Source: Actinotalea caeni (GTDB lineage: Bacteria > Actinomycetota > Actinomycetes > Actinomycetales > Beutenbergiaceae). Taken from it: DNA of 64,000 bases. The DNA is taken from the NCBI RefSeq assembly GCF_009733795.1, contig NZ_WNXX01000016.1, forward strand, positions 1 to 64,000, written 5' to 3'. The position numbers were made by a program, and so were the translations under genes. The notes below the pieces were generated by a model that worked only from the letters and a program-made list of their open reading frames with translations, ran no database searches and was not told the origin of the DNA. Shown here piece after piece: positions 1 to 64,000 of this stretch (positions are counted from its first letter, which is position 1; every line of letters begins with the position of its first letter).

Positions 1-2
1 GG

Positions 3-1187
3 CGCCGCGCGTGGCTCGCGGGCGCCGCGGCGTCGCTGGTCGTCGGGACCGGCGGCTACCTCGCGGGTGTCGGCACCGCCGCGCCGACCGCGGACAGCGC
101 GGGCGGCGGCGCGGACGCGGCCTACGAGGGTGCGGTGCCGAACAGCGCGGCCGACGGCAGCGCCGGCGGCGCGGCCGAGGAGAGCGCAGGCGGAGCGACC
201 GAGGACGGCGTGGCCGGCGCGGGGGACGCCGACATCATGATCGCCTGGGACCGGGCGGTCTTCACCTCCTCCGGGCTCTCCGACGAGCCCGGCAGCGCCG
301 AGGCGTTCGGCTACGACGCGACCGCCGTCGACCCGGCGAGCACGGTCGCCGACCTCGCGGCCGCGCTCGGCATCGAGGGCGAGGCGGTCGACCAGGGCTG
401 GTCCTGGACCGTGCAGGGCGGCGACGGGCGCACGATCGAGGTCCACCCCGACGGCACCGGCTCCGTCGGCTACAACGACCCGACCGTCGACCCGTGGCTG
501 TGCACCGAGGAGGGCCGCGACCAGCCCGTGCCCGACAGCGGCGGCGACGAGGGCGACGGCACCAGCTCGTCGTTCGCCGGCTGCCCCGAGGACGGCACCG
601 GCCACCCGGACCCGGCCGGCGCGGCACGCGACTTCCTCACCACGCTCGGTGTCGACACCGCCGGCCTCGAGATCGTGACCTCCGAGGTCGGCGGCGGCGT
701 GACCGCTGTCGAGGCGTCGCTGCCCGAGCTCGTCGGCAGCGGCGCGCCGGAGTGGAACCTGATGGTCGGCGCCGACGGCGTGTACTCGGCGTGGGGACGG
801 CTGGCGCCGCGGGTCTCGCTCGGCAGCTACGACGTGATCTCGGCGGAGGACGCCGTCGAGCGGCTGATGGACCCGCGGTTCGGTCCGGGCCACCCGACCG
901 GACCCGTCGACGGCGGCGGCGTGACGATCCTCGACGACGGCGGCAGCGTCGGCGACCCGGTGTCGCCCGAGGTCCCCTCCGCGCCGGCGCCCGTGGCGCC
1001 CGGCGCCGACATCCCGTGGCCGGTGAGCGCCTACGAGATCACCGACGCCGAGCTCGGACTGGCCGGCTACACGCTGCCCGAGGGCGCCTACGTGCTGCTG
1101 CCGACGTGGTCGCTGTCCAGCCCGGACGGGCTCACCTGGTCGGTGCTCGCGCTCGCCGACGACGCGCTCGACTTCGACGCCCGCTGA
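3..1187 (+). CDS. Membrane-anchored hypothetical protein (5' end outside window)
   Basis: The reading frame is open from the first bases, so the true start lies upstream. The first visible residues (RRAWLAGAAASLVVGTGGYL) form a single hydrophobic helix after basic residues, as in a type II membrane anchor. A Gly/Ala/Ser-rich linker and a roughly 300-residue acidic extracytoplasmic part follow, ending LDFDAR. Two cysteines (near DPWLCTEE and FAGCPEDG) could form a disulfide. I recognise no family. The layout of an N-terminal anchor, low-complexity linker and globular exterior resembles anti-sigma-factor-like proteins encoded after ECF sigma genes, but the upstream gene is not visible, so this is only a guess. 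The stop is followed by a cluster of intergenic repeats. Confidence 0.8.
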   Translation, partial: RRAWLAGAAASLVVGTGGYLAGVGTAAPTADSAGGGADAAYEGAVPNSAADGSAGGAAEESAGGATEDGVAGAGDADIMIAWDRAVFTSSGLSDEPGSAEAFGYDATAVDPASTVADLAAALGIEGEAVDQGWSWTVQGGDGRTIEVHPDGTGSVGYNDPTVDPWLCTEEGRDQPVPDSGGDEGDGTSSSFAGCPEDGTGHPDPAGAARDFLTTLGVDTAGLEIVTSEVGGGVTAVEASLPELVGSGAPEWNLMVGADGVYSAWGRLAPRVSLGSYDVISAEDAVERLMDPRFGPGHPTGPVDGGGVTILDDGGSVGDPVSPEVPSAPAPVAPGADIPWPVSAYEITDAELGLAGYTLPEGAYVLLPTWSLSSPDGLTWSVLALADDALDFDAR

Positions 1188-1189
1188 CG

Positions 1190-1283
1190 GTGTCAACCCA
1201 CTTCTGCCCCCTCACGAGGTTTCAACCCACTTCCGCCCACGACGAGGTCGCGACCCACGTCTGCCCGCCTCGCGGGCACAGCG
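1190..1283. repeat. Intergenic repeat family A, three direct units
   Basis: Three degenerate copies of a unit resembling TTTCAACCCACTTCTGCCCC lie in tandem, starting near 1193, 1221 and 1250, a spacing of 28-29 bp. The same unit recurs, mostly inverted, near 14.8 kb and 33.1-33.25 kb. It occupies most of the gap between the two flanking plus-strand genes. Confidence 0.75.
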
Positions 1284-1306
1284 GACACGGACCGCTCGGC
1301 GGTCGG

Positions 1307-1312
1307 TAGGTT
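1307..1312 (+). promoter_or_regulatory. Leaderless -10 element for the flavin dehydrogenase gene
   Basis: TAGGTT lies 6 nt before GTG 1319, so transcription should begin at or next to the start codon. No Shine-Dalgarno sequence precedes the GTG. Confidence 0.6.
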
Positions 1313-1318
1313 GAGCAC

Positions 1319-4162
1319 GTGCCCGACCTGCTCGCCGATCTGAGGGCCGCCGTGAGCGGCGACGTGGACGCCTCGGCCCGCCGGCGTGCGGAGTACAGCA
1401 CCGACGCCTCCAACTACCGGGTCGTCCCCGAGGTCGTGGTGTTCCCGCGCAGCACCGACGACGTGCTCGCCGCCCTCGAGGTCGCCCGGTCGCACGGCAG
1501 CCCGGTCACCGCACGCGGCGGCGGCACCTCGGTCGCGGGCAACGCCGTCGGGCCAGGCGTCGTCCTCGACTTCTCCCGCCACCTCGACAAGGTCCTGGAG
1601 ATCGACCCCGAGGCGCGCACCGCCCGCGTGCAGCCGGGCACGGTGATGAGCACGCTGCAGGCGGCGGCCAAGCCGCACGGGCTGCGGTTCGGGCCCGACC
1701 CCTCGACGCAGAACCGCTGCACGATCGCCGGGATGATCGGCAACAACGCGTGCGGCCCGCACGCGGTCGCCTACGGCCGCACCGCCGACAACACGGCGGC
1801 GCTCGACGTCGTCGACGGCACCGGGCGCCGGTTCACCGCCGGTCGCGGCGACCTCGCGGCGGTGCCGGGCCTGGAGCAGCTCGTCGCGGGGAACCTGTCG
1901 ACGATCCGCACCGAGATGGGCCGCTTCGGGCGGCAGGTGAGCGGCTACTCGCTCGAGCACCTGCTGCCGGAGAACGGGCGCGACCTCGCGAAGTTCCTCG
2001 TCGGCACCGAGGGCACCCTCGTCACGGTCCTGGAGGCGACGGTCGACCTCGTGCCGATCCCCGGCTCGCCCACGATCGTCGCGCTCGGCTACCCGGACAT
2101 GCCGAGCGCCGCGGACGCCGTCCCCGCGATGCTCGCCCACCGCCCGCTCGCCGTCGAGGGCCTCGACGACCGGCTGCTCGACGTCGTCCGTCGGCACTCG
2201 ACCGCCCCGATCCCCGACCTGCCCGAGGGCGCCGGGTGGCTGCTGGTCGAGGTCGGCGGCGCCACCCAGGAGGAGGCGTTCGCCAACGCCCAGGCGCTCG
2301 CGGCCGACGCCGGCACCCGCGCGGTCCGCATCCTGCCCGCCGGTCCCGAGGCCAGCCGGATCTGGCAGATCCGGGCCGACGGCGCCGGCCTGGCCGGGCG
2401 CACGCCGTCCGGGGCGCAGGCGTGGCCCGGCTGGGAGGACGCCGCCGTGCCGCCCGAGCGGCTCGGTGCCTACCTGCGCGACTTCAACGCGCTGCTCGAC
2501 CGCTACGGCGTCGACGGCCTGCCCTACGGCCACTTCGGCGACGGCTGCATCCACGTGCGGATCGACCTGCCGCTCGACCGGCCGGGCGGCAGCACGGTGT
2601 TCCGGGACTTCATGCACGACGCCGCCGCGCTGGTCGCCAGCCACGGCGGCTCGCTCTCGGGCGAGCACGGCGACGGCCGCGCACGCGGCGAGCTGCTGCC
2701 CTACATCTACTCGCCCGAGGCGATCGGTCTGATGGAGCAGGTCAAGGGCCTCCTCGACCCCGAGGACCGGCTCAACCCGGGTGTGGTCGTGCGCCCCCGC
2801 GGTGTCGCGCAGGACCTGCGCCGCCCGCACGCCCGCCCGCTCCCGGTGGTGCCCGGCGGGTTCTCGTTCGCGCACGACGGCGGCGACCTCACCACCGCGG
2901 TGCACCGGTGCGTCGGCGTCGGCAAGTGCCGCGCCGACACCTCCGCCGCCGGCGGCTTCATGTGCCCGTCCTACCTCGCGACCCGGGACGAGAAGGACTC
3001 CACCCGCGGCCGCGCCCGCGTGTTGCAGGAGCTCGCCAACGGCTCGCTCGTGCGCGGCTGGGACGCCCCCGAGGTCGAGGAGTCGCTCGACCTGTGCCTG
3101 TCCTGCAAGGCGTGCGGCTCCGACTGCCCGGCCGGCGTCGACATGGCCACGTACAAGGCCGAGGTCACCCACCGCCGCTACCGCGGCCGGCTGCGCCCCG
3201 TGAGCCACTACGCGCTCGGCTGGCTGCCGCGCTGGTCCCGGCTGGTGACCTCGGTGCCCGGGCTGGCCGCGCTCGCCAACGCGGCGCTCGGTGTCGCGCC
3301 CGTCCGCAAGGCCGTGCTCGCCGGCGGCGGCATGGACACCCGGCGCGGCGTCCCGCGGTTCGCGACGACCCGGTTCACGCGATGGTTCCGCGACCGCGCG
3401 CGGCGCGGGACGCCGTCGGGCGGCGAGCGGGAGGTGCTGCTGTGGGTCGACTCCTTCAGCGAGACCCTCTCGACCGCGGGCGCGCAGGCGATGGTGCGGC
3501 TGCTCACCGACGCCGGGTACACCGTGCGGCTCCCCGACCAGCAGGCGTGCTGCGGCCTCACCTGGATCTCCACCGGCCAGCTCGACGGCGCCCGCGCCCG
3601 GCTGCGCCAGACCCTCGACGTGCTCTCGCCGTGGGTCGAGCGTGGCGTGCCGATCGTCGGGATCGAGCCCAGCTGCACCGCGGTGCTGCGCAGCGACCTG
3701 CTGGAGCTGCTCGGCGACGACCCGCGCTCGCAGCGGCTCGCGCGCGGCGTGCACACGCTCGCCGAGCTGCTGACCGCACCCGCGCCGCTCGGGCCGGGGG
3801 AGGACTGGCAGCCGCCGGACCTGGCCGGCCTCGAGGTCGTCGCACAGCCCCACTGCCACCAGCACGCGGTGATGGGCTACGGGCCCGACCTCGCGCTGCT
3901 CGAGCGCGCAGGTGCGACGGTGCGCACGATCGCCGGCTGCTGCGGCCTCGCCGGGAACTTCGGCATGGAGAAGGGCCACTACGACGTCAGCGTCGCGGTC
4001 GCGGAGAACGGCATCCTGCCGGCGTTGCGCGAGGCGCCCGAGGGCGCGGTGCTGCTCGCCGACGGGTTCTCCTGCCGCACGCAGGCCGACCAGCTCGCCG
4101 GCGTCACGGGGGTGACGCTCGCCGAGCTGCTCACGCGCGGGGCGCGGGAGCGCGTGACGTGA
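1319..4162 (+). CDS. FAD-binding / 4Fe-4S D-lactate- or glycolate-type dehydrogenase (GlcD-GlpC-like fusion)
   Basis: The 947-residue protein joins a flavin dehydrogenase of the GlcD/Dld type to an iron-sulfur half of the GlpC/GlcF type. Residues about 35-180 are the FAD_binding_4 domain (PDPSTQNRCTIAGMIGNNAC) and about 215-500 the FAD-linked oxidase C-terminal domain. Two ferredoxin-like cysteine groups follow (C531..C537..C548 and CLSCKACGSDCPAG from about 593), then two CCG domains (CCGLTW near 745; CHQH near 846; CCGLAGNFGMEKGHY near 875). Such enzymes oxidise D-2-hydroxy acids and pass electrons towards quinones at the membrane. The exact substrate (D-lactate, glycolate or another 2-hydroxy acid) cannot be told from sequence. 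GTG 1319 was chosen because a leaderless -10 ends 6 nt before it. The gene is monocistronic, with a hairpin after its stop. Confidence 0.93.
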   Translation: MPDLLADLRAAVSGDVDASARRRAEYSTDASNYRVVPEVVVFPRSTDDVLAALEVARSHGSPVTARGGGTSVAGNAVGPGVVLDFSRHLDKVLEIDPEARTARVQPGTVMSTLQAAAKPHGLRFGPDPSTQNRCTIAGMIGNNACGPHAVAYGRTADNTAALDVVDGTGRRFTAGRGDLAAVPGLEQLVAGNLSTIRTEMGRFGRQVSGYSLEHLLPENGRDLAKFLVGTEGTLVTVLEATVDLVPIPGSPTIVALGYPDMPSAADAVPAMLAHRPLAVEGLDDRLLDVVRRHSTAPIPDLPEGAGWLLVEVGGATQEEAFANAQALAADAGTRAVRILPAGPEASRIWQIRADGAGLAGRTPSGAQAWPGWEDAAVPPERLGAYLRDFNALLDRYGVDGLPYGHFGDGCIHVRIDLPLDRPGGSTVFRDFMHDAAALVASHGGSLSGEHGDGRARGELLPYIYSPEAIGLMEQVKGLLDPEDRLNPGVVVRPRGVAQDLRRPHARPLPVVPGGFSFAHDGGDLTTAVHRCVGVGKCRADTSAAGGFMCPSYLATRDEKDSTRGRARVLQELANGSLVRGWDAPEVEESLDLCLSCKACGSDCPAGVDMATYKAEVTHRRYRGRLRPVSHYALGWLPRWSRLVTSVPGLAALANAALGVAPVRKAVLAGGGMDTRRGVPRFATTRFTRWFRDRARRGTPSGGEREVLLWVDSFSETLSTAGAQAMVRLLTDAGYTVRLPDQQACCGLTWISTGQLDGARARLRQTLDVLSPWVERGVPIVGIEPSCTAVLRSDLLELLGDDPRSQRLARGVHTLAELLTAPAPLGPGEDWQPPDLAGLEVVAQPHCHQHAVMGYGPDLALLERAGATVRTIAGCCGLAGNFGMEKGHYDVSVAVAENGILPALREAPEGAVLLADGFSCRTQADQLAGVTGVTLAELLTRGARERVT

Positions 4163-4163
4163 C

Positions 4164-4180
4164 CGTGCCCGCCGGGCACG
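4164..4180 (+). terminator. Short GC hairpin after the flavin dehydrogenase gene
   Basis: CGTGCCC-GCC-GGGCACG makes a 7-bp stem with a 3-nt loop just after the stop at 4162. There is no U tract, as is usual for high-GC actinobacterial terminators. The convergent hydrolase gene ends 52 nt further on. Confidence 0.5.
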
Positions 4181-4231
4181 CGGCGGCGCGCGCGAGCGCG
4201 GCGAGGACGCCGCGGTGAGCCGCCCCGGCCG

Positions 4232-5332
4232 TCAGAGCTCCGGCTCGACGTAGCCGCGGAACCAGCGGTCGATCTCCCGGTAGGCCTGCTCACGGACCGG
4301 CTGCGGGGAGAGCAGCACGTCGTGCAGCCCTCCGGTGACCTTCGCCAGCGTGACGGTGCGCCCCAACGAGGGCGCGCGGCGCCACACCTGCTTGACGTCG
4401 ATGACCGTGTCCGCGGAGCGCATCTCCTCGCGCCAGCGCGGGCCGATCACCGTGCGGTGGGACGTCAGCACGAGGATCGGGATCTCGAGGTCGAGCCCCG
4501 CCGCGACCTTGGCGTGCCCGGCGAGCACCGCCGCCAGCCAGCCGGGCCGCACCGGGTGGGTCGGCACCGGGCGCCAGGCCGGCTCGATCTGCCACTCGCC
4601 CTCCATGCGGGCGTTGATCGTGCGGTCGTAGAACCCCGGTGCCGAGATCGGCACCGGCCACCGGGCCTGCTTGCGCGCGACCTGGCTGATCAGCGGGTGC
4701 CCGAGCGCACGCGCGAGGGTGGAGCCGTGCACCTCGAGGAACGGCGCGTTGAGGACGAGACCGCGGAAGGTGTCCGGGTGCCGCGCGGCCCACAGCGCCG
4801 TCGTCAGCCCGCCCTGCGAGTGCGCGACCGCGACGAGCGGCACGGACGCGCCGTGGATGCGCCGCACGACGTCGACGGCGAGCTGCAGGTCCTCGTCGTA
4901 CTCCTCCAGCGACTCGACGAAGCAGGGCGTCTGGTGCGGGCGGATGCTGCGGCCCGACTTGCGCAGGTCGACGGCGTAGAACACCGCGCCGCGATCGGCC
5001 CAGAACCGGGCCAGCTCGGTCTGGATGAAGTAGTCGGCGAACCCGTGCACGTACACGACCGCCAGCCGTGGGCGGCGAGGCAGCGGGCGCCCGCCCGGCC
5101 GGTACCGGACCAGCGTCGTGACGACGGCACCCTCGTCGTCGTCCGGCTGCGGGAAGGTGCGCGCCTGGAAGTCGTCGCCGAGGATGTCCCGACCCCACCG
5201 GCCGACGGGCGGCGGCGGCGGAGCGACCGGCTCGGCGTGCCGCTCGTCGACGGGGCGCGGCGGCGGGTCGGAGCGCGGGCGCGCCGGTCTGGTCCGTGGC
5301 GGCCGACGACCGCGGTTGCCCGTGGTGCTCAC
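4232..5332 (-). CDS. Alpha/beta hydrolase (monoacylglycerol lipase / lysophospholipase-like)
   Basis: This 366-residue alpha/beta-hydrolase fold protein probably hydrolyses a lipid or other ester in the cytoplasm. Visible motifs are the oxyanion-hole segment VYVHGFADY, the nucleophile elbow AHSQGG (GxSxG type) and a late catalytic-histidine segment GGLHDVLLS. The pattern VDLRKSGRS and HPDTFRGLVLNAPF is typical of monoacylglycerol-lipase-like serine hydrolases. About 45 Arg/Pro-rich residues precede the fold. The GTG start shares GTGA with the stop of the upstream minus-strand gene, so the two are translationally coupled. A much longer in-frame extension upstream was not accepted because it only shadows that neighbour in another frame. 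Confidence 0.9.
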   Translation of the reverse strand: MSTTGNRGRRPPRTRPARPRSDPPPRPVDERHAEPVAPPPPPVGRWGRDILGDDFQARTFPQPDDDEGAVVTTLVRYRPGGRPLPRRPRLAVVYVHGFADYFIQTELARFWADRGAVFYAVDLRKSGRSIRPHQTPCFVESLEEYDEDLQLAVDVVRRIHGASVPLVAVAHSQGGLTTALWAARHPDTFRGLVLNAPFLEVHGSTLARALGHPLISQVARKQARWPVPISAPGFYDRTINARMEGEWQIEPAWRPVPTHPVRPGWLAAVLAGHAKVAAGLDLEIPILVLTSHRTVIGPRWREEMRSADTVIDVKQVWRRAPSLGRTVTLAKVTGGLHDVLLSPQPVREQAYREIDRWFRGYVEPEL

Positions 5333-6036
5333 AGCAGCGGCAGCGCGTCGGTCAGGTCCGGTGTGCCGTCGGAGACGGCGCTCGGGCGCACGGCGCCGCG
5401 GGCGACGGCGCTGCGCCAGTCGAGCCGTCCGCTCGCCGCGAGCACCCAGGCGGTCTCGTCGGCGACCTCGATCGCGGTGCCGGTGCGCTGCGTCCCGACG
5501 TCCAGCAGGGCCTGCGCGACGAGGGTGCGGGCGGTGGGGTCGACGGGGGGCGGCAGCGGCAGCGTGGGCGCGAGGTCGTAGGCGTGCACGACCAGCTCGA
5601 TCAGCCGGCTCACGAGGAAGTCGCCCAGCCGGATCGGGCCGCGACGGGCGAGGAGCACGACGTCGCCCTCGGCGACGAGGTCGTCGACACGTGCGAGGGC
5701 GTCCTCGGCGAGCGCGTCGATCGCCGCCAGCGGGTCCTGCCGCACCGACGCGGCGACCTCGTGCGCGAGCCGGTCCAGCCGTTCCGGGTCGTCCGCGCGG
5801 TAGGTCGCCAGGTACTCCGCGAGGGTCAGCGGCTCGGCGTCGTCGCCGGGCTCGGGCGTGCGCAGCGCCCGGATCGAGTCCCACACCCGCCCCAGGTGCG
5901 CGACCAGCACACCGAGCGACCAGCCCGGCAGCGTCGAGGGCTCGTCGCTCGCGGGGTCGGGCAGCTCCTCCAGCCACGCGCGCAGCCGCTCCCACTGCTC
6001 GCGGAGGTCCGTCGCGGTCGCGGCCAGGGTCGGCAT
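5329..6036 (-). CDS. Maleylpyruvate isomerase-like, DinB/mycothiol-dependent fold protein
   Basis: The 235-residue product begins MPTLAATATDLREQWERLRAWL and contains LPGWSLGVLVAHLGRVWDSI, the signature of the TIGR03083/TIGR03086 group (mycothiol maleylpyruvate isomerase N-terminal domain, DinB-like four-helix bundle). The conserved His of VAHLG and the later VVHAYDL are candidate metal ligands. Members often act with mycothiol or bind divalent metal, but most are uncharacterised, so the substrate is unknown. It is the first gene of a coupled pair with the alpha/beta hydrolase. ATG 6036 is preceded at 6 nt by a possible leaderless -10 (CATGAT), divergent from the Gfo/Idh promoter. Confidence 0.85.
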   Translation of the reverse strand: MPTLAATATDLREQWERLRAWLEELPDPASDEPSTLPGWSLGVLVAHLGRVWDSIRALRTPEPGDDAEPLTLAEYLATYRADDPERLDRLAHEVAASVRQDPLAAIDALAEDALARVDDLVAEGDVVLLARRGPIRLGDFLVSRLIELVVHAYDLAPTLPLPPPVDPTARTLVAQALLDVGTQRTGTAIEVADETAWVLAASGRLDWRSAVARGAVRPSAVSDGTPDLTDALPLL

Positions 6037-6042
6037 GTGCCC

Positions 6043-6048
6043 ATCATG
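6043..6048 (-). promoter_or_regulatory. Candidate leaderless -10 for the DinB-like gene
   Basis: CATGAT on the minus strand is followed by GGGCAC and then ATG 6036, giving the 6-nt leaderless spacing seen elsewhere in the window. It overlaps the divergent Gfo/Idh promoter region. Confidence 0.4.
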
Positions 6049-6053
6049 CGCGA

Positions 6054-6059
6054 TAGGTT
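6054..6059 (+). promoter_or_regulatory. Leaderless -10 for the Gfo/Idh gene
   Basis: TAGGTT lies 7 nt before ATG 6067. This spacing supports ATG 6067 over the in-frame ATG at 6046. Confidence 0.55.
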
Positions 6060-6066
6060 CGCGCTC

Positions 6067-7044
6067 ATGGTGCGCTGGGCGGTGCTCGGACCTGGTCGGA
6101 TCGCCGAGTCGGTCGTCGCCGACTTCGGCCACGTGCGTGACGGCGAGCTGGTCGCCGTCGGCTCCCGGTCCGCGGAGCGGGCGCAGGCGTTCGCGCAGCG
6201 CCACGGCATCCCGCGGGCGCACGGCAGCTACGAGGCGCTGCTCGCCGACGACGAGGTGGACGCCGTCTACGTCGCCACCCCGCACTCGTGGCACGTCGCG
6301 CACGGCTGCGCGGTGCTCGAGGCCGGCAAGGCGCTGCTCATGGAGAAGTCGTTCACCGCGACGCTCGCGGGTGCCGAGACCGTCGTGGCGACGGCGCGCG
6401 AGCGCGGCGTCTTCGCGATGGAGGCGATGTGGACGCGCTTCCAGCCGGCGATCGTCCGGCTGCGCGAGCTCCTGGCCGACGGCGCGATCGGGGAGGTGCG
6501 CGGCGTCGTCGCCGACCTCGGTGCGGCGCGCGACCTCGACCCGGAGGACCGGCTGTTCTCCCTCGACCTCGGCGGCGGCACGATCCTCGACCTGGGGGTC
6601 TACGTCGTCAGCCTGGCGCAGATGGTGCTGGGCGACCCGACCGAGGTGCACGCGACCGGGTCGCTGCTGCCGACCGGGGTCGACGGCGAGGTCGGCTACC
6701 TGCTCGGCTACGGCGACGGCCGGTCGGCCACCCTGCGCACGGCGTTCTACCAGACGCCGGGAGCCGCGCGCGTGCTCGGCACCGAGGGCTGGGTCGACGT
6801 GCCGCCCCGCTTCCACCACCCGGACCGCATCGTGCTGCACCGCCGCGGCCACGACCCCGAGGAGATCGTGGCGCCCCCGCCCGGGACCGGCTACTCGCTC
6901 GAGATCGACGAGGTGAACCGTTGCCTCGCCGAGGGCCTGCTCGAGTCGCCGACGATGCCTCTCGCCGACACCCTCGCCGTCCAGGCCGTGCTCCAGCAGG
7001 CCGCCGACCAGGTCGGCGTCGCCCTCCACGACCACCCCCGCTGA
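6067..7044 (+). CDS. Gfo/Idh/MocA family NAD(P)-dependent oxidoreductase
   Basis: This 325-residue oxidoreductase has an N-terminal Rossmann fold starting at residue 1 (VRWAVLGPGRIAESVV, the GxGxxA-type dinucleotide loop) and the family pattern VDAVYVATPHSWH. An EK motif sits in LLMEKSFTATLAGAE, where the Lys is the usual catalytic residue. A C-terminal sheet domain with GGGTILDLGVYVVSL follows, where GGGxxxDxG/H is the conserved substrate-site motif. It probably oxidises or reduces a sugar, dihydrodiol or related polyol; the dimeric dihydrodiol dehydrogenase subgroup looks closest. The substrate is not predictable from neighbours. It is monocistronic and followed by the 28-bp repeat array. 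Confidence 0.9.
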   Translation: MVRWAVLGPGRIAESVVADFGHVRDGELVAVGSRSAERAQAFAQRHGIPRAHGSYEALLADDEVDAVYVATPHSWHVAHGCAVLEAGKALLMEKSFTATLAGAETVVATARERGVFAMEAMWTRFQPAIVRLRELLADGAIGEVRGVVADLGAARDLDPEDRLFSLDLGGGTILDLGVYVVSLAQMVLGDPTEVHATGSLLPTGVDGEVGYLLGYGDGRSATLRTAFYQTPGAARVLGTEGWVDVPPRFHHPDRIVLHRRGHDPEEIVAPPPGTGYSLEIDEVNRCLAEGLLESPTMPLADTLAVQAVLQQAADQVGVALHDHPR

Positions 7045-7054
7045 CCCCCGGCCC

Positions 7055-7153
7055 ACTTTCACCGCACTTTGCAACATCGAGCACTTTCACCGCTGTTTGC
7101 AACATCGGCTAGTTTCACCGCTGTTTGCAACATTGGCTACTTTCACCGCACTT
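7055..7153 (+). repeat. Intergenic repeat family B, four direct 28-bp units
   Basis: Four units begin exactly 28 bp apart at 7055, 7083, 7111 and 7139. Each opens with ACTTTCACCGC (AGTTTCACCGC in the third) and continues with CACTTTGCAAC or TGTTTGCAAC. The fourth is cut off after about 15 bp. The units abut with no unique spacers. Confidence 0.85.
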
Positions 7154-7350
7154 CGTGCCGCGGCGCCCGTCGGCGCACGCTGTAGACGAGCGGGGAGGGC
7201 GCCGTCGCCCAGGCGTACGGAACGTCCGCCGTGCGCGCGCAGGGAGATCCGCCGTCGACGTCTGCGGGCGGCCCGTGGAGGAGATCAGGCGAGGCCGCGG
7301 CGAGAGCTGCGGAACCGGGCCGCGGCACGTAGGGCTGCGACACCGCGGAC

Positions 7351-7400
7351 TGTTGCAAAGTGCGGTGAAACCGCGGGCTGTTGCAAAGTGCGGTGAAAGT
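7351..7400 (-). repeat. Intergenic repeat family B, two inverted 28-bp units
   Basis: Two copies of TGTTGCAAAGTGCGGTGAAA start at 7351 and 7379, again 28 bp apart. They are the reverse complement of the units at 7055-7153. Confidence 0.85.
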
Positions 7401-7416
7401 GGCGGGTGCGCGGTGG

Positions 7417-8664
7417 CTAGATGACGTACTCCGGGTCGGGCAGGGCGTCGTCGTCGGTGGCGAGGAAGTCCGCGACGATCGGGCCGAGCTGGTCGAACTC
7501 GATGAGGAAGCCGTCGTGGCCGTAGGCGGAGCGGATGACGCGGAGCTCGCCGTCGGGCACGCCGGCGGCGATGCGGGCGGACTGCTCGGGCAGGAACAGC
7601 CGGTCGCTGTCGACGGCGACCGCCAGCGTCCTCGCGGTGATGCCCGCCAGCGCGGACGCGACGCCGCCGCGGTCGCGGCCCAGGTCGTGGGTGAGCATCG
7701 ACTCGGTGAGCACGACGTAGCTGTTGGCGTCGAAGCGGCGGGCGAGCTTGCCCGCGTGGTGGTCGAGGTAGGACTGCACGGCGAACCGGCCACCGCCGCC
7801 CAGGGGCTCCTCGCCGCCCTGCGGCAGCCGCCCGAAGCGCTCGTCGAGCTCGGCGGCGCTGCGATAGGTGGTGTGCGCGATCTGGCGCGCGATCCCGAGC
7901 CCGACGTGGGGGCCGTCGTCGTCGGCCGCGCCGTAGTAGTCGCCGCCCCGGAACCGCGGGTCGGCCCGGATGGCCGCGAGCTGGCTGTGGGCCCACGCGA
8001 TCTGGTCGCCCGACGTCTGCGCCGTGGTCGCGATCGCGGCGAGGCGGCGCACCCGCTCGGGGTAGCCGGCCGCCCACTCCAGCGCCCGGTGCCCGCCCAT
8101 GGACGCGCCGATCACCAGCGCCCACGAGCCGATCCCGAGCCGGTCGGCGAGCTCGGCCTCGGCCCGCACCTGGTCGCGCACCGTCACATACGGGAAGCGC
8201 GAGCCCCAGGGCGTGCCGTCCGGCGCCGGTGACGACGGGCCGGTGGACCCCTGGCAGCCGCCTAGCACGTTGGGGGCGACGACGTAGTACCGGTCGGTGT
8301 CGATCGGGCGCCCCGGCCCGACCATCTCCGACCACCAGCCGGCGGTGCGGTGCCCGGGGCCCGCGTCGCCGGTGACGTGGCTGTCACCGGTGAGCGCGTG
8401 CAGCACCAGCACGGCGTTGTCGCCGCGCTCGTTCAACCGACCCCAGGTCTCGTACGCCATCGTGACGTCCGGCAGCTTGCCGCCGGCCTCCAGGTGCAGC
8501 GGCCCGAGGTGCACGAACCTCCGGTTCCCGACGCCCTCCTCGGCACGCCAGGCACCGGTGGCGGGCACCGGACCGAGCGGCTGCCGGGGGCGCGCAGGGT
8601 GCCGGACCGGCCGCACGGGGGTGCGTGCGGGGTCGGTCCGGTCCCACGGGTTCGGGGAGCTCAC
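7417..8664 (-). CDS. metX: Homoserine O-acetyltransferase
   Basis: MetX transfers the acetyl group of acetyl-CoA to homoserine, activating it for sulfhydrylation in methionine synthesis. The 415-residue protein is an alpha/beta hydrolase. It carries MAYETWGRLNERGDNAVLVLHALTGDSHVTG near residues 60-90, the nucleophile elbow IGASMGGHRALEWA, and the late DRLFLPEQ and YGHDGFL segments with the Asp and His of the triad. It lies 25 nt after metY on the same strand and completes the two-step module. GTG 8664 was chosen because GAGGTGAGG sits just upstream; an in-frame GTG at 8673 is possible. Some MetX-like enzymes use other acyl donors or serine, but pairing with metY favours homoserine. Confidence 0.93.
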   Translation of the reverse strand: MSSPNPWDRTDPARTPVRPVRHPARPRQPLGPVPATGAWRAEEGVGNRRFVHLGPLHLEAGGKLPDVTMAYETWGRLNERGDNAVLVLHALTGDSHVTGDAGPGHRTAGWWSEMVGPGRPIDTDRYYVVAPNVLGGCQGSTGPSSPAPDGTPWGSRFPYVTVRDQVRAEAELADRLGIGSWALVIGASMGGHRALEWAAGYPERVRRLAAIATTAQTSGDQIAWAHSQLAAIRADPRFRGGDYYGAADDDGPHVGLGIARQIAHTTYRSAAELDERFGRLPQGGEEPLGGGGRFAVQSYLDHHAGKLARRFDANSYVVLTESMLTHDLGRDRGGVASALAGITARTLAVAVDSDRLFLPEQSARIAAGVPDGELRVIRSAYGHDGFLIEFDQLGPIVADFLATDDDALPDPEYVI

Positions 8665-8689
8665 GATCCTCACCTCGGGCCGCACCTGG

Positions 8690-10048
8690 TCACGCCTGCG
8701 TCGTCTGGGCCTCGGCGGCGGCCGGCGCACGGAGCCGGTCGGCCGCGGCCTGGAAGCCCTTGTCGAGGTCGGCGAGGATGTCGTCGATGTGCTCGATGCC
8801 GACGGCGAGGCGCACCAGGCCGGGGGTGACCCCGCTCGCGGCCTGCTCCTCGGGCGTCAGCTGGCTGTGCGTGGTCGACGCCGGGTGGATCACCAGCGAG
8901 CGGACGTCGCCGATGTTGGCGACCAGCGAGTGCAGCTCGAGGCCGTCCACGAACGCCTTGCCGGCGTCCAGCCCGCCCTCGATCTCGAACGCGAGCACGG
9001 CGCCCGAGCCCTTGGGAGTGTACTTCTGGGCGAGCTCGTAGTACGGGCTCGACGGGAGGCTGGCCCACGCGACCGAGCGCACCTGCGGGTGCTGCTCGAG
9101 GTACTCGGCGACCTTGCGGGTGTTCTCGACGTGCCGCTCGACGCGCAGCGACAGCGTCTCCAGCCCCTGCGCGAGCAGGAACGCGTTGAACGGTGCGACG
9201 GCGGTGCCGAGGTCGCGCAGCAGCTGCACGCGCGCCTTGAGGATGAACGACAGGTTGACGCCGAACGCGCCGCCCTCGCCCAGGTCGCGGGCGTAGACCA
9301 GGCCGTTGTAGCTCGGGTCCGGGGTGTTGTAGTTCGGGAACCGCTCCGGGTGCGCGCCGAAGTCGAACGAGCCGCCGTCGACGATCACGCCGGCGATCGA
9401 GGTGCCGTGCCCGCCGAGGTACTTGGTCGCCGAGTGGATGACGACGTCGGCGCCCCACTCCAGCGGCCGCACCAGGTAGGGGGTGCCGACCGTGTTGTCG
9501 ACGACGAGCGGCACGCCGACCTCGTGCGCGACGCCCGCGATCGCCTCGATGTCGAGGATGTCGCCCTTGGGGTTGGGGATGACCTCGCCGAAGAACAGCT
9601 TGGTGTTCGGCTGGACGGCCGCGCGCCACGACTCCGGGTCCTGCGGGTCGTCGACGAACGTCGTCGTGATGCCCAGCTTGGGCAGCGTGTGGTGGAGCAG
9701 GTTGTACGTGCCGCCGTACAGGGACGGCGAGGCGACGACGTGGTCGCCGGCCTCGGCGATGTTGAGGATCGCGAGCGTCTCGGCGGCCTGGCCGGAGGAG
9801 ACGAGGAGCGCGCCGACGCCGCCCTCGAGGGAGGCGATGCGGTCCTCGACGGCGGCCTGCGTCGGGTTGGTGATGCGCGTGTAGATCGGCCCGAGCTCGG
9901 CGAGCGCGAAGCGCGCGGCGGCCTCGTCGGTGTTCTTGAAGACGAACGACGTCGTCTGATAGATCGGCAGCGCCCGGGCGCCGGTCTCGGCGTCGGGCTC
10001 CTGCCCGGCGTGGATCTGACGGGTCTCGAAGTTCCAGGGAGTGCTCAT
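8690..10048 (-). CDS. metY: O-acetylhomoserine aminocarboxypropyltransferase (sulfhydrylase)
   Basis: MetY is a PLP enzyme of the Cys/Met metabolism family that makes homocysteine from O-acetylhomoserine and sulfide. The 452-residue protein begins MSTPWNFETRQIHAGQEPD. It shows LPIYQTTSFVF, the phosphate-binding SSGQAAETLAIL, and the PLP lysine in HSATKYLGGHGT near residue 210. The length and the insert near QNPFNAFL-type segments fit MetY rather than the shorter MetB or cystathionine lyase. AGGAG lies 11 nt before ATG 10048. The gene is first in a metY-metX operon. About 170 nt of leader precede it, with a possible regulatory peptide gene at its 5' end. Confidence 0.93.
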   Translation of the reverse strand: MSTPWNFETRQIHAGQEPDAETGARALPIYQTTSFVFKNTDEAAARFALAELGPIYTRITNPTQAAVEDRIASLEGGVGALLVSSGQAAETLAILNIAEAGDHVVASPSLYGGTYNLLHHTLPKLGITTTFVDDPQDPESWRAAVQPNTKLFFGEVIPNPKGDILDIEAIAGVAHEVGVPLVVDNTVGTPYLVRPLEWGADVVIHSATKYLGGHGTSIAGVIVDGGSFDFGAHPERFPNYNTPDPSYNGLVYARDLGEGGAFGVNLSFILKARVQLLRDLGTAVAPFNAFLLAQGLETLSLRVERHVENTRKVAEYLEQHPQVRSVAWASLPSSPYYELAQKYTPKGSGAVLAFEIEGGLDAGKAFVDGLELHSLVANIGDVRSLVIHPASTTHSQLTPEEQAASGVTPGLVRLAVGIEHIDDILADLDKGFQAAADRLRAPAAAEAQTTQA

Positions 10049-10232
10049 CGGTTGTCTGTCTCCTGCGTTCGGTAGGACCGGCAGGGCAGACGTGCGCCGA
10101 CAGCCGATCCCAGGTGGTGGGGGTTCGGTGCGCACGTGCGCTGTGACGACTCCGCAGAGCGCGGTGACCTCGTCAGGGCATGCCGAACGTGCGCGTCAGC
10201 GGCACATTCGACGGAACATGTGGGTGACGTTA
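10049..10232 (-). promoter_or_regulatory. metYX leader, candidate translation-coupled attenuator
   Basis: On the minus strand, TAACGT (10232-10227) is followed after 7 nt by ATG 10219 of a 7-codon frame, then about 150 nt of leader. Seven bases just after that frame (CGTTCGG, 10189-10183) are fully complementary to CCGAACG (10072-10066), which directly adjoins the metY Shine-Dalgarno AGGAG (10064-10060). A second CCGAAC (10128-10123) could compete for the same partner. ACGTGCGC occurs three times on the plus strand (10090, 10134, 10187). I did not find the core motifs of known SAM riboswitches. Confidence 0.4.
10196..10219 (-). CDS. Candidate leaderless leader peptide MFRRMCR upstream of metY
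   Basis: ATG TTC CGT CGA ATG TGC CGC TGA encodes MFRRMCR and stops 148 nt before metY. Its ATG lies 7 nt after TAACGT, the spacing of the leaderless promoters in this window. Two of its seven codons are for sulfur amino acids beyond the start (Met5, Cys6). Actinobacterial sulfur genes are known to be controlled by short leaderless peptides containing Arg and Cys, so a role in sensing cysteine or methionine charging is plausible. It could also be a chance frame. The downstream complementarity to the region beside the metY ribosome site is described with the leader. Confidence 0.4.
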   Translation of the reverse strand: MFRRMCR

Positions 10233-10600
10233 GGGCCAGACGCCGCACCGTGACCAGCCCGCGGGCGAAACGTCTTGCATGGCGAGACGTGGCCGTCTCC
10301 GGACAGTCGTCCACGCGCGCTCTCTCCTCGGCGCGCGGCCGTGCGGCCACCTGCTCCGCGTTACATCCGCGGCCCGTCGCCCCCTCGGACGAGGAGGGCG
10401 CCCTGCCCGGCGACCGGACGCCGTCGGAACCACACCGATGTCATTCGCGCTAGCACAGGATGGGACACATGTGAATCTTGTGACTGGTGTGTCGCGAGAG
10501 CGATTTGTGCACTACCGTGTGGGACGCATGCGCTGCGTGTGTCAACGCGACACGCCGACGCATGCCTGTGCTTGACCACGAAAGAGCGACGGGGGATGGC
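10233..10600. other. Intergenic region between divergent metY leader and NlpC/P60 gene
   Basis: These 368 bp hold no gene I can support. They must contain the promoter of the wall hydrolase gene. The stretch 10455-10540 is less GC-rich (TTGTGACTGGTGTGTCGCG and GATTTGTGCACTACCGTG) and may be promoter DNA, but I cannot assign -35 and -10 boxes. I looked for the GGGGAACC-type core of a c-di-AMP (ydaO) riboswitch, common before such genes, and did not see it. Confidence 0.5.
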
Positions 10601-12034
10601 GTGCGACGCAGAGTTGTGAGCCCGCTGGGCGTGACGGTGGCGCTCCTCGCGGGCTTCGGGCTGTTCGCCGGCGCGGCGGTCGCCTCGCCCACGATCCCGT
10701 CCGACGACGACATCGCCGCGGTCGACGCAGCCGCCGGCGAGGCCGCTGCCGCGATCGCCGCCCTCGAGGCCGAGCTCGCGAGCAGCCGCGCCGCCTCCGA
10801 CGCCGCGGGCGTGGCCGCCGCGGTCGCCGCCGAGGAGTACAACCAGGCGGTGATCGCGCTCGAGGAGGCCGAGGCCGAGAAGGCCGAGGCCGAGGCGGAG
10901 GCCGCCGCCGCGCAGGTCGAGCTCGAGGCCGCGACGACGGCGCTCGGCGAGCTGGCGATGGCCAGCTACCGCTCCGGTGGTGACCTGGCCCAGCTCTCGG
11001 CGCTGCTGTCGGCCGACGGCCTCGAGGACGCGCTCGCCCAGGCCACGACGTTCCAGGTGCTCGGCACCAGCAGCGCGCAGGCCGAGCAGCGCTGGGCCGA
11101 CGCCGACCTCGCCGCGCGGACGGCCGACGAGCGTGCCGCCGCGGCCGTCGAGGCGCGCGCCGCCGCCGCGGAGGAGCTCGCCGTCGCCAAGGAGGAGGCG
11201 GAGGCCTCCGCCGCCGACGCCGCGCGCATCCTCGCCGACACCGAGGCCCGGCGGACCGAGCTGGTCGTCCAGCTCGCCGCGCTGCGTCAGACCAGCGTCG
11301 AGATGGAGCAGGAGCGGCAGGCCGCCGCCGAGGCCGCACGGCTCGCCCAGCAGAACGCCGCGGCCGCGGAACGGCTCGGCGTCGAGGAGGCTCCCGCGGC
11401 GACCGCGCCCGAGGCGCCCGCCGCCGAGCCCGGCGGCGAGCCCAGCACGAGCCGCCCGTCGCAGGCGCCCACGCAGGCGCCGACCCAGGCCCCCACGCAG
11501 GCACCGACCCAGGCGCCGACGCAGCGGCCCACGCCGACGCCCACGCAGTCCCCGACCGTGCGGCCGACCCCGGCGCCGACGACGCCCGCTCCCACGACGC
11601 CGCCGACGACCAAGCCGCCGGTGACGACCCCGCCGCCGGCGACGACCCCGCCGCCCCCGCCGCCGCCGAGCAGCGCGAACGCGGCCGCTCTCGCCTGGGC
11701 GAAGACGCAGATCGGCAAGCCCTACGTGTACGGCGCCGCCGGCCCGAACGGCTACGACTGCTCGGGGCTGACGATGATGGCCTACCGCAACGCGGGCATC
11801 AGCATCCCCCGCACCAGCGGCGCCCAGTACTACGCGGGCGACCGGGTGCCGGTCGGGCAGATGCAGCCGGGCGACCTGTTCTTCTACTCGAGCAACGGCT
11901 CGCCCAGCGGGATCTACCACGTCGCGATCTACGCCGGGAACGGGATGCGCCTGCACGCGCCGTCGCCGGGCAAGAAGGTCGAGCTCGTCTCGATGTGGTG
12001 GCCGAACGTGCTGCCCTACGCCGTGCGTCCCTGA
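10601..12034 (+). CDS. Secreted NlpC/P60 peptidoglycan endopeptidase with coiled coil (RipA-like)
   Basis: The 477-residue protein is exported and probably cleaves the D-Glu/meso-DAP stem peptide of peptidoglycan during growth or cell separation. An N-terminal signal peptide (VSPLGVTVALLAGFGLFAGAAVAS) precedes an Ala/Glu-rich coiled coil of about 230 residues. A Thr/Pro linker with PTQA tetrapeptide repeats (about residues 285-355) follows, then an NlpC/P60 domain of about 115 residues. Its catalytic Cys is in NGYDCSGLTM, the His in YHVAIYAG and a third polar residue in RLHAPS. The coiled coil probably holds the enzyme inactive or recruits it, as in RipA or CwlO types. GTG 10601 has a GGGGA upstream; ATG 10562 is an alternative but would bury the signal peptide. 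The 3' end overlaps the convergent GH16-like gene by 19 bp. Confidence 0.9.
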   Translation: MRRRVVSPLGVTVALLAGFGLFAGAAVASPTIPSDDDIAAVDAAAGEAAAAIAALEAELASSRAASDAAGVAAAVAAEEYNQAVIALEEAEAEKAEAEAEAAAAQVELEAATTALGELAMASYRSGGDLAQLSALLSADGLEDALAQATTFQVLGTSSAQAEQRWADADLAARTADERAAAAVEARAAAAEELAVAKEEAEASAADAARILADTEARRTELVVQLAALRQTSVEMEQERQAAAEAARLAQQNAAAAERLGVEEAPAATAPEAPAAEPGGEPSTSRPSQAPTQAPTQAPTQAPTQAPTQRPTPTPTQSPTVRPTPAPTTPAPTTPPTTKPPVTTPPPATTPPPPPPPSSANAAALAWAKTQIGKPYVYGAAGPNGYDCSGLTMMAYRNAGISIPRTSGAQYYAGDRVPVGQMQPGDLFFYSSNGSPSGIYHVAIYAGNGMRLHAPSPGKKVELVSMWWPNVLPYAVRP

Positions 12035-12792
12035 CCCTCGCGCGTCGCGGTCCCGGCGACCCGGCTGATCTCCAGGGCCGGGGTGTGGGTGGTCTCGGTG
12101 CCGTCGGGGAAGTCGAACACGCCGATCATCAGCACCAGCGGGTAGCGCGGCGGCCGCGGGCACGTGCGCAGCGTGACGCCGTCGACGGCGAAGCGCGCCT
12201 CGGCGTCGTCCCAGTCCACCCGGTAGGTGTGCCAGTCGGCGACGTCGATCGGCAGCCGGGGTGCGGCGACGTCGTCCCGCAGCCGCGGGTCGCGCAGCGC
12301 CTTGATGCCCATCCCGACCTCGGCGGAGCGCCCGGGCTCGGCGGCCGAGCCGAACACCTCGACGACGCACAGCTCGCCCGAGTCGTGCGGGTCCTCGTCC
12401 CAGCCGGCCAGCCACAGCGCCGCCATCGAGCGGTGTGTGAGCGACATGCGGCAGCGGATCTCGACGTACCCGCCGTCGACCAGCCAGCCGACGAAGCGCG
12501 GCTGCTCCTCGCGCACGCGCAGGCCGGGTCGGAAGGGCTGCGGGCCTCGCTCGCTGCCGAGCGGCCCGGACCAGTCGGCGGAGGCGATCGTCGAGGTGCG
12601 CAGCGGCGGCTGGTGGGTGTCACGGCACCACAGACCCTGGTCCGGCGGCACCTCCAGCACGAGGCCGTCGCCGGTCAGCCGGTCGCGCGCGGCGTTCTCG
12701 GCGCGCGAGGCCCACGCCGGCAGGTATGCGGGCAGCCACCGCGCACGGTCGAGGTCGTCGCCGGTGAAGGTGTCGACGACCTCGTCGCGCAT
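12016..12792 (-). CDS. GH16-superfamily-like protein with altered catalytic motif
   Basis: The 258-residue protein has the concanavalin-like fold pattern of glycoside hydrolase family 16. It shows GYVEIRCRMSL, MAALWLAGWDEDP, WHTYRVDWDDAEARFAVDG and a final VLMIGVFDFP strand. The position of the family's E-x-D-x-(x)-E catalytic motif reads GELCVVEVFG, so both glutamates are kept but the central Asp is Cys. There is no signal peptide, which is odd for a GH16 enzyme on extracellular glucans. It may be a cytoplasmic variant hydrolase or a sugar-binding protein. Its ATG overlaps the stop of ppa by 1 nt (TGATG), so the genes are co-translated. Confidence 0.75.
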   Translation of the reverse strand: MRDEVVDTFTGDDLDRARWLPAYLPAWASRAENAARDRLTGDGLVLEVPPDQGLWCRDTHQPPLRTSTIASADWSGPLGSERGPQPFRPGLRVREEQPRFVGWLVDGGYVEIRCRMSLTHRSMAALWLAGWDEDPHDSGELCVVEVFGSAAEPGRSAEVGMGIKALRDPRLRDDVAAPRLPIDVADWHTYRVDWDDAEARFAVDGVTLRTCPRPPRYPLVLMIGVFDFPDGTETTHTPALEISRVAGTATREGQGRTA

Positions 12793-13304
12793 CAGCCGAT
12801 GTGGGGCTGGGGGTGGGTGTACCCGGTGTCCTTGGCGCGCTGGAACGAGCGCCGGATCTCCGCCTCGGCCTCCTCGCGGCCGACCCAGTGCGCGCCCTCG
12901 ACGGACTTGCCGGGCTCGAGGTCCTTGTAGACCTCGAAGAAGTGCTGGATCTCCAGCCGGTGGAACTCCGAGACGTCATCGATGTCCGAGCGCCACGACG
13001 CGCGCTGGTCGCCCTTGGGCACGCACAGCACCTTGTCGTCGCCGCCGGCCTCGTCGCGCATGCGGAACATGCCGAGCGCGCGGCACCGGATGAGGCAGCC
13101 CGGGAACGTCGGCTCCTCGAGCAGCACGAGCGCGTCGAGCGGGTCGCCGTCCTCGCCGAGGGTGCCCTCGATGTAGCCGTAGTCGTCGGGGTAGCGCGTC
13201 GAGGTGAACAGCATCCGGTCGAGCCGGATGCGACCGGTCTCGTGGTCCACCTCGTACTTGTTGCGCTGCCCCTTCGGGATCTCGATCGTGACGTCGAACT
13301 CCAC
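12792..13304 (-). CDS. ppa: Inorganic pyrophosphatase
   Basis: This family I soluble pyrophosphatase hydrolyses PPi to two phosphates with Mg2+ and pulls biosynthetic reactions forward in the cytoplasm. The 170-residue protein begins [25 protein letters not shown]. It has the active-site block [20 protein letters not shown], in which Asp residues bind the metals, and [10 protein letters not shown]. The length fits bacterial family I enzymes. GTG 13304 has GGAGG 6 nt upstream and gives the expected N-terminus; an upstream in-frame start would add an Arg-rich stretch not typical of the family. The gene is divergent from dacB, a conserved actinobacterial arrangement. Confidence 0.95.
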
Positions 13305-13363
13305 CCTGCGCCTCCATACCTGCGGTCGTCTGGCCCTAGTGTGGCGCACCGGCGCGGGTGCGA

Positions 13364-13369
13364 GATACT
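13364..13369 (+). promoter_or_regulatory. Leaderless -10 for dacB
   Basis: GATACT lies 6 nt before ATG 13376 and supports that start. Confidence 0.5.
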
Positions 13370-13375
13370 CCCCGC

Positions 13376-14776
13376 ATGGCAGGGCGGGCTCGACGGCGTC
13401 GCGGGCGCGTGCTCGTCCCGGTCGCGCTGCTGGCCGTGCTGCTCGGTGGCGGCTACGTCGCAGCCGACGTCGCCGACGTCGTCCCGGGGGTCCTGACGAC
13501 GCGTCCCGAGCGGCGCCCGGACCCGCCGTTCCCGCAGGCCGAGGTGCCCGCGGCCGAGGCGCCGGACGCCGTCACCGGCCCGGACGAGACGGCCGCGCAG
13601 CCGGCCGCCGACGACCTCGACGCGATCACCGCGCAGCTGCTCGGGCACGCCGCGGTCGGCAGCGCCGGCGTGCTGGTCACCGACGTGCTCACGGGTGAGG
13701 ACCTGCACGCGGTCGCGGCCGACGAGACCCATGTGCCGGCCTCGACGACCAAGCTGCTCACCGCCGTGGCCGCCGTGGCCGCAGCAGGTGCGGACCACCG
13801 GTTCGAGACCCGGGTGGTCGACGACGGCGACCGGGTCGTGCTCGTCGGCGGTGGCGACCTCGCGCTCGCCGAGGGCGTCGGCGACCCGGACGCGGTCGTC
13901 GGGCACGCGGGGCTCGCGGACCTGGCCGCGGCGACCGCGGCGAGCCTCACCGAGCGCGGGGTGACGAGCGTCACCGTCGGTCTCGACGTCGGCTACTACG
14001 TCGGGCCCGACATGCCACCGCGGTGGGACGACGAGGACCTCGCGATCGGCGACGCGATGCACATGGCGCCGCTCGCGATCGACATCGGCCGCCAGGAGGG
14101 GCGGCGTGAGCGCGTCGCCGACCCCGCCGGCGAGGCCGTCGCGGCGTTCGTCGACGCGCTGGTCGCCGAGGGCGTCACCGTCGAGGGCGAGGTGGCCGAC
14201 GTCACGGTCTCGCCGGACGCCGTCGAGATCGCCTCGGTCGCCTCGGCGCCGCTCGGCGACCTCGCCGCCTACATGCTGCGCCACTCCGAGAACATCCTCG
14301 CCGAGGGGATCGGGCGGCTGGTCGCGCACGCGACCGAGCAGGAGCCGAGCTTCACGGGGGCGGGGCTGGCGATCGCCGAGGTGCTCGACGGTCTCGGTGT
14401 CGACGTCGCGGGCCTGGAGCTCCACGACACCTCGGGGCTGTCCTCGACCAACCGGATCTCGCCGCGCACCCTGGTCGCGTCGCTGCTCGCGGTCGCCGAG
14501 CGGCCCGAGCTCGGGGCGGTGGCCCGCGGGCTGCCGGTCGCGGGCCTGGAGGGCACGCTCTCCGACCGGCTGCGCGAGCCGCCGGCGGCGGGTCTCGTCG
14601 CCGCCAAGACCGGGACGCTGCGGGCGACCGCGACCCTGGCGGGCTACGCGACGACAGACGACGGCCGGCTGGTCGCGTTCGCCGTCATGGTCGGGGACGT
14701 ACCCACCGGTGCGATCGCCGGCGCGCGCGGGGCGATCGACACCTGGACCGCCGCGCTCGCCGCGTGCGGCTGCTGA
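13376..14776 (+). CDS. dacB: D-alanyl-D-alanine carboxypeptidase/endopeptidase (PBP4 family, S13)
   Basis: This class C penicillin-binding protein trims or opens peptidoglycan stem peptides outside the membrane. The 466-residue protein has a basic N-terminus and a hydrophobic helix ([19 protein letters not shown]) as signal or anchor. The Ser-x-x-Lys motif is ASTTK (Ser123, Lys126), the second motif is LSSTN (SxN type) and the third is AAKTGTL (KTG). Between the first two lies the long insertion typical of PBP4. ATG 13376 follows a leaderless -10 at 6 nt. The gene sits in the conserved order ppa, dacB, DUF2342 protease, tilS, hpt, ftsH. Confidence 0.94.
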
Positions 14777-14785
14777 GACATCCGC

Positions 14786-14880
14786 TCGCGACCCGCGTCT
14801 GCCCACCTGCCCGCCATCCGGGACGTGGACCGTCTCGCGTGTCTCACGACCGGGACCGGGGGCAGAGGTGGGTTGAGAGC
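14786..14880. repeat. Intergenic repeat family A, one forward and one inverted unit
   Basis: A forward, degenerate unit (CGACCCGCGTCTGCCC) near 14786-14806 and an inverted unit (GGGGGCAGAGGTGGGTTGAG) at 14858-14877 flank about 50 bp. The arrangement is the same as at 33.1-33.25 kb. The element fills most of the gap between dacB and the DUF2342 gene. Confidence 0.65.
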
Positions 14881-14935
14881 GGCGGTGCTGGGGCCGGTCG
14901 TGGGTGGAGCCGGGCAGGGGTGGGCCCGGGGTCCG

Positions 14936-14941
14936 TAGGCT
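14936..14941 (+). promoter_or_regulatory. Leaderless -10 for the DUF2342 protease gene
   Basis: TAGGCT lies 7 nt before ATG 14949; no ribosome site is present. Confidence 0.6.
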
Positions 14942-14948
14942 CCTTCCC

Positions 14949-15998
14949 ATGACTGCCACCAGCGGGCCGGGTGCGATCGACTGGACGGCCGCGCGCCGGC
15001 GGGCCGCGGTGGTCGTGCCGCCGGGGCCGCGCGTCACGCGGGACGAGGCGCTCGACCTGGTCGCCTCGCTGCGGGCGGCCGCGGTGCGGGCCCCCGCCGT
15101 CGTCGGCGAGGTCACCGACCTGGCCGACGCCGCGGCGACCGCCGCGACCCGCTCGGTCTACGTCGTCGACCGGCCGGGCTGGGCGTCGGCGAACGTGACG
15201 ATGTTCGCCGAGCTGCTCGACGGGCTGCCGATGCCGGAGGGGTCGGCCAGGCTCGCGGGGGAGGAGCTCGGGCTCATGCTGTCGCTGCTCGCGACCCGCG
15301 TGCTCGGCCAGCTCGACCCCTTCAGCCCCGACCCGGCCGGACCGGGGCGGCTGCTGCTGGTCGCGCCCAACGTGCTGCGGCTGCAGCGCGAGCTGCGGCT
15401 CGACGCCGCCGACTTCCACCTGTGGGTGTGCCTGCACGAGCAGACCCACGCCGTGCAGATCGCGGCCGCGCCCTGGCTGCCGGGGTACCTGCGTGCCGCG
15501 ATGGGGAACCTGTCGACGTCGGTCTCGAGCAGCGAGGGCGCCGCCCGGCGGCTGCGCGCGCTGCTGGAGGCGCTGCCGCGCGCGCTCGCGGGCGGCCCGG
15601 TCGACGCGACCACCGGCGGCCCGATCGTCGCCGCCGTGCTCGACGAGCACGAGCGCACCGAGCTCGAGCGGGTGCTCGCGGTGATGTCGCTGCTCGAGGG
15701 TCACGCGGACGTCATCATGGACGCGGCCGGACCCGCTGTCGTGCCGACGGTCGCGCGCATCCGGCGGGTCTTCGAGGCGCGCCGCGACGGCGCAGGCCTG
15801 GTCGACGTGCTGCTGCGCCGCCTGCTCGGCCTGGACGCCAAGCTCGCCCAGTACCGCCAGGGCGCGGCGTTCGTGCGCGGCGTGCTCGACGCCGTCGGGC
15901 ACGCCGGGCTCAACGCGGTGTGGACCGGGCCCGAGCAGCTGCCGCGCGCCGAGGAGATCGCCGACCCGGCGGCGTGGGTGCGCCGCGTGCACGGCTGA
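14949..15998 (+). CDS. Zinc-dependent metalloprotease-like protein (DUF2342 / TIGR03624)
   Basis: The 349-residue protein belongs to the actinobacterial DUF2342 group, named from TIGR03624 and loosely linked to coenzyme F420 genomes. It contains HEQTHAVQ (a zincin HExxH) near residue 160, inside LWVCLHEQTHAVQIAAAPWL, and a later Glu-rich MSLLEGHADVIMD that may provide the third zinc ligand. Proteolysis has not been shown for the family as far as I know, so the activity is inferred from the motif. It has no signal peptide, so it is probably cytoplasmic. It is followed 9 nt later by tilS, an adjacency widely conserved in actinobacteria. The start is set by the leaderless promoter. Confidence 0.85.
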   Translation: MTATSGPGAIDWTAARRRAAVVVPPGPRVTRDEALDLVASLRAAAVRAPAVVGEVTDLADAAATAATRSVYVVDRPGWASANVTMFAELLDGLPMPEGSARLAGEELGLMLSLLATRVLGQLDPFSPDPAGPGRLLLVAPNVLRLQRELRLDAADFHLWVCLHEQTHAVQIAAAPWLPGYLRAAMGNLSTSVSSSEGAARRLRALLEALPRALAGGPVDATTGGPIVAAVLDEHERTELERVLAVMSLLEGHADVIMDAAGPAVVPTVARIRRVFEARRDGAGLVDVLLRRLLGLDAKLAQYRQGAAFVRGVLDAVGHAGLNAVWTGPEQLPRAEEIADPAAWVRRVHG

Positions 15999-16007
15999 GG
16001 GCGCGCG

Positions 16008-17039
16008 GTGCCCGGACCCGCCGCCCCGGTCGCCGCGGTCCGCGTGGCGGTCCGCGACCTGCTCGACCGGCTGCTCGACGCCGGCTCGCTCGGCACCGGC
16101 GACCTCGTGCTGGTCGCGTGCTCGGGCGGACCGGACTCGGTCGCGCTCGCGTCCCAGGTCGCGTTCCTCGCGCCCCGGCTGCAGCTGCGGGCGGGCGCCG
16201 TCGTCGTCGACCACGGCCTGCTGCCCGGCAGCGCGGCGGCCGCGTCCGAGACCGCGGCCGGCTGCGACGCGCTCGGTCTCGACCCGGTCGTGGTCCGCAC
16301 CGCGCCCGACGGCGGCCGCGCCACCGAGACCGCCGCGCGCGAGGCCCGCTACGCCGAGCTGGAGGACGCACGGGCCGCGACCGGCGCCGTCGGCGTGCTG
16401 CTCGGTCACACGCTCGACGACCAGGCCGAGTCGGTGCTGCTCGCGCTCGGGCGTGGGTCGGGCACCCGCACGCTCGCCGGCATGGCCGAGGTGCGGGGAC
16501 CCTTCTGGCGGCCGCTGCTCGGTGTGCGGCGCGCCGACACGCTCGCGGCGTGCGAGGCGCTCGGGCTGCGGTACCGGATCGACCCGAGCAACGCCGTCGA
16601 CGGCCCCTGGCGCCGCGCCGACGGCGGGGCCGTGCCGCGCGCCGCCGTCCGGGACCGGGTGCTGCCCGCGCTCGCCGACGCCCTCGGGCGCGACCCCGCG
16701 CCCGCGCTCGCCCGCACCGCGCGGCTGGCCCGCGCCGACGCCGACCTCCTCGACGCCCTCGCCGAGGAGGCGTGGTCGCGCTGCGCCGACGGGGCCTCTC
16801 CCGAGCTCGGTCTCGACGTCGCAGCGCTCGCCGCCGAGCACGAGGCGCTGCGCACCCGGGTGCTGCGCCGGGCGGCGGTCGCGGCCGGTGCGCCGCCCGG
16901 CGACCTGCTGGCCGTCCACGTCGACGCCCTGCAGGCGCTCGTCGTCGACTGGCACGGGCAGGGCGAGGTCGACCTCCCGGGTCGGGTCGTCGCCCGCCGG
17001 GTCTGTGGCAGGCTTGTGCTCGCCATGTCGGGCGAGTGA
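16008..17039 (+). CDS. tilS: tRNA(Ile)-lysidine synthase
   Basis: TilS adds lysine to C34 of tRNA-Ile(CAU) using ATP, changing its decoding from AUG to AUA and its charging from Met to Ile. The 343-residue protein carries the N-type ATP pyrophosphatase PP-loop SGGPDS near residue 38, and AGAVVVDHGLLPGSAAAA and LLGHTLDDQAESVLLALGRG with the conserved HTxDDQAE block. The C-terminal extension is short, as in other actinobacterial TilS. The GTG start lies 9 nt after the DUF2342 stop. Together with hpt and ftsH it forms a conserved neighbourhood. Confidence 0.94.
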   Translation: MPGPAAPVAAVRVAVRDLLDRLLDAGSLGTGDLVLVACSGGPDSVALASQVAFLAPRLQLRAGAVVVDHGLLPGSAAAASETAAGCDALGLDPVVVRTAPDGGRATETAAREARYAELEDARAATGAVGVLLGHTLDDQAESVLLALGRGSGTRTLAGMAEVRGPFWRPLLGVRRADTLAACEALGLRYRIDPSNAVDGPWRRADGGAVPRAAVRDRVLPALADALGRDPAPALARTARLARADADLLDALAEEAWSRCADGASPELGLDVAALAAEHEALRTRVLRRAAVAAGAPPGDLLAVHVDALQALVVDWHGQGEVDLPGRVVARRVCGRLVLAMSGE

Positions 17040-17085
17040 TGGCGCAGGGCCAGCACGGCGCGAGCAGGGTGGAGGAGACAGCGTC

Positions 17086-17640
17086 GTGGACGCCAGTGTG
17101 ATGGGGAACGACCTCGAGAAGGTGCTCTACACCGAGGAGCAGATCCAGACCAGGCTCGCCGAGATGGCGCAGCAGATCGACGCCGACTACGCCGGCCGCG
17201 AGGTGCTGCTGGTCGGCGTCCTCAACGGCGCCGTCATGGTGATGGCCGACCTGTCGCGCAAGCTCCAGACGCAGGTGACGATGGACTGGATGGCGATCTC
17301 GTCCTACGGGTCGGGCACCAAGTCCTCGGGCGTGGTCCGCATCCTCAAGGACCTCACGACCGACATCCTCGGCAAGCACGTGCTGATCGTCGAGGACATC
17401 ATCGACTCCGGGCTCACCCTGTCCTGGCTGGTCTCCAACCTGCGCTCCCGAAACCCGGAGAGCATCGAGGTCGCGACGATGCTGCGCAAGCCGGAGGCCG
17501 CCAAGGTCGACGTCGACGTGCGCTACGTCGGGTTCGACATCCCCAACGAGTTCGTCATCGGGTACGGGCTGGACTACGCCGAGCGCTACCGGACGCTGCC
17601 GTTCGTGGGCACGCTCGCACCGCACGTCTACTCCTCCTGA
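17086..17640 (+). CDS. hpt: Hypoxanthine phosphoribosyltransferase
   Basis: Hpt salvages hypoxanthine and guanine by joining them to PRPP to give IMP or GMP. The 184-residue protein has the PRPP-binding motif VLIVEDIIDSGLTL near residue 103, the flexible-loop region ISSYGSGTKSSGVV and the C-terminal GYGLDYAERYRTLPFVG typical of bacterial HPRT. GTG 17086 has GGAGGAGA about 7 nt upstream; ATG 17101 is a weaker alternative. It stands between tilS and ftsH as in most actinobacteria. Confidence 0.95.
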   Translation: MDASVMGNDLEKVLYTEEQIQTRLAEMAQQIDADYAGREVLLVGVLNGAVMVMADLSRKLQTQVTMDWMAISSYGSGTKSSGVVRILKDLTTDILGKHVLIVEDIIDSGLTLSWLVSNLRSRNPESIEVATMLRKPEAAKVDVDVRYVGFDIPNEFVIGYGLDYAERYRTLPFVGTLAPHVYSS

Positions 17641-17806
17641 CGGCGCCCGCTCCGACGGCGCCCCGGGCTCCGCGGAGGTGACCGGGCTCTCATGCCGACG
17701 GCGAACGCGTGCGAACCTTTTCGGCCTCTTGTGCGTTGGTCGTATAGCGTCACCGCCTAGGTACTGAGGGAAAGAAGGTTCCGGCCCCCCTGGGGTCGCC
17801 AACGAC
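17641..17806 (+). promoter_or_regulatory. Promoter region of ftsH
   Basis: A TATAGC (-10 type) is present near 17743 (GGTCGTATAGCGTCACC). TTCGGC lies about 17 nt before it as a poor -35. About 60 nt of untranslated leader with a GGGAAAGAAGG tract follow before ATG 17807. Assignment is by eye. Confidence 0.4.
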
Positions 17807-19855
17807 ATGAACGTCAAGAAGCTGTTGCGCGGACCCCTGATCTGGGTGCTGATCGCGCTCCTCGTCGTGTTCACCAGCTTCCGGCTGCTCGCCGGCGGCG
17901 GCCCCCAGCCGATCGACACCTCCACGGGCATGGAGCTGCTCGAGGGCGACACCCTCGAGGCCGTCGAGATCAACGACGGCTACCAGCGCGTCACCCTCAG
18001 CCTGAGCGAGCCGCTCGTCGTCGACGACACCGAGGTCGGCGAGGTCGTGCAGTTCTACTACGCCTCCTCGCAGGCGGAGGCGGTCGCGGAGGCCGTCGCC
18101 GCCGCGCGCGCCGACGACCGGCTCCCCGAGGGCTACAACTCGATCGTGCCGCAGCCCTCGATCTGGGCCTCGATCCTGCCGCTGCTGCTGACCGTGCTGC
18201 TGCTGGGCGGTCTGTTCTGGTTCCTCATGTCGCGCGTGCAGGGCGGCGGCAGCCGGATGATGAACTTCGGCAAGTCGCGCGCCAAGCAGGTCACCAAGGA
18301 GATGCCGAAGGTGACCTTCGCCGACGTCGCGGGCGTCGACGAGGCCGTCGAGGAGCTCGGCGAGATCAAGGAGTTCCTCGCCGACCCGGCCAAGTTCCAG
18401 GCGGTGGGCGCGAAGATCCCCAAGGGCGTGCTGCTCTACGGCCCGCCCGGCACCGGCAAGACGCTGCTCGCCCGCGCGGTCGCCGGCGAGGCCGGCGCCC
18501 CGTTCTACTCGATCTCCGGCTCCGACTTCGTCGAGATGTTCGTCGGTGTCGGCGCCTCCCGCGTACGCGACCTGTTCGAGCAGGCGAAGGCCAACGCCCC
18601 GGCGATCATCTTCGTCGACGAGATCGACGCCGTCGGTCGCCACCGCGGCGCCGGTCTGGGCGGCGGTCACGACGAGCGGGAGCAGACCCTCAACCAGCTG
18701 CTCGTCGAGATGGACGGCTTCGACGGCAACCAGAACGTCATCATGATCGCGGCCACCAACCGGCCCGACATCCTCGACCCCGCGCTGCTGCGCCCCGGTC
18801 GCTTCGACCGCCAGGTCGCCGTCGAGGCGCCCGACCTGCGCGGCCGCGAGGCGATCCTCAAGGTGCACGCGCAGGGCAAGCCGATGGCGCCGAACGTCGA
18901 CCTGCACGCCGTCGCCAAGCGCACCCCGGGCTTCACCGGCGCGGACCTGGCCAACGTGCTCAACGAGGCCGCGCTGCTGACGGCGCGCACCGGCCGCACG
19001 ATGATCGACGACCGCGCGCTCGACGAGGCGATCGACCGCGTCATCGCCGGCCCGCAGAAGCGCACCCGCGTGATGAACGAGAAGGAGCGCAAGCTCACCG
19101 CCTACCACGAGGGCGGTCACGCGCTCGTGGCGGCGGCGCTGCGCTACACCGACCCGGTCACCAAGGTGACGATCCTGCCCCGCGGTCGCGCGCTCGGCTA
19201 CACGATGGTGATGCCGTCCGAGGACAAGTACTCGGTCACCCGCAACGAGCTGCTCGACCAGCTCGCCTACGCGATGGGCGGCCGGGTCGCGGAGGAGATC
19301 GTCTTCCACGACCCCAGCACCGGCGCGTCGAACGACATCGAGAAGGCCACCGCGACCGCGCGCAAGATGGTCAAGGAGTACGGCATGAGCGAGCGCGTGG
19401 GCGCGCTCCGTCTCGGCCAGGCCGACGGCGAGGTGTTCCTCGGACGCGACATGGGCCACCAGCGCGAGTACTCCGAGGAGGTCGCGGGTCTCGTCGACGA
19501 CGAGGTGCGCCGGCTCATCGACGCCGCGCACGACGAGGCGTGGGAGATCCTCACCGCCTACCGGCACGTGCTCGACGCCCTCGCCTACGCGCTGCTGGAG
19601 CGCGAGACGCTCAACCAGGCCGAGCTCGCCGAGGTGTTCGCCCCGGTCGAGAAGCGCCCCCCGCGTCCGATCTGGCTGTCGAGCTCCAACCGCACGGTCA
19701 GCGAGATCCCGCCGGTGCGATCCCCCAAGGAGATCGCGACCGGTGCGCCGACGATGCTGCCGCAGGACGAGGCGGCCGCCGCCGGGAACGACGAGAACCC
19801 GGCCGAGTCGTACCGCGAGCTGCCGCCCGACGCGCCCGTGGACAGCGATGGCTGA
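17807..19855 (+). CDS. ftsH: ATP-dependent zinc metalloprotease FtsH
   Basis: FtsH is a hexameric membrane AAA protease that extracts and degrades misfolded or regulated membrane and cytosolic proteins. The 682-residue protein has two membrane helices (about residues 9-27 and 120-140) around a small external domain. An AAA module follows with Walker A GPPGTGKT near 212, Walker B IIFVDEID and a second region of homology [21 protein letters not shown], then the zinc protease motif HEGGH near 434. The tail is acidic and Pro-rich. Its last 8 nt overlap folE, a common actinobacterial junction that ties proteolysis and folate genes into one transcript. Confidence 0.97.
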
Positions 19856-20447
19856 CCTGGACGACCTCGAGCACGCCCCGCCCGGCTACGACGAGGAGGC
19901 GGCGATCGCGGCCGTCCGCGCGCTGCTCGCCGCCCTCGGCGAGGACCCGGACCGGGAGGGGCTGCGCGACACCCCGCGCCGGGTGGCGCGCGCCTACAAG
20001 GAGGCGTTCTCCGGGCTCGGGCTCGAGCCGGGCGACGTGCTCCAGACGTTCTTCGAGATCGGCCACGACGAGCTCGTGCTGGTGCGCGACATCGAGGTCT
20101 ACTCCACCTGCGAGCACCACCTGCTGCCGTTCCACGGCGTCGCGCACGTCGGCTACATCCCCGCGGTCGACGGCCGCGTCACCGGGCTGAGCAAGCTCGC
20201 CCGGCTCGTCGACGTCTACGCCAAGCGGCCGCAGGTGCAGGAGCGGCTCACCTCCCAGGTCGCCGACGCCCTCATGGAGCAGCTCGGCGCCCGCGGCGCG
20301 ATCGTCGTCATCGAGTGCGAGCACCTGTGCATGTCGATGCGCGGCGTGCGCAAGCCCGGCTCGCGCACGGTGACCTCCGCCGTCCGCGGCTCGCTGCACA
20401 ACCCGACCACGCGCGCCGAGGCGATGAGCCTCATCACCCGCTCCTGA
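19848..20447 (+). CDS. folE: GTP cyclohydrolase I
   Basis: FolE converts GTP to 7,8-dihydroneopterin triphosphate, the first step of folate synthesis. The 199-residue protein contains [20 protein letters not shown] with the zinc-binding Cys and His, [23 protein letters not shown], and [19 protein letters not shown] with the third zinc Cys. The ATG at 19848 overlaps the end of ftsH, so translation is coupled. It is followed by folP and the folB-folK fusion, completing four steps of the pathway in one locus. Confidence 0.96.
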
Positions 20448-20500
20448 CCGGACCTCGGCCACGCGCGGCACGCGGCCGCAGGTCCGCGACGCGTGCGCAC

Positions 20501-20506
20501 TAGGCT
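20501..20506 (+). promoter_or_regulatory. Leaderless -10 for folP
   Basis: TAGGCT lies 6 nt before GTG 20513 in the folE-folP gap. folP and its downstream genes can thus be transcribed independently of ftsH-folE. Confidence 0.6.
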
Positions 20507-20512
20507 GGTCGG

Positions 20513-21391
20513 GTGAGCTCCAGGGCGCAGGTCGTGGGCACCGAGGTCATGGGCGTCGTCAACGTCACCCCGGACTCCTTCAGCGACGGCGGCCAGTGGC
20601 TGGAGCCCGAGGTGGCGATCGCGCACGCGCGCCACATGCTCGACCAGGGCGCGGACATCCTCGACATCGGGGGCGAGTCCACCCGGCCCGGGGCGGCGCG
20701 CGTGCCGGAGGCCGTCGAGCTGGAGCGCGTGATGCCCGTCGTCACCGCGCTCGTGGGCGACGGCGCCCGCGTGAGCGTGGACACGATGCGCGCGACGGTC
20801 GCGGAGCAGGCGCTCGACGCAGGCGCGTGGTGCATCAACGACGTCTCGGGCGGGCTCGCCGACCCCGCGATGGTCGACCTCGTCGCCGAGCGGGGCTGCG
20901 AGTACGTCGTCAACCACTGGCGCGGGCCGTCCGACGTCATGAACGAGATGGCGACCTACGACGACGTCGTCGCCGACGTGCACCGTGAGCTCATGGAGCG
21001 CGTCGAGGCGCTGACGGCGGCCGGTGTCGACGAGAGCCGGATCATCCTCGACCCGGGGCTGGGGTTCGCCAAGGACGCGCACGCCAACTGGCAGCTGCTC
21101 GCCGGCCTCGACACCCTGCTCGGCACCGGCTTCCGGGTGCTGGTGGGCGCCTCCCGCAAGCGGTTCCTCGGGGACCTGCTCGCGCGCGACGGCGTCCCGC
21201 TGCTGCCGATGTACCGTGACCGGGCGACGGCGGCCGTGTCCGCGCTCGCCGCGGCCCGGGGCGTGTGGGCCGTCCGGGTGCACGACGTGCCCGGATCGGT
21301 CGACGCGGTCAGGGTGGCGACGGCGTGGCGTGCCGCGGAGGCGGAGCTGCGGCAGGGTTCGACGACGATCGGGACGGGAGAGATCGCATGA
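20513..21391 (+). CDS. folP: Dihydropteroate synthase
   Basis: FolP condenses p-aminobenzoate with hydroxymethyl-dihydropterin pyrophosphate and is the sulfonamide target. The 292-residue TIM barrel opens with MGVVNVTPDSFSDGGQW, followed by DILDIGGESTRPGA, then VDTMR, the Asn of CINDVSGG, ILDPGLGFAK and VGASRKRFLG, all family motifs around the pterin site. The GTG start is set by a leaderless promoter. The stop overlaps the ATG of the folB-folK gene (ATGA). Confidence 0.96.
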   Translation: MSSRAQVVGTEVMGVVNVTPDSFSDGGQWLEPEVAIAHARHMLDQGADILDIGGESTRPGAARVPEAVELERVMPVVTALVGDGARVSVDTMRATVAEQALDAGAWCINDVSGGLADPAMVDLVAERGCEYVVNHWRGPSDVMNEMATYDDVVADVHRELMERVEALTAAGVDESRIILDPGLGFAKDAHANWQLLAGLDTLLGTGFRVLVGASRKRFLGDLLARDGVPLLPMYRDRATAAVSALAAARGVWAVRVHDVPGSVDAVRVATAWRAAEAELRQGSTTIGTGEIA

Positions 21392-23007
21392 CGACGGACG
21401 GCGAGGCCGCGACGACGGACATCATCAGGCTGGTCGGGCTCGGTGGCTCGGGCCGCCACGGCGTGCTGCCGGAGGAGCGGCAGGCCGGGCAGCTGTTCAC
21501 CGTCGACGTGACGATGCACGTCGACACCCGGGCCGCGGCGCAGCAGGACGACCTGCGGCTCACGGTCGACTACGCGGCGGTCGCGCGCGACGTCGTCGAC
21601 ATCATCGAGGGCGACCCTGTCGCCCTCGTCGAGACGCTCGCCCAGCGCATCGCGGACGCGGTGCTGGCGCGCCCCGCCGTCGAGCGGGTCGAGGTCACGG
21701 TGCACAAGCCCGAGGCACCGGTCGGGGTGCCGTTCTCCGACGTCCAGGTCTCGATCCGCCGCGACCGCGCGGGTGCCGCCGCACCGGTGGCGGAGGTCGT
21801 GCCCGCCGCCGCGGCGCCGATGCCCGCGGTCGTCGAGCCGGAGGCGCCCGAGCCCGAGCCGGAGCCGGCCGCCGAGCCCGAGCCGGCGCGCGGGGTCGAC
21901 CTCGACGCGGAGCCGGAGGAGCCCGTCGACGTGGTGCTGGGGCTGGGCGGCAACGTCGGCGACGTGCGCGCCACGCTGCGCCGCGCCATCGACGACCTGG
22001 CCTCCTCGGGCGTGCTCGAGGTCGTGGGGGTGGCGCCGCTGGCGAAGACCGCGGCGGTGCTGCAGCCGGACGCCGTCGCGCAGCCCGACTACCTCAACAC
22101 CGTCGTCGTGGCGCGCACGAGCGCCTCGCCGCGCCGCGTGCTCGAGGTCGCGCACGCGATCGAGGCCGCGCACGGCCGCTCGCGCGACAAGCGCTGGGGC
22201 GAGCGCACGCTCGACATCGACGTCATCACCTACGGCACGGTCGCCAGCTCCGACCCGGAGCTGAGCCTGCCGCACCCGCGGGCCAACGAGCGCGCCTTCG
22301 TGCTCGTGCCCTGGGCCCACCTCGACCCCGACGCGTTCCTCCCGGGTCTCGGCGGCGGTCCCGTCGCCGCGCTGGCCGACACCGCACCCGACCGCGACGG
22401 CGTGCGCTGGCTCGCGCTCGACTGGTACCAGCCCGGGCCGCCGGGCGCGCCGGTGGCCCCGCCGGCACCGCCGGAGGACGTGTCGACCTCGCGCGTGCGG
22501 CGCGAGAGCGAGCCCGAGCCCGTCGAGCCCGAGGCCGCACCGGTCGAGCAGGCCCCGGCCGCCGCCGCGGCGGACGTGGAGCCAGCGCCCGACGAGCCAG
22601 CAGAGCCCGTCGAGCCTGTCGCGTCCGTCGAGCCGGACCCGGAGTCGCAGCTGGAGCCGGAGCCCGACGGGTCGCCGTTCGCGCCGCCCGTCCCCGACGC
22701 GTTCCCGGTCCCGCAGCCCGATGCGGTGCCGCAGCCGGCCCCGAGCCCGGTCCCGCAGCCCGAGCCGACGCCGGAGCCGCAGCCGAGCCCGGTCCCGCAG
22801 CCGCAGCCGGTCCCCGAGCCGCAGCCGAGCCCGGTCCCGCAGCCCGAGCCGATGCCGCAGCCCGAGCCCCTGCCGCAGCCCGAGCCTCCGGTCGCCCCGC
22901 AGCCGTCGTCGCCGCCGCGGGCGCCGTGGGACGGCGGGGAGGAGTCGACGCAGACGCGCATCCGCCCGCGCTGGGCGCCGGTGCGCCGCGACGACGCCGA
23001 CGGGTAG
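21388..23007 (+). CDS. folBK: Dihydroneopterin aldolase / HPPK fusion with long Pro-rich tail
   Basis: The 539-residue protein fuses two successive folate enzymes. Residues about 12-127 are FolB, dihydroneopterin aldolase (LVGLGGSGRHGVLPEERQAG and VEVTVHKPEAPVGVPFSDV). Residues about 180-355 are FolK (HPPK): VVLGLGGNVGDVRATLRRAI, then RWGERTLDIDVITYG and LPHPRANERAFVLVPWA. A Glu/Pro-rich linker joins them. The last 180 or so residues are low complexity, with many PQPEP and PSPVPQPEP repeats, then a basic end TRIRPRWAPVRR. The fusion should channel dihydroneopterin to the pyrophosphokinase. The tail has no known role; it is long for this family. Confidence 0.93.
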   Translation: MTTDGEAATTDIIRLVGLGGSGRHGVLPEERQAGQLFTVDVTMHVDTRAAAQQDDLRLTVDYAAVARDVVDIIEGDPVALVETLAQRIADAVLARPAVERVEVTVHKPEAPVGVPFSDVQVSIRRDRAGAAAPVAEVVPAAAAPMPAVVEPEAPEPEPEPAAEPEPARGVDLDAEPEEPVDVVLGLGGNVGDVRATLRRAIDDLASSGVLEVVGVAPLAKTAAVLQPDAVAQPDYLNTVVVARTSASPRRVLEVAHAIEAAHGRSRDKRWGERTLDIDVITYGTVASSDPELSLPHPRANERAFVLVPWAHLDPDAFLPGLGGGPVAALADTAPDRDGVRWLALDWYQPGPPGAPVAPPAPPEDVSTSRVRRESEPEPVEPEAAPVEQAPAAAAADVEPAPDEPAEPVEPVASVEPDPESQLEPEPDGSPFAPPVPDAFPVPQPDAVPQPAPSPVPQPEPTPEPQPSPVPQPQPVPEPQPSPVPQPEPMPQPEPLPQPEPPVAPQPSSPPRAPWDGGEESTQTRIRPRWAPVRRDDADG

Positions 23008-23013
23008 CCGGCC

Positions 23014-23493
23014 GTGGCGGAACCCGACCCCACCCTGCGGCTGCGGTGGGCGACCCTCGGCGCCGCCTTCCTCGTGGTCGCGACCGTCAGCGCGGTCGCG
23101 CTGCGCTGGTGGCAGAGCCGCGGTGGCGACCTGCCGGTGCTGCCGCTCGTGCTCGCCGTGCTGCTCGTGCTCGTCGCCGCGGTCACGCTCGTCCTCGGGC
23201 TCCGCGTGCGCCGCTGGGTGCGCCGCGGCGAGCAGGTCGACGGCGTGGGTGCCACGCGCACGCTCGTGCTCGGCCAGACCGCTGCGCTCGCGGGCGCGGT
23301 GCTCGCCGGGTACCTCACCGCCTCGCTCGGGCTGGCGCTGACCCGGCTGGAGGCGCCCGAGCCGCGCTCGGTCGCGCTCGCGTCCGGCCTGTCGCTGCTC
23401 GCCTCGCTGGCGATGGTGGCCGCCGGCATGGTCACGCAGTGGTGCTGCCAGGTGCCGCCGTCCGACGACGACGAGGAACCGCTCGCGGGCTGA
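23014..23493 (+). CDS. DUF3180 membrane protein
   Basis: The 159-residue protein has four predicted membrane segments: ATLGAAFLVVATVSAVAL; LPLVLAVLLVLVAAVTLVLGL; LGQTAALAGAVLAGYLTASLG; and ASGLSLLASLAMVAAGMVTQW. It ends in an acidic tail. It belongs to DUF3180, an actinobacterial family encoded directly after folK. The function is unknown. GTG 23014 lies 6 nt after the previous stop, so it is in the folate operon. Confidence 0.88.
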   Translation: MAEPDPTLRLRWATLGAAFLVVATVSAVALRWWQSRGGDLPVLPLVLAVLLVLVAAVTLVLGLRVRRWVRRGEQVDGVGATRTLVLGQTAALAGAVLAGYLTASLGLALTRLEAPEPRSVALASGLSLLASLAMVAAGMVTQWCCQVPPSDDDEEPLAG

Positions 23494-23569
23494 CGCCGCC
23501 GCACGCTCCTCCGCCGCAGGGCCGAGGGTCTCATCCGTCCGACGGATCGGCCGCGGCGGGCGCACCCAG

Positions 23570-23575
23570 CACAAT
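23570..23575 (+). promoter_or_regulatory. Leaderless -10 for the PH-domain operon
   Basis: CACAAT lies 6 nt before ATG 23582, after an 88-nt gap, and marks a new transcription unit running towards lysS. Confidence 0.5.
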
Positions 23576-23581
23576 GGGGGT

Positions 23582-24067
23582 ATGGAGTCCGCAGCGTTCG
23601 ACGTACCAGGCGTCACCTGGAACCGGGTGTCCGACAGGCTGATCGGGGTGCGTCGGCTCACCGTGGCGGTGTTCCTCGGTGTCCCCGCGCTCGCGACCGT
23701 GGTGCCCGCCGTGATCGTCGGCTCCGCGATGTGGCTGCTCCCGGCGGTGCTGGTGCTGCTCGTCGCCTGGGCATGGTGGCTGATCCCGCGCCAGGTGCGC
23801 GCCATCGGCTACGCCGAGCTCGAGGACGACCTGCTGATCCGCAAGGGCGTGCTGTTCCGCAGCCTCACCGTCGTGCCGTACGGCCGCATGCAGTACGTCG
23901 ACGTGCAGGCCGGGCCGCTGATGCGGCGCGCCGGGATGGCGCAGGTGCAGCTCCACACGGCGTCGGCGAGCACCGACGCCTCGATCCCCGGCCTCCTGGA
24001 GGCCGAGGCGTCGCGGCTGCGTGACCGGCTGACCGAGGCCGGCGAGGCGAGGCTGGCCGGCCTGTGA
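23582..24067 (+). CDS. PH domain-containing membrane protein (YdbS-like)
   Basis: The 161-residue protein has two adjacent membrane helices (about residues 28-65) and then a bacterial PH-like domain (bPH2/YdbS type: IGYAELEDDLLIRKGVLFRSLTVVPYGRMQYVDVQAGPL). Such proteins occur in pairs with a larger YdbT-like partner. The function is unclear, though a link to envelope stress or antimicrobial peptide tolerance has been suggested for some. The stop overlaps the next gene by GTGA, so the two are made together. Confidence 0.88.
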   Translation: MESAAFDVPGVTWNRVSDRLIGVRRLTVAVFLGVPALATVVPAVIVGSAMWLLPAVLVLLVAWAWWLIPRQVRAIGYAELEDDLLIRKGVLFRSLTVVPYGRMQYVDVQAGPLMRRAGMAQVQLHTASASTDASIPGLLEAEASRLRDRLTEAGEARLAGL

Positions 24068-25653
24068 GCACGCCGAACCCCTGGGCGCCGCCGCCGTCGG
24101 CCACCGCCGCGGAGCAGCCCCGGCCCGACGCCGGCGACCCGCCGCCCGACGCCCCGGCGGCGCCCGGCGAACCCGGGGCCGACGAGCGGATCGAGTGGCG
24201 TCGGCTGCACAAGGTGACGCCGCTCCTCAACGCCTGGAAGGCGGCCGCGGTCATCCTCGGTCTGGCGGTGTGGAACTACGGCGAGGACCTCGCCCAGCTC
24301 GACCTCGCCTGGGCCATGAAGATCCTGCTGGTCGTCGGGGCGATCGTGCTGGGCGCGATCATCGGTCTGGTCTACGGCGCGATCGCGTGGCGCAGGACCC
24401 GGTACGGCATCGGCGAGGAGAGCGTCTTCCTGCACTCCGGCGTGCTCTGGCGTCAGCAGCGCCACGTCCGCCTGGACCGGCTGCAGGCGGTCGACGTCAC
24501 GCAGCCGCTGCTCGCCCGGCTGTTCGGGTTCTCCTCGCTGAAGATCGAGTCCGCGGGCGGCGCCGGCTCCAACCTCACGCTCTCCTACCTCACCGACACC
24601 GAGGCCCAGCGGGTCCGCAACGAGATCCTCGCGCGCGCCGCGGGCGTCCGGCGGACCGGGCAGGCGCCCGGTGCGGCTCCCGCACCCGCGCAGGAGGCGC
24701 CGGAGCGGCCGCTGCTCGAGCTCGGCGCCGGCCGGCTCGTCGGCTCGCTGGTGCGCTCGGGCTTCATGATCGTCACGATCCTGCTCGTCGCGGGTCTCGT
24801 GCTGGCCATCGCCCTCACGAGGACGTTCCAGCTCGCGGGTGCCCTGCCCGGCGTGCTCGCCGCGGTCGGCTACGCGTGGTCCCGGTTCGCCGGCGAGTTC
24901 TCGTTCCGCCTCGGGCTCTCCGCCGACGGCATCCGGCTGCGGCACGGTCTCCTCGAGGCGAAGGCCCGCACCGTGCCGCCCGGTCGCGTGCAGGCGCTGT
25001 CGTTCTCCCAGCCGCCGCTGTGGCGCCGCAAGGGCTGGTGGCGCGTCCGCATGAACGTCGCCGGCTACGGCGGCGAGGGCGAGGAGACGACCACCGTCCT
25101 CTACCCGGTCGCGACCACCGAGGAGGTGGCGCTGATCCTGCCGCTCGTGCTGCCCGACCTCGGCACCGACCGCCCGCTGGAGGTGCTGCAGGCGGCCCTC
25201 ACCGGCACCGGCACCGACGAGGGCTTCATCATCTCGCCGCGCCGTGCGCGGGTGTTCGACCCGCTCACCTGGCGCCGCAACGGCGTCCGCATCACCGACA
25301 CCGCGGTGCTGATCCGGACCGGGCTGTGGTGGCGCACGCTCGCCGTCGTCCCGCACGAGCGCACGCAGTCGCTGGCGATGACGCAGGGCCCGCTCGAGCG
25401 TCGACGCGGGCTCGCCGGTGTCGACCTGCACTCGACGAGCGGCCCGGTCACCGCGACGATCGTGCACCTCGACGTCGAGACGGCGCGCACGCTGCTGCTC
25501 GAGCAGGCCGAGCGCGCGCGCCGAGCCCGTCGTCACGCCGGCCCCGAGCGATGGATGAGCCGCCGCGGGGGCGGAGAGCCCGACGCGGCGGCGCTGCGCG
25601 CCGGGTACGCCGGTGTGCTGCCGGCCGTACCGGCCCGTGAGGAGATGCCGTGA
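24064..25653 (+). CDS. PH domain-containing membrane protein (YdbT-like)
   Basis: The 529-residue protein begins with a Pro-rich stretch. It then alternates pairs of membrane helices (near 60-110, 235-280) with PH-like modules: [90 protein letters not shown]. This gives about three PH repeats, as in YdbT. GTG 24064 overlaps the first PH gene and the stop overlaps the DUF2520-PanC gene, so all three are coupled. The biochemical role is unknown. Confidence 0.88.
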
Positions 25654-27401
25654 GCGAGCGTCCCGCACGCCTCGGGGTCGGCGTCGTCGGCGCGGGGCGG
25701 GTCGGCGCCGTGCTCGGGCACGCGCTCCGAGAGGCCGGCCACGCGGTCGTCGGTGCCAGCGGCGTGTCCCGGGAGAGCCGCGACCGGGCCGCCGACCTGC
25801 TTCCCGGGGTCCCGCTGCTGGAGGTCGAGCAGGTCGTCGAGCGGGCCGAGCTCGTGCTGCTCACCGTGCCCGACGACGAGCTGCCCGGGCTCGTCGACGG
25901 GCTCGCCCGGCTCGGCCGTTTCCACGAGGGGCAGATCGTCGTGCACACCGCGGGCCGCTACGGCACCGGCGTGCTCGCGCCTGCCCGCGCGGCAGGTGCG
26001 ATCCCGCTCGCCGTCCACCCCGCGATGACCTTCACCGGGACCCGCCTCGACCTCGCCCGGCTGGCCGGCGCGCCGTTCGCGGTGACCGCCGAGGAGGACG
26101 CGCAGCCGATCGCCGTCGCGCTCGTCGTCGAGCTCGGCGGCGAGCCGGTCGTCGTCGCGGAGGAGGCCCGCGGCCGCTACCACGCCGCGCTCGCGCACGC
26201 GTCGAACCACCTCGTGACGCTCGTCGCGCAGGCGCGCGGCGTGCTCGCCGGTGCCGGCGTCGAGGACCCCGGCACCACGCTCGCACCGCTCGCGCAGGCC
26301 GCTCTCGACGGCGCCCTCCGCGCCGGCGACGGCGCCCTCACCGGCCCGGTGTCGCGGGGCGACGCCGGCACGGTCGCCGAGCACGTCACGGTCCTGGGTG
26401 CCGACGGCACCGAGGACGACGTGCTGCCCACCTACCGCGCGCTCGCCGAGGCGACGGTGCGCCGCGCGGAGCGCAGCGGCCGGCTGCGGGCCCAGCAGGC
26501 CGACGGCCTGCGCTCGGCGCTCGCGGGTCACCCGGTGCGCGGCGCGACCACCTCGCCCCGGCTCGTCACCACGGTCGCCGACCTGCGCGCCGCGCTCACG
26601 CCGCGGCGCCGCGCCGTCGTCATGACGATGGGTGCGCTGCACGACGGGCACCTCGCGCTCGTGCGGCGAGCGGCCCAGCTCGCCGACGAGGTCGTCGTGA
26701 CGATCTTCGTCAACCCCCTGCAGTTCGGCCCGCAGGAGGACCTCGACCGCTACCCGCGCACCCTGCAGGCCGACCTCGAGAGGCTGACCTCGACCGGCGT
26801 CGTCGACCTCGTGTTCGCGCCCGCGGCCGACGAGGTCTACCCCGAGGGCGAGCCGCGCGTCCGGGTCCAGGCCGGGCCGATGGGGCAGGTGCTGGAGGGC
26901 GTGGTGCGACCCGGGCACTTCGACGGTGTCCTCACCGTCGTGCTCAAGCTGCTGCACCTCACCCGGCCCGATGTCGCCGTCTTCGGGCAGAAGGACGCGC
27001 AGCAGCTCGCGCTGATCCGGCGGATGGTCGCCGACCTGGACCTCGACGTCGAGATCGTCGCGGTGCCGACCGTGCGGGAGCCCGACGGTCTCGCGCTGTC
27101 CAGCCGCAACGCGTACCTGGCGCCGCACGAGCGCGAGGCCGCGCTCGTGCTGTCGCGTGCGCTGCAGGCGGGGTCCGCAGCCGCCGCCGACGGTCCCGAC
27201 GCCGTGCTCGCCGCCGCGCAGCGGGTGCTCGACGGCGCCGACCCGGTCGTCGTGCCGGACTACCTCGTGCTCGTCGACCCCACGACCCTGGAGCCGGCGC
27301 CGGCCGACCAGCCGACGCGCGCGACCATGCTCGCGGTGGCCGCCCGGGTCGGCGCGACACGGCTCATCGACAATGCGGTGATTGACTATCCCGGTGACTG
27401 A
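25650..27401 (+). CDS. panC: Fusion: Rossmann/DUF2520 dehydrogenase-like domain + pantothenate synthetase
   Basis: This is one uninterrupted 583-codon gene. Residues about 5-290 are a Rossmann-like plus DUF2520 protein: [19 protein letters not shown] is the dinucleotide loop, then [23 protein letters not shown] and the helical [15 protein letters not shown]. After a short linker, residues about 300-580 are PanC, which joins pantoate and beta-alanine using ATP. It shows [15 protein letters not shown] (HxGH motif), [24 protein letters not shown] and ALSSRN (KMSKS-like). DUF2520 proteins are usually separate genes just before panC. The fusion suggests a linked step, most simply reduction of ketopantoate to pantoate, but that is inference. 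The start overlaps the PH gene (GTGA). Confidence 0.92.
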
Positions 27402-28893
27402 TCTGCACGACGACTCCCTCGACCTCCCCGAGCAGCACCGTGTCCGCCTCGCGAAGCGAGCCCGGCTCCTCGCGGAGGGCCGCGACCCGTACCCGGTCTC
27501 CGTCCCGGTCACGCACACGATCGCGCAGGTGCGGGCCGCCCACCCCGACCTCGAGCCGGGCGCCGAGACCGACGATGTCGTGGGCGTCGCCGGTCGCGTG
27601 GTGCACCTGCGCAACACCGGCAAGCTCTGCTTCGTCTCGCTCGCCGACGGCGCGGGGGAGCGCCTGCAGGTGATGCTCTCTCTCGCCGAGGTCGGCGAGG
27701 AGTCGCTCGAGGCCTTCAAGGACGACGTCGACCTGGGCGACCACCTGTTCGCCCACGGCCGCGTCATCAGCTCCCGGCGGGGCGAGCTGTCGGTGCTCGC
27801 CGACGACTGGCAGCTGGCGGCCAAGGCGCTGCGACCGCTGCCGACGCTGCACAAGGAGTCCTCCGAGGAGAACCGCGTGCGCCGGCGCTACCTCGACCTC
27901 ATCGCCCGCCCCGCGGCGCGCGAGATGGTGCGGGTGCGCTCCGCCGTCGTGCGGTCGCTGCGCGAGGAGCTGCACCAGCGCGGGTTCATCGAGGTCGAGA
28001 CGCCGATCCTGCAGACGCAGCCAGGTGGTGCCGCGGCACGGCCGTTCGTCACCCACATGAATGCCTACGACATCGATCTGTACATGCGGATCGCGCCCGA
28101 GCTGTTCCTCAAGCGGGCCGTCGTCGGCGGAATCGAGCGCGTCTTCGAGCTGAATCGGATCTTCCGCAACGAAGGCGCCGATTCCACGCATTCCCCCGAA
28201 TTCGCGATGCTCGAGGCCTATCAGGCTTATGGCGACTACCAGACCGTCGCAACGCTGGTCCGTGAGCTCGTGCAGGCGGCCGCGGTCGCCGCTTTCGGGA
28301 GCACGACCGTGACGCTCGCCGACGGCACGGAATACGACGTCGGAGGTGACTGGCCCCAGATCGAGATGTATTCGGCGACCTCGGAGGCGATGGGCACGAC
28401 GATCACGCCCGAGACGCCGCTGGAGGAGCTGATGACGCTCGCCGACGCCGCCGGCCTGGAGGTCAACCCGGCGCACGTCATCCCGGGCAAGGTCAGCGAG
28501 CTGCTGTTCGAGCACTACGTCGGGGACCACCTCGTGGAGCCGACGTTCGTGCTGCACTACCCGGTCGACACCTCGCCGCTGGTGCGGGCCCACCGCAGCC
28601 AGCCGGGCGTGGTGGAGAAGTGGGACCTGTACGTGCGCGGCGTCGAGCTGGCGACCGGCTACTCCGAGCTCGTCGACCCGGTCGTGCAGCGCGAGCGCTT
28701 CGAGGCGCAGGCGCTGCTGGCTGCCAAGGGCGACCACGACGCCATGCGCGTCGACGAGGACTTCCTGGAGGCCATGGAGCACGGCATGCCACCGATGGGC
28801 GGCTTCGGCATGGGGCTGGACCGGCTGCTGATGGCGCTCACCGGGCAGGGCATCCGGGAGACGATCCTGTTCCCGCTGGTGAAGCCGCGATGA
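27394..28893 (+). CDS. lysS: Lysine--tRNA ligase (class II)
   Basis: LysRS charges tRNA-Lys. The 499-residue protein has an N-terminal OB-fold anticodon domain ([22 protein letters not shown]), then class II motifs: motif 1 around [12 protein letters not shown], motif 2 [20 protein letters not shown] and motif 3 [17 protein letters not shown] 27394 overlaps the panC stop by 8 nt; TTG 27382 is an in-frame alternative. Codons in the stretch 28057-28378 often end in A or T (AAT, GAT, GAA, CAT, TAT, GCT), unlike the rest of the gene and its neighbours. The encoded protein there is normal, covering motif 2. Confidence 0.95.
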
Positions 28894-29150
28894 ACGACGT
28901 CCTGGCCGCCGTGCTGCCCCCGCTGGGGGTGCTGCTGCTGTTCGTCGTCGTCATCCGGGCGCTCGTCGGGGCCGACCGCCGCGAGCGCGCCGCGCGCGAG
29001 CGCATCCGTGACGAGATCGCAGCCGAGCAGGCGAGCACCCGCCCGGGTCCGGCGGCGCCGGCGACCGGGGCCGACGGCACCGGAGGCACCGGGCCGGGCG
29101 GGGCCGGAGCGGACGACGAGGCCGCGCCGCCGCGCTCCGACGGCGCCTAG
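28890..29150 (+). CDS. Small single-pass membrane protein, hypothetical
   Basis: The 86-residue product starts with one hydrophobic helix ([24 protein letters not shown]) followed by a charged segment ([20 protein letters not shown]) and a Gly/Pro/Asp-rich tail. I do not recognise a family, but small membrane proteins of this shape often lie between lysS and lsr2 in Micrococcales. The ATG overlaps the lysS stop (ATGA), which supports real translation. Confidence 0.75.
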
Positions 29151-29166
29151 AGCTCTGCTCGTCCGC

Positions 29167-29195
29167 GTCGAGAAATGTCGAGAAATGAGATCTCG
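29167..29195. repeat. Tandem 10-bp repeat and palindrome upstream of lsr2
   Basis: GTCGAGAAAT occurs twice in tandem (29167-29186), followed at once by the palindrome GAGATCTC (29187-29194). CGAGA and TCTCG can also pair across it. It lies just upstream of the lsr2 -35 box and could be an activator or repressor site. Confidence 0.55.
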
Positions 29196-29198
29196 GCT

Positions 29199-29228
29199 TT
29201 GACACGCCATGCGTGTCGATGACACTAT
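29199..29228 (+). promoter_or_regulatory. lsr2 promoter with overlapping inverted repeats
   Basis: A perfect -35 TTGACA (29199-29204) is 18 nt from CACTAT (29223-29228). The spacer holds GACACGC-CAT-GCGTGTC (29201-29217), and GTGTC-GAT-GACAC (29213-29225) overlaps it, giving three alternating half-sites between and over the boxes. Confidence 0.65.
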
Positions 29229-29301
29229 TTCGTCGCCGACGATCGGATTCACGTCGTCGTCCCTGCGTGTATTTCTTCACCCACATGAAAGAGGCCACGA
29301 C

Positions 29302-29640
29302 ATGGCACAGAAGGTCAAGGTCCTGCTGATCGACGACCTCGACGGGAGCGAGGCGGACGAGACGATCTCCTTCGCCGTCGACGGCGTTTCCTACGAGATC
29401 GACCTCAATTCCGCGCACGCGGCCGAGCTGCGCGAGACATTTGCGAAGTGGATCGGGCACGCGCGCAAGGCCGGCGGCCGCCGCAGCACCCCGCGCCGCT
29501 CGTCGTCGACCTCCTCGTCGAGCAGCCGCGGCGGCGACACCGCCGCGATCCGCGAGTGGGCCCGCGCGAACGGCTACCAGGTGAGCGACCGCGGCCGCGT
29601 GTCGGCCGAGATCCGCGAGGCCTACGCCGCCGCGCACTGA
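29302..29640 (+). CDS. lsr2: Lsr2 family nucleoid-associated protein / xenogeneic silencer
   Basis: Lsr2 binds AT-rich DNA, bridges it and silences horizontally acquired genes in actinobacteria. The 112-residue protein has the N-terminal dimerisation domain (AQKVKVLLIDDLDGSEADETISFAVDGVSYEIDLN) and a C-terminal DNA-binding domain with IREWARANGYQVSDRGRVSAEI. The family's RGR AT-hook-like motif is intact as DRGRVS. A Ser/Arg-rich linker joins the domains. ATG 29302 has GAAAGAGG 8 nt upstream. The 5' region is less GC-rich than the surroundings and carries a structured promoter. Confidence 0.95.
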   Translation: MAQKVKVLLIDDLDGSEADETISFAVDGVSYEIDLNSAHAAELRETFAKWIGHARKAGGRRSTPRRSSSTSSSSSRGGDTAAIREWARANGYQVSDRGRVSAEIREAYAAAH

Positions 29641-30620
29641 TGCGACCCTTCTGGGTCGGGAGCGCCGCCGAGCGCATCGGGCGGCTGCACGGCGGTCGCG
29701 TGACCCCTGCGGGGTCCGCGGCCGCTCCCACGTTCCTGGCCGAGCACCCGCGGCTACCTCGGCTGTACGCGGTCGACGAGCGCGACCCCGGCCGGGTCGC
29801 GGCGTTCGCCGTCGGCCCCGAGGGGGCCCTCACCCGCACCGGCGTCGCCGAGATCGGTGGTGCCGGACCGTGCCACGTCACCGTGCACCCCGACGGTGGC
29901 TGGCTGTACGCGGCGTGCTACGGCGACGGGGTGGTCTCCGCGCTGGCTCTCGACGTGCACGGCGACCTCACGGGCGACCCGGTCGTGCTGCCGCACCACG
30001 GCCGCGGGCCGCACCCGGACCGCCAGCAGGGGCCGCACGCGCACTCGACCTGGGTGTCGCCGGGCGGCGGCTGGCTGGTCGCCGCCGACCTCGGCACCGA
30101 CCAGCTGCGCGCCTATCGGCTCGAGGGCGGTCGCCCTGGCGGCGAGCCCGTGCTGAGCGACCTGCCCGCGGGGAGCGGACCCCGGCACGCCGCCGTCGTC
30201 GGCGACCGCGTGCACGTCGCGTGCGAGCTCAGCTGCGAGGTCGTCACCCTGGCGTGGGACGAGCCGAGCGGCCGCGCCGAGGTCCTCGGCGCCGTGACGG
30301 TGGTCACGCTGCCGCCGCGTACCGGCACCGAGCACACGCTGTCCCACATCGAGCCGCTCGACGCACGCACCCTGGTGGTCGGGGTGCGCGGCGCGGACTC
30401 CCTCGCCGTCGTCGGGCTGACCGACGGCGTCGCCGACCGGCTGCTGCAGGAGGTGCTCACGGTCGCGTGGCCGCGGCACCTGACCGTCGTCGACGGCGCG
30501 GTCCTGGTCGCGGGCGAGCGCGCCGACGCGATCGGCGTGCACCCGCGGGGGACCCGCCTCGGAGAGCTCGCAGAGACGATCGCCACGCCCGCGCCGATGT
30601 GCCTGCTCCCCGCCCGCTGA
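29640..30620 (+). CDS. Lactonase family protein (6-phosphogluconolactonase-like beta-propeller)
   Basis: The 326-residue protein is a seven-bladed-propeller lactonase of the YbhE type (PF10282). Repeats of the pattern seen in PCHVTVHPDGGWLYAACYGDGVVSALALDVHGDL run through its length, with HAHSTWVSPGGGWLVAADLGTDQLRAY and GSGPRHAAV near the expected active site. It may hydrolyse 6-phosphogluconolactone in the pentose phosphate pathway, but many family members act on other lactones. The ATG overlaps the lsr2 stop by 1 nt (TGATG), so it is translated with lsr2. Confidence 0.85.
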   Translation: MRPFWVGSAAERIGRLHGGRVTPAGSAAAPTFLAEHPRLPRLYAVDERDPGRVAAFAVGPEGALTRTGVAEIGGAGPCHVTVHPDGGWLYAACYGDGVVSALALDVHGDLTGDPVVLPHHGRGPHPDRQQGPHAHSTWVSPGGGWLVAADLGTDQLRAYRLEGGRPGGEPVLSDLPAGSGPRHAAVVGDRVHVACELSCEVVTLAWDEPSGRAEVLGAVTVVTLPPRTGTEHTLSHIEPLDARTLVVGVRGADSLAVVGLTDGVADRLLQEVLTVAWPRHLTVVDGAVLVAGERADAIGVHPRGTRLGELAETIATPAPMCLLPAR

Positions 30621-30650
30621 CCGGGTGCGTCCGCGCCGCCGTCGATGCGG

Positions 30651-30656
30651 CAGACT
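30651..30656 (+). promoter_or_regulatory. Leaderless -10 for gpmA
   Basis: CAGACT lies 6 nt before ATG 30663. Confidence 0.5.
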
Positions 30657-30662
30657 GACGGC

Positions 30663-31400
30663 ATGACCTACACGCTGGTGCTGCTCCGCCACGGCGAGAG
30701 CGAGTGGAACGCCCTGAACCTGTTCACCGGCTGGGTGGACGTGCCCCTGTCGCAGAAGGGGCGCGACGAGGCCGTCCGCGGCGGTGAGCTGCTGGCGCAG
30801 GAGGGTGTGCTGCCCGACGTGGTGCACACCTCGCTGCTGCGCCGCGCCATCATGACCGCGAACCTCGCGCTCGACTCGGCCGACCGTCACTGGATCCCCG
30901 TCGCGCGCTCCTGGCGCCTCAACGAGCGCCACTACGGCGCGCTGCAGGGCAAGGACAAGAAGCAGATCCGCGACGAGTTCGGCGAGGAGCAGTTCATGAC
31001 GTGGCGCCGCAGCTACGACGTGCCGCCGCCGCCGATCGAGCCCGGCTCGGAGTTCAGCCAGGACGGCGACCCGCGCTACGCGGGCGAGCCGGTGCCGGCC
31101 ACCGAGTGCCTCAAGGACGTGCTCGAGCGCGCGCTGCCCTACTGGGAGAGCGCGATCGTGCCCGACCTGCGCGCCGGCAAGACCGTGCTGGTCGCCGCCC
31201 ACGGCAACTCGCTGCGCGCGATCATCAAGCACCTCGACGGCATCGACGACGCGACGATCGCGGGTCTCAACGTGCCGACCGGCATCCCGCTGGTCTACGA
31301 GCTGGACGAGGACCTCGCCCCGGTCACCGCGGGTGGCCGCTACCTCGACCCCGACGCGGCCGCCGAGGCGATCGCCGCCGTCGCCAACCAGGGTCGCTGA
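30663..31400 (+). CDS. gpmA: 2,3-bisphosphoglycerate-dependent phosphoglycerate mutase
   Basis: GpmA interconverts 3- and 2-phosphoglycerate in glycolysis. The 245-residue protein starts [33 protein letters not shown], where RHGESEWN holds the phosphohistidine, and has [16 protein letters not shown] with its catalytic Glu and [17 protein letters not shown] with the second histidine. Length and motifs match dPGM. In mycobacteria gpm also sits near senX3-regX3. A strong bidirectional hairpin follows. Confidence 0.96.
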
Positions 31401-31423
31401 CCGGCCGAGGAGCCCCACGAACG

Positions 31424-31461
31424 ACGAACGGGTCCGTGCCGATCGGCACGGACCCGTTCGT
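31424..31461. terminator. Bidirectional 17-bp hairpin between gpmA and murA-like gene
   Basis: ACGAACGGGTCCGTGCC pairs perfectly with GGCACGGACCCGTTCGT around a GATC loop. It serves both convergent genes, whose stops lie 23 and 10 nt away. Confidence 0.9.
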
Positions 31462-31471
31462 GTGCTCGGGC

Positions 31472-33022
31472 TCAGTCCCGGAAGGTCTCGATCTGGGCGC
31501 CCAGCGAGATCAACCGGTCGGCGAGGTGCTCGTAGCCGCGGGCGATGATGTCGACGCCGCGCAGCACGGAGGTCCCCTTCACGGCCAGCATGCCCAGCAG
31601 GATCACGACGGCGGGGCGCAGCGCGGGCGGGCAGCTCACCTCGGCGCCCGACCAGTGGGTGGGGCCGGTGACGTCGAGCCGGTGCGGGTCGAGCAGCCGC
31701 ACGTTCGCGCCGAGCCGGTTGAGGTCGGTCAGGTAGATCGCGCGGTTGTCGTACACCCAGTCGTGGATGAGGGTCGAGCCCGACGCGCACGCCGCGATGA
31801 CCGCGAAGAACGGCAGGTTGTCGATGTTGAGACCGGGGAACGGCATCGGGTGGATCTTGTCGATGGGGGCCCGCAGCTCGCTCGGGTGCACCGTGACGTC
31901 GACGAGCCGGGTGCGGCCGTTCGCGGAGGTGTACTCCTCGTTGATGTCGTAGCGCAGGCCCATCTCGGCGAGGGTCGCGATCTCGATCTCCATGAACTCG
32001 ATCGGGACCCGGCGGACCGTGATCTCCGAGCCGGTGACGATGCCGGCGGTGAGCAGGCTCATCGCCTCGACCGGGTCCTCGGCGAGCGTGTAGGTGACGT
32101 CGGCGTCGATGTGCTCGACGCCGTGGATGCGCAGCGTGGTGGTGCCGATGCCCTCGATGCGCACGCCGAGCAGCTCCAGGTAGTAGCAGAGCTCCTGGAC
32201 CATGTAGTTGGGCGAGGCGTTGCGCAGCGTGGTCACGCCGGGGTGGCGGGCCGCGGCCATGATCGCGTTCTCGGTGACGGTGTCGCCGCGCTCGGTGAGC
32301 ACGACGTTGAGGTCGCCGTCGCGGTCGCGCGAGACCGTCGCGCGGTAGGCGCCCTGGGTCGCGACGACGTCGAGCCCGAAGTGCCGCAGCGCGATCATGT
32401 GCGGCTCGACGGTGCGGGTGCCGAGGTCGCAGCCGCCCGCGTAGGGGATCGCGAAGGCGTCGAGGCGGCCGAGGAGCGGCCCGAGGAACATGATGATGCT
32501 GCGGGTGCGCGTCGCGGTGTCGACGTCGATCGCGTCGAGGTCGAGCGTGTCCGGGGTGATCAGCTCGAGGTCGCGGCCGTTGGTCGACCAGTGCGCCTCG
32601 ACGCCGATCGAGGTGAGGACGGCGACGATCCGCTCCACCTCGACGATGCGGGCGACGTTGCGCAGCACCGTGCGGCCGCGGTTGAGCAGGGCCGCGCACA
32701 GCAGCACGACCGCGCCGTTCTTCGAGGAGTTGACGTCGATGCTGCCCGACAGCTGGTGGCCGCCGGTGACGCGCAGGTGGGTCGGGCCCTTGGTGCCGAT
32801 CGTGACGAGGTCGGCGTTGAGGGCCGCGTTGATGCGGGTGAGCATCTCGACGGAGAGGTTCTGACCGCCGGCCTCGATCCGCGCGATCGCGCTCTGGCTG
32901 GTGCCCAGCAGGTCGGCCAGCTGCGCCTGGGTGACGCCCTTGGCCTGGCGGGTCGCCCGGATCAGCGCCCCGATCTCGGCGAGCGGGGCGTGGATGGTGT
33001 CCTCGAGTGCAGCTGTCGTCAT
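31472..33022 (-). CDS. XRE-type HTH domain fused to MurA-like enolpyruvyl transferase
   Basis: The 516-residue protein begins with about 70 residues of a Cro/CI (XRE) helix-turn-helix (LIRATRQAKGVTQAQLADLLGTSQSAIARIEAG). An EPSP/MurA two-domain fold follows. MurA makes UDP-GlcNAc-enolpyruvate, the first committed peptidoglycan precursor. The Lys-Asn of VNSSKNGAVVLL and the PEP-site Cys of AGGCDLGTRTVEPH are present. However, the segments matching the FPTD and TDLR motifs of MurA read PFPGLN and PALRPA, so two conserved aspartates seem lost. It may be a divergent or regulatory paralogue. ATG 33022 fits a leaderless promoter carrying a perfect palindrome, suggesting autoregulation. Confidence 0.9.
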   Translation of the reverse strand: MTTAALEDTIHAPLAEIGALIRATRQAKGVTQAQLADLLGTSQSAIARIEAGGQNLSVEMLTRINAALNADLVTIGTKGPTHLRVTGGHQLSGSIDVNSSKNGAVVLLCAALLNRGRTVLRNVARIVEVERIVAVLTSIGVEAHWSTNGRDLELITPDTLDLDAIDVDTATRTRSIIMFLGPLLGRLDAFAIPYAGGCDLGTRTVEPHMIALRHFGLDVVATQGAYRATVSRDRDGDLNVVLTERGDTVTENAIMAAARHPGVTTLRNASPNYMVQELCYYLELLGVRIEGIGTTTLRIHGVEHIDADVTYTLAEDPVEAMSLLTAGIVTGSEITVRRVPIEFMEIEIATLAEMGLRYDINEEYTSANGRTRLVDVTVHPSELRAPIDKIHPMPFPGLNIDNLPFFAVIAACASGSTLIHDWVYDNRAIYLTDLNRLGANVRLLDPHRLDVTGPTHWSGAEVSCPPALRPAVVILLGMLAVKGTSVLRGVDIIARGYEHLADRLISLGAQIETFRD

Positions 33023-33029
33023 GCCGGCC

Positions 33030-33057
33030 ATGCTATATCTCAGATCTGAGATGTCAC
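33030..33057 (-). promoter_or_regulatory. Leaderless promoter with 16-bp palindromic operator for HTH-murA
   Basis: On the minus strand GTGACA (33057-33052), a 16-nt spacer and TAGCAT (33035-33030) are followed after 7 nt by ATG 33022. The perfect palindrome ATCTCAGATCTGAGAT (33037-33052) fills the spacer almost exactly. Such a site suits a dimeric HTH repressor. Confidence 0.7.
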
Positions 33058-33093
33058 GGTGATCCGCCTCACACGGCCCTACCCACCCATCCG

Positions 33094-33252
33094 CGTTCAA
33101 CCCCACTTCTGCCCCCCGTGCCCACGGTGCGGGCGATCAGGCGGGTGGTGGCGTCCCGACCCGCGAGACGGAGGGCAGGAGTGGGTTGAAACCCGTTGAG
33201 GGGGCAGGTGTGGGTTGAAACCTGTCGAGGGGGCAGGAGTGGGTTGAGACCG
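33094..33252. repeat. Intergenic repeat family A, one forward and three inverted units
   Basis: A forward unit (GTTCAACCCCACTTCTGCCC, 33094-33113) is followed by about 56 bp and then three inverted units of GGGCAGGAGTGGGTTGAAAC type. Their shared GGGCAGG cores are 29 bp apart (C at 33176, 33205, 33234). The last unit touches the end of phoU. Confidence 0.85.
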
Positions 33253-33918
33253 TCAGCCGTCGGCGTTGCCGTTGCCGGCGACGAGGTCGCCCGTCACGAG
33301 GTAGGTGATGCGGCGCGCGACCGAGACCGCGTGGTCGCCGAACCGCTCGAAGAACCGCGCCAGCAGCGTGACGTCGACGGTCTCGGCCGTGCTGCCCTGC
33401 CAGGAGTCGGCGAGCGTGAGCCGGAAGGTCTGCGTGTGCAGGTCGTCGAGCACGTCGTCGTCGCGCTCGACGGCGGAGGCCAGCTCGAGGTCGTGCGTCT
33501 CCAGCAGCGTGACGACGTCGGTGCCGACCTTGACCGCCGCCTCCGCGAGACCGTCGAAGAGCCGCTGCGCGCTCGCGGGCACGGCGGGCTCGGGGTAGCG
33601 CAGCCGCACCACCTGGGCGATGTGACGGGCGAGGTCGCCCATCCGCTCGATCGAGGCGCTGATGCGCAGCGCCGAGACGATCGTGCGCAGGTCGGTGGCG
33701 ACCGGCTGCTGCCGCGCCAGCAGCAGCACGCAGCGCTCGTCGAGCTCGCGCTCGAGCTCGTCGACCTTCGCGTCGGCGTCGATGACCCGCTGGGCGAGCT
33801 CCAGGTCGGCCGTGCGCAGCGCCTCCGACGCGTCGCGGATGGCGTCGGCGACGTGGCGGCTCATCCGGAGCAGGTCGTCGCCGATCTGCTCGAGCTCCTG
33901 GTCGAAGATCGCTCGCAC
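33253..33918 (-). CDS. phoU: Phosphate transport system regulator PhoU
   Basis: PhoU links the Pst phosphate transporter to the sensor kinase and keeps the Pho regulon off when phosphate is plentiful. The 221-residue protein is two repeats of a three-helix bundle. Each has the metal-binding E/DxxxD pattern: SASIERMGDLARHIA in the first half and RFFERFGDHAVSVARRI in the second. GTG 33918 gives the usual VRAIFDQELEQI start. It is divergent from senX3-regX3, with a PHO-box-like repeat between them. No pst genes are in view. Confidence 0.94.
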   Translation of the reverse strand: MRAIFDQELEQIGDDLLRMSRHVADAIRDASEALRTADLELAQRVIDADAKVDELERELDERCVLLLARQQPVATDLRTIVSALRISASIERMGDLARHIAQVVRLRYPEPAVPASAQRLFDGLAEAAVKVGTDVVTLLETHDLELASAVERDDDVLDDLHTQTFRLTLADSWQGSTAETVDVTLLARFFERFGDHAVSVARRITYLVTGDLVAGNGNADG

Positions 33919-34028
33919 GGTGGGTGGCTCCTCACGTCTGGGTCGGTGCGCCCGCGGGTCGCGGGTCTCGCGTGCCGGGGCAGGACCGCGCACGACGGTC
34001 GCGCGCGCACCGCGGCCACGGTGACAGG

Positions 34029-34061
34029 CGATGGTGAACGCCCGGTGCCCCGACGGTGAAC
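34029..34061 (-). promoter_or_regulatory. PHO-box-like triple 11-bp direct repeat
   Basis: Read on the minus strand, three contiguous 11-bp units are GTTCACCGTCG, GGGCACCGGGC and GTTCACCATCG. Outer units match the GTTCACC core of actinobacterial PhoP/RegX3 boxes. The site is in the phoU-senX3 gap and oriented towards phoU. Confidence 0.65.
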
Positions 34062-34121
34062 AACGACCCTGTCTCAGGGGACCAGAGCCTAACCCGGCCG
34101 GTCACGGGCTGCGACGCCGCC

Positions 34122-34127
34122 TACGCT
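34122..34127 (+). promoter_or_regulatory. Leaderless -10 for senX3
   Basis: TACGCT lies 7 nt before GTG 34135. Confidence 0.55.
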
Positions 34128-34134
34128 GACCGAC

Positions 34135-35298
34135 GTGGAGGACTACGGGATCGGGCTGCTCGTGCTCGTGGCGGTCCTCGGCGTCGCCGTGGGCGCCGCG
34201 AGCGTGGGCGCCTTCCTCCACAGCGAGCGAGAGCAGCGGCAGGCCCCGCTGGCGGTCGCGCCGGCCCCGGTCCCCGACGACGTCGCCGAGGTGCTCGGTG
34301 CGCTGTCAGCGACCTCGGTGCTGCTCGGCCCGGGGGAGGAGGTGCTCCGGGTCAGCCCGGACGCCTACGGCCACGGGCTGGTGCGCAACGGTCGCATCCT
34401 GCCGGCCGAGGTGACCGCGCTCGTGGCCGAGGCGCGCCGCACCGGGTCGGCGCAGCAGAGCACCGTGCGGGTGCCGAGGTCGACGCTGAGCACCGCCGAG
34501 AGCTCGGTGTTCGACGTCGCGGTGGCACCGCTGTCGGGCGACCGTGTGCTCGTGCTCGCCGAGGACATGACGGCGGCGCTGCGGCTGCAGGAGGTGCGCC
34601 GCGACTTCGTGGCGAACGTCTCCCACGAGCTCAAGACACCGGTGGGCGCGCTGTCGCTGCTCGCGGAGACCATCGCCGCGGCCGCCGACGACCCGGCGAC
34701 CGTGCGCCGCTTCAGCGAGCAGATGCGCACCGAGGCCGCGCGCCTGTCGGCGCTCGTCGCCGACATCATCGACCTCTCCCGGCTGCAGGCGCCGGACGCC
34801 GAGACCGAGCTCGTGGAGCTCGAGGTGGACGCCGTCGTCGAGGAGGCGGTCGACCGGGTCGCGGTCGCCGCCCGCTCGCGGGGCTCGAAGGTGGTCGTCG
34901 GCGGGACGACCGGGCTGCGGGTCTACGGCGACCACGCGCTGCTGGTGACCGCGCTGCGCAACCTGCTGGACAACGCGCTGCGGTACTCGCCCGACGGCTC
35001 GACCGTCACGGTCGGCACCCGGGCCGTCGAGGGCTTCGTGGAGGTCGCGGTCGTCGACCAGGGCATCGGGATCAGCCGCAGCGACGTCGAGCGGGTCTTC
35101 GAGCGCTTCTACCGTGTCGACCCGGCCCGTGCGCGCGACACCGGCGGCACCGGTCTGGGCCTGAGCATCGTCAAGCACGTGGCCGCCCGGCACGGCGGCG
35201 ACGTCCGTCTCTGGTCGGTGCCGCAGCGCGGGTCGACCTTCACGCTCCGCATCCCTGAGGCCGAGACCGGCCGCACCCACGACGAGGAAGTGGCATGA
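34135..35298 (+). CDS. senX3: Phosphate-responsive sensor histidine kinase (SenX3/PhoR-type)
   Basis: The 387-residue kinase has an N-terminal membrane helix (IGLLVLVAVLGVAVGAASVGAFL), a PAS-like region of about 110 residues, the HisKA motif FVANVSHELKTPVGALS near residue 165, and HATPase_c boxes. These are N box LLDNALRYSP, G1 VVDQGIGI, F box FERFYRV and G2 GGTGLGLSIVKHV. It should phosphorylate the coupled regulator next door when phosphate is low. Its stop overlaps regX3 (ATGA). Having one membrane helix and no large external domain agrees with SenX3, which senses through PhoU and Pst. Confidence 0.93.
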   Translation: MEDYGIGLLVLVAVLGVAVGAASVGAFLHSEREQRQAPLAVAPAPVPDDVAEVLGALSATSVLLGPGEEVLRVSPDAYGHGLVRNGRILPAEVTALVAEARRTGSAQQSTVRVPRSTLSTAESSVFDVAVAPLSGDRVLVLAEDMTAALRLQEVRRDFVANVSHELKTPVGALSLLAETIAAAADDPATVRRFSEQMRTEAARLSALVADIIDLSRLQAPDAETELVELEVDAVVEEAVDRVAVAARSRGSKVVVGGTTGLRVYGDHALLVTALRNLLDNALRYSPDGSTVTVGTRAVEGFVEVAVVDQGIGISRSDVERVFERFYRVDPARARDTGGTGLGLSIVKHVAARHGGDVRLWSVPQRGSTFTLRIPEAETGRTHDEEVA

Positions 35299-35981
35299 CG
35301 ACGATCCTGGTGGTCGAGGACGAGGACGCCTACCGCGACCCGCTGACGTTCCAGCTGACGCGCGAGGGGTTCGAGGTGATCGCGGTCGCGACCGGCCCCG
35401 CCGCGCTGGAGGTGTTCGAGAGCCGGGGCGCCGACCTCGTGCTGCTCGACCTCATGCTGCCCGGCATGTCCGGCGTCGAGGTGTGCCGCGCGCTGCGGCA
35501 GCGCTCGAACGTGCCAGTCATCATGGTGACCGCCAAGGACAGCGAGATCGACAAGGTGGTCGGGCTCGAGCTCGGCGCCGACGACTACGTCACCAAGCCG
35601 TACTCGTTCCGCGAGCTGCTCGCGCGGGTCCGTGCGGTGCTGCGCAGAGGCGGCGACGCGACCGACCTCGCGGACGGCACCGAGGTGCTCGAGGTCGGCG
35701 CGATCCGGATGGACACCGACCGCCACGTCGTCACGGTCGGCGGTGAGGAGGTCGCGCTGCCGCTGCGCGAGTTCGAGCTGCTCGAGATGTTCCTGCGCAA
35801 CCCCGACCGGGTGCTGACGCGCGGACAGCTGATCGACCGGGTGTGGGGCTCCAACTACGTCGGCGACACCAAGACGCTCGACGTCCACGTCAAGCGCATC
35901 CGCGCCAAGATCGAGCCGGACCCGTCCGAGCCGCGCGTGCTCGTCACCGTCCGGGGGCTCGGGTACAAGCTGGTCGGCTGA
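35295..35981 (+). CDS. regX3: OmpR-family response regulator (RegX3-type)
   Basis: The 228-residue regulator has a receiver domain (TTILVVEDEDAYRD acidic pocket, phosphorylated Asp in LVLLDLMLPGMSG near residue 53, Lys in MVTAKDSE). Its C-terminal winged helix is marked by LTRGQLIDRVWGSNYVGDTKTLDVHVKRIRAKIE. It should bind GTTCACC direct repeats and switch on phosphate genes; such a repeat lies before phoU. Its stop is only 6 bp from the end of the convergent lipoprotein gene. Confidence 0.95.
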   Translation: MTTILVVEDEDAYRDPLTFQLTREGFEVIAVATGPAALEVFESRGADLVLLDLMLPGMSGVEVCRALRQRSNVPVIMVTAKDSEIDKVVGLELGADDYVTKPYSFRELLARVRAVLRRGGDATDLADGTEVLEVGAIRMDTDRHVVTVGGEEVALPLREFELLEMFLRNPDRVLTRGQLIDRVWGSNYVGDTKTLDVHVKRIRAKIEPDPSEPRVLVTVRGLGYKLVG

Positions 35982-35987
35982 GCCGGC

Positions 35988-36497
35988 TCAGGAGTCGATG
36001 AGCTCGAGCCAGTCGCCGTAGGGGTCGAGGGTGCCGTCGAGCACGGTCACCCGGACCGTGGTCGACCCGGACGACGGCGTGCTGATCGTCACGGGCACGC
36101 TGCTGCCCGGCCGGTCGGGCGTCTCGTCGAGCACGAGCGACTGGCCGTCGGGGTTCGCGGGGTTGAGCAGCACGGTGTCCGACGGCGGCACCTGCACGGT
36201 CGTGCTGGTCGCCTGGTCCTCGCCGAAGGTGAGCGTGACCGGGGCGACGTCGTCGCCGTGGTTGGTGATCGCGCCGACGACGAGCGCGGGCTCGCCCTCG
36301 GCCTCGGTGAGGATCAGCAGGTTCTCGACGCGGATCTCGTCGCCGAGGACGGCGCGGGAGCCGTCGCTGGGGGCGTAGGGCTTCTGCGTCGTGATCGGTG
36401 CGCACGCCGTCGCGACCGCCGCCGCGGCGCCGATCGACAGCGCGGCGAGCGCCCGGGTCCACCGCCGTGGGTGTCGGTAACCGGTGCGACCTGCCAT
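35988..36497 (-). CDS. Lipoprotein, hypothetical
   Basis: The 169-residue protein has a basic N-terminus, a short hydrophobic segment ([17 protein letters not shown]) and a lipobox-like ATAC^A, so it should be lipidated and exported. The mature part is all-beta in character ([39 protein letters not shown]), resembling small DUF4352-like or copper-chaperone-like immunoglobulin folds of actinobacteria, but I cannot name the family. ATG 36497 has GAGGAG about 10 nt upstream, and TAGGCT at 36548-36543 is a likely -10. Confidence 0.8.
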
Positions 36498-36803
36498 GTC
36501 CTGCGCTCCTCGCGATGCTCGGGTGTCGTCGTGCTCGGTCGCAGCCTAGTGCGTCGGGGTCCGGCCCCGGCGCGAGCCGGGGTGCGCGAGCCGGGTCGCG
36601 GGCCGCGGGCGGGGGTGCGTCGGTCGGCCCAGCGGGGCCCGGTCGGGTGGTCGCGGCCGGGTGTCGCGAGGTGGGAGGCGCCCGTCGTCGTCGTGACCGA
36701 GGCCGACCTGCGGGCCGGTGACCTGCGAAAACGTCAGGAGCGCCCGGATGTCGGAGGTCCTGACCATGATAGAATCGGTCGCTGGAAAGGGGAGTGCCAA
36801 CTC
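36498..36803. other. Divergent promoter region between lipoprotein gene and carD
   Basis: These 306 bp contain a minus-strand -10 TAGGCT (36548-36543) for the lipoprotein gene. A GC hairpin CCCCGGC-GCGA-GCCGGGG with a GNRA-type loop lies at 36565-36582. The carD promoter is at its right end. I see no gene in it. Confidence 0.55.
36770..36775 (+). promoter_or_regulatory. carD -10 element (extended)
   Basis: TAGAAT preceded by TGA forms an extended -10, 29 nt before ATG 36804. No good -35 is visible. GGAAAGGGGAG provides the ribosome site. Confidence 0.6.
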
Positions 36804-37286
36804 ATGACCTTCACTGTCGGCGAGACCGTCGTCTACCCGCACCACGGTGCGGCTCTCATCGAGGAGATCTCCAAGCGGGTGATCCGCGGCGAGGAGAAGC
36901 TGTACCTCAAGCTCAAGGTGGCGCAGGGGGACCTCACGATCGAGGTGCCGGCCGAGAACTGCGATCTCGTCGGCGTCCGTGACGTCGTCGACCACGAGGG
37001 CCTCGAGAAGGTGTTCGAGGTGCTGCGCGCTCCCTACACCGAGGAGCCCACGAACTGGTCCCGCCGCTACAAGGCGAACGTCGAGAAGATCGCCTCGGGC
37101 GACGTCATCAAGGTCGCCGAGGTCGTGCGCGACCTCTCGCGCCGCGACGCCGACCGCGGCCTCTCCGCCGGTGAGAAGCGGATGCTCGCGCGCGCCCGCC
37201 AGATCCTGGTCTCCGAGCTCGCGCTCGCCGAGCAGACCGAGGAGGAGAAGGCCGAGGCCATCCTCGACGAGGTCCTCGCCAGCTGA
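36804..37286 (+). CDS. carD: CarD-family transcriptional regulator
   Basis: CarD binds the RNA polymerase beta subunit and stabilises the open complex, notably at rRNA promoters. The 160-residue protein starts [22 protein letters not shown], the RNA-polymerase-interacting domain. It contains [19 protein letters not shown], where the conserved Trp wedges the -10 edge, and ends in a helical DNA-binding domain ([20 protein letters not shown]). Its stop overlaps the likely CTG start of ispD. The carD-ispD-ispF order is conserved in actinobacteria. Confidence 0.96.
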
Positions 37287-37984
37287 CCGAGCTCGTCGCG
37301 GTCCTCACGGCCGCAGGATCGGGCACCCGGCTCGGGCGGTCGGAGCCCAAGGCCCTGGTGCCGCTCGCCGGCGTGCCGCTCGTGCGGCACGCCGCCGGCC
37401 GGCTCGTCGACGCCGGCACGACGGACGTGGTCGTCACCTGCCCCGCGGCGCACGCGCAGGCGTTCGCCGCCGCGCTCGCCGACCTGCCGGTGCGCTGCCT
37501 GCCCGGCGGCGCCACCCGGCAGCGCTCGGTCGCGCTGGGTCTCGACGCACTCGCCGCGCACGACGACGCGGCCGTCGTCCTCGTCCACGACGCCGCCCGC
37601 CCGCTGGCCTCGACCGCGCTGATGCAGCGGCTCGTCGCGGCCGTGGAGGACGGCGCGGAGGCGGTCTTGCCCGGGCTGCCGGTCACCGACACGATCAAGC
37701 GGGTGGTCGACGGCGTCGTGCAGGCGACCGTGGACCGCCGCGAGCTGGTCGCCGTGCAGACGCCGCAGGTGTTCCGCCTCGGGGCGCTCCGGGCGGCGCA
37801 CGCGGCCGGCGCGCACCTCGCGGAGGACGAGCGGACCGCCGCCAGCGACGACGCCGGGCTCGTCGAGCGGCTCGTCGGGCTGCCGGTGCACGTCGTGCCG
37901 GGGGAGGATCGGGCCATGAAGATCACCACCGTCACCGATCTCGCGCTGGTCGAGACGATGCTCGCGCAAGGGACCTGGTCGTGA
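37283..37984 (+). CDS. ispD: 2-C-methyl-D-erythritol 4-phosphate cytidylyltransferase, probable CTG start
   Basis: IspD makes CDP-methylerythritol in the MEP isoprenoid pathway. The 233-residue frame shows the CTP-binding loop [23 protein letters not shown] at its very N-terminus, then [16 protein letters not shown] and VQTPQVFRL. No ATG, GTG or TTG exists in frame upstream of this loop. The first conventional start, GTG 37358, would delete it. CTG 37283 overlaps the carD stop as CTGA, mirroring the ATGA/GTGA couplings elsewhere, and has GAGG 10 nt before it. I therefore place the start there. The stop overlaps ispF (GTGA). Confidence 0.9.
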
Positions 37985-38463
37985 CGCCGCGGGTGGGCGT
38001 CGGCGTCGACGTGCACGCGTTCGCCGCCGACGGCCGGCTGGGCCTGTGGCTGGCGGCCGTCGAGTTCCCCGACCAGCCCGCGCTCGAGGGCCACTCCGAC
38101 GGCGACGTCGCCGCGCACGCGGCCGCCGACGCGTTGTTCTCGGCGGCCGGCCTCGGGGACCTCGGGTCGCAGATCGGCACCTCCGACCCGCGCTGGGCGC
38201 GGGCCAGCGGCGTCGCGATCCTGTCCGAGGCCGCCGAGCGGGTGCGCGCCGTGGGGTTCCGGATCGGCAACGTCGCGATCCAGGTCGTCGGGCCGCGCCC
38301 GAAGCTCGCCGCGGTGCGCGACGAGGCTCAGCGTCGGCTGACCGAGGCCGCCGGGGCACCGGTGTCGCTCAGCGCCACCACCACCGACGGCCTCGGCCTC
38401 ACCGGCCGCGGCGAGGGGCTGGCCGCGATCGCGACCGCGCTGGTCCTCGACCCGCGAGCGTGA
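37981..38463 (+). CDS. ispF: 2-C-methyl-D-erythritol 2,4-cyclodiphosphate synthase
   Basis: IspF cyclises CDP-methylerythritol 2-phosphate to MEcPP in the MEP pathway. The 160-residue protein begins [13 protein letters not shown] with the metal-binding Asp-x-His, then [28 protein letters not shown] with the third ligand and the CDP loop, and ends [16 protein letters not shown]. It is coupled to ispD by GTGA. In most actinobacteria cysS follows directly; here an 11.7-kb block intervenes. Confidence 0.96.
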
Positions 38464-38490
38464 GCCCCGCCCGGTTCGGCCGCCCCCGGG

Positions 38491-41058
38491 TCAGGTGAGC
38501 CCGCCGCCGCGCACCGTCACGGTGCGCGTCGCGCCGTACGCGTGGTGGGTCCCGAACCTCAGCCGGGTGCCGCCGGGCACGTGCTCGACCGTCACCTCCG
38601 GGTCGCCGTCGAGCACCGCGCGCCGCCCCGGCACCGTGACCGTGACCGCGTCGCGCCCGAAGGTCGGGTCCGAGACCGCGATCGCCGTGCGCCCCTGCGG
38701 GGCGTCCTGCGCGAGCACGGCGGCCGCGCCGTCGACCGTCAGGTTGCCGACCCGGTGCGTGCCCGGCCCGAAGGTGGTGACCGCCAGCAGGCCGAGGCCG
38801 CTGTGCCGGACCGCGTGCACGGTCTCGTCGTGCGCCACGACCTCGACACCGGCGTAGGAGGCGAGCGTGGCCTCGTCGGCGCCCGGGAGGATCGCCCACG
38901 CGAGCGCGTCGGGCGCGGCCCCGGCCGGCCGGGTGCGGACGACGTCGAACACCCGCTTGGTGATCGGCGTCGCGCTGTTGGAGGTGCGCACCCAGCGCCG
39001 CGACCGCTCGACGGTCTCGACCCGGATCTCGACCTCGGCGGGCGCGAGCAGGACGTACCCGACCGCGGTGCCGCGCGTGACGTTCTCGTAGCGCAACCAC
39101 GCGAGGTCGCCGACGACGCCCGGACCGGTCACCGGCTCGCCCTGCCGCGTCGCCCCGACCACGCGGATCTCCTCCGTCGGGTCGCTGATGCGGGCGTCGA
39201 GCGTGGTGAGCGTCGCGCGGCCGTGCTCGTCGGAGACGCCGGTGGCGAGCGCGACCACCTCGTCGTCGAGCATCACCCACGACCGTGAGGCACGCGCGCT
39301 CGCGTAGGCGACGAAGTCCTCCGGCAGCTCGCCCGCCTGCTTCGCGACCCACGCGGCGTCGTCCGAGAGCTGCATCGCCGCGACCGCGCGGTCGCCGAGC
39401 GTGGTGCCGCCCGAGCACGCGTTGGTGGCGAGCGGGAAGTACACGTAGGCGTTCTGCTTCTCCGACGAGGAGGTGAAGCCCTCGTCCGGGTTGTCGTAGA
39501 ACGGCTGCCCGTACAGCTCCGGCACGGGGAGGCGCTCCTCGTCGGGGGCGATCGCACCCGCGAGGCGGTGCGCGTCGACGACCGTGACGTAGTCCACGCC
39601 GAACGCCTGCTGCTGGTCCTCGCCCCCGAGGTAGAGGTAGTGCACGCCGGAGCCCTGGAACCACGGCCGTAGGTTCTCGCCGTTCATGTACTCGTACATG
39701 CTCACCCGCTCCGAGCTGCGTGCGAGCGTGAACGTCCACCCCGGCCGGTGGTGCACGTGCCGGTCCATCGCGTTGAGGGCGAACGTCGCCGACGCCGGCA
39801 CCAGGTCGGCTGGCACGAGGTCGTCGTCGGCGACGATCTCGCTGTGACGGACGATGTTCGCGGGGTCGTCGAACGACGCCGGCGAGATGCTCATCTGCTC
39901 GATCCCGTGCAGGTGGGCGACGTAGGCGCGCAGCGCCTCGGCCGACTCGGGCGTCGTGTGCGCCGACAGGTCGACGACCGACTCGACCACGCTCGTCGCG
40001 CTCTGGTAGCCGGTGGTGGTGCGCGACACCGAGCGGCCCTTGATGATCTCCATCATCCAGCCCTCGACGATCACCGGCGCGAACGCGGTCGCCAGCCAGT
40101 CGCCGATCCGCTGCTGCAGCTCCGGGTCGGTCGCGTGCTCGGTGCCGTCGAGCATCGCGACGGTCGTCGTGACCCGGTCGAGCAGGCCGACGCCGTAGCT
40201 GCCGGTGTAGGGGACCGAGGAGTGCATGAGGAACGAGCCGTCGGCGTAGAAGCCGTCGGTGACGCCGTGCTGCAGGTCGTAGGGGTCGATGACGCGGTAG
40301 ACGGTCAGCTGGTCGGCGATCGCCTTCTCGATGCGCGCGACGTCGCCCAGCACCGCGCCCTGCACGATCCGGTTGGTCGTGATGTCGGCGAGGTTGGCAC
40401 CGGTGTGGAAGCGGGAGTCGAGGTCGACGTCGCCGTCCTTGCCGTTGCGCAGGTAGGCGTCCATCGTCGCGACGTAGTCGCGGGCGAGGTCGGGGTCGGC
40501 GTCGAGCCCCTCGCCGAGCAGCGCGAGCGTCCGGCTGACGTGCGTCGGGATGCCGATCTCCCAGTTGTACCAGTTGCCGTAGTAGCCGTTCTCGGTGTCG
40601 GAGAACCAGGCCTCGTGGAGCCAGCGCAGGCCGTCGACGACACGCTGGCGCACCTCGTCGTTGCCGCTCAGGTCGTCCGGCACGGTCGCGCCGTCGGGGA
40701 TCGGGGTCGCGGTGGCGAGGGCGATCTCGTAGAGCCGCAGGTACGTGGTCGTGAGGTTGCTGTCGCTGGTGCCGAGCGGCAGCCCGTCGAACAGCGCGGT
40801 GCTCGGCGAGGGCAGCAGCGCGGCCAGGTGGCTGGTGGCCCTCGCGTGGATGTCGGCCAGCTTGGGCTGGACGGCGGCGGTCGCGTTGGTCTCGGCGGTG
40901 CCCGCCCGGCCCGCGACGACGTTCGCCAGCAGGGTCTCGGTGCTCGTGGCGGCGGTGCTGCCGCCGGTGGCGAACGCGAGCTGCGGCCGGTGCAGGGCGG
41001 CGGCCATCGCCGTCACCCCCGCCCCGGTGAGTACGGCTCGACGGCTGATGCTGCGCAT
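38491..41058 (-). CDS. Polysaccharide lyase family 8 (hyaluronate/chondroitin/xanthan lyase-type), exported
   Basis: The 855-residue enzyme has a Tat-like signal (SISRRAVLTGAGVTAMAAAL, cut near AFA). It then has the alpha/alpha toroid of PL8: GNWYNWEIGIP carries the catalytic Asn, and DGSFLMHSSVPYTGSYG the catalytic His and Tyr. Beta-sandwich domains follow (YEYMNGENLRPWFQGSGVHYLYLGGEDQ and so on). PL8 enzymes cut uronic-acid polysaccharides by beta-elimination. Hyaluronate, chondroitin AC or xanthan could be the substrate; sequence alone does not decide. It is outside the cell by prediction. GAGGAG precedes ATG 41058. It begins the accessory block between ispF and cysS. Confidence 0.92.
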   Translation of the reverse strand: MRSISRRAVLTGAGVTAMAAALHRPQLAFATGGSTAATSTETLLANVVAGRAGTAETNATAAVQPKLADIHARATSHLAALLPSPSTALFDGLPLGTSDSNLTTTYLRLYEIALATATPIPDGATVPDDLSGNDEVRQRVVDGLRWLHEAWFSDTENGYYGNWYNWEIGIPTHVSRTLALLGEGLDADPDLARDYVATMDAYLRNGKDGDVDLDSRFHTGANLADITTNRIVQGAVLGDVARIEKAIADQLTVYRVIDPYDLQHGVTDGFYADGSFLMHSSVPYTGSYGVGLLDRVTTTVAMLDGTEHATDPELQQRIGDWLATAFAPVIVEGWMMEIIKGRSVSRTTTGYQSATSVVESVVDLSAHTTPESAEALRAYVAHLHGIEQMSISPASFDDPANIVRHSEIVADDDLVPADLVPASATFALNAMDRHVHHRPGWTFTLARSSERVSMYEYMNGENLRPWFQGSGVHYLYLGGEDQQQAFGVDYVTVVDAHRLAGAIAPDEERLPVPELYGQPFYDNPDEGFTSSSEKQNAYVYFPLATNACSGGTTLGDRAVAAMQLSDDAAWVAKQAGELPEDFVAYASARASRSWVMLDDEVVALATGVSDEHGRATLTTLDARISDPTEEIRVVGATRQGEPVTGPGVVGDLAWLRYENVTRGTAVGYVLLAPAEVEIRVETVERSRRWVRTSNSATPITKRVFDVVRTRPAGAAPDALAWAILPGADEATLASYAGVEVVAHDETVHAVRHSGLGLLAVTTFGPGTHRVGNLTVDGAAAVLAQDAPQGRTAIAVSDPTFGRDAVTVTVPGRRAVLDGDPEVTVEHVPGGTRLRFGTHHAYGATRTVTVRGGGLT

Positions 41059-41112
41059 GCGTGCTCCTCGTGCCCCCCGTGCGCGAGGTCACCTCGCGGT
41101 GACGTCCTCACC

Positions 41113-41649
41113 CTACGCACACGCGCGCGCACCGACCCGGTCAACCGGCGTCGGGTCGGTCGCCGCGGCGCGGCGCCGACGGCGGCTGCGCGGCGCCGAC
41201 GGCGGCTGCGCGGCGCCCTCGGCGGCGTCCTCGGCGGCCGTCACGACCCGTCCGAGCAGCTCGCGCAGCGTCGCCACCTCGCGCGGGTCGAGCCCGGCCA
41301 GCGCCCGCTCGCCGAGCGCGGCGCGCCGGGCACCCACCTCCTCGAGCAGCCGCGTCCCGGCCGGGGTGGGCTGCACGAGCGTGGCGCGGCGATCCTGCGG
41401 GCTCGGTGCGCGCCGGACGAGCCCCTTCTCCTCCAGGGCGTCGACGACCTCGGTCGCCGAGCGGGGGGCGATGCGCAGGCGCTCGGCGACGTCGGAGAGC
41501 CGGGCGCCGCCGTCGGCGGCCACCGCCTCGCGCAGCGCGCGCAGCTCGTGCGGGGTGATCCGCCACGGTTCCAGCGAGGCCAGCCACTGCCGCCGCAGCG
41601 CCCGAGCGGCGCGCATCAGCAGCTCGCTGGCGTCGGGGTCGGAGTGCAC
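41113..41649 (-). CDS. MarR-family regulator with frame-variable C-terminal tail
   Basis: The 178-residue protein has the MarR winged helix (ITPHELRALREAVAADGGARLSDVAERLRIAPRSATEVVDALEEKGLVRRAPSPQDRRATLVQPTPAG), with the DxR wing motif as DRR. It is leaderless (TAGACT, 6 nt, GTG 41649) and divergent from an ABC exporter. The shared region contains GTGAGGTAACCTCAC, a likely operator. The last 40 residues are low complexity and are encoded by a 20-bp tandem duplication (41171-41210) that is not a multiple of three. They would change frame if the copy number changed. Confidence 0.88.
   Translation of the reverse strand: MHSDPDASELLMRAARALRRQWLASLEPWRITPHELRALREAVAADGGARLSDVAERLRIAPRSATEVVDALEEKGLVRRAPSPQDRRATLVQPTPAGTRLLEEVGARRAALGERALAGLDPREVATLRELLGRVVTAAEDAAEGAAQPPSAPRSRRRRRAAATDPTPVDRVGARACA
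41171..41217. repeat. 20-bp tandem duplication inside the marR coding region
   Basis: CGGCGCCGACGGCGGCTGCG occurs twice exactly in tandem (41171-41190, 41191-41210), plus 7 bases of a third copy. It encodes part of the C-terminal tail of the MarR protein. Confidence 0.85.
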
Positions 41650-41655
41650 GGGAAC

Positions 41656-41661
41656 AGTCTA
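41656..41661 (-). promoter_or_regulatory. Leaderless -10 for the MarR gene
   Basis: Minus-strand TAGACT is followed by GTTCCC and GTG 41649. Confidence 0.55.
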
Positions 41662-41684
41662 GCCGTCCGTGTGGTTACATCATC

Positions 41685-41699
41685 GTGAGGTAACCTCAC
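41685..41699. promoter_or_regulatory. Candidate MarR operator between divergent marR and ABC exporter genes
   Basis: GTGAGGT-A-ACCTCAC is an inverted repeat with 7-bp arms, midway between the MarR -10 and the exporter start. GGTTAC/GTAACC pairs around it extend the symmetry. Confidence 0.55.
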
Positions 41700-41761
41700 T
41701 AAACAGGACCTCGTCTCCGGTGTCACGCCGTCGAGACGTCTCGAGAAAGCAGGTGGTGCGC

Positions 41762-43615
41762 ATGGCACCCGACACACACTCCTCAGCGCCGCGGGGCGAC
41801 CGCGGCGGACGTGGCGGCGGGCCCGCGGTGGCGCGGCTCGACCCGGCCGACAAGGCCCAGCTCGCCGAGCACCCCGTGAGCCTGCGCCGCATCGGCGCGC
41901 TCTTCACGCCCTACCGCGGCCGGCTCGCCGTCGTGGTGGGGCTGATCGTCGCGACCTCGCTCGTCGGGCTCGCGACCCCCTTCATCACCAAGCACCTCAT
42001 CGACGACGCGATCCCGGACCAGGACGTGCCGCTGCTGCTCGCCCTGGTCGGCGGGCTGCTCGCGGTCACGGTGGTCTCCGCCGTGCTCGGGGTGCTGCAG
42101 ACCTGGTTGTCGACGACGATCGGGCAGCGGGTCATGCACCGGCTGCGCACCGACGTGTTCACGCACCTGCAGCGGCAGTCGGTCGACTTCTTCACCCGGA
42201 CCCGGGGCGGCGAGGTGCAGGCGCGGCTGACCCAGGACATCCAGGGCATGCAGTCGGTCGTCACGTCCACCGCCACCTCGATCGCCGCGAACGTCACGAC
42301 GGCGATCGGTACGGCGGTCGCGATGGTCGTGCTGTCCTGGCAGCTGTCGCTGCTGTCGCTGCTGGTGCTGCCGCCGGCGATCTGGCTGACCCGGAAGGTC
42401 GCGACGATGCGACGCGAGGTCACCGCGCGCCGGCAGCGCACGATGGCCGACCTGCAGGCGCAGGTCGAGGAGTCGCTGTCGGTCAGCGGCGCGGTGCTCG
42501 GCAAGGTGCTCGGCACCGCGCCGACGGCGTCGGCGACCTTCGCACGCACGTCGTCGGAGCTCATGGGCCTCGAGGTGGCCTCGCAGCTGGCGGGCCGCTG
42601 GCGGATGGCGACGATGAGCATCGTCTTCGCGGCGATCCCCGCGCTGATCTACCTCGTCGCCGGGCTCCCGGCGACGTCGAACGGGATGACGATCGGCACC
42701 CTGGTCGCATTCACCGCGCTGCAGTCGCAGCTGTTCCGCCCGCTCATGGGCGTGCTGAACGTCGGGGTCGAGGTCATCAGCTCGATGGCGCTGTTCAGCC
42801 GGGTGTTCGAGTACCTCGACCTCGTCGTCGAGATCGACGACCCCGAGGACCCGGTGCCCGTCGACCCCGCGGCCGTGCGGGGCGAGGTGCGCTTCGACCG
42901 CGTCGGCTACACCTACCCGGGGGCTGCCACGCCCGCCCTGGACGGGATCGACCTGGTGGTCCCCGCGGGCACCTCGCTCGCGCTCGTCGGCCACACCGGG
43001 TCCGGCAAGTCGACGCTCGGCTCGCTCGTGGCCCGGCTCGCGGACCCGACGGTCGGGTCGGTCTCGATCGACGGCGTCGACCTGCGCGACATGACGCTCG
43101 CGGACCTCAGCAGCGTCGTCGGGGTGGTCTCGCAGGAGACCTACCTGCTGCACGCGACCGTGCGGGAGAACCTGCGCTACGCGCGACCGGACGCGACCGA
43201 CGAGGAGATCGAGGCCGCGGCGCGCGCCGCGCAGGTGCACGACCTCATCAGCGCGCTGCCGCAGGGCTACGACACCGTCGTCGGCGCTCGCGGCCATCGG
43301 TTCTCCGGAGGCGAGAAGCAGCGGCTCGCCATCGCTCGCACGATCCTGCGCGACCCGCGCGTGCTCGTGCTCGACGAGGCGACCTCCGCGCTCGACAACA
43401 CGACAGAGCGCGCGGTGCAGGAGGCGCTCGACCGGTTGGCGGTCGGCCGCACGACGATCACGATCGCGCACCGGCTCTCCACGATCGCGGGCGCCGACCA
43501 GGTCGTGGTGCTCGACGGCGGCCGCGTCGTCGAGCGCGGCACCCACGCCGAGCTCGTCGCGGCCGGCGGCCGCTACGCCGAGCTCCTCGCCGCCCGGGAG
43601 CCGGTGCCGGCCTGA
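41762..43615 (+). CDS. ABC exporter, fused permease and ATPase (half-transporter)
   Basis: The 617-residue type IV exporter half has six membrane helices between about residues 55 and 340 and one nucleotide-binding domain. The domain shows Walker A GHTGSGKST, Q loop VVSQETYLLHATV, signature FSGGEKQRL (SGG variant), Walker B VLVLDEATSALD and the H loop IAHRLST. It should work as a homodimer moving lipophilic compounds out of the cell. Divergence from a MarR regulator with an operator-like palindrome suggests drug- or metabolite-inducible efflux. ATG 41762 has GCAGGTGG upstream; the substrate is unknown. Confidence 0.92.
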   Translation: MAPDTHSSAPRGDRGGRGGGPAVARLDPADKAQLAEHPVSLRRIGALFTPYRGRLAVVVGLIVATSLVGLATPFITKHLIDDAIPDQDVPLLLALVGGLLAVTVVSAVLGVLQTWLSTTIGQRVMHRLRTDVFTHLQRQSVDFFTRTRGGEVQARLTQDIQGMQSVVTSTATSIAANVTTAIGTAVAMVVLSWQLSLLSLLVLPPAIWLTRKVATMRREVTARRQRTMADLQAQVEESLSVSGAVLGKVLGTAPTASATFARTSSELMGLEVASQLAGRWRMATMSIVFAAIPALIYLVAGLPATSNGMTIGTLVAFTALQSQLFRPLMGVLNVGVEVISSMALFSRVFEYLDLVVEIDDPEDPVPVDPAAVRGEVRFDRVGYTYPGAATPALDGIDLVVPAGTSLALVGHTGSGKSTLGSLVARLADPTVGSVSIDGVDLRDMTLADLSSVVGVVSQETYLLHATVRENLRYARPDATDEEIEAAARAAQVHDLISALPQGYDTVVGARGHRFSGGEKQRLAIARTILRDPRVLVLDEATSALDNTTERAVQEALDRLAVGRTTITIAHRLSTIAGADQVVVLDGGRVVERGTHAELVAAGGRYAELLAAREPVPA

Positions 43616-43779
43616 CGCCGGGAGGTGTCGGGCGGCGGGGCGACCCCCGCCGCCGTGGCGCAGGCCCCGTGCTCGAGACGCTGCGCGGGGCCGCTGTGCG
43701 CCGGGCGTGCTGCGCCGGACGCGGCACCCACCCGCGCGCCGCGGTACTCACTGTTGCCAAGTACCGCTACTCAGCGTTA

Positions 43780-43805
43780 CTGTGTACCGGTAGTCAGCGA
43801 CACAG
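43780..43805. promoter_or_regulatory. Candidate operator region of the padR operon
   Basis: CTGTGT and ACACAG form a 6-bp inverted repeat with 14 nt between (43780-43805). A 15-bp direct repeat TACCGSTASTCAGCG occurs at 43762-43776 and 43785-43799. Both lie just upstream of GTG 43823 and could bind PadR. Confidence 0.45.
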
Positions 43806-43822
43806 AGTAGAAGGGGCGGCCG

Positions 43823-44167
43823 GTGGGCAACCAGATGACGGAGATGCTCAAGGGCACCCTCGAGGGGATCGTGCTGGCGCTGCTGGCCGAGCGGTCCGCC
43901 TACGGCTACGAGATCACGGCGTGGCTGCGGCAGCGCGGCTTCGCCGACATCGCCGAGGGCACCGTCTACGCCCTCCTCGTGCGCATCGAGCAGCGCGGCC
44001 TCGTCGACGTCGAGAAGGTGCCGTCCGAGAAGGGCCCGCCGCGCAAGGTCTTCACGCTCAACGACGCCGGGCGCGAGCAGCTCTCCGAGTTCTGGAGCAG
44101 CTGGAGCTTCCTCGCCGCGCGGATCGACGAGCTGCAGCACACCCGACACGACACCGAAGGAGCGTGA
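43823..44167 (+). CDS. PadR-family transcriptional regulator
   Basis: The 114-residue protein has the PadR winged helix: MLKGTLEGIVLALLAERSAYGYEITAWLRQRGFADIAEGTVYALLVRIEQRGLVDVEKVPSEKGPPRKVFTLNDAGREQL is the classic family pattern (quoted in pieces it reads LLAERSAYGYEI, EGTVYALLVRIE and GPPRKVFTL). It likely represses its own operon with the DUF1048 protein and a two-gene ABC exporter, a module common in Gram-positive bacteria. The stop overlaps the next start (GTGA). AAGGGG lies before the GTG. Confidence 0.92.
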   Translation: MGNQMTEMLKGTLEGIVLALLAERSAYGYEITAWLRQRGFADIAEGTVYALLVRIEQRGLVDVEKVPSEKGPPRKVFTLNDAGREQLSEFWSSWSFLAARIDELQHTRHDTEGA

Positions 44168-44535
44168 GCATGGTCGCCCGATGGATCGAGGCCCTCACCG
44201 GCTCGCTCGAGCAGAAGAAGCAGTACAAGGCCGACCTCGCCAGGATCGAGGCGCTGCCGGCCGCGCACCGTGAGGCCGCGAAGGCCTTCCACCGCTACGT
44301 CCTACAGTCCGGGGCCGTGAGCGACGGCGAGACGCTCGTCGCGATGCTCACCGACCTCGTCGACCTGTGGGAGCGGGCCGCGGCCGACGGCACGACGGTC
44401 CAGGCCGTCGTGGGCGAGGACCCGGTCGAGTTCATCGAGAGCTTCGTGCGGGCCTACGCGGCCAGGCACTGGCTCGACAAGGAGCGCACGCGTCTCGTCG
44501 AGACGATCGAGCGCGTCGTGCAGGAGGAGTCGTGA
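44164..44535 (+). CDS. DUF1048 domain protein
   Basis: The 123-residue alpha-helical protein has the DUF1048 pattern (WIEALTGSLEQKKQYKADLARIEALPAAHREAAKAFHRYV). These proteins are found almost always beside PadR regulators and may modulate them, but their role is not established. GTG 44164 overlaps the padR stop; ATG 44170 would give a product two residues shorter. The end overlaps the ABC ATPase start. Confidence 0.87.
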   Translation: MSMVARWIEALTGSLEQKKQYKADLARIEALPAAHREAAKAFHRYVLQSGAVSDGETLVAMLTDLVDLWERAAADGTTVQAVVGEDPVEFIESFVRAYAARHWLDKERTRLVETIERVVQEES

Positions 44536-45335
44536 CGGCCGTGGCGGCCCCGGCGATCCGCGTCCGGGGCGTGACGAAGTCCTACGGCGACCTCGAGGTG
44601 CTGCGGGGCGTCGACCTCGACGTCGCAGCAGGCAGCGTCGTCGCGCTGCTCGGCTCCAACGGCGCGGGCAAGACCACGCTGGTGCGCATCCTCGCCACCC
44701 TCGCCGGCGCCGACGGCGGCCGCGCCGAGGTGCTCGGCCACGACGTCGCGGCCGACGCGGACGGCGGGCGCCGCACGATCAGCCTCACCGGGCAGTTCGC
44801 CGCCGTCGACGACGTCCTCACCGGGCGCGAGAACCTCGAGCTGGTCGCGCGGCTGCGGCACCTCGCCGACCCCGCCGGCGTCGCCGAGCGGCTGCTCGCG
44901 CGGTTCTCGCTCACCGACGCGGCCGACCGGCGCGCCGGGACGTACTCGGGCGGCATGCGACGTCGCCTCGACATCGCGATGGGGCTCGTCGGCGACCCGC
45001 CGGTCGTCGTGCTCGACGAGCCGACGACGGGGCTCGACCCGCAGTCGCGCATCGAGGTCTGGCAGGTGGTGCGCGGCCTCGTGCGCGACGGCACCACGGT
45101 GCTGCTCACCACGCAGTACCTCGAGGAGGCCGAGCAGCTCGCCGACCGGATCGCGATCCTGCACGGCGGCACGATCGTGCACCACGGCACGCTCGCCGAG
45201 CTGCGTGCGCTGCTGCCGCCGACGACCGTCACCTACGTCGAGAAGCAGCCGAGCCTCGAGGAGGTCTTCCTCGCCGTCGTCGGCCCCGGGTCGACCGGCA
45301 CGCCCGACCCGACCGACCAGGAGGAGGTCCGATGA
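44532..45335 (+). CDS. ABC transporter ATP-binding protein (DrrA-like)
   Basis: The 267-residue ATPase shows Walker A GSNGAGKTT, Q loop SLTGQFAAVDDVLTGREN, signature YSGGMRRRLD, Walker B VVVLDEPTTGLD and TTQYLEEAEQLADRI. The VDDVLTGRENL segment and the TGLDPQSR pattern are typical of daunorubicin/DrrA-type exporters. It is coupled at both ends by GTGA/ATGA overlaps to the DUF1048 gene and the permease, so it is part of a PadR-controlled efflux operon. Confidence 0.93.
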   Translation: MTAVAAPAIRVRGVTKSYGDLEVLRGVDLDVAAGSVVALLGSNGAGKTTLVRILATLAGADGGRAEVLGHDVAADADGGRRTISLTGQFAAVDDVLTGRENLELVARLRHLADPAGVAERLLARFSLTDAADRRAGTYSGGMRRRLDIAMGLVGDPPVVVLDEPTTGLDPQSRIEVWQVVRGLVRDGTTVLLTTQYLEEAEQLADRIAILHGGTIVHHGTLAELRALLPPTTVTYVEKQPSLEEVFLAVVGPGSTGTPDPTDQEEVR

Positions 45336-46096
45336 CCACGCTCGCGCTGCGCGACACCGGCGCCCTCACCCGGCGCTCGTTGCGCCACGTCCTGCGTAGC
45401 CCCGACACGATCGTCACGACGGCGGTGGTCCCGGTCGCGCTCATGCTCATGTTCGGGTTCGTGCTCGGCGGGGCGATCACGACCGGTGCCGAGGGCCGCT
45501 ACATCGACTACATGCTCCCGGGCATCCTGCTCATCACGATCGCCTCCGGCGTCGGGTACACCTCCTACCGGCTGTTCCTCGACCTGCAGGGCGGCATCGT
45601 CGAGCGGTTCCGCTCGATGCCGATCCCGCGGTCGGCGGTGCTGTGGGCGCACGTGCTGACGTCGCTGGTCGCCAACCTGGCGTCGCTCGCGGTGGTCGTC
45701 GCCGTGGCGCTGCTGGTGGGGTTCCGCTCCGGCGCGTCGGTCGCCGCCTGGCTCGCCGTGGCGGCGCTGCTCGCCCTCGTCACGCTCGCGCTCACCTGGG
45801 TCGCGGTGATCGCGGGGCTGTCGGCCGGCAGCGTCGAGGGTGCGGGTGCCTTCAGCTACCCGCTGATCTTCCTGCCGTTCGTCAGCTCGGCGTTCGTGCC
45901 GACCGCCACCATGCCCGGCCCGGTCGCCTGGTTCGCCGAGCACCAGCCCGTGACGGCGGTCGTCGACACGATCCGCGCGCTGCTCGCCCAGCAGCCCGTC
46001 GGGACCGAGATCTGGGTCGCGCTCGCCTGGCTGGTCGGCATCCTCGTCGTCGCGCAGGTCGTCGCGGTGACGCGCTACCGCCGCCGGCTCGGCTGA
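45332..46096 (+). CDS. ABC-2 type transporter permease (DrrB-like)
   Basis: The 254-residue membrane protein has six helices (VVPVALMLMFGFVLGGAI; YMLPGILLITIASGVGY; NLASLAVVVAVALLVGF; LAVAALLALVTLALTWVAVIAGL; FSYPLIFLPFVSSAFVPT; VALAWLVGILVVAQVVAV). It carries the ABC-2 signature FVSSAFVPTATMPGPVAWFAEHQPVTAVVDTIRALL in its fifth-helix region. With the upstream ATPase it forms a drug or lipid exporter. The stop is 6 bp from the end of the convergent ogt gene. Confidence 0.93.
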   Translation: MTTLALRDTGALTRRSLRHVLRSPDTIVTTAVVPVALMLMFGFVLGGAITTGAEGRYIDYMLPGILLITIASGVGYTSYRLFLDLQGGIVERFRSMPIPRSAVLWAHVLTSLVANLASLAVVVAVALLVGFRSGASVAAWLAVAALLALVTLALTWVAVIAGLSAGSVEGAGAFSYPLIFLPFVSSAFVPTATMPGPVAWFAEHQPVTAVVDTIRALLAQQPVGTEIWVALAWLVGILVVAQVVAVTRYRRRLG

Positions 46097-46102
46097 GGCG
46101 GC

Positions 46103-46600
46103 TCAGAAGAGCGGCTGCGCGTCGCTCTCGAGGTCGAGCAGGAACCGCTTGGCCTCGAGACCGCCGCCGTAGCCGACCAGGCTGCCGTCGGCCCCGACGA
46201 CGCGGTGGCACGGCACGACGATCGAGATCGGGTTGCGGTTGTTCGCGAGCCCGACCGCGCGGGCCAGCGTCCAGCCCGCATCCGGCCCGCCGAGCATGGC
46301 CGCCTGCTCGCCGTAGCTGCGGGTCTGGCCGTAGGGGATGGTGCGCAGCGCCTCCCACGCGCGCAGCTGGAACGGGGTGCCGCGCGGGGCGAGCGGCAGG
46401 TCGAACTCGCGGCGCTCGCCGGCGAAGTACTCGGCGAGCTGCTCGGCGAGGGCGTCGAGCACCGGCGCGGTGCCGACGGGGACCTCGTCGGCCGCGGCCG
46501 CCGTCGGACCGCCGGGGAACAGCAGCGCACGCAGGCCGTCGTCGTCGGCGAGCGCGACGACCCCTCCGATCGGCGAGTCGAGGTCCCGGCGCAGCACCAC
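46103..46600 (-). CDS. ogt: Methylated-DNA--protein-cysteine S-methyltransferase
   Basis: This suicide enzyme repairs O6-methylguanine by taking the alkyl group on its cysteine. The 165-residue protein has TPFQLRAWEALRTIPYGQTRSYGEQA, the DNA-recognition helix, then NNRNPISIVVPCHRVVGADGSLVGYGGGLEAKRFLL with the acceptor Cys in PCHR. GTG 46600 is chosen because the longer in-frame GTG at 46633 falls inside a terminator hairpin of the upstream gene. Start assignment is therefore moderate and family assignment strong. Confidence 0.9.
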   Translation of the reverse strand: MVLRRDLDSPIGGVVALADDDGLRALLFPGGPTAAAADEVPVGTAPVLDALAEQLAEYFAGERREFDLPLAPRGTPFQLRAWEALRTIPYGQTRSYGEQAAMLGGPDAGWTLARAVGLANNRNPISIVVPCHRVVGADGSLVGYGGGLEAKRFLLDLESDAQPLF

Positions 46601-46619
46601 CGCATCGTCGCACCGACCA

Positions 46620-46659
46620 CCGACGCGTGGCACCGCGGGGCCGCGGTGCCACGCGTCGG
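46620..46659 (-). terminator. 19-bp hairpin after the DUF3224 gene
   Basis: CCGACGCGTGGCACCGCGG pairs perfectly with its reverse complement around a GG loop, beginning 6 nt after the DUF3224 stop on the minus strand. Confidence 0.8.
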
Positions 46660-46664
46660 GCGGC

Positions 46665-47066
46665 TCAGCCCAGCTCGACGTCGAGGACGAGGCGGTGCGT
46701 GCCGTCGTCGTCGATCTCGATCGCGCCCCCGCCGGTGATGCCGGTGAGCTCGTCGGTGCCGCTGCCGGGCACGACGAGGAAGAGCTCCGCCGACCGCCGA
46801 CCGTCGCCGGTGTCGGTGGCGGAGTGGACGAAGGCGAACCGGCCGCCTCGTCCGGCCACGGTGCCGTCGAAGCTCTCGGTGGCGACGTAGGTGCCGCCGA
46901 CGGCGGGGTCGTGCACGTAGCTGAACTGCGTGATCGAGCGCCCCTGCACGTCGCCGGTGAACTCCTTGACCATGCGCAGGTGTCCGACGGGGAGGCCGAC
47001 CGCGAGGTCGGCCGTCCCGTCGACCGGCCGCGTCTCGGTGACGCGGAACGTCCCCTCCACCCGCAT
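46665..47066 (-). CDS. DUF3224 domain protein
   Basis: The 133-residue protein is a small beta-barrel of the DUF3224 type (VEGTFRVTETRPVD at the start; FTGDVQGRSITQFSYVHDP; GGTYVATESFDGTVAGRGGRFAFVHSA; ITGGGAIEIDDDGTHRLVLDVEL). The fold resembles allene-oxide-cyclase barrels, but no activity is established. It is coupled to the VOC gene upstream by TGATG and followed by a strong hairpin. Confidence 0.87.
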   Translation of the reverse strand: MRVEGTFRVTETRPVDGTADLAVGLPVGHLRMVKEFTGDVQGRSITQFSYVHDPAVGGTYVATESFDGTVAGRGGRFAFVHSATDTGDGRRSAELFLVVPGSGTDELTGITGGGAIEIDDDGTHRLVLDVELG

Positions 47067-47452
47067 CAGGCCTCCCGGGGCGGGCACAGGCAGAACGGGT
47101 GGCCGTGCGGGTCGAGCATCACGGTGCTCACGTCGGGGTTCGGCTGCTCGTCGGCCACCGAGGCCCCCAGCCCGAGCGCCGTCGCGACCGCGGCGTCCAG
47201 GTCGGCGACGCGCAGGTCGAGGTGGACCTGCTGCGGGTGCTGCTGCGAGGGCCACTGCGGCCGTGCGTAGTCTGCGACGCCCTGGAAGTACAGCGTGCTG
47301 CCGAGCGCGGTGACGCTGGCGATGCCGTACTCCGGGTACTCGGTGACCTCACCGCCGAGCAGCGCGCCGTAGAAGCGGGCCAGCTCGCCGGCGTCGGGGG
47401 TGTCGAGGGTGACGGCGATGATCTCGGTCACGGGTGCAGTCGTGGTCGTCAT
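47066..47452 (-). CDS. VOC/glyoxalase superfamily protein
   Basis: The 128-residue protein has two beta-alpha-beta-beta-beta modules: VTEIIAVTLDTPDAGELARFYGALLGGEVTEYPEYG and QQVHLDLRVADLDAAVATALGLGASVADEQPN, then VMLDPHGHPFCLCP. Metal ligands of true glyoxalases are only partly present (His in VHLDL). Such proteins act in resistance or catabolism of small molecules; the substrate is unknown. The start fits a leaderless -10 (CAGCAT, 6 nt). Confidence 0.85.
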   Translation of the reverse strand: MTTTTAPVTEIIAVTLDTPDAGELARFYGALLGGEVTEYPEYGIASVTALGSTLYFQGVADYARPQWPSQQHPQQVHLDLRVADLDAAVATALGLGASVADEQPNPDVSTVMLDPHGHPFCLCPPREA

Positions 47453-47458
47453 GCCGCC

Positions 47459-47464
47459 ATGCTG
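47459..47464 (-). promoter_or_regulatory. Candidate leaderless -10 for the VOC-DUF3224 pair
   Basis: Minus-strand CAGCAT is followed by GGCGGC and ATG 47452. Confidence 0.4.
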
Positions 47465-47506
47465 CTGCGGCGCCGTCGGCCGGTCTTGCACGAACCCGAC
47501 ACGCGG

Positions 47507-48268
47507 TCAGCCCGGCAGCCGGTACACCGACACGTGCGACGTCGACGCCGACGTGAACGGCGCCCGCGTGAAGTCGGCCCAGCGGTGCTCGAGCTCCAGC
47601 CCGGCCAGGCGTGCCATGAGGTCCATCTCGCCGGGCCACACGTACCGGAACGGCGAGAACCCGACGTGCGCGCTGCCGTCGGTGCCGAAGCGCACGTGGT
47701 GCGACACGCCCCGCTGCGTCGAGACGTCGAGCACGTCGACCCCGAGATAGCCCTGCCCCGCGGTGAAGACCTGGGCGTGCGAGGCGCCGGCCGGCTGCGG
47801 CCGCGGCACCCACAGCTCGAGGACGAACCGGCCGCCCGGGCGCAGGTGCGCGGCGGCGTTCTGGAAGCACCTGACCTGCTCGTCCTGGGTGTAGAGGTTC
47901 CCGATCGTGTTGAACACCAGGTAGACGAGCGAGAACTCGCCCTCGACGCGGGTGTCGACCATGCTGCCGATCGTCACCGGCAGCTCGTCCTCGCCGACCT
48001 TCGTGCGCAGCTGGGCCACCATCGCCGGCGACAGCTCGATGCCGACGACGTCGACACCCGCCTCCCGCAGCGGGATCGCCACCCGGCCGGTGCCCACCGC
48101 CATCTCGAGAGCCCGGCCGCCCTCGGCGAGGTCGGCGAGCGTCGCGACCATCGGCTCGAGGATCTCGGGCGCGAAGGCGCCGCTGCCCGGGGTGTCGTAG
48201 GTGGCCGCGGCCTGCTCGTCCCAGAGCTCCGCCTGCGGCCGCTGCCACGGGTCGTCGTGAGCCTGCAT
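47507..48268 (-). CDS. Class I SAM-dependent methyltransferase
   Basis: The 253-residue protein has motif I RALEMAVGTGRVAIPL, motif post-I VDVVGIELSPAMV, an acidic motif II region FSLVYLVFNTIGNLYTQDEQ and HLRPGGRFVLEL. These show an AdoMet-binding Rossmann fold of the Methyltransf_25/11 type. Nothing indicates the methyl acceptor. It lies between the VOC gene and the MFS pump on the same strand, with gaps of about 54 bp on each side. ATG 48268 gives MQAHDDPWQRPQAELWDEQAAATYD; an in-frame GTG 9 nt upstream is possible. Confidence 0.88.
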   Translation of the reverse strand: MQAHDDPWQRPQAELWDEQAAATYDTPGSGAFAPEILEPMVATLADLAEGGRALEMAVGTGRVAIPLREAGVDVVGIELSPAMVAQLRTKVGEDELPVTIGSMVDTRVEGEFSLVYLVFNTIGNLYTQDEQVRCFQNAAAHLRPGGRFVLELWVPRPQPAGASHAQVFTAGQGYLGVDVLDVSTQRGVSHHVRFGTDGSAHVGFSPFRYVWPGEMDLMARLAGLELEHRWADFTRAPFTSASTSHVSVYRLPG

Positions 48269-48322
48269 GCCACCCACCCTCGCGCGGCAGCGGTGTGCTC
48301 GGAAGCGAATTTCGTGCGACGG

Positions 48323-49573
48323 TCAGCGCCGGACCAGCGCGCGGTACCGGACCACCGCGGCGGTCGCGACCGCCGTCACGACCACGGTGGCGGCGATCGC
48401 CCAGCGGGCGGAGGCGGCGTCGGAGACCGTGCCCACGAGCGCCGAGGCGACCGGTCGGAAGCCGACGAAGCAGATCATCCAGAACGCCATCACCCGGCCC
48501 CGCAGGTGCTCGGGCACCCGCAGCAGCACCGCGGTGCTCAGGCTCGTCAGCCCGATCGTGAAGCCCGCTCCCGCGATCGCGAAGCCGGTCAGCGCGGCGG
48601 CCACCCAGCCCAGCGCCGCCGCGAGCGCCATGCCGCCGGTCAGCGCACCGAGCCCGACGGCGACCATCGTGACCGTGCGCTCCGGCCGGCCGAACCAGGA
48701 GAGCACGAGCAGGCCGGCCGCCGCGCCGCCGCCGAAGGTCGCGGTCAGCGCGCCGACCAGGGCCGGCCCGCCGCCCATGTCGGCCGCCAGCGCCGGTGCG
48801 AGGGTGATGCTCGGCTCGGCGCCGAACGTCACGCCGGTGACGACGAGCAGGAGCAGCAGCAGACCCTTGTCGGCGCGCACGTGCTGCCAGGCGGCCCGGA
48901 TCGAGTAGTCGGTGTCGCGGTCGCGCGGCGCTGCGGCCGGGATGCGCACGACCCCGAGCAGCACGAGGAACACGAGCTGACCCAGCGCTGCCGCACCGAT
49001 GCCCGCAGCGGGCCCGACCGCGGCGACCAGGGCCGCGCCGACGACCGGGCCCGTCACCCGCGCCACCGTCATCGGCGCGGTGTTGAGCCCCATCGCACGC
49101 GGCAGCTCGTCGCGCGTGACCAGCCTCGGCACGACCGACTGCATCGCCGGCCCGCCCACGGCGAACCCGAGACCGACGGTCAGGGAGCCCACCAGCACGC
49201 CGCCCGCCAGCGTCCAGCCGGTCGGCGCGGCCAGGTGCACCCAGGCCGCGAGCGCGCCGGTGCCGGCGAGGCAGAGGATGCGGCCGAGCACGATCTGGCG
49301 CCGCGGGTCGCCGCGGTCGGCCCAGCTGCCGCTCGCGGGCGCGAGCACGAGCTGCGGGACGAACTGCGCGCCGGCGACCACGCCGACCGCGAGCGTCGAG
49401 CCGGTCGCGTCGAAGACCGCGATCGCCGTCGCGACGCTGAACGCCCAGATGCCGACGATGCTGACGAGCTTGCCCCAGAACAGGCCGCCGAAGTCGCGGT
49501 CCGCGAGCAGCTGCAGCGTCCGCCGCGGCCGGGGTCCGGCGGTGCGGTCTGCGGCGGCGGCGCGGGAGGTCAT
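48323..49573 (-). CDS. MFS transporter (drug-efflux type)
   Basis: The 416-residue protein has about 12 membrane helices and the MFS pattern FGGLFWGKLVSIVGIWAFSVATAIAVFDATGSTLAVGVV. The loop ASGSWADRGDPRRQIVLGRI is the GxxxDRxxRR-like motif after helix 2. Its closest group by pattern is the MFS_3 / enterobactin-exporter-like type. The product overlaps the MarR gene upstream (ATGA), so the MarR protein probably controls this pump. The substrate is unknown. Confidence 0.9.
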   Translation of the reverse strand: MTSRAAAADRTAGPRPRRTLQLLADRDFGGLFWGKLVSIVGIWAFSVATAIAVFDATGSTLAVGVVAGAQFVPQLVLAPASGSWADRGDPRRQIVLGRILCLAGTGALAAWVHLAAPTGWTLAGGVLVGSLTVGLGFAVGGPAMQSVVPRLVTRDELPRAMGLNTAPMTVARVTGPVVGAALVAAVGPAAGIGAAALGQLVFLVLLGVVRIPAAAPRDRDTDYSIRAAWQHVRADKGLLLLLLVVTGVTFGAEPSITLAPALAADMGGGPALVGALTATFGGGAAAGLLVLSWFGRPERTVTMVAVGLGALTGGMALAAALGWVAAALTGFAIAGAGFTIGLTSLSTAVLLRVPEHLRGRVMAFWMICFVGFRPVASALVGTVSDAASARWAIAATVVVTAVATAAVVRYRALVRR

Positions 49574-50040
49574 CGGTCGTCGGCGAGGCGGTCGGCGTAG
49601 GCGTCGGTGAGGCGTGCCAGCAGCGCGACCGTCCGTCCGAGGTCCTCGGGCGGCCAGTCGGCGGTGATCCGGGTGAGCAGCGCGCGGCGGTTGCGGGTGG
49701 CGACGGCGAGCACGTCGCGACCGGCCGGCGTGAGGTCCAGCCGGGCCTTGCGGAGGTCGTCGCCGCACGTGCTCTTGCTGACCAGCCCGGCGGCCACGAC
49801 GGCCTGCACCGCGCGGCTGGCGCTCGAGTGCTCGATGCCGCGGTCGGCGGCGATGTCCTTGACGGTGGGCAGCGTGCCCCCGGCGAGCAGCCGCTCGATC
49901 GTGCGCAGCACCCGCAGCCCGCCGATGCCGACGCCCTCGGGGAGCCCGCGCAGCACGACGCGCCGGTAGCCGGGGCTGCGCAGCAGCTGCAGCAGCCGGA
50001 CCACCTGCTCGTCGAGGGCGGTCAGGTCGTCGGTCACCAT
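49570..50040 (-). CDS. MarR-family transcriptional regulator
   Basis: The 156-residue protein has the MarR fold: [69 protein letters not shown], with DLRKARL as the wing. It is coupled to the MFS gene (ATGA overlap). Its own upstream DNA carries ATGTGT-N7-ACACAT, a plausible autoregulatory operator. ATG 50040 and ATG 50043 are adjacent in-frame alternatives. Confidence 0.9.
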
Positions 50041-50041
50041 C

Positions 50042-50060
50042 ATGTGTATAGCACACACAT
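50042..50060. promoter_or_regulatory. Candidate operator of the MarR-MFS operon
   Basis: ATGTGT and ACACAT, 7 nt apart, form an inverted repeat that touches the MarR start codon. A TATACA inside it may be the -10. Confidence 0.5.
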
Positions 50061-50144
50061 ATGGTCTGGTGTCAGGGAGTGAGACCGTGCCCGCCCGTCA
50101 CGGTGCAGGGGCCCGCGGACCCCGCCCGGGGGCGGGCCACGCCC

Positions 50145-50150
50145 TAGACT
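50145..50150 (+). promoter_or_regulatory. Leaderless -10 for cysS
   Basis: TAGACT lies 8 nt before GTG 50159. Confidence 0.5.
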
Positions 50151-50158
50151 CCCGGAGC

Positions 50159-51583
50159 GTGGGACTGCACCTGTACGACACGGCGACGCGCGCCGTCCGC
50201 CCCTTCGCCCCGCGGACCGAGGGCGAGGTCGGCATCTACCTGTGCGGCGCCACGGTGCAGGGCGCCCCGCACATCGGCCACATCCGGGCGGCGGTCGCCG
50301 TCGACGTGCTGCGGCGCTGGCTCGAGCGCAACGGGCAGCGGGTCCGGCTCGTCCGCAACGTCACCGACATCGACGACAAGATCCTCGCGAAGTCCGCCGA
50401 GGCGGGTGTGCCCTGGTGGGCGTGGGCGTACCGGTTCGAGCGCGAGTTCACCTGGGCCTACGACGCCGTCGGGGTGCTCCCGCCGACCTACGAGCCGCGC
50501 GCGACCGGTCACGTCACCGAGATGGTCGAGCTCATGCAGCGGCTGGTCGACCGCGGTCACGCCTACCCCGGCGAGCCGGGCAACGTGTACTTCGACGTCC
50601 GCTCGTGGGCAGGCTACGGCGAGCTGACCCACCAGCAGCTCGAGCACCTCGGCTCGGGCGACGACGAGACGACCCCGCCCCCGGACAAGCGCGACCCGCT
50701 CGACTTCGCGCTCTGGAAGGCGCCCAAGCCGGGTGAGCCGGCGTCGGCGGCCTGGCCCACCCCGTACGGGCGGGGCCGACCGGGCTGGCACCTCGAGTGC
50801 TCGGCGATGGCGCACCGCTACCTCGGCGAGGCGTTCGACATCCACGCCGGCGGCATCGACCTGCGGTTCCCCCACCACGAGAACGAGCAGGCGCAGTCGC
50901 GCGCGGCCGGCTGGGACTTCGCCGGGCTGTGGTTCCACAACGCCTGGGTGACCGTGGGCGGCGAGAAGATGAGCAAGTCGCTCGGCAACTCGCTGCTCGT
51001 GCGCGAGGTGCTGCGCGACGCCTCGCCCGCGGTGCTGCGCTACGCGCTGGGCGGCGTCCACTACCGCTCGACGCTGGAGTACACGCCGGGCGCCTCGCTG
51101 GTCGAGGCCGGCGCGGCGTGGGAGCGGATCACCGGTTTCGTGTCCCGGGCCGCCGAGGTCGCCGGAGCCGCCGACGACGTCGCGGCGGCCGACCTCTCCG
51201 CGGTCGCGCTCCCGGAGGCGTTCGTCGCCGCGATGGACGACGACCTCAACGTCTCCGCGGCGCTCGCCGTCGTGCACGAGACCGTGCGCGCCGGCAACAG
51301 TGCGCTCGCGGCGGGCGGTGCCGCGACCCAGGAGGCTGTCGCCGTGCGCGCGATGCTCGACGTGCTCGGGCTCGACCCGCTCTCCCCGCAGTGGCGCACC
51401 AGCGGCGACGGCGGCCGCGCCGAGGCGGCGCTGGACGTGCTGGTGCGCGCGGTCCTCGACGAGCGCGCCGAGGCGCGTGCGGCCAAGGACTGGGCGCGCG
51501 CCGACGCGCTGCGCGACCGGCTGGCCGAGGCCGGCGTGGTCGTCGAGGACGGCGCCGACGGGGCCCGCTGGTCGCTGCGCTGA
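50159..51583 (+). CDS. cysS: Cysteine--tRNA ligase
   Basis: CysRS charges tRNA-Cys. The 474-residue class I enzyme has the zinc Cys in [27 protein letters not shown], where PHIGHIR is the HIGH motif, then [20 protein letters not shown] and [18 protein letters not shown] with zinc ligands, and EKMSKSLGN. The helical DALR-like C-terminus is present, which separates it from the shorter MshC ligase of mycothiol synthesis. It normally follows ispF in actinobacteria. Confidence 0.95.
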
Positions 51584-51615
51584 CGTCTCGCTCCGCGCCG
51601 GGCGTGCGGGTGTGA

Positions 51616-51621
51616 CACCAT
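51616..51621 (+). promoter_or_regulatory. Candidate leaderless -10 for rlmB
   Basis: CACCAT lies 6 nt before GTG 51628. Confidence 0.4.
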
Positions 51622-51627
51622 CGTCGC

Positions 51628-52608
51628 GTGCCAGGTAACTCACGTCGACGCGGAGCCGTGCGCAAGCCCGGCAGCAAGAAGGGCGCGACCGTCGGCTCCG
51701 GCGGCCAGCGCCGCAAGGGTCTCGAGGGCAAGGGCCCGACGCCGAAGGCCGAGGACCGGCCCTACCACGTCGCGCACAAGCGCAAGCAGGCCGCCGAGCG
51801 GCAGCGCGCGAAGAGCGGCCAGGGCGGCCAGCGGCGGCAGCAGCGGCGCGGCGACCGCACGACCGAGGTCGTCGCCGGGCGCAACGCCGTCGTCGAGGCG
51901 CTGCGGGCCGGGGTGCCCGCGACCACGGTGTGGATCGCGAACCGGATCGACGCCGACGACCGCACGCGAGAGATCCTGCGCGAGGTCGCGCAGCGCAACA
52001 TCCCGCTGCTCGAGGTCGGCAAGGCCGAGCTCGACCGGCACGCGGACGGCGCGGTGCACCAGGGCGTCGCGATGCAGGTGCCGCCGTACGCCTACGTCGA
52101 CCCCGAGGACCTCGTCGAGGAGGCGCACGGGCTCGGACGCACGCCGCTGATCATCGCGCTCGACGGCGTGACCGACCCCCGCAACCTCGGTGCCGCGCTG
52201 CGCTCCGCGGCCGCCTTCGGCGCGCACGGCGTCGTGGTGCCCGAGCGCCGTGCCGCGGGTGTCACCGCGTCGGCGTGGAAGGTCTCCGCCGGTGCCGCCG
52301 CCCGGGTCCCCGTCGCACGCGCGACGAACCTCGTCCGCGCGCTGCAGGACTACAAGGAGGCGGGCTGCTTCGTCGTCGGGCTCGACGCCGGCGGGACCAC
52401 CGACATCGGTGACCTCGAGCTCGCGACCGAGCCGCTCGTGCTCGTGTGCGGCTCGGAGGGCAAGGGGCTGTCGCGGCTCGTGCGCGAGACGTGCGACGTC
52501 ATCGCCTCGATCCCGATCGCCGCGAGCACGGAGTCGCTCAACGCGGGCGTCGCGACCGGCATCGCGCTCTACGAGGTCGCCCGGCTGCGGCGCCTCGCGA
52601 GTGCCTGA
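51628..52608 (+). CDS. rlmB: 23S rRNA (guanosine(2251)-2'-O)-methyltransferase
   Basis: This SPOUT-fold TrmH-family enzyme methylates a ribose in the 23S peptidyl-transferase region. The 326-residue protein has a basic N-terminal extension of about 75 residues. A SpoU substrate-binding domain follows (VVAGRNAVVEALRAGV), then the SPOUT knot with motif 1 LDGVTDPRNLGAALRSAAAFG, motif 2 LVLVCGSEGKGLSRL and motif 3 SIPIAASTESLNAGVATGIALYE. It stays next to cysS, as in most actinobacteria. Confidence 0.94.
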   Translation: MPGNSRRRGAVRKPGSKKGATVGSGGQRRKGLEGKGPTPKAEDRPYHVAHKRKQAAERQRAKSGQGGQRRQQRRGDRTTEVVAGRNAVVEALRAGVPATTVWIANRIDADDRTREILREVAQRNIPLLEVGKAELDRHADGAVHQGVAMQVPPYAYVDPEDLVEEAHGLGRTPLIIALDGVTDPRNLGAALRSAAAFGAHGVVVPERRAAGVTASAWKVSAGAAARVPVARATNLVRALQDYKEAGCFVVGLDAGGTTDIGDLELATEPLVLVCGSEGKGLSRLVRETCDVIASIPIAASTESLNAGVATGIALYEVARLRRLASA

Positions 52609-52630
52609 TGGCCACGTCCGGGGCACCGGT

Positions 52631-52636
52631 TAGGGT
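52631..52636 (+). promoter_or_regulatory. Leaderless -10 for the coiled-coil membrane protein gene
   Basis: TAGGGT lies 6 nt before ATG 52643. Confidence 0.5.
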
Positions 52637-52642
52637 CGGGTC

Positions 52643-53944
52643 ATGACCTCCGGATGGCACCGCCGCTCGGGGCTGGTCACGACCGCGGACGGTCTGGCCG
52701 GCCGCTGCAGCGGGTTCCTCGAGGGCGCCCTCGTGCCCGCGCTCGTCGAGTCCGAGCCCGAGAACCCCGACGCCGTGACCGTCGTCGTCGCGGTCGACGA
52801 CGAGGGACGCGTCGCGGTCCTCGGTGACGACCGCTCGACGATCGTCCCCGGTCCGAGCCTGGCCGAGCTCGCGACCGCGCTCGCGGACGCCACGAGCGGC
52901 GAGGCGCGCTTCGACGACGTCGTCGCCGGCGAGCACCCCGACGCCTCCGACGACCCCAGCGACCCGTTCGACCCCGAGATCGAGGTCGACTCCGCCTACT
53001 GGCCGGACCGCTCGGTGGTGTTCACGCGCGGCTCCGTCGACGACGTGATGGCGCTCGCGACGACGATCGACCTCCCGGTGCTCGCGGCGCCGCACGGCGA
53101 GGGGCAGCTCGTGCTCGTGACCGACGGGCCGGCGCTCGCCGCGTTCGAGTGGCCCGAGGCCCTCAAGCCGGCGCTCGTGCTCGAGCAGGGCACGGCCTAC
53201 CCGGCGGTCGCCGTCGTCGACGGCGACACCGCCCACCTGCACACGTGGGACGCCACGGTCGAGGTGGTGCCCTCGGCTCCCGAGACCGCCGCGGTCGTGA
53301 CGCCGTTCGTCGACGCCGTGCTCGGCACCGGTGCCCTGGTCGACCAGGTCGTCGGGCTGCTCCCCGACGCCGACCCGGCCCGGGTACGCGAGGCGATCGA
53401 GGGTCCCGGCGCCGGCCCGGCGCGACTGGTCGGAGCGCTCGGGCTGCCGGAGTCGCTCGTGGGGTTCCTGGGCCACGGCGCCGACCTGCCGCACCTCGAG
53501 GACTCCCGGGTGGTCGAGCCCGAGAGCGTCGGCCACGCGTTCGCGCGGGCGGTCACCGACGCGCAGGCCCAGATGAGCGAGTCCGTGCGCGAGCGCACGG
53601 AGCTGATGCGGGAGCGCGCCGAGCTGATGCGGGAGCGTGCGGAGCAGATGCGGGAGCGCGCCGAGGCCGCCCGGGTCCGTGCGGAGTCGGCGTTCGACGC
53701 GGCCGAGACCTTCACCGAGGAGGTCGTGGTCCCGATCCGGCAGACCTGGTGGACGCCCGCCGTGGCGGCCGTCGAGGTCGCGGCGGGGGCGCTGCTGCTG
53801 CGGCGCGCCGGGCGCGGCTCGCGCGCGGGCACCGGCACCACCGCGGGCGAGCGGGTGGTCGCGGTCGGCGGCGCGCTGCTGCTGGTCGACGCCGTCGTCA
53901 ACACCGCGATCTTCGTCTCCGGTCGGCTGCGGCGCGAGATCTAG
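52643..53944 (+). CDS. Hypothetical protein with heptad-repeat helix and C-terminal membrane segments
   Basis: The 433-residue protein has an N-terminal globular region of about 300 residues with no motif I recognise. A helix of four or five heptads (RTELMRERAELMRERAEQ and onward, about residues 313-350) follows, then two hydrophobic segments (TPAVAAVEVAAGALLLRR; VVAVGGALLLVDAVVNTAIFVSG). The regular ELMRERA units suggest a parallel coiled coil or an amphipathic membrane-surface helix, holding the N-terminal part in the cytoplasm. It is leaderless and monocistronic, ending in a bidirectional terminator. I cannot assign a function. Confidence 0.8.
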   Translation: MTSGWHRRSGLVTTADGLAGRCSGFLEGALVPALVESEPENPDAVTVVVAVDDEGRVAVLGDDRSTIVPGPSLAELATALADATSGEARFDDVVAGEHPDASDDPSDPFDPEIEVDSAYWPDRSVVFTRGSVDDVMALATTIDLPVLAAPHGEGQLVLVTDGPALAAFEWPEALKPALVLEQGTAYPAVAVVDGDTAHLHTWDATVEVVPSAPETAAVVTPFVDAVLGTGALVDQVVGLLPDADPARVREAIEGPGAGPARLVGALGLPESLVGFLGHGADLPHLEDSRVVEPESVGHAFARAVTDAQAQMSESVRERTELMRERAELMRERAEQMRERAEAARVRAESAFDAAETFTEEVVVPIRQTWWTPAVAAVEVAAGALLLRRAGRGSRAGTGTTAGERVVAVGGALLLVDAVVNTAIFVSGRLRREI

Positions 53945-53945
53945 C

Positions 53946-53985
53946 GGCGTCTCGCGCGGGTCGGACCCGGGCCGCGCGGGACGCC
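53946..53985. terminator. Bidirectional hairpin between convergent genes
   Basis: GGCGTCTCGCGCGG pairs with CCGCGCGGGACGCC (one wobble) around a 12-nt loop, exactly between the stops at 53944 and 53985. Confidence 0.75.
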
Positions 53986-55250
53986 TACTCCTCGTCGTCG
54001 TCGAGGTCGCCGCTGATCGCGCGCAGCGTGGCGGTGTCGAGCTCGAGGATCGCCTCCTCGTCCGGGCGGTTCGGCAGCACGTTGTTCACGTAGGCGGCGA
54101 CCGCCTCGCTCGTGGGGATGTCGTGCCCCGCCTTCTCCGCGAGGTACCAGCGGTGCTCGAGGATCTCGTGGAACGCCTCGGCCGGCTCGAGCTTGCGCCG
54201 CAGGTTCGGCGGGATCGAGGCGATCGTGGGCTCGAAGACCTCGGTCAGCCAGTCGTGGGCGACGATCTCCTCGTCCTCGCCGAGCCGGTCGGTCGCGACC
54301 CGGTAGGTGTCCATGTCGTTGAGCAGCCGGCGCGCCTGGTTCTCCTGCACGTCGAGCCCGGTGAGCCGCATCAGCCGGCGGTGGTGGTGGCCGGCGTCGA
54401 CGACCTTCGGCTGGATCTGCACCGTGGTGCCGTCCACGTCCGTGGTCATCTGCAGCTCGCCCACGTCGAAGCCGAGCTGGTTGAGGCGCTGGATGCGCGC
54501 GGACACGCGCCACCGCTCGTCGGCCGAGAACTCCTCGGCCTCGGTGAGCTCCTTCCAGAGCTCGGTGTAGCGCTGCACGAGCATCCCGCCGATCTCGACG
54601 GTGTCCTCGACGTCCTGGAGCAGCCCGCCCGCCTCGAGGTCCATGAGCTCGCCGATGATGTTGACGCGTGCGATCTCGAGGTCGTACTCGCGCTGGCCAC
54701 GGGTGAGCTCGGGGTGCAGGTCACCGGTCTCGGCGTCGACCAGGTAGGCGGAGAACGCGCCCGCGTCGCGCCGGAACAGCGTGTTCGACAGCGACACGTC
54801 GCCCCAGTAGAAGCCCGTGAGGTGCAGCCGCACCAGCAGCACGGCGAGCGCGTCGATGAGCCGCGTCACCATGTCCGGGGCCAGGTAGCGGGAGAACAGC
54901 GCGCGGTAGGGCAGCGAGAAGCGCAGGTGCTTGGTGATGAGCACCGAGTCCAGCGGCTCGCCGTCGCGGGACGTGCGGCCCGTGATGACGCCGACCGGCT
55001 CGACCGCGGGCACGTCCAGGCGCTGCAGGCTGCGCAGCAGCCCGTACTCGCGGTGCGCGACGCTCTCGCCGATCTCCTTGATGGCGATCACGCGACCGGA
55101 CATCCGCACGAACCGCACGACGTGGCGGGAGATGCCTCGGGGGAGGGCGGCGAGGATGTCCTCGGGCCACTCGGCCAGCGGGATGTGCCACGGCAGGTCG
55201 AGCAGCGCCGGGTCGGGCGCGGCGGCAGTGATCTGGAGCGCGGCCGGCAT
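53985..55250 (-). CDS. DUF4032 kinase-like protein
   Basis: The 421-residue protein belongs to the actinobacterial DUF4032 family, which looks like lipopolysaccharide- or small-molecule kinases. RVIAIKEIGESVAHREYGLLRSL resembles the ATP-lysine and helix C region, FYWGDVSLSNTLFRRD the catalytic loop (D..N) and AYLVDAETGDL the metal-binding Asp. The C-terminal 200 residues are family-specific. The substrate is unknown. The start is set by a leaderless -10 (CAGACT, 7 nt). Confidence 0.87.
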   Translation of the reverse strand: MPAALQITAAAPDPALLDLPWHIPLAEWPEDILAALPRGISRHVVRFVRMSGRVIAIKEIGESVAHREYGLLRSLQRLDVPAVEPVGVITGRTSRDGEPLDSVLITKHLRFSLPYRALFSRYLAPDMVTRLIDALAVLLVRLHLTGFYWGDVSLSNTLFRRDAGAFSAYLVDAETGDLHPELTRGQREYDLEIARVNIIGELMDLEAGGLLQDVEDTVEIGGMLVQRYTELWKELTEAEEFSADERWRVSARIQRLNQLGFDVGELQMTTDVDGTTVQIQPKVVDAGHHHRRLMRLTGLDVQENQARRLLNDMDTYRVATDRLGEDEEIVAHDWLTEVFEPTIASIPPNLRRKLEPAEAFHEILEHRWYLAEKAGHDIPTSEAVAAYVNNVLPNRPDEEAILELDTATLRAISGDLDDDEE

Positions 55251-55257
55251 GCCCCCA

Positions 55258-55263
55258 AGTCTG
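55258..55263 (-). promoter_or_regulatory. Leaderless -10 for the DUF4032 gene
   Basis: Minus-strand CAGACT is followed after 7 nt by ATG 55250. Confidence 0.5.
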
Positions 55264-55393
55264 TCAGGCCCGCCACGGGCGGCCTAGCGAGATCCGCGCC
55301 GTGTGCGACAGGTCATAACGCCTCCGGCCGCCGCGGCCGGGCGTCGGCACCCCGCGGCGCCGGGTCGACGGCGCGGGGAGGCGCCCGGAGACG

Positions 55394-55431
55394 CCACGAG
55401 GGGCGGGCCCGTACGGACCCGCCCCTCGTGG
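55394..55431 (-). terminator. Hairpin after the ugpC gene
   Basis: CCACGAGGGGCGGG pairs with CCCGCCCCTCGTGG around an inner CCCGTACGGA loop, 16 nt after the ugpC stop. Confidence 0.8.
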
Positions 55432-55447
55432 GCTGTGACGTCGACCG

Positions 55448-56572
<1,125 letters not shown>

Positions 56573-56622
56573 GGTGGCTGTCCCTTCACCGGCAGGTACG
56601 TGCCGGACGATCCGTCGTGAAG

Positions 56623-56642
56623 GTGTCAGAACGCTCTGACAC
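56623..56642. promoter_or_regulatory. LacI/GalR-type palindrome upstream of ugpC
   Basis: GTGTCAGAACGCTCTGACAC has 8-bp perfect arms and a central CpG, the form of LacI-family operators, about 50-70 nt before the ugpC start. Confidence 0.55.
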
Positions 56643-56693
56643 GGCTCGCTGGGTCGCGAGCCGGGCCCAGTGTTGCACATCTGGCGACCACTC

Positions 56694-56707
56694 GTGACCT
56701 CGGTCAC
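56694..56707. promoter_or_regulatory. CRP/GlxR-type site upstream of ugpC
   Basis: GTGACCTCGGTCAC fits GTGA-N6-TCAC, the CRP/GlxR half-site arrangement, about 125 nt before the ugpC start. Confidence 0.45.
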
Positions 56708-56856
56708 ACCGACGCCGTGACGGCCGAGGTGGTGCGCCCTCCCGGGAGCCGCGAGATCACGCGCCAAGGCCGTCGTCGACGCCCGCGGTGAGACCCGTCG
56801 GCAGGGTCTCGACAGCCGGACGAGGGGACGTCGCAGGGCTGGTGGGAGTGACTCCG

Positions 56857-57648
56857 TCAGCCCAGCACGAGATCGGCGAGGCGGTCGAGCGCGAGGCCCA
56901 GCGCGGCCGGGTCCGGCACCCGGTGCGCGGCGCGGGTCTCGCCGTCGCCGACCTTGACGCCGACGTCGTCGGGACCGAGGACGGCGAACGCGTCCTCGTC
57001 GGTGACGTCGTCGCCGGCGTAGAGCACACCCGCGGCGTCGAGCTCGTGCCGCAGCAGGTCGAGCGCGGTGCCCTTCGTCGCCTCCAGCACGCTCAGCTCC
57101 ACGACGCGCTTGCCGTGCAGCACGCGCACGCCCTGCCGGCCGGCCACCGCGTCGAGGACGCGCTGCTCGAGCGCGGCCGCGGCGTCGTCGGGCATGCGGC
57201 GCGTGTGCACGACGGCGCCCGCCGGCTTGTGCTCGACCCACGCCTGCGGCTCGGGCTCGGCCAGCGCGCTCACGGTCGCGGTGAGCGCCTCGAGGTCGGC
57301 CCGCTGCTCCTCGGTGAGGTCGGGCGTGCGGGTCTGCGGGGTGCCGTCGTCGCCGACGACGCCGCGCTCGGCGCCGTGGCTGCCGACCAGCAGCGTGCCG
57401 CGCGGCGGGTCGGCGACCGCGACGAGGTCGGCGAGGTGCCGCCCGGAGACCAGCGCGACCCGGGTCGCGGGCGCACCGACCAGCCGGCGGACCGCCGCGG
57501 CCGACGCCGGCAGCGGGCGGGCGTCGTCGGGCCGCTCGACGATCGGCGCGAGCACGCCGTCGAAGTCCAGCGCGACGAGCCGGCTGCGGGCGGCGGCGAG
57601 CGCGGTCAGCGCGTCGTCGAGGTGCGGGTCGAGTGCGGTGTCAGACAT
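56857..57648 (-). CDS. otsB: Trehalose-6-phosphate phosphatase
   Basis: OtsB removes phosphate from trehalose 6-phosphate, giving the compatible solute trehalose. The 263-residue HAD-superfamily protein shows motif I LVALDFDGVLAPIVE (nucleophile DFDG), motif II ALVSGRHLADL, the Lys region in VLHGKRVVELSVLEATKGTAL, and motif IV YAGDDVTDEDAF. It starts at ATG 57648, overlapping the otsA stop by 8 nt, so both enzymes of the pathway are made together. Confidence 0.94.
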   Translation of the reverse strand: MSDTALDPHLDDALTALAAARSRLVALDFDGVLAPIVERPDDARPLPASAAAVRRLVGAPATRVALVSGRHLADLVAVADPPRGTLLVGSHGAERGVVGDDGTPQTRTPDLTEEQRADLEALTATVSALAEPEPQAWVEHKPAGAVVHTRRMPDDAAAALEQRVLDAVAGRQGVRVLHGKRVVELSVLEATKGTALDLLRHELDAAGVLYAGDDVTDEDAFAVLGPDDVGVKVGDGETRAAHRVPDPAALGLALDRLADLVLG

Positions 57649-59071
57649 CGGTGCGCGGGGTGGTGGCGAGCGCGTCGAGGAACATCTTCGCCCAGCTCGC
57701 CACGTCGTGGTCCATCACGCGCTTGCGCATCGCCCGCATCCGCCGGCGGCGCTCGGCGTGCGGCATGTCGATCGCGGCGAGGATCGTGCGCTTGAGGCCC
57801 TCGATGTCGTGCGGGTTGACCAGCAGCGCCTGGGTGAGCTCGTCGGCGGCGCCGGTGAACTCCGAGAGCACCAGGACGCCGTCGAGGTCGGCCCGGGCGG
57901 CCACGTACTCCTTGGCGACCAGGTTCATGCCGTCGCGCAGCGCGGTGACGAGCATGACGTCGGCGGCGCGGTACATCGCCGCCATCTCCTCGGCGGGGTA
58001 GGAGTGGTGAAGGTAGTGGATCGCCGGCCGGCCGAGCGCGGAGTAGTCGCCGTTGATGCGTCCCACGGTGACCTCGACCTGGCGGCGCAGCTCGGCGTAC
58101 TCCTCGACGTGCTCACGGCTCGGGCTGGCGATCTGCACGAACGTGGTGCCGGGCGGGCGCAGCTTGCCGTCGGCCAGCAGCTCGCCGTAGGCCTTGATGC
58201 GGTGCCGGATGCCCTTGGTGTAGTCGAGCCGGTCGACCCCGAGCAGGAGCACGTCGGGGGAGCCGAGCTCCTCGCGGATCTCCAGGGCGCGCTTCTCGAC
58301 CTCCGGGCGCGCCGCGAGGTCCTCGAACGCGGCGCTGTCGATCGCGATCGGGAACCGCTCCGCGCGCACGTACCGGTCCGGGCGGCCGCGACGCTTGATC
58401 GTCGCCACGCTGCCGCGCGTGCTGAACTCGGTGAACCGGCGCACGGCGCGCAGGAAGTTCGACGCGTCGCCGGTGCGCTGGAACCCGACGAGGTCGGCAC
58501 CGAGCAGGCCGTTGACGATGTCGGCGCGCCACGGGAGCTGGCCGAACAGCTCGACCGGCGGGAACGGGATGTGGTGGAAGTACCCGATCCGCAGGTCGGG
58601 CCGCAGCTGCCGCAGCAGCCGGGGCACGAGCTGCAGCTGGTAGTCCTGCACCCAGACCAGCGCGCCCTTCGGCGCCGCCTCGGCCGCGGCCTCCGCGAAC
58701 TTCGTGTTGACCTGCACGTAGCTGGTCCACCAGTCGCGGTGGTACTCGGGGTCGACGATGACGTCGTGGTACAGCGGCCAGATCGTCGCGTTGGAGAAGC
58801 CCTCGTAGTAGCGCTTGACCTCCTGGCGGGTCAGCGCCACCGGGTGCACGTCGATGCCGTCGGCGGTGAACGGGTCCAGCTCCAGGCCGGCCTTGCCGGG
58901 CCAGCCGACCCAGGTGCCGCCGGTGCGCTGCATGATCGGCGCGAGCGCCGTCACGAGCCCGCCGGGGGACCGCGTCCACGTGGTCCGCGCGTCGTCGCCC
59001 GTGCCTTCTGTGGTCTCCTCGACCGGCAGACGGTTGGCGACGACCACGAGATCCGCGTGCGAGCTGGGCAT
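57641..59071 (-). CDS. otsA: Alpha,alpha-trehalose-phosphate synthase (UDP/ADP-glucose-forming)
   Basis: OtsA joins a nucleotide-glucose and glucose 6-phosphate to form trehalose 6-phosphate. The 476-residue GT20 enzyme begins DLVVVANRLPVEE and has SPGGLVTALAP with the substrate loop, WVQDYQLQLVPRLLR, IGYFHHIPFPPVE, LLGVDRLDYTKGI with the catalytic Arg/Lys region, and ALRDGMNLVAKEYVA. Length and motifs match the family. A leaderless -10 (TACGCT) lies 7 nt before ATG 59071. It heads the otsA-otsB operon. Confidence 0.96.
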   Translation of the reverse strand: MPSSHADLVVVANRLPVEETTEGTGDDARTTWTRSPGGLVTALAPIMQRTGGTWVGWPGKAGLELDPFTADGIDVHPVALTRQEVKRYYEGFSNATIWPLYHDVIVDPEYHRDWWTSYVQVNTKFAEAAAEAAPKGALVWVQDYQLQLVPRLLRQLRPDLRIGYFHHIPFPPVELFGQLPWRADIVNGLLGADLVGFQRTGDASNFLRAVRRFTEFSTRGSVATIKRRGRPDRYVRAERFPIAIDSAAFEDLAARPEVEKRALEIREELGSPDVLLLGVDRLDYTKGIRHRIKAYGELLADGKLRPPGTTFVQIASPSREHVEEYAELRRQVEVTVGRINGDYSALGRPAIHYLHHSYPAEEMAAMYRAADVMLVTALRDGMNLVAKEYVAARADLDGVLVLSEFTGAADELTQALLVNPHDIEGLKRTILAAIDMPHAERRRRMRAMRKRVMDHDVASWAKMFLDALATTPRTDV

Positions 59072-59078
59072 GCCGCCG

Positions 59079-59084
59079 AGCGTA
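59079..59084 (-). promoter_or_regulatory. Leaderless -10 for otsAB
   Basis: Minus-strand TACGCT is followed by CGGCGGC and ATG 59071. Confidence 0.55.
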
Positions 59085-59135
59085 ACGAAGTGGGCACGCG
59101 CCTCCGGCCGCCGCAGGATCCGGCGCGCGGTGGCG

Positions 59136-59141
59136 TAACTT
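59136..59141 (+). promoter_or_regulatory. Leaderless -10 for the Ser/Thr kinase gene
   Basis: TAACTT lies 7 nt before GTG 59149 and supports it over TTG 59140. Confidence 0.5.
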
Positions 59142-59148
59142 GCCTGGT

Positions 59149-60870
59149 GTGGAGCACCCTGAGCACGGCTCCGCCCCCGCCCCAGCGCGCCGCGCGGTCG
59201 GGGGTTACGAGCTCGTGCGCGTGCTCGGCTCCGGCGGCATGGGCACCGTCTACGAGGCGATCGACGCCGACGGGCGCAGCGTGGCGCTCAAGCTGCTGCA
59301 CCCGGCGTTCAGCACCGACGACGCGGCGCGCGAGCGCCTGCGCCGCGAGGTCGCGACCCTGCACCGGGTGCGCGGCGCGCGGGTGGCACGCGTGCTCGAC
59401 GCCGAGGCCGACTCCGACGAGGCGTTCGTCGTCACCGAGCTGATCGACGGGGAGTCGCTCGACCACTCGATCCGCACGCACGGGCCGATGGACGCCGAGG
59501 AGCTGTGCGACCTCGCCGAGGGGCTCGCCACCGCGCTGGAGCAGATCCACGCCGTCGGCGTCGTGCACCGCGACATGAAGCCGGGCAACGTCATGCTCAC
59601 CGACGACGGCCCGGTCGTGATCGACTTCGGGATCTCCCAGGTGGCCGACGACGCCCGGCTCACCCAGACCGGCCTGGTCACCGGTACCCCCGGCTACGTC
59701 GACCCGCAGGTGCTCGCCGGCGGTGTGCCCGATGCCGCGGGGGACTGGTGGGGGTGGGCCGCGGTGCTGCTGTTCGCCGCCACCGGTCGCGCGCCGTTCG
59801 GGACCGGGCCGCTGTCCGCCGTGCTCGCACGCGTCGAGACCGGCCGCGCCGACGTCGACGGGCTGCCGCCGCGACTCGGGCAGGTGCTGCGCCGTGCGCT
59901 CCACCCGGACCCGACGCTGCGGATGCCGCACGGGTCGGTGCTGCGCGCGCTCTCCGACGTCCGTGACGGCCGCGACCTCACCCAGGTCGTCGACGTCGCG
60001 AACCCGCCGGTCGCGGCCGGCCCGCTGCCGCCGAGCTTCGCACCCGGTGGCGACGCCGCGGGTGACCGCGACGGCGTCGGCCGGACCCGCGTGATGCCGG
60101 CGGAGCCGCCGCCGGTCGCGGCCGGGGAGCCGGCGGAGGTGCCGCCGTGGGTGTCCCAGCAGCCGGAGACCGCCCTCGCGGGTCCACCGGTCCCAGCGGC
60201 GCAGCCGCAGCACCCGTTCCCGGCCGAGCCGCCCGTCCCGGCACCGGTGCCGGGGCCGCCGGCACCGGCCGACCCGCAGCCCGGTGACCCGCTCGCCGAC
60301 TGGCCGGGGTGGGCGCGACCGGCGCGCTCGCGGCCCGGCATCACGCTCGCGTGGTGGCCGGCCGTCGTCGGGCTCGGCATGCTGTGGCCGGGGTGGGCGC
60401 TGCTGACGTTCGGGCTCGTGCTCGTCGTGCTCGCGACCGTCGGCTCCTCGGCGCGGGCGCTGCGCAACCGGCGGCTGCGCCGCGGCGTGCGCCGCTCCGA
60501 CCTCGCGGTGACGTCGCTCGCCACCCCGCTGCACCTGCTGATCGCGATCGCGATGCTGGTCCCGGGTGCGGTCGTCGGGGTGCTCGGCGGCGGGATCGTG
60601 TGGGGGCTGCTGTCGCCGTCGGGCGTCACCCCGCTGCTCATGCTGCTCGTCATGTCGGTGACGACCGCGCTCGCGTGGTGGACGCCGTCCAGCCAGACCG
60701 CGCGCGAGGGCGGTTGGGCCGTGCTGGGCGTGCTCGCACCGACGCGCGGCAGCGCGTGGGTGTGGGTCGTCGTCGGGCTCGCGGTCGCGACCGCGACGAT
60801 CACCGCGGCGCTGCTCGCCGACCCGACCCCGGTGTGGGCGCCGCTCCCGGTGCCGCCGGTTCCCAGGTGA
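59149..60870 (+). CDS. Serine/threonine protein kinase with multi-pass membrane domain
   Basis: The 573-residue protein begins with a Hanks-type kinase: glycine loop GSGGMGTVYEAI near residue 27, Lys in VALKLL, HRDMKPGNVML near 140, DFGIS and the P+1 region GTPGYVDPQV. A Pro-rich linker of about 110 residues then leads to four or five membrane helices (TLAWWPAVVGLGMLWPGWALL onwards) and a very short end. There is no PASTA sensor domain, so it is not the PknB wall-sensing type. A signal may be taken up in the membrane. The start is set by a leaderless promoter. Confidence 0.92.
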   Translation: MEHPEHGSAPAPARRAVGGYELVRVLGSGGMGTVYEAIDADGRSVALKLLHPAFSTDDAARERLRREVATLHRVRGARVARVLDAEADSDEAFVVTELIDGESLDHSIRTHGPMDAEELCDLAEGLATALEQIHAVGVVHRDMKPGNVMLTDDGPVVIDFGISQVADDARLTQTGLVTGTPGYVDPQVLAGGVPDAAGDWWGWAAVLLFAATGRAPFGTGPLSAVLARVETGRADVDGLPPRLGQVLRRALHPDPTLRMPHGSVLRALSDVRDGRDLTQVVDVANPPVAAGPLPPSFAPGGDAAGDRDGVGRTRVMPAEPPPVAAGEPAEVPPWVSQQPETALAGPPVPAAQPQHPFPAEPPVPAPVPGPPAPADPQPGDPLADWPGWARPARSRPGITLAWWPAVVGLGMLWPGWALLTFGLVLVVLATVGSSARALRNRRLRRGVRRSDLAVTSLATPLHLLIAIAMLVPGAVVGVLGGGIVWGLLSPSGVTPLLMLLVMSVTTALAWWTPSSQTAREGGWAVLGVLAPTRGSAWVWVVVGLAVATATITAALLADPTPVWAPLPVPPVPR

Positions 60871-60887
60871 CTCACAGGATCGTTACG

Positions 60888-60893
60888 TAGACT
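60888..60893 (+). promoter_or_regulatory. Possible -10 for the DsbA-like pair
   Basis: TAGACT lies 93 nt before ATG 60987 in a less GC-rich stretch (GATCGTTACGTAGACTC), implying a leadered transcript. Confidence 0.45.
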
Positions 60894-60986
60894 CTGGCCG
60901 CTCGGGGCGCACGAACGCGCACGGGCGCCCTGACCGAAAGCCCGCCGTCGACGGTTGCGTCGACCACCTCGTGGAGACGTGTGCCC

Positions 60987-61778
60987 ATGCCCGCCAACGA
61001 GCCCCGCAAGACCAAGGCCGACCGCCGCGAGGCGGCACGCCGCGAGGCGGAGCGGCTCGCCGCCAAGCAGAAGGCGACCGAGAGCCGCAACCGCATCGTC
61101 ATCGCCGTGGTGTCGGTCGTCGTCGTCGCGCTCGTCGTCGTCGCCGGGGTGCTGATCTGGCGCGAGTCGCAGCGCACGCTGCTGACCGACTTCGAGGGCG
61201 CCCGCCCGGCGGGGTCCACCGACACCGGCGGCATCACCTTCGGCTCCGACCTCGAGGCCGGGTCGACCAACGAGGGCGCCCCCGAGGTCGACGTCTACAT
61301 CGACTTCATGTGCCCGGTGTGCGGCCAGTACGACGCGGTCAACCGCGAGGACATCCGCACGATGCTCAGCGAGGGCGAGGCCACCGTCAGCTTCCACCCG
61401 CTGAACTTCCTCGACGGGTACTCGCTCGGCACCCAGTACTCGACGCGCGCCGCGAACGCCTTCGCGACCGTGGCGACCGACGCGCCCGACGCTGCGCTCG
61501 ACTTCCTCGAGGCGCTCTTCGACAACCAGCCGGCCGAGCAGACCGAGGGACTCGGCGACGAGGAGCTCGCCTCGATCGCGGTCGAGGTCGGCGTGCCGCA
61601 GGAGGTCGCGGACACGTTCGCGTCGGGCACGTACGTCGACTGGGTCGCGGTCGCCTCCGACCAGGCGCGCAACGACGGGGTCACCGGCACCCCGACCACC
61701 TTCATCGACGGCTCGCGGTGGACCGGTGCGTGGAACCAGCCGGGCGTGCTGCTGCAGGCGGTCCGGGACGCCGCCTAG
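60987..61778 (+). CDS. Membrane-anchored DsbA-family thioredoxin-like protein
   Basis: The 263-residue protein has a basic cytoplasmic N-terminus (KTKADRREAARREAERLAAK), one membrane helix (IVIAVVSVVVVALVVVAGVLIW) and an external thioredoxin fold of the DsbA/Thioredoxin_4 type. Its active site is DFMCPVCGQYD, and the cis-Pro loop is GVTGTPTTFIDG. It should introduce or rearrange disulfides in exported proteins. ATG 60987 has GTGGAG 10 nt upstream; GTG 60981 is an alternative. The next gene is a paralogue without the cysteines. Confidence 0.9.
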   Translation: MPANEPRKTKADRREAARREAERLAAKQKATESRNRIVIAVVSVVVVALVVVAGVLIWRESQRTLLTDFEGARPAGSTDTGGITFGSDLEAGSTNEGAPEVDVYIDFMCPVCGQYDAVNREDIRTMLSEGEATVSFHPLNFLDGYSLGTQYSTRAANAFATVATDAPDAALDFLEALFDNQPAEQTEGLGDEELASIAVEVGVPQEVADTFASGTYVDWVAVASDQARNDGVTGTPTTFIDGSRWTGAWNQPGVLLQAVRDAA

Positions 61779-61783
61779 CCGCG

Positions 61784-62551
61784 ATGTCGCAGCGCAGGAA
61801 GGCGAAGGCGGCCTCCCGGCGTGAGGAGGCCCGCCGCGAGGCGGAACGGCTGCTGCGGCAGGCGCGGCGCCGCCGGGGGCTGGCCGTGCTCGGCGTCGTG
61901 CTGCTCGTCGTCGGGCTCGCGGTCGCCGGCGTGATCATCTGGCAGGGCGCCCAGGCGACCTATCTCGACGACGTCTCCCGCCGCCCGCAGGGCTCCGACA
62001 CCAGCGGCGGCATCCCGGTCTCGGCCGACGGCGTGCCCGGCACCGCGCCCGACGCGCCACGGCTCGACGTCTACCTCGATGTGCAGTCGCCCGCGTCGGT
62101 CGCGTTCTGGACCGCGCAGGCCGAGGACCTGGAGCGGCTGCGCGCCGACGGCACGGTCGCGCTGTGGCTGCATCTCGTCGGGTTCGTCGACGGCGGCATC
62201 AACGGGTTCTCGACGCGGGCCGGCGAGGCCGCGGTCGTCGTCGCGGACCGCTCGCCCGAGCAGTTCCTCGCGTTCCTCGACGGCGCCTTCGCCCGGCGCG
62301 CCGCGGGGGCCGAGAAGCTCAACGACCCCGACCTGGCCGAGCTCGGACTGGAGGTCGGTGTCTCGCAGGACGTCGTGGACAAGTTCACCGACGGACTGTT
62401 CGACCGCTGGTTCGTCGCCGCCACCCAGCAGGCGGAGCGCGACGGCGTCGAGGACACCCCGACGATCCGGCTCGACGGACGCACCATCGAGGCCGACTGG
62501 GCCGCCGAGGGCGCGCTCGCGGAGGCGGTCGGGACCGCCGTCGCGGGCTGA
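61784..62551 (+). CDS. DsbA-like paralogue lacking the CxxC active site
   Basis: The 255-residue product copies the layout of the gene before it: a basic N-terminus (KAKAASRREEARREAERLLRQ), one membrane helix (LAVLGVVLLVVGLAVAGVIIW) and a thioredoxin-like domain. Where its neighbour has DVYIDFMCPVC, it reads DVYLDVQSPAS, so both cysteines are serines. The loop near the end, EDTPTIRLDG, keeps the cis-Pro. The thioredoxin chemistry must be absent; it may bind or chaperone the active partner. It begins 5 nt after the first gene's stop. Confidence 0.88.
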   Translation: MSQRRKAKAASRREEARREAERLLRQARRRRGLAVLGVVLLVVGLAVAGVIIWQGAQATYLDDVSRRPQGSDTSGGIPVSADGVPGTAPDAPRLDVYLDVQSPASVAFWTAQAEDLERLRADGTVALWLHLVGFVDGGINGFSTRAGEAAVVVADRSPEQFLAFLDGAFARRAAGAEKLNDPDLAELGLEVGVSQDVVDKFTDGLFDRWFVAATQQAERDGVEDTPTIRLDGRTIEADWAAEGALAEAVGTAVAG

Positions 62552-62578
62552 CGCCGGGGAGCCGCACGGGGACGCGGC

Positions 62579-62584
62579 TACGAT
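62579..62584 (+). promoter_or_regulatory. Possible -10 of the tRNA gene
   Basis: TACGAT lies 24 nt before the mature tRNA 5' end. Confidence 0.4.
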
Positions 62585-62608
62585 GACTCCGCCCGGACCC
62601 CGGTCCGC

Positions 62609-62682
62609 GCCGCGTTAGCTCAGCTGGCCAGAGCGTCCGCCTTGTAAGCGGAGGGTCGTCGGTTCGAATCCGACACGCGGCT
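62609..62682 (+). tRNA. tRNA-Thr (anticodon UGU)
   Basis: The 74-nt cloverleaf has acceptor arms GCCGCGT/ACGCGGC, D stem GCTC/GAGC, anticodon stem TCCGC/GCGGA around CTTGTAA (anticodon TGT), a 5-nt variable loop and T arm GTCGG-TTCGAAT-CCGAC. The discriminator is T. CCA is not encoded. Confidence 0.96.
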
Positions 62683-62746
62683 CCCGTCCCGTCCACCTCG
62701 CCCTGCCCGTGACCGGCGCGCGAGGAGGCGCCGCCCGCAGCAGGCC

Positions 62747-62752
62747 TAGGCT
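62747..62752 (+). promoter_or_regulatory. Leaderless -10 for the S9 peptidase gene
   Basis: TAGGCT lies 7 nt before ATG 62760. Confidence 0.55.
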
Positions 62753-62759
62753 GACGCCC

Positions 62760-64000
62760 ATGCGTCCCGAGCACCTCGCACTCTTCCGCCAGCCGAGCCG
62801 ACCCGCCGTCCACCCCGACGGCACCTGGGCGGCGGTGGCGATCAGCCGGCCCGACCTCGACGAGGACGGCTACCCGAGCAGCCTGTGGCGGCTCGACCTC
62901 GGCACCGGCGAGCTGACCCCGCTCACCCACGGCACCGCCGACCGCGACCCGGCGATCTCGCCGGACGGGCGCTGGCTCGCGTTCGTGCGCGGCGGCAAGG
63001 GCGTCAAGCCACAGCTCGCACTGATGCCGACCGCCGGTGGTGAGCCGCGCGTCGTCACCGACCACCAGGGCGGTGTCGGCGGACGCCCGGAGTTCTCGCC
63101 CGACGGCACCCGCATCGCCTACACCTCGCGCGTGCCCGAGAAGGGCCGCTACGGCACCGACGAGAAGGTCGGCCCCGACGCCGAGCCGCCCCGGCTCATC
63201 ACCGACTTCTCCTACCGCGCGGACGGGCTCGGCTTCCGGCTCGACCGCCCGTCGCACGTGTTCGTCGTCGACGTCCCGCCGCTGCCGGACCCGACCGCCG
63301 ACGTGCCGAGGGCCGACGAGGGCTCGGACGAGCCGGCCGCACCGACCGGCGCCGTCGCGTCGACCGGTGTCGCGCCCGTCCAGGTGACGACCGGTCCGCT
63401 CGACCACGGCGGCCCGACCTGGCTGGACGACGGCGAGCTGCTCGTGCTCCGCGACGTCGTCGACACGCTGGGCGCCGCCCTGGTGCGGCACCCCGCGACC
63501 GCGGGCTCCGAGGGCGTCGAGATCGCGGTGCCGCACCACGGGCCCGACGACGTCGCCGTCGCCCCCGACGGCACCGTCTACCTCCTCGTGCGCGACCAGG
63601 GCGAGGACGGCTTCGACTTCATCGGCCGCTCGCCCGCGCTGTACCGGGCACGGCTGACCGGGACGGGCTTCGAGGACGTGCAGCGGCTGACCGACCCCAC
63701 GACCGAGTCGCTCACCGGCGCGGTCCTCGCCCCGGTCGCCGACGGCGTGCTGGTCACCCGCGCGCACCGCGGCACCGTGCAGCTCGTGCGGCACCCCGGC
63801 ACGCCGGACGGCGCGCTCGAGGTGCTCGTCGGCGGCGACCGCGAGGTGTACGCGGCGGAGCCGGTGACCGGCGGCGGCGTGCTGGTCGCGTCGACCGGCG
63901 TCGGCACGGTCGGCGACCTCGGCCTCGTCGGCGGCGACGGCTCGCTCCGACCGCTCACCGACCTCTCCGCCCGGCTGCGCACCGAGGCCGGCGTGCACGA
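62760..64000 (+). CDS. S9-family prolyl oligopeptidase-like peptidase (3' end outside window)
   Basis: 413 codons are visible and the frame stays open to the window end. The protein is built of beta-propeller repeats typical of the N-terminal half of S9 peptidases: RPAVHPDGTWAAVAISRPD; DPAISPDGRWLAFVRGG; GGRPEFSPDGTRIAYTSRV; DVAVAPDGTVYLLV. The catalytic hydrolase domain (Ser, Asp, His) would follow beyond the end and cannot be seen. Acyl-peptide hydrolase or dipeptidyl-peptidase-like activity on short peptides is likely. The absence of a signal peptide suggests a cytoplasmic enzyme. The start follows a leaderless promoter. Confidence 0.88.
   Translation, partial: MRPEHLALFRQPSRPAVHPDGTWAAVAISRPDLDEDGYPSSLWRLDLGTGELTPLTHGTADRDPAISPDGRWLAFVRGGKGVKPQLALMPTAGGEPRVVTDHQGGVGGRPEFSPDGTRIAYTSRVPEKGRYGTDEKVGPDAEPPRLITDFSYRADGLGFRLDRPSHVFVVDVPPLPDPTADVPRADEGSDEPAAPTGAVASTGVAPVQVTTGPLDHGGPTWLDDGELLVLRDVVDTLGAALVRHPATAGSEGVEIAVPHHGPDDVAVAPDGTVYLLVRDQGEDGFDFIGRSPALYRARLTGTGFEDVQRLTDPTTESLTGAVLAPVADGVLVTRAHRGTVQLVRHPGTPDGALEVLVGGDREVYAAEPVTGGGVLVASTGVGTVGDLGLVGGDGSLRPLTDLSARLRTEAGVH

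Follow-up and report, generated by a model that had tools for sequence, protein, structure and literature searches.

Described systems related to HTH-MurA

MurA catalyses the first step of cell-wall synthesis, ahead of the next enzyme, MurB; it commits carbon to the wall and is the target of fosfomycin. An XRE-type helix-turn-helix (HTH) similar to that of the protein described here, HTH-MurA, is found in C.BclI and C.AhdI, autoregulatory controller (C) proteins of restriction-modification systems that have a palindrome in their own promoter; however, these are small proteins without an enzyme domain. The nearest precedent for an XRE domain joined to an enzyme fold is BzdR (PMC3602430). In BzdR/BoxR the fold is shikimate-kinase-like and no longer active as an enzyme, and the protein controls other genes (PMC3602430), whereas in HTH-MurA catalysis seems to be retained and the site occurs only at its own gene.

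A close described relative is Streptomyces MurA2 (SCO5998; sven5810/vnz_28735), which is apparently of the same family, the Streptomyces members showing ~69% identity. SCO5998 was likened to HTH-MurA by its neighbourhood and its Streptomyces relatives rather than by its own sequence: an aconitase gene lies divergently upstream of HTH-murA in three Streptomyces loci, matching the SCO5998/SCO5999 arrangement (PMC12161575). The murA2 gene is known as a second UDP-GlcNAc transferase gene and a target of BldM-WhiI (PMC4125116), has a SigB-dependent promoter (PMC8346170) and carries a predicted DmdR1 site (PMC12161575); overexpressing murA2 did not give the phenotype seen when whiI is overexpressed (PMC11005364). 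None of the Streptomyces loci we examined contained the SigB promoter sequence published for SCO5998. While murA2 is already known as a gene, we found no published report of an HTH or operator for murA2 or HTH-MurA in a literature search that covered mainly open-access papers.

Domain structure of HTH-MurA

The window, a 64,000-nucleotide stretch of Actinotalea caeni DNA (contig NZ_WNXX01000016.1), was initially annotated as encoding an XRE domain fused to a MurA-like body, and this domain structure was borne out by sequence and structure searches (Table 1). The HTH_3 domain scored 49 bits against a cut-off of 23, with core residues near-invariant across relatives, and PF00275 matched residues 85–504 (146 against a cut-off of 22.8). 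An AlphaFold2 model built from 21 HTH-MurA family sequences (mean pLDDT 82) had a full MurA fold, its residues 78–516 matching MurA crystal structures with a best Z of 45.4 (rmsd 2.2 Å over 415 residues), and Foldseek also matched the predicted fold to MurA structures. The ATG given in Table 1 was taken as the start because the spacing of the -10 element and operator is conserved among relatives.

Table 1. Coordinates of the HTH-murA gene, its protein domains and its promoter elements in the window
Feature	Position	Strand	Basis and remarks
HTH-murA coding sequence	31472..33022	minus	516 aa; stop at 31472; ATG at 33022 is the probable leaderless start
MurA-like enolpyruvyl transferase body, residues 80-516	31475..32785	minus	PF00275, NF006873, predicted fold
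XRE helix-turn-helix, PF01381 (HTH_3), residues 21-72	32807..32962	minus	E 6.4e-13
Probable -10, TAGCAT	33030..33035	minus	Sequence and conservation; family pattern TANNNT overlaps the right half of the operator
Operator, family consensus TATCTCA-N4-TGAGATA	33036..33053	none	Putative, by conservation; the perfect 16-bp palindrome is 33037-33052
-35 of the initial annotation, GTGACA	33052..33057	minus	Present in the window, unconserved among relatives

In comparison with canonical MurA (TIGR01072/NF006873), HTH-MurA shares the fold and residues K22, N23, R91, C115, R120, D305, R371 and R397 (E. coli numbering), but has an N-terminal HTH and its own operator, no D369, an altered 160–164 loop, and only about 26–31% identity. 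It clears the cut-off of NF006873, a broad model of the MurA subfamily (305.7 against 297 bits), and misses that of the murA equivalog TIGR01072 (291.7 against 392.7), as does every family member tested; P0002, the canonical MurA encoded in the window genome, scores 436.5 with TIGR01072 and passes NF006873 too.

There was no universally conserved neighbour of HTH-murA across the relatives' loci that we compared. In the window a 29-bp repeat (GGGCAGGAGTGGGTTGAAACCCGTCGAGG) is present in 2.7 tandem copies at 33173–33251, between phoU and the promoter, and again at 1193–1211 and 14858–14876; the genome contains about 105 copies of its core, frequently arranged as short, oppositely oriented arrays, against zero for the reversed control. 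A GC-rich long inverted repeat (ACGAACGGGTCCGTGCC/GGCACGGACCCGTTCGT) at about 31420–31460, between HTH-murA and a convergent gpmA-like gene, is probably a two-way terminator.

Conservation of the active site

Residues K22, N23, R91, C115, R120, H125, D231, D305, R331, R371 and R397 are invariant in 107/107 relatives. The initial annotation was thus right that the Lys-Asn and Cys motifs of MurA are kept (K22, N23 and C115), and right about one of the two Asp motifs it considered replaced: D369 is truly lost, with TDLR becoming CPPALR in all 107 relatives, while its alignment around D305 was three residues off. When properly aligned, FPGLNID lies against YPGFPTD, and D305 is therefore kept, as D401 of the window protein, and is invariant like the others. 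The diphosphate-binding loop (E. coli 160–164) reads ERGDT in 107/107 members, so that the family has two uniform changes, at D369 and in this loop, with the tested catalytic positions otherwise conserved. A candidate for the residue that stands in for D369 is E461, which is invariant. In E. coli, clinical isolates carrying MurA D369N evidently live and are less sensitive to fosfomycin (PMC4790336, PMC10352792); D369 is therefore not absolutely needed, and its loss alone does not equate to a dead enzyme.

In the view taken by the initial annotation the body is no longer catalytic and acts as a ligand-binding domain (compare the shikimate-kinase-like fold of BzdR), so that the protein would be a sensor of wall precursors with repression as its sole function. 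While the replacement of D369 and the diphosphate loop in all members, the scores below the murA equivalog cut-off, and the precedent of BzdR as an enzyme turned regulator (PMC3602430) speak for such a sensor, we consider it unlikely, as the catalytic residues apart from D369, including D305 and C115, are invariant and the gene content of the relatives, described below, argues for an enzyme.

Genomes with HTH-MurA as the only MurA

Of 398 Actinomycetota surveyed, 33 have a member of the HTH-MurA family, every one of them belonging to the same class as the window genome; in our tree the family forms one clade (support 100/100). A search of the window genome for a second, canonical murA, as the initial annotation had proposed, found one: the genome has three PF00275 proteins, namely AroA, canonical MurA and HTH-MurA, and here HTH-MurA probably gives extra or conditional capacity. 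Identity to the window proteins is alike for HTH-MurA and canonical MurA, at 81% and 82%, respectively, in G004, and 77% and 79% in Cellulosimicrobium arenosum.

A survey of 59 relatives identified genomes with AroA and HTH-MurA only (G006, G007, G009, G010, G011, G014, G017, G033 and G036), as well as a fragmented assembly (G053) where HTH-MurA was the only PF00275 protein. With the window's canonical MurA as query, only HTH-MurA was matched in these genomes and in Serinibacter arcticus, Micrococcales bacterium KH10 and Pseudoclavibacter caeni, i.e., canonical MurA was absent from the 13 genome entries tested, one of them a duplicate; the S. arcticus entry has the same coordinates as G014 and appears to duplicate it. 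PF00275 searches also identified AroA and HTH-MurA only in G226, G369, G417, G441, G270, G357 and a second Pseudoclavibacter. HTH-MurA is the sole MurA beside AroA in at least 19 distinct genomes from several families, including single-contig genomes (G006, G009, G226 and G417), and MurB was found in every sole-MurA genome tested for it. Judging from this absence of another gene, HTH-MurA would have to be the working MurA where it is the sole copy. As the sole-MurA members lie in several separate places in the tree, the canonical gene has probably been lost several times.

The gene content, together with the realigned D305 and the invariance of the tested residues other than D369, argues against a catalytically dead sensor. 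It also bears on a further possibility, that the body is an active transferase on another substrate (compare NikO, which uses UMP) and that an unrecognised enzyme makes UDP-MurNAc where canonical MurA is missing. The altered loop, which contacts the diphosphate in MurA, would fit such a change of substrate in all members; nevertheless NikO matches less well than MurA, PF00275 reveals no other candidate in the genomes without canonical MurA, and we know of no MurA-independent route to UDP-MurNAc, making this reading very unlikely.

HTH-murA is frameshifted in two sole-MurA assemblies (L200 in G055 and L201 in G017), likely as a result of sequencing error. Geodermatophilaceae were considered as possible sole-MurA genomes and rejected, as PF00275 and BLAST searches revealed a second, E. 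coli-type MurA. This protein (L181, L182, L184, L186 and L196; 44–47% identity to that of E. coli) takes the place of the usual actinobacterial MurA, which suggests replacement or transfer. Because a second MurA is retained in Geodermatophilaceae and in Streptomyces, absence does not force an enzyme role on HTH-MurA in these groups.

A conserved putative operator in the HTH-murA promoter

The perfect palindrome that the initial annotation described in the gene's own promoter is present and belongs to a conserved site, the operator of Table 1, found directly before the gene in 132/134 relatives with at most 4 of 14 mismatches. In relatives the last two operator bases are usually the start of a TANNNT -10 element, with the start codon mostly 10–12 nt 3' of the operator; in the window the -10 is shifted two bases relative to this family pattern. 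From the spacing of operator, -10 and start codon the promoter appears to be leaderless. Information is at background level on either side except at the operator and -10, and no -35 is conserved among the relatives. The proposed promoter (GTGACA, 16 nt, TAGCAT, 7 nt, ATG) reads in the window as described, but its GTGACA is not a conserved element.

We rejected the rarity of the palindrome as evidence in itself, since this GC-rich window has nine perfect 16-bp palindromes against 5.3 expected by chance. What goes beyond chance is this particular sequence, which has no other copy in its genome at ≤3 mismatches (a search that the initial annotation had also called for) and occupies the same place in 132/134 relatives. 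Among 39 relatives surveyed, a strict operator pattern occurs once per genome in 19, always at HTH-murA, and is absent from every relative without HTH-murA. A wider set that included Streptomyces and other families again had the operator at HTH-murA, two of the genomes each having a single further weak match. Phylogenetic footprinting thus supports the part of the initial annotation that had the protein controlling its own gene; no recurrent second operator was found across the genomes surveyed, and control therefore looks limited to that gene only. A repressor that targets its own gene alone would have no output, which counts further against the pure sensor; without a recurrent second target another output than regulation is needed, and this points to enzyme activity.

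Changes in HTH and operator

Two relatives support the prediction that this HTH binds this operator. G357 carries changes in the recognition region (T31S, S44G and I49V), and its operator has changed alike on both sides, to TAACTCA-TATA-TGAGTTA. In G055 the recognition helix has been rewritten and no operator was found, while the MurA body is kept; the frameshift of the gene in this assembly sits at a position where the sequencing may be in error. Here the enzyme part appears to have outlived the regulator part, which counts against the pure sensor. G004 is an exception, as its operator is gone and its HTH largely intact. This exception would be accommodated if the palindrome were the target of some other regulator, leaving the HTH with another role or none. 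We regard this as highly improbable given that the operator accompanies the gene from one genome to the next and changes when the HTH does, and that palindromic binding sites are common in the promoters of XRE proteins' own genes (PMC12565409). Dedicated autorepression by HTH-MurA thus appears well supported, because the site is conserved, occurs about once per genome, is absent without the gene and changes with the HTH.

Among genomes of the window's own family, the operator's right half has decayed (3–4 mismatches) in most of those with HTH-MurA as sole MurA and is intact in all but one of those with canonical MurA, as noted at L015, L022, L023, L024, L025, L026 and L040; the decayed half is perhaps a sign of relaxed repression. 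As a general mark of sole-MurA genomes operator decay was rejected, since it fails outside this family.

A predicted bifunctional enzyme and repressor

Our preferred reading, to which we assign a probability of roughly three in four, is that HTH-MurA is a bifunctional protein, an XRE domain with a working MurA, that represses its own gene. One polypeptide would combine the N-terminal XRE domain with an active UDP-GlcNAc enolpyruvyl transferase, a MurA paralogue. An HTH dimer would bind TATCTCA-N4-TGAGATA, a site overlapping both the spacer and the -10 of the probably leaderless promoter, and once bound would block RNA polymerase, the enzyme thereby limiting its own amount. Here we infer DNA binding, catalysis and, from the position of the operator, repression. 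The initial annotation is in this way partly confirmed in its observations and partly supported in its interpretation, the autoregulation standing and the dead sensor not. A broader proposal, in which a MurA family spread over several Actinomycetes orders catalyses without D369 and the state of its active site (substrate-bound or empty) gates operator binding, is tentative, and we think it possible rather than probable.

If the preferred reading is true, a MurA with its own repressor would be a naturally occurring intermediate on the way from enzyme to regulator, one that still has both functions; in the work on BzdR this step had to be made artificially, as a chimera (PMC3602430). The MurA reaction would also run without D369, the residue where changes in E. 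coli lower fosfomycin susceptibility. The Streptomyces family member, with the genetics available in that genus, makes the idea directly testable. Should the gating by substrate also be true, demand for wall precursor would set the transcription of the enzyme that makes it, all within one polypeptide.
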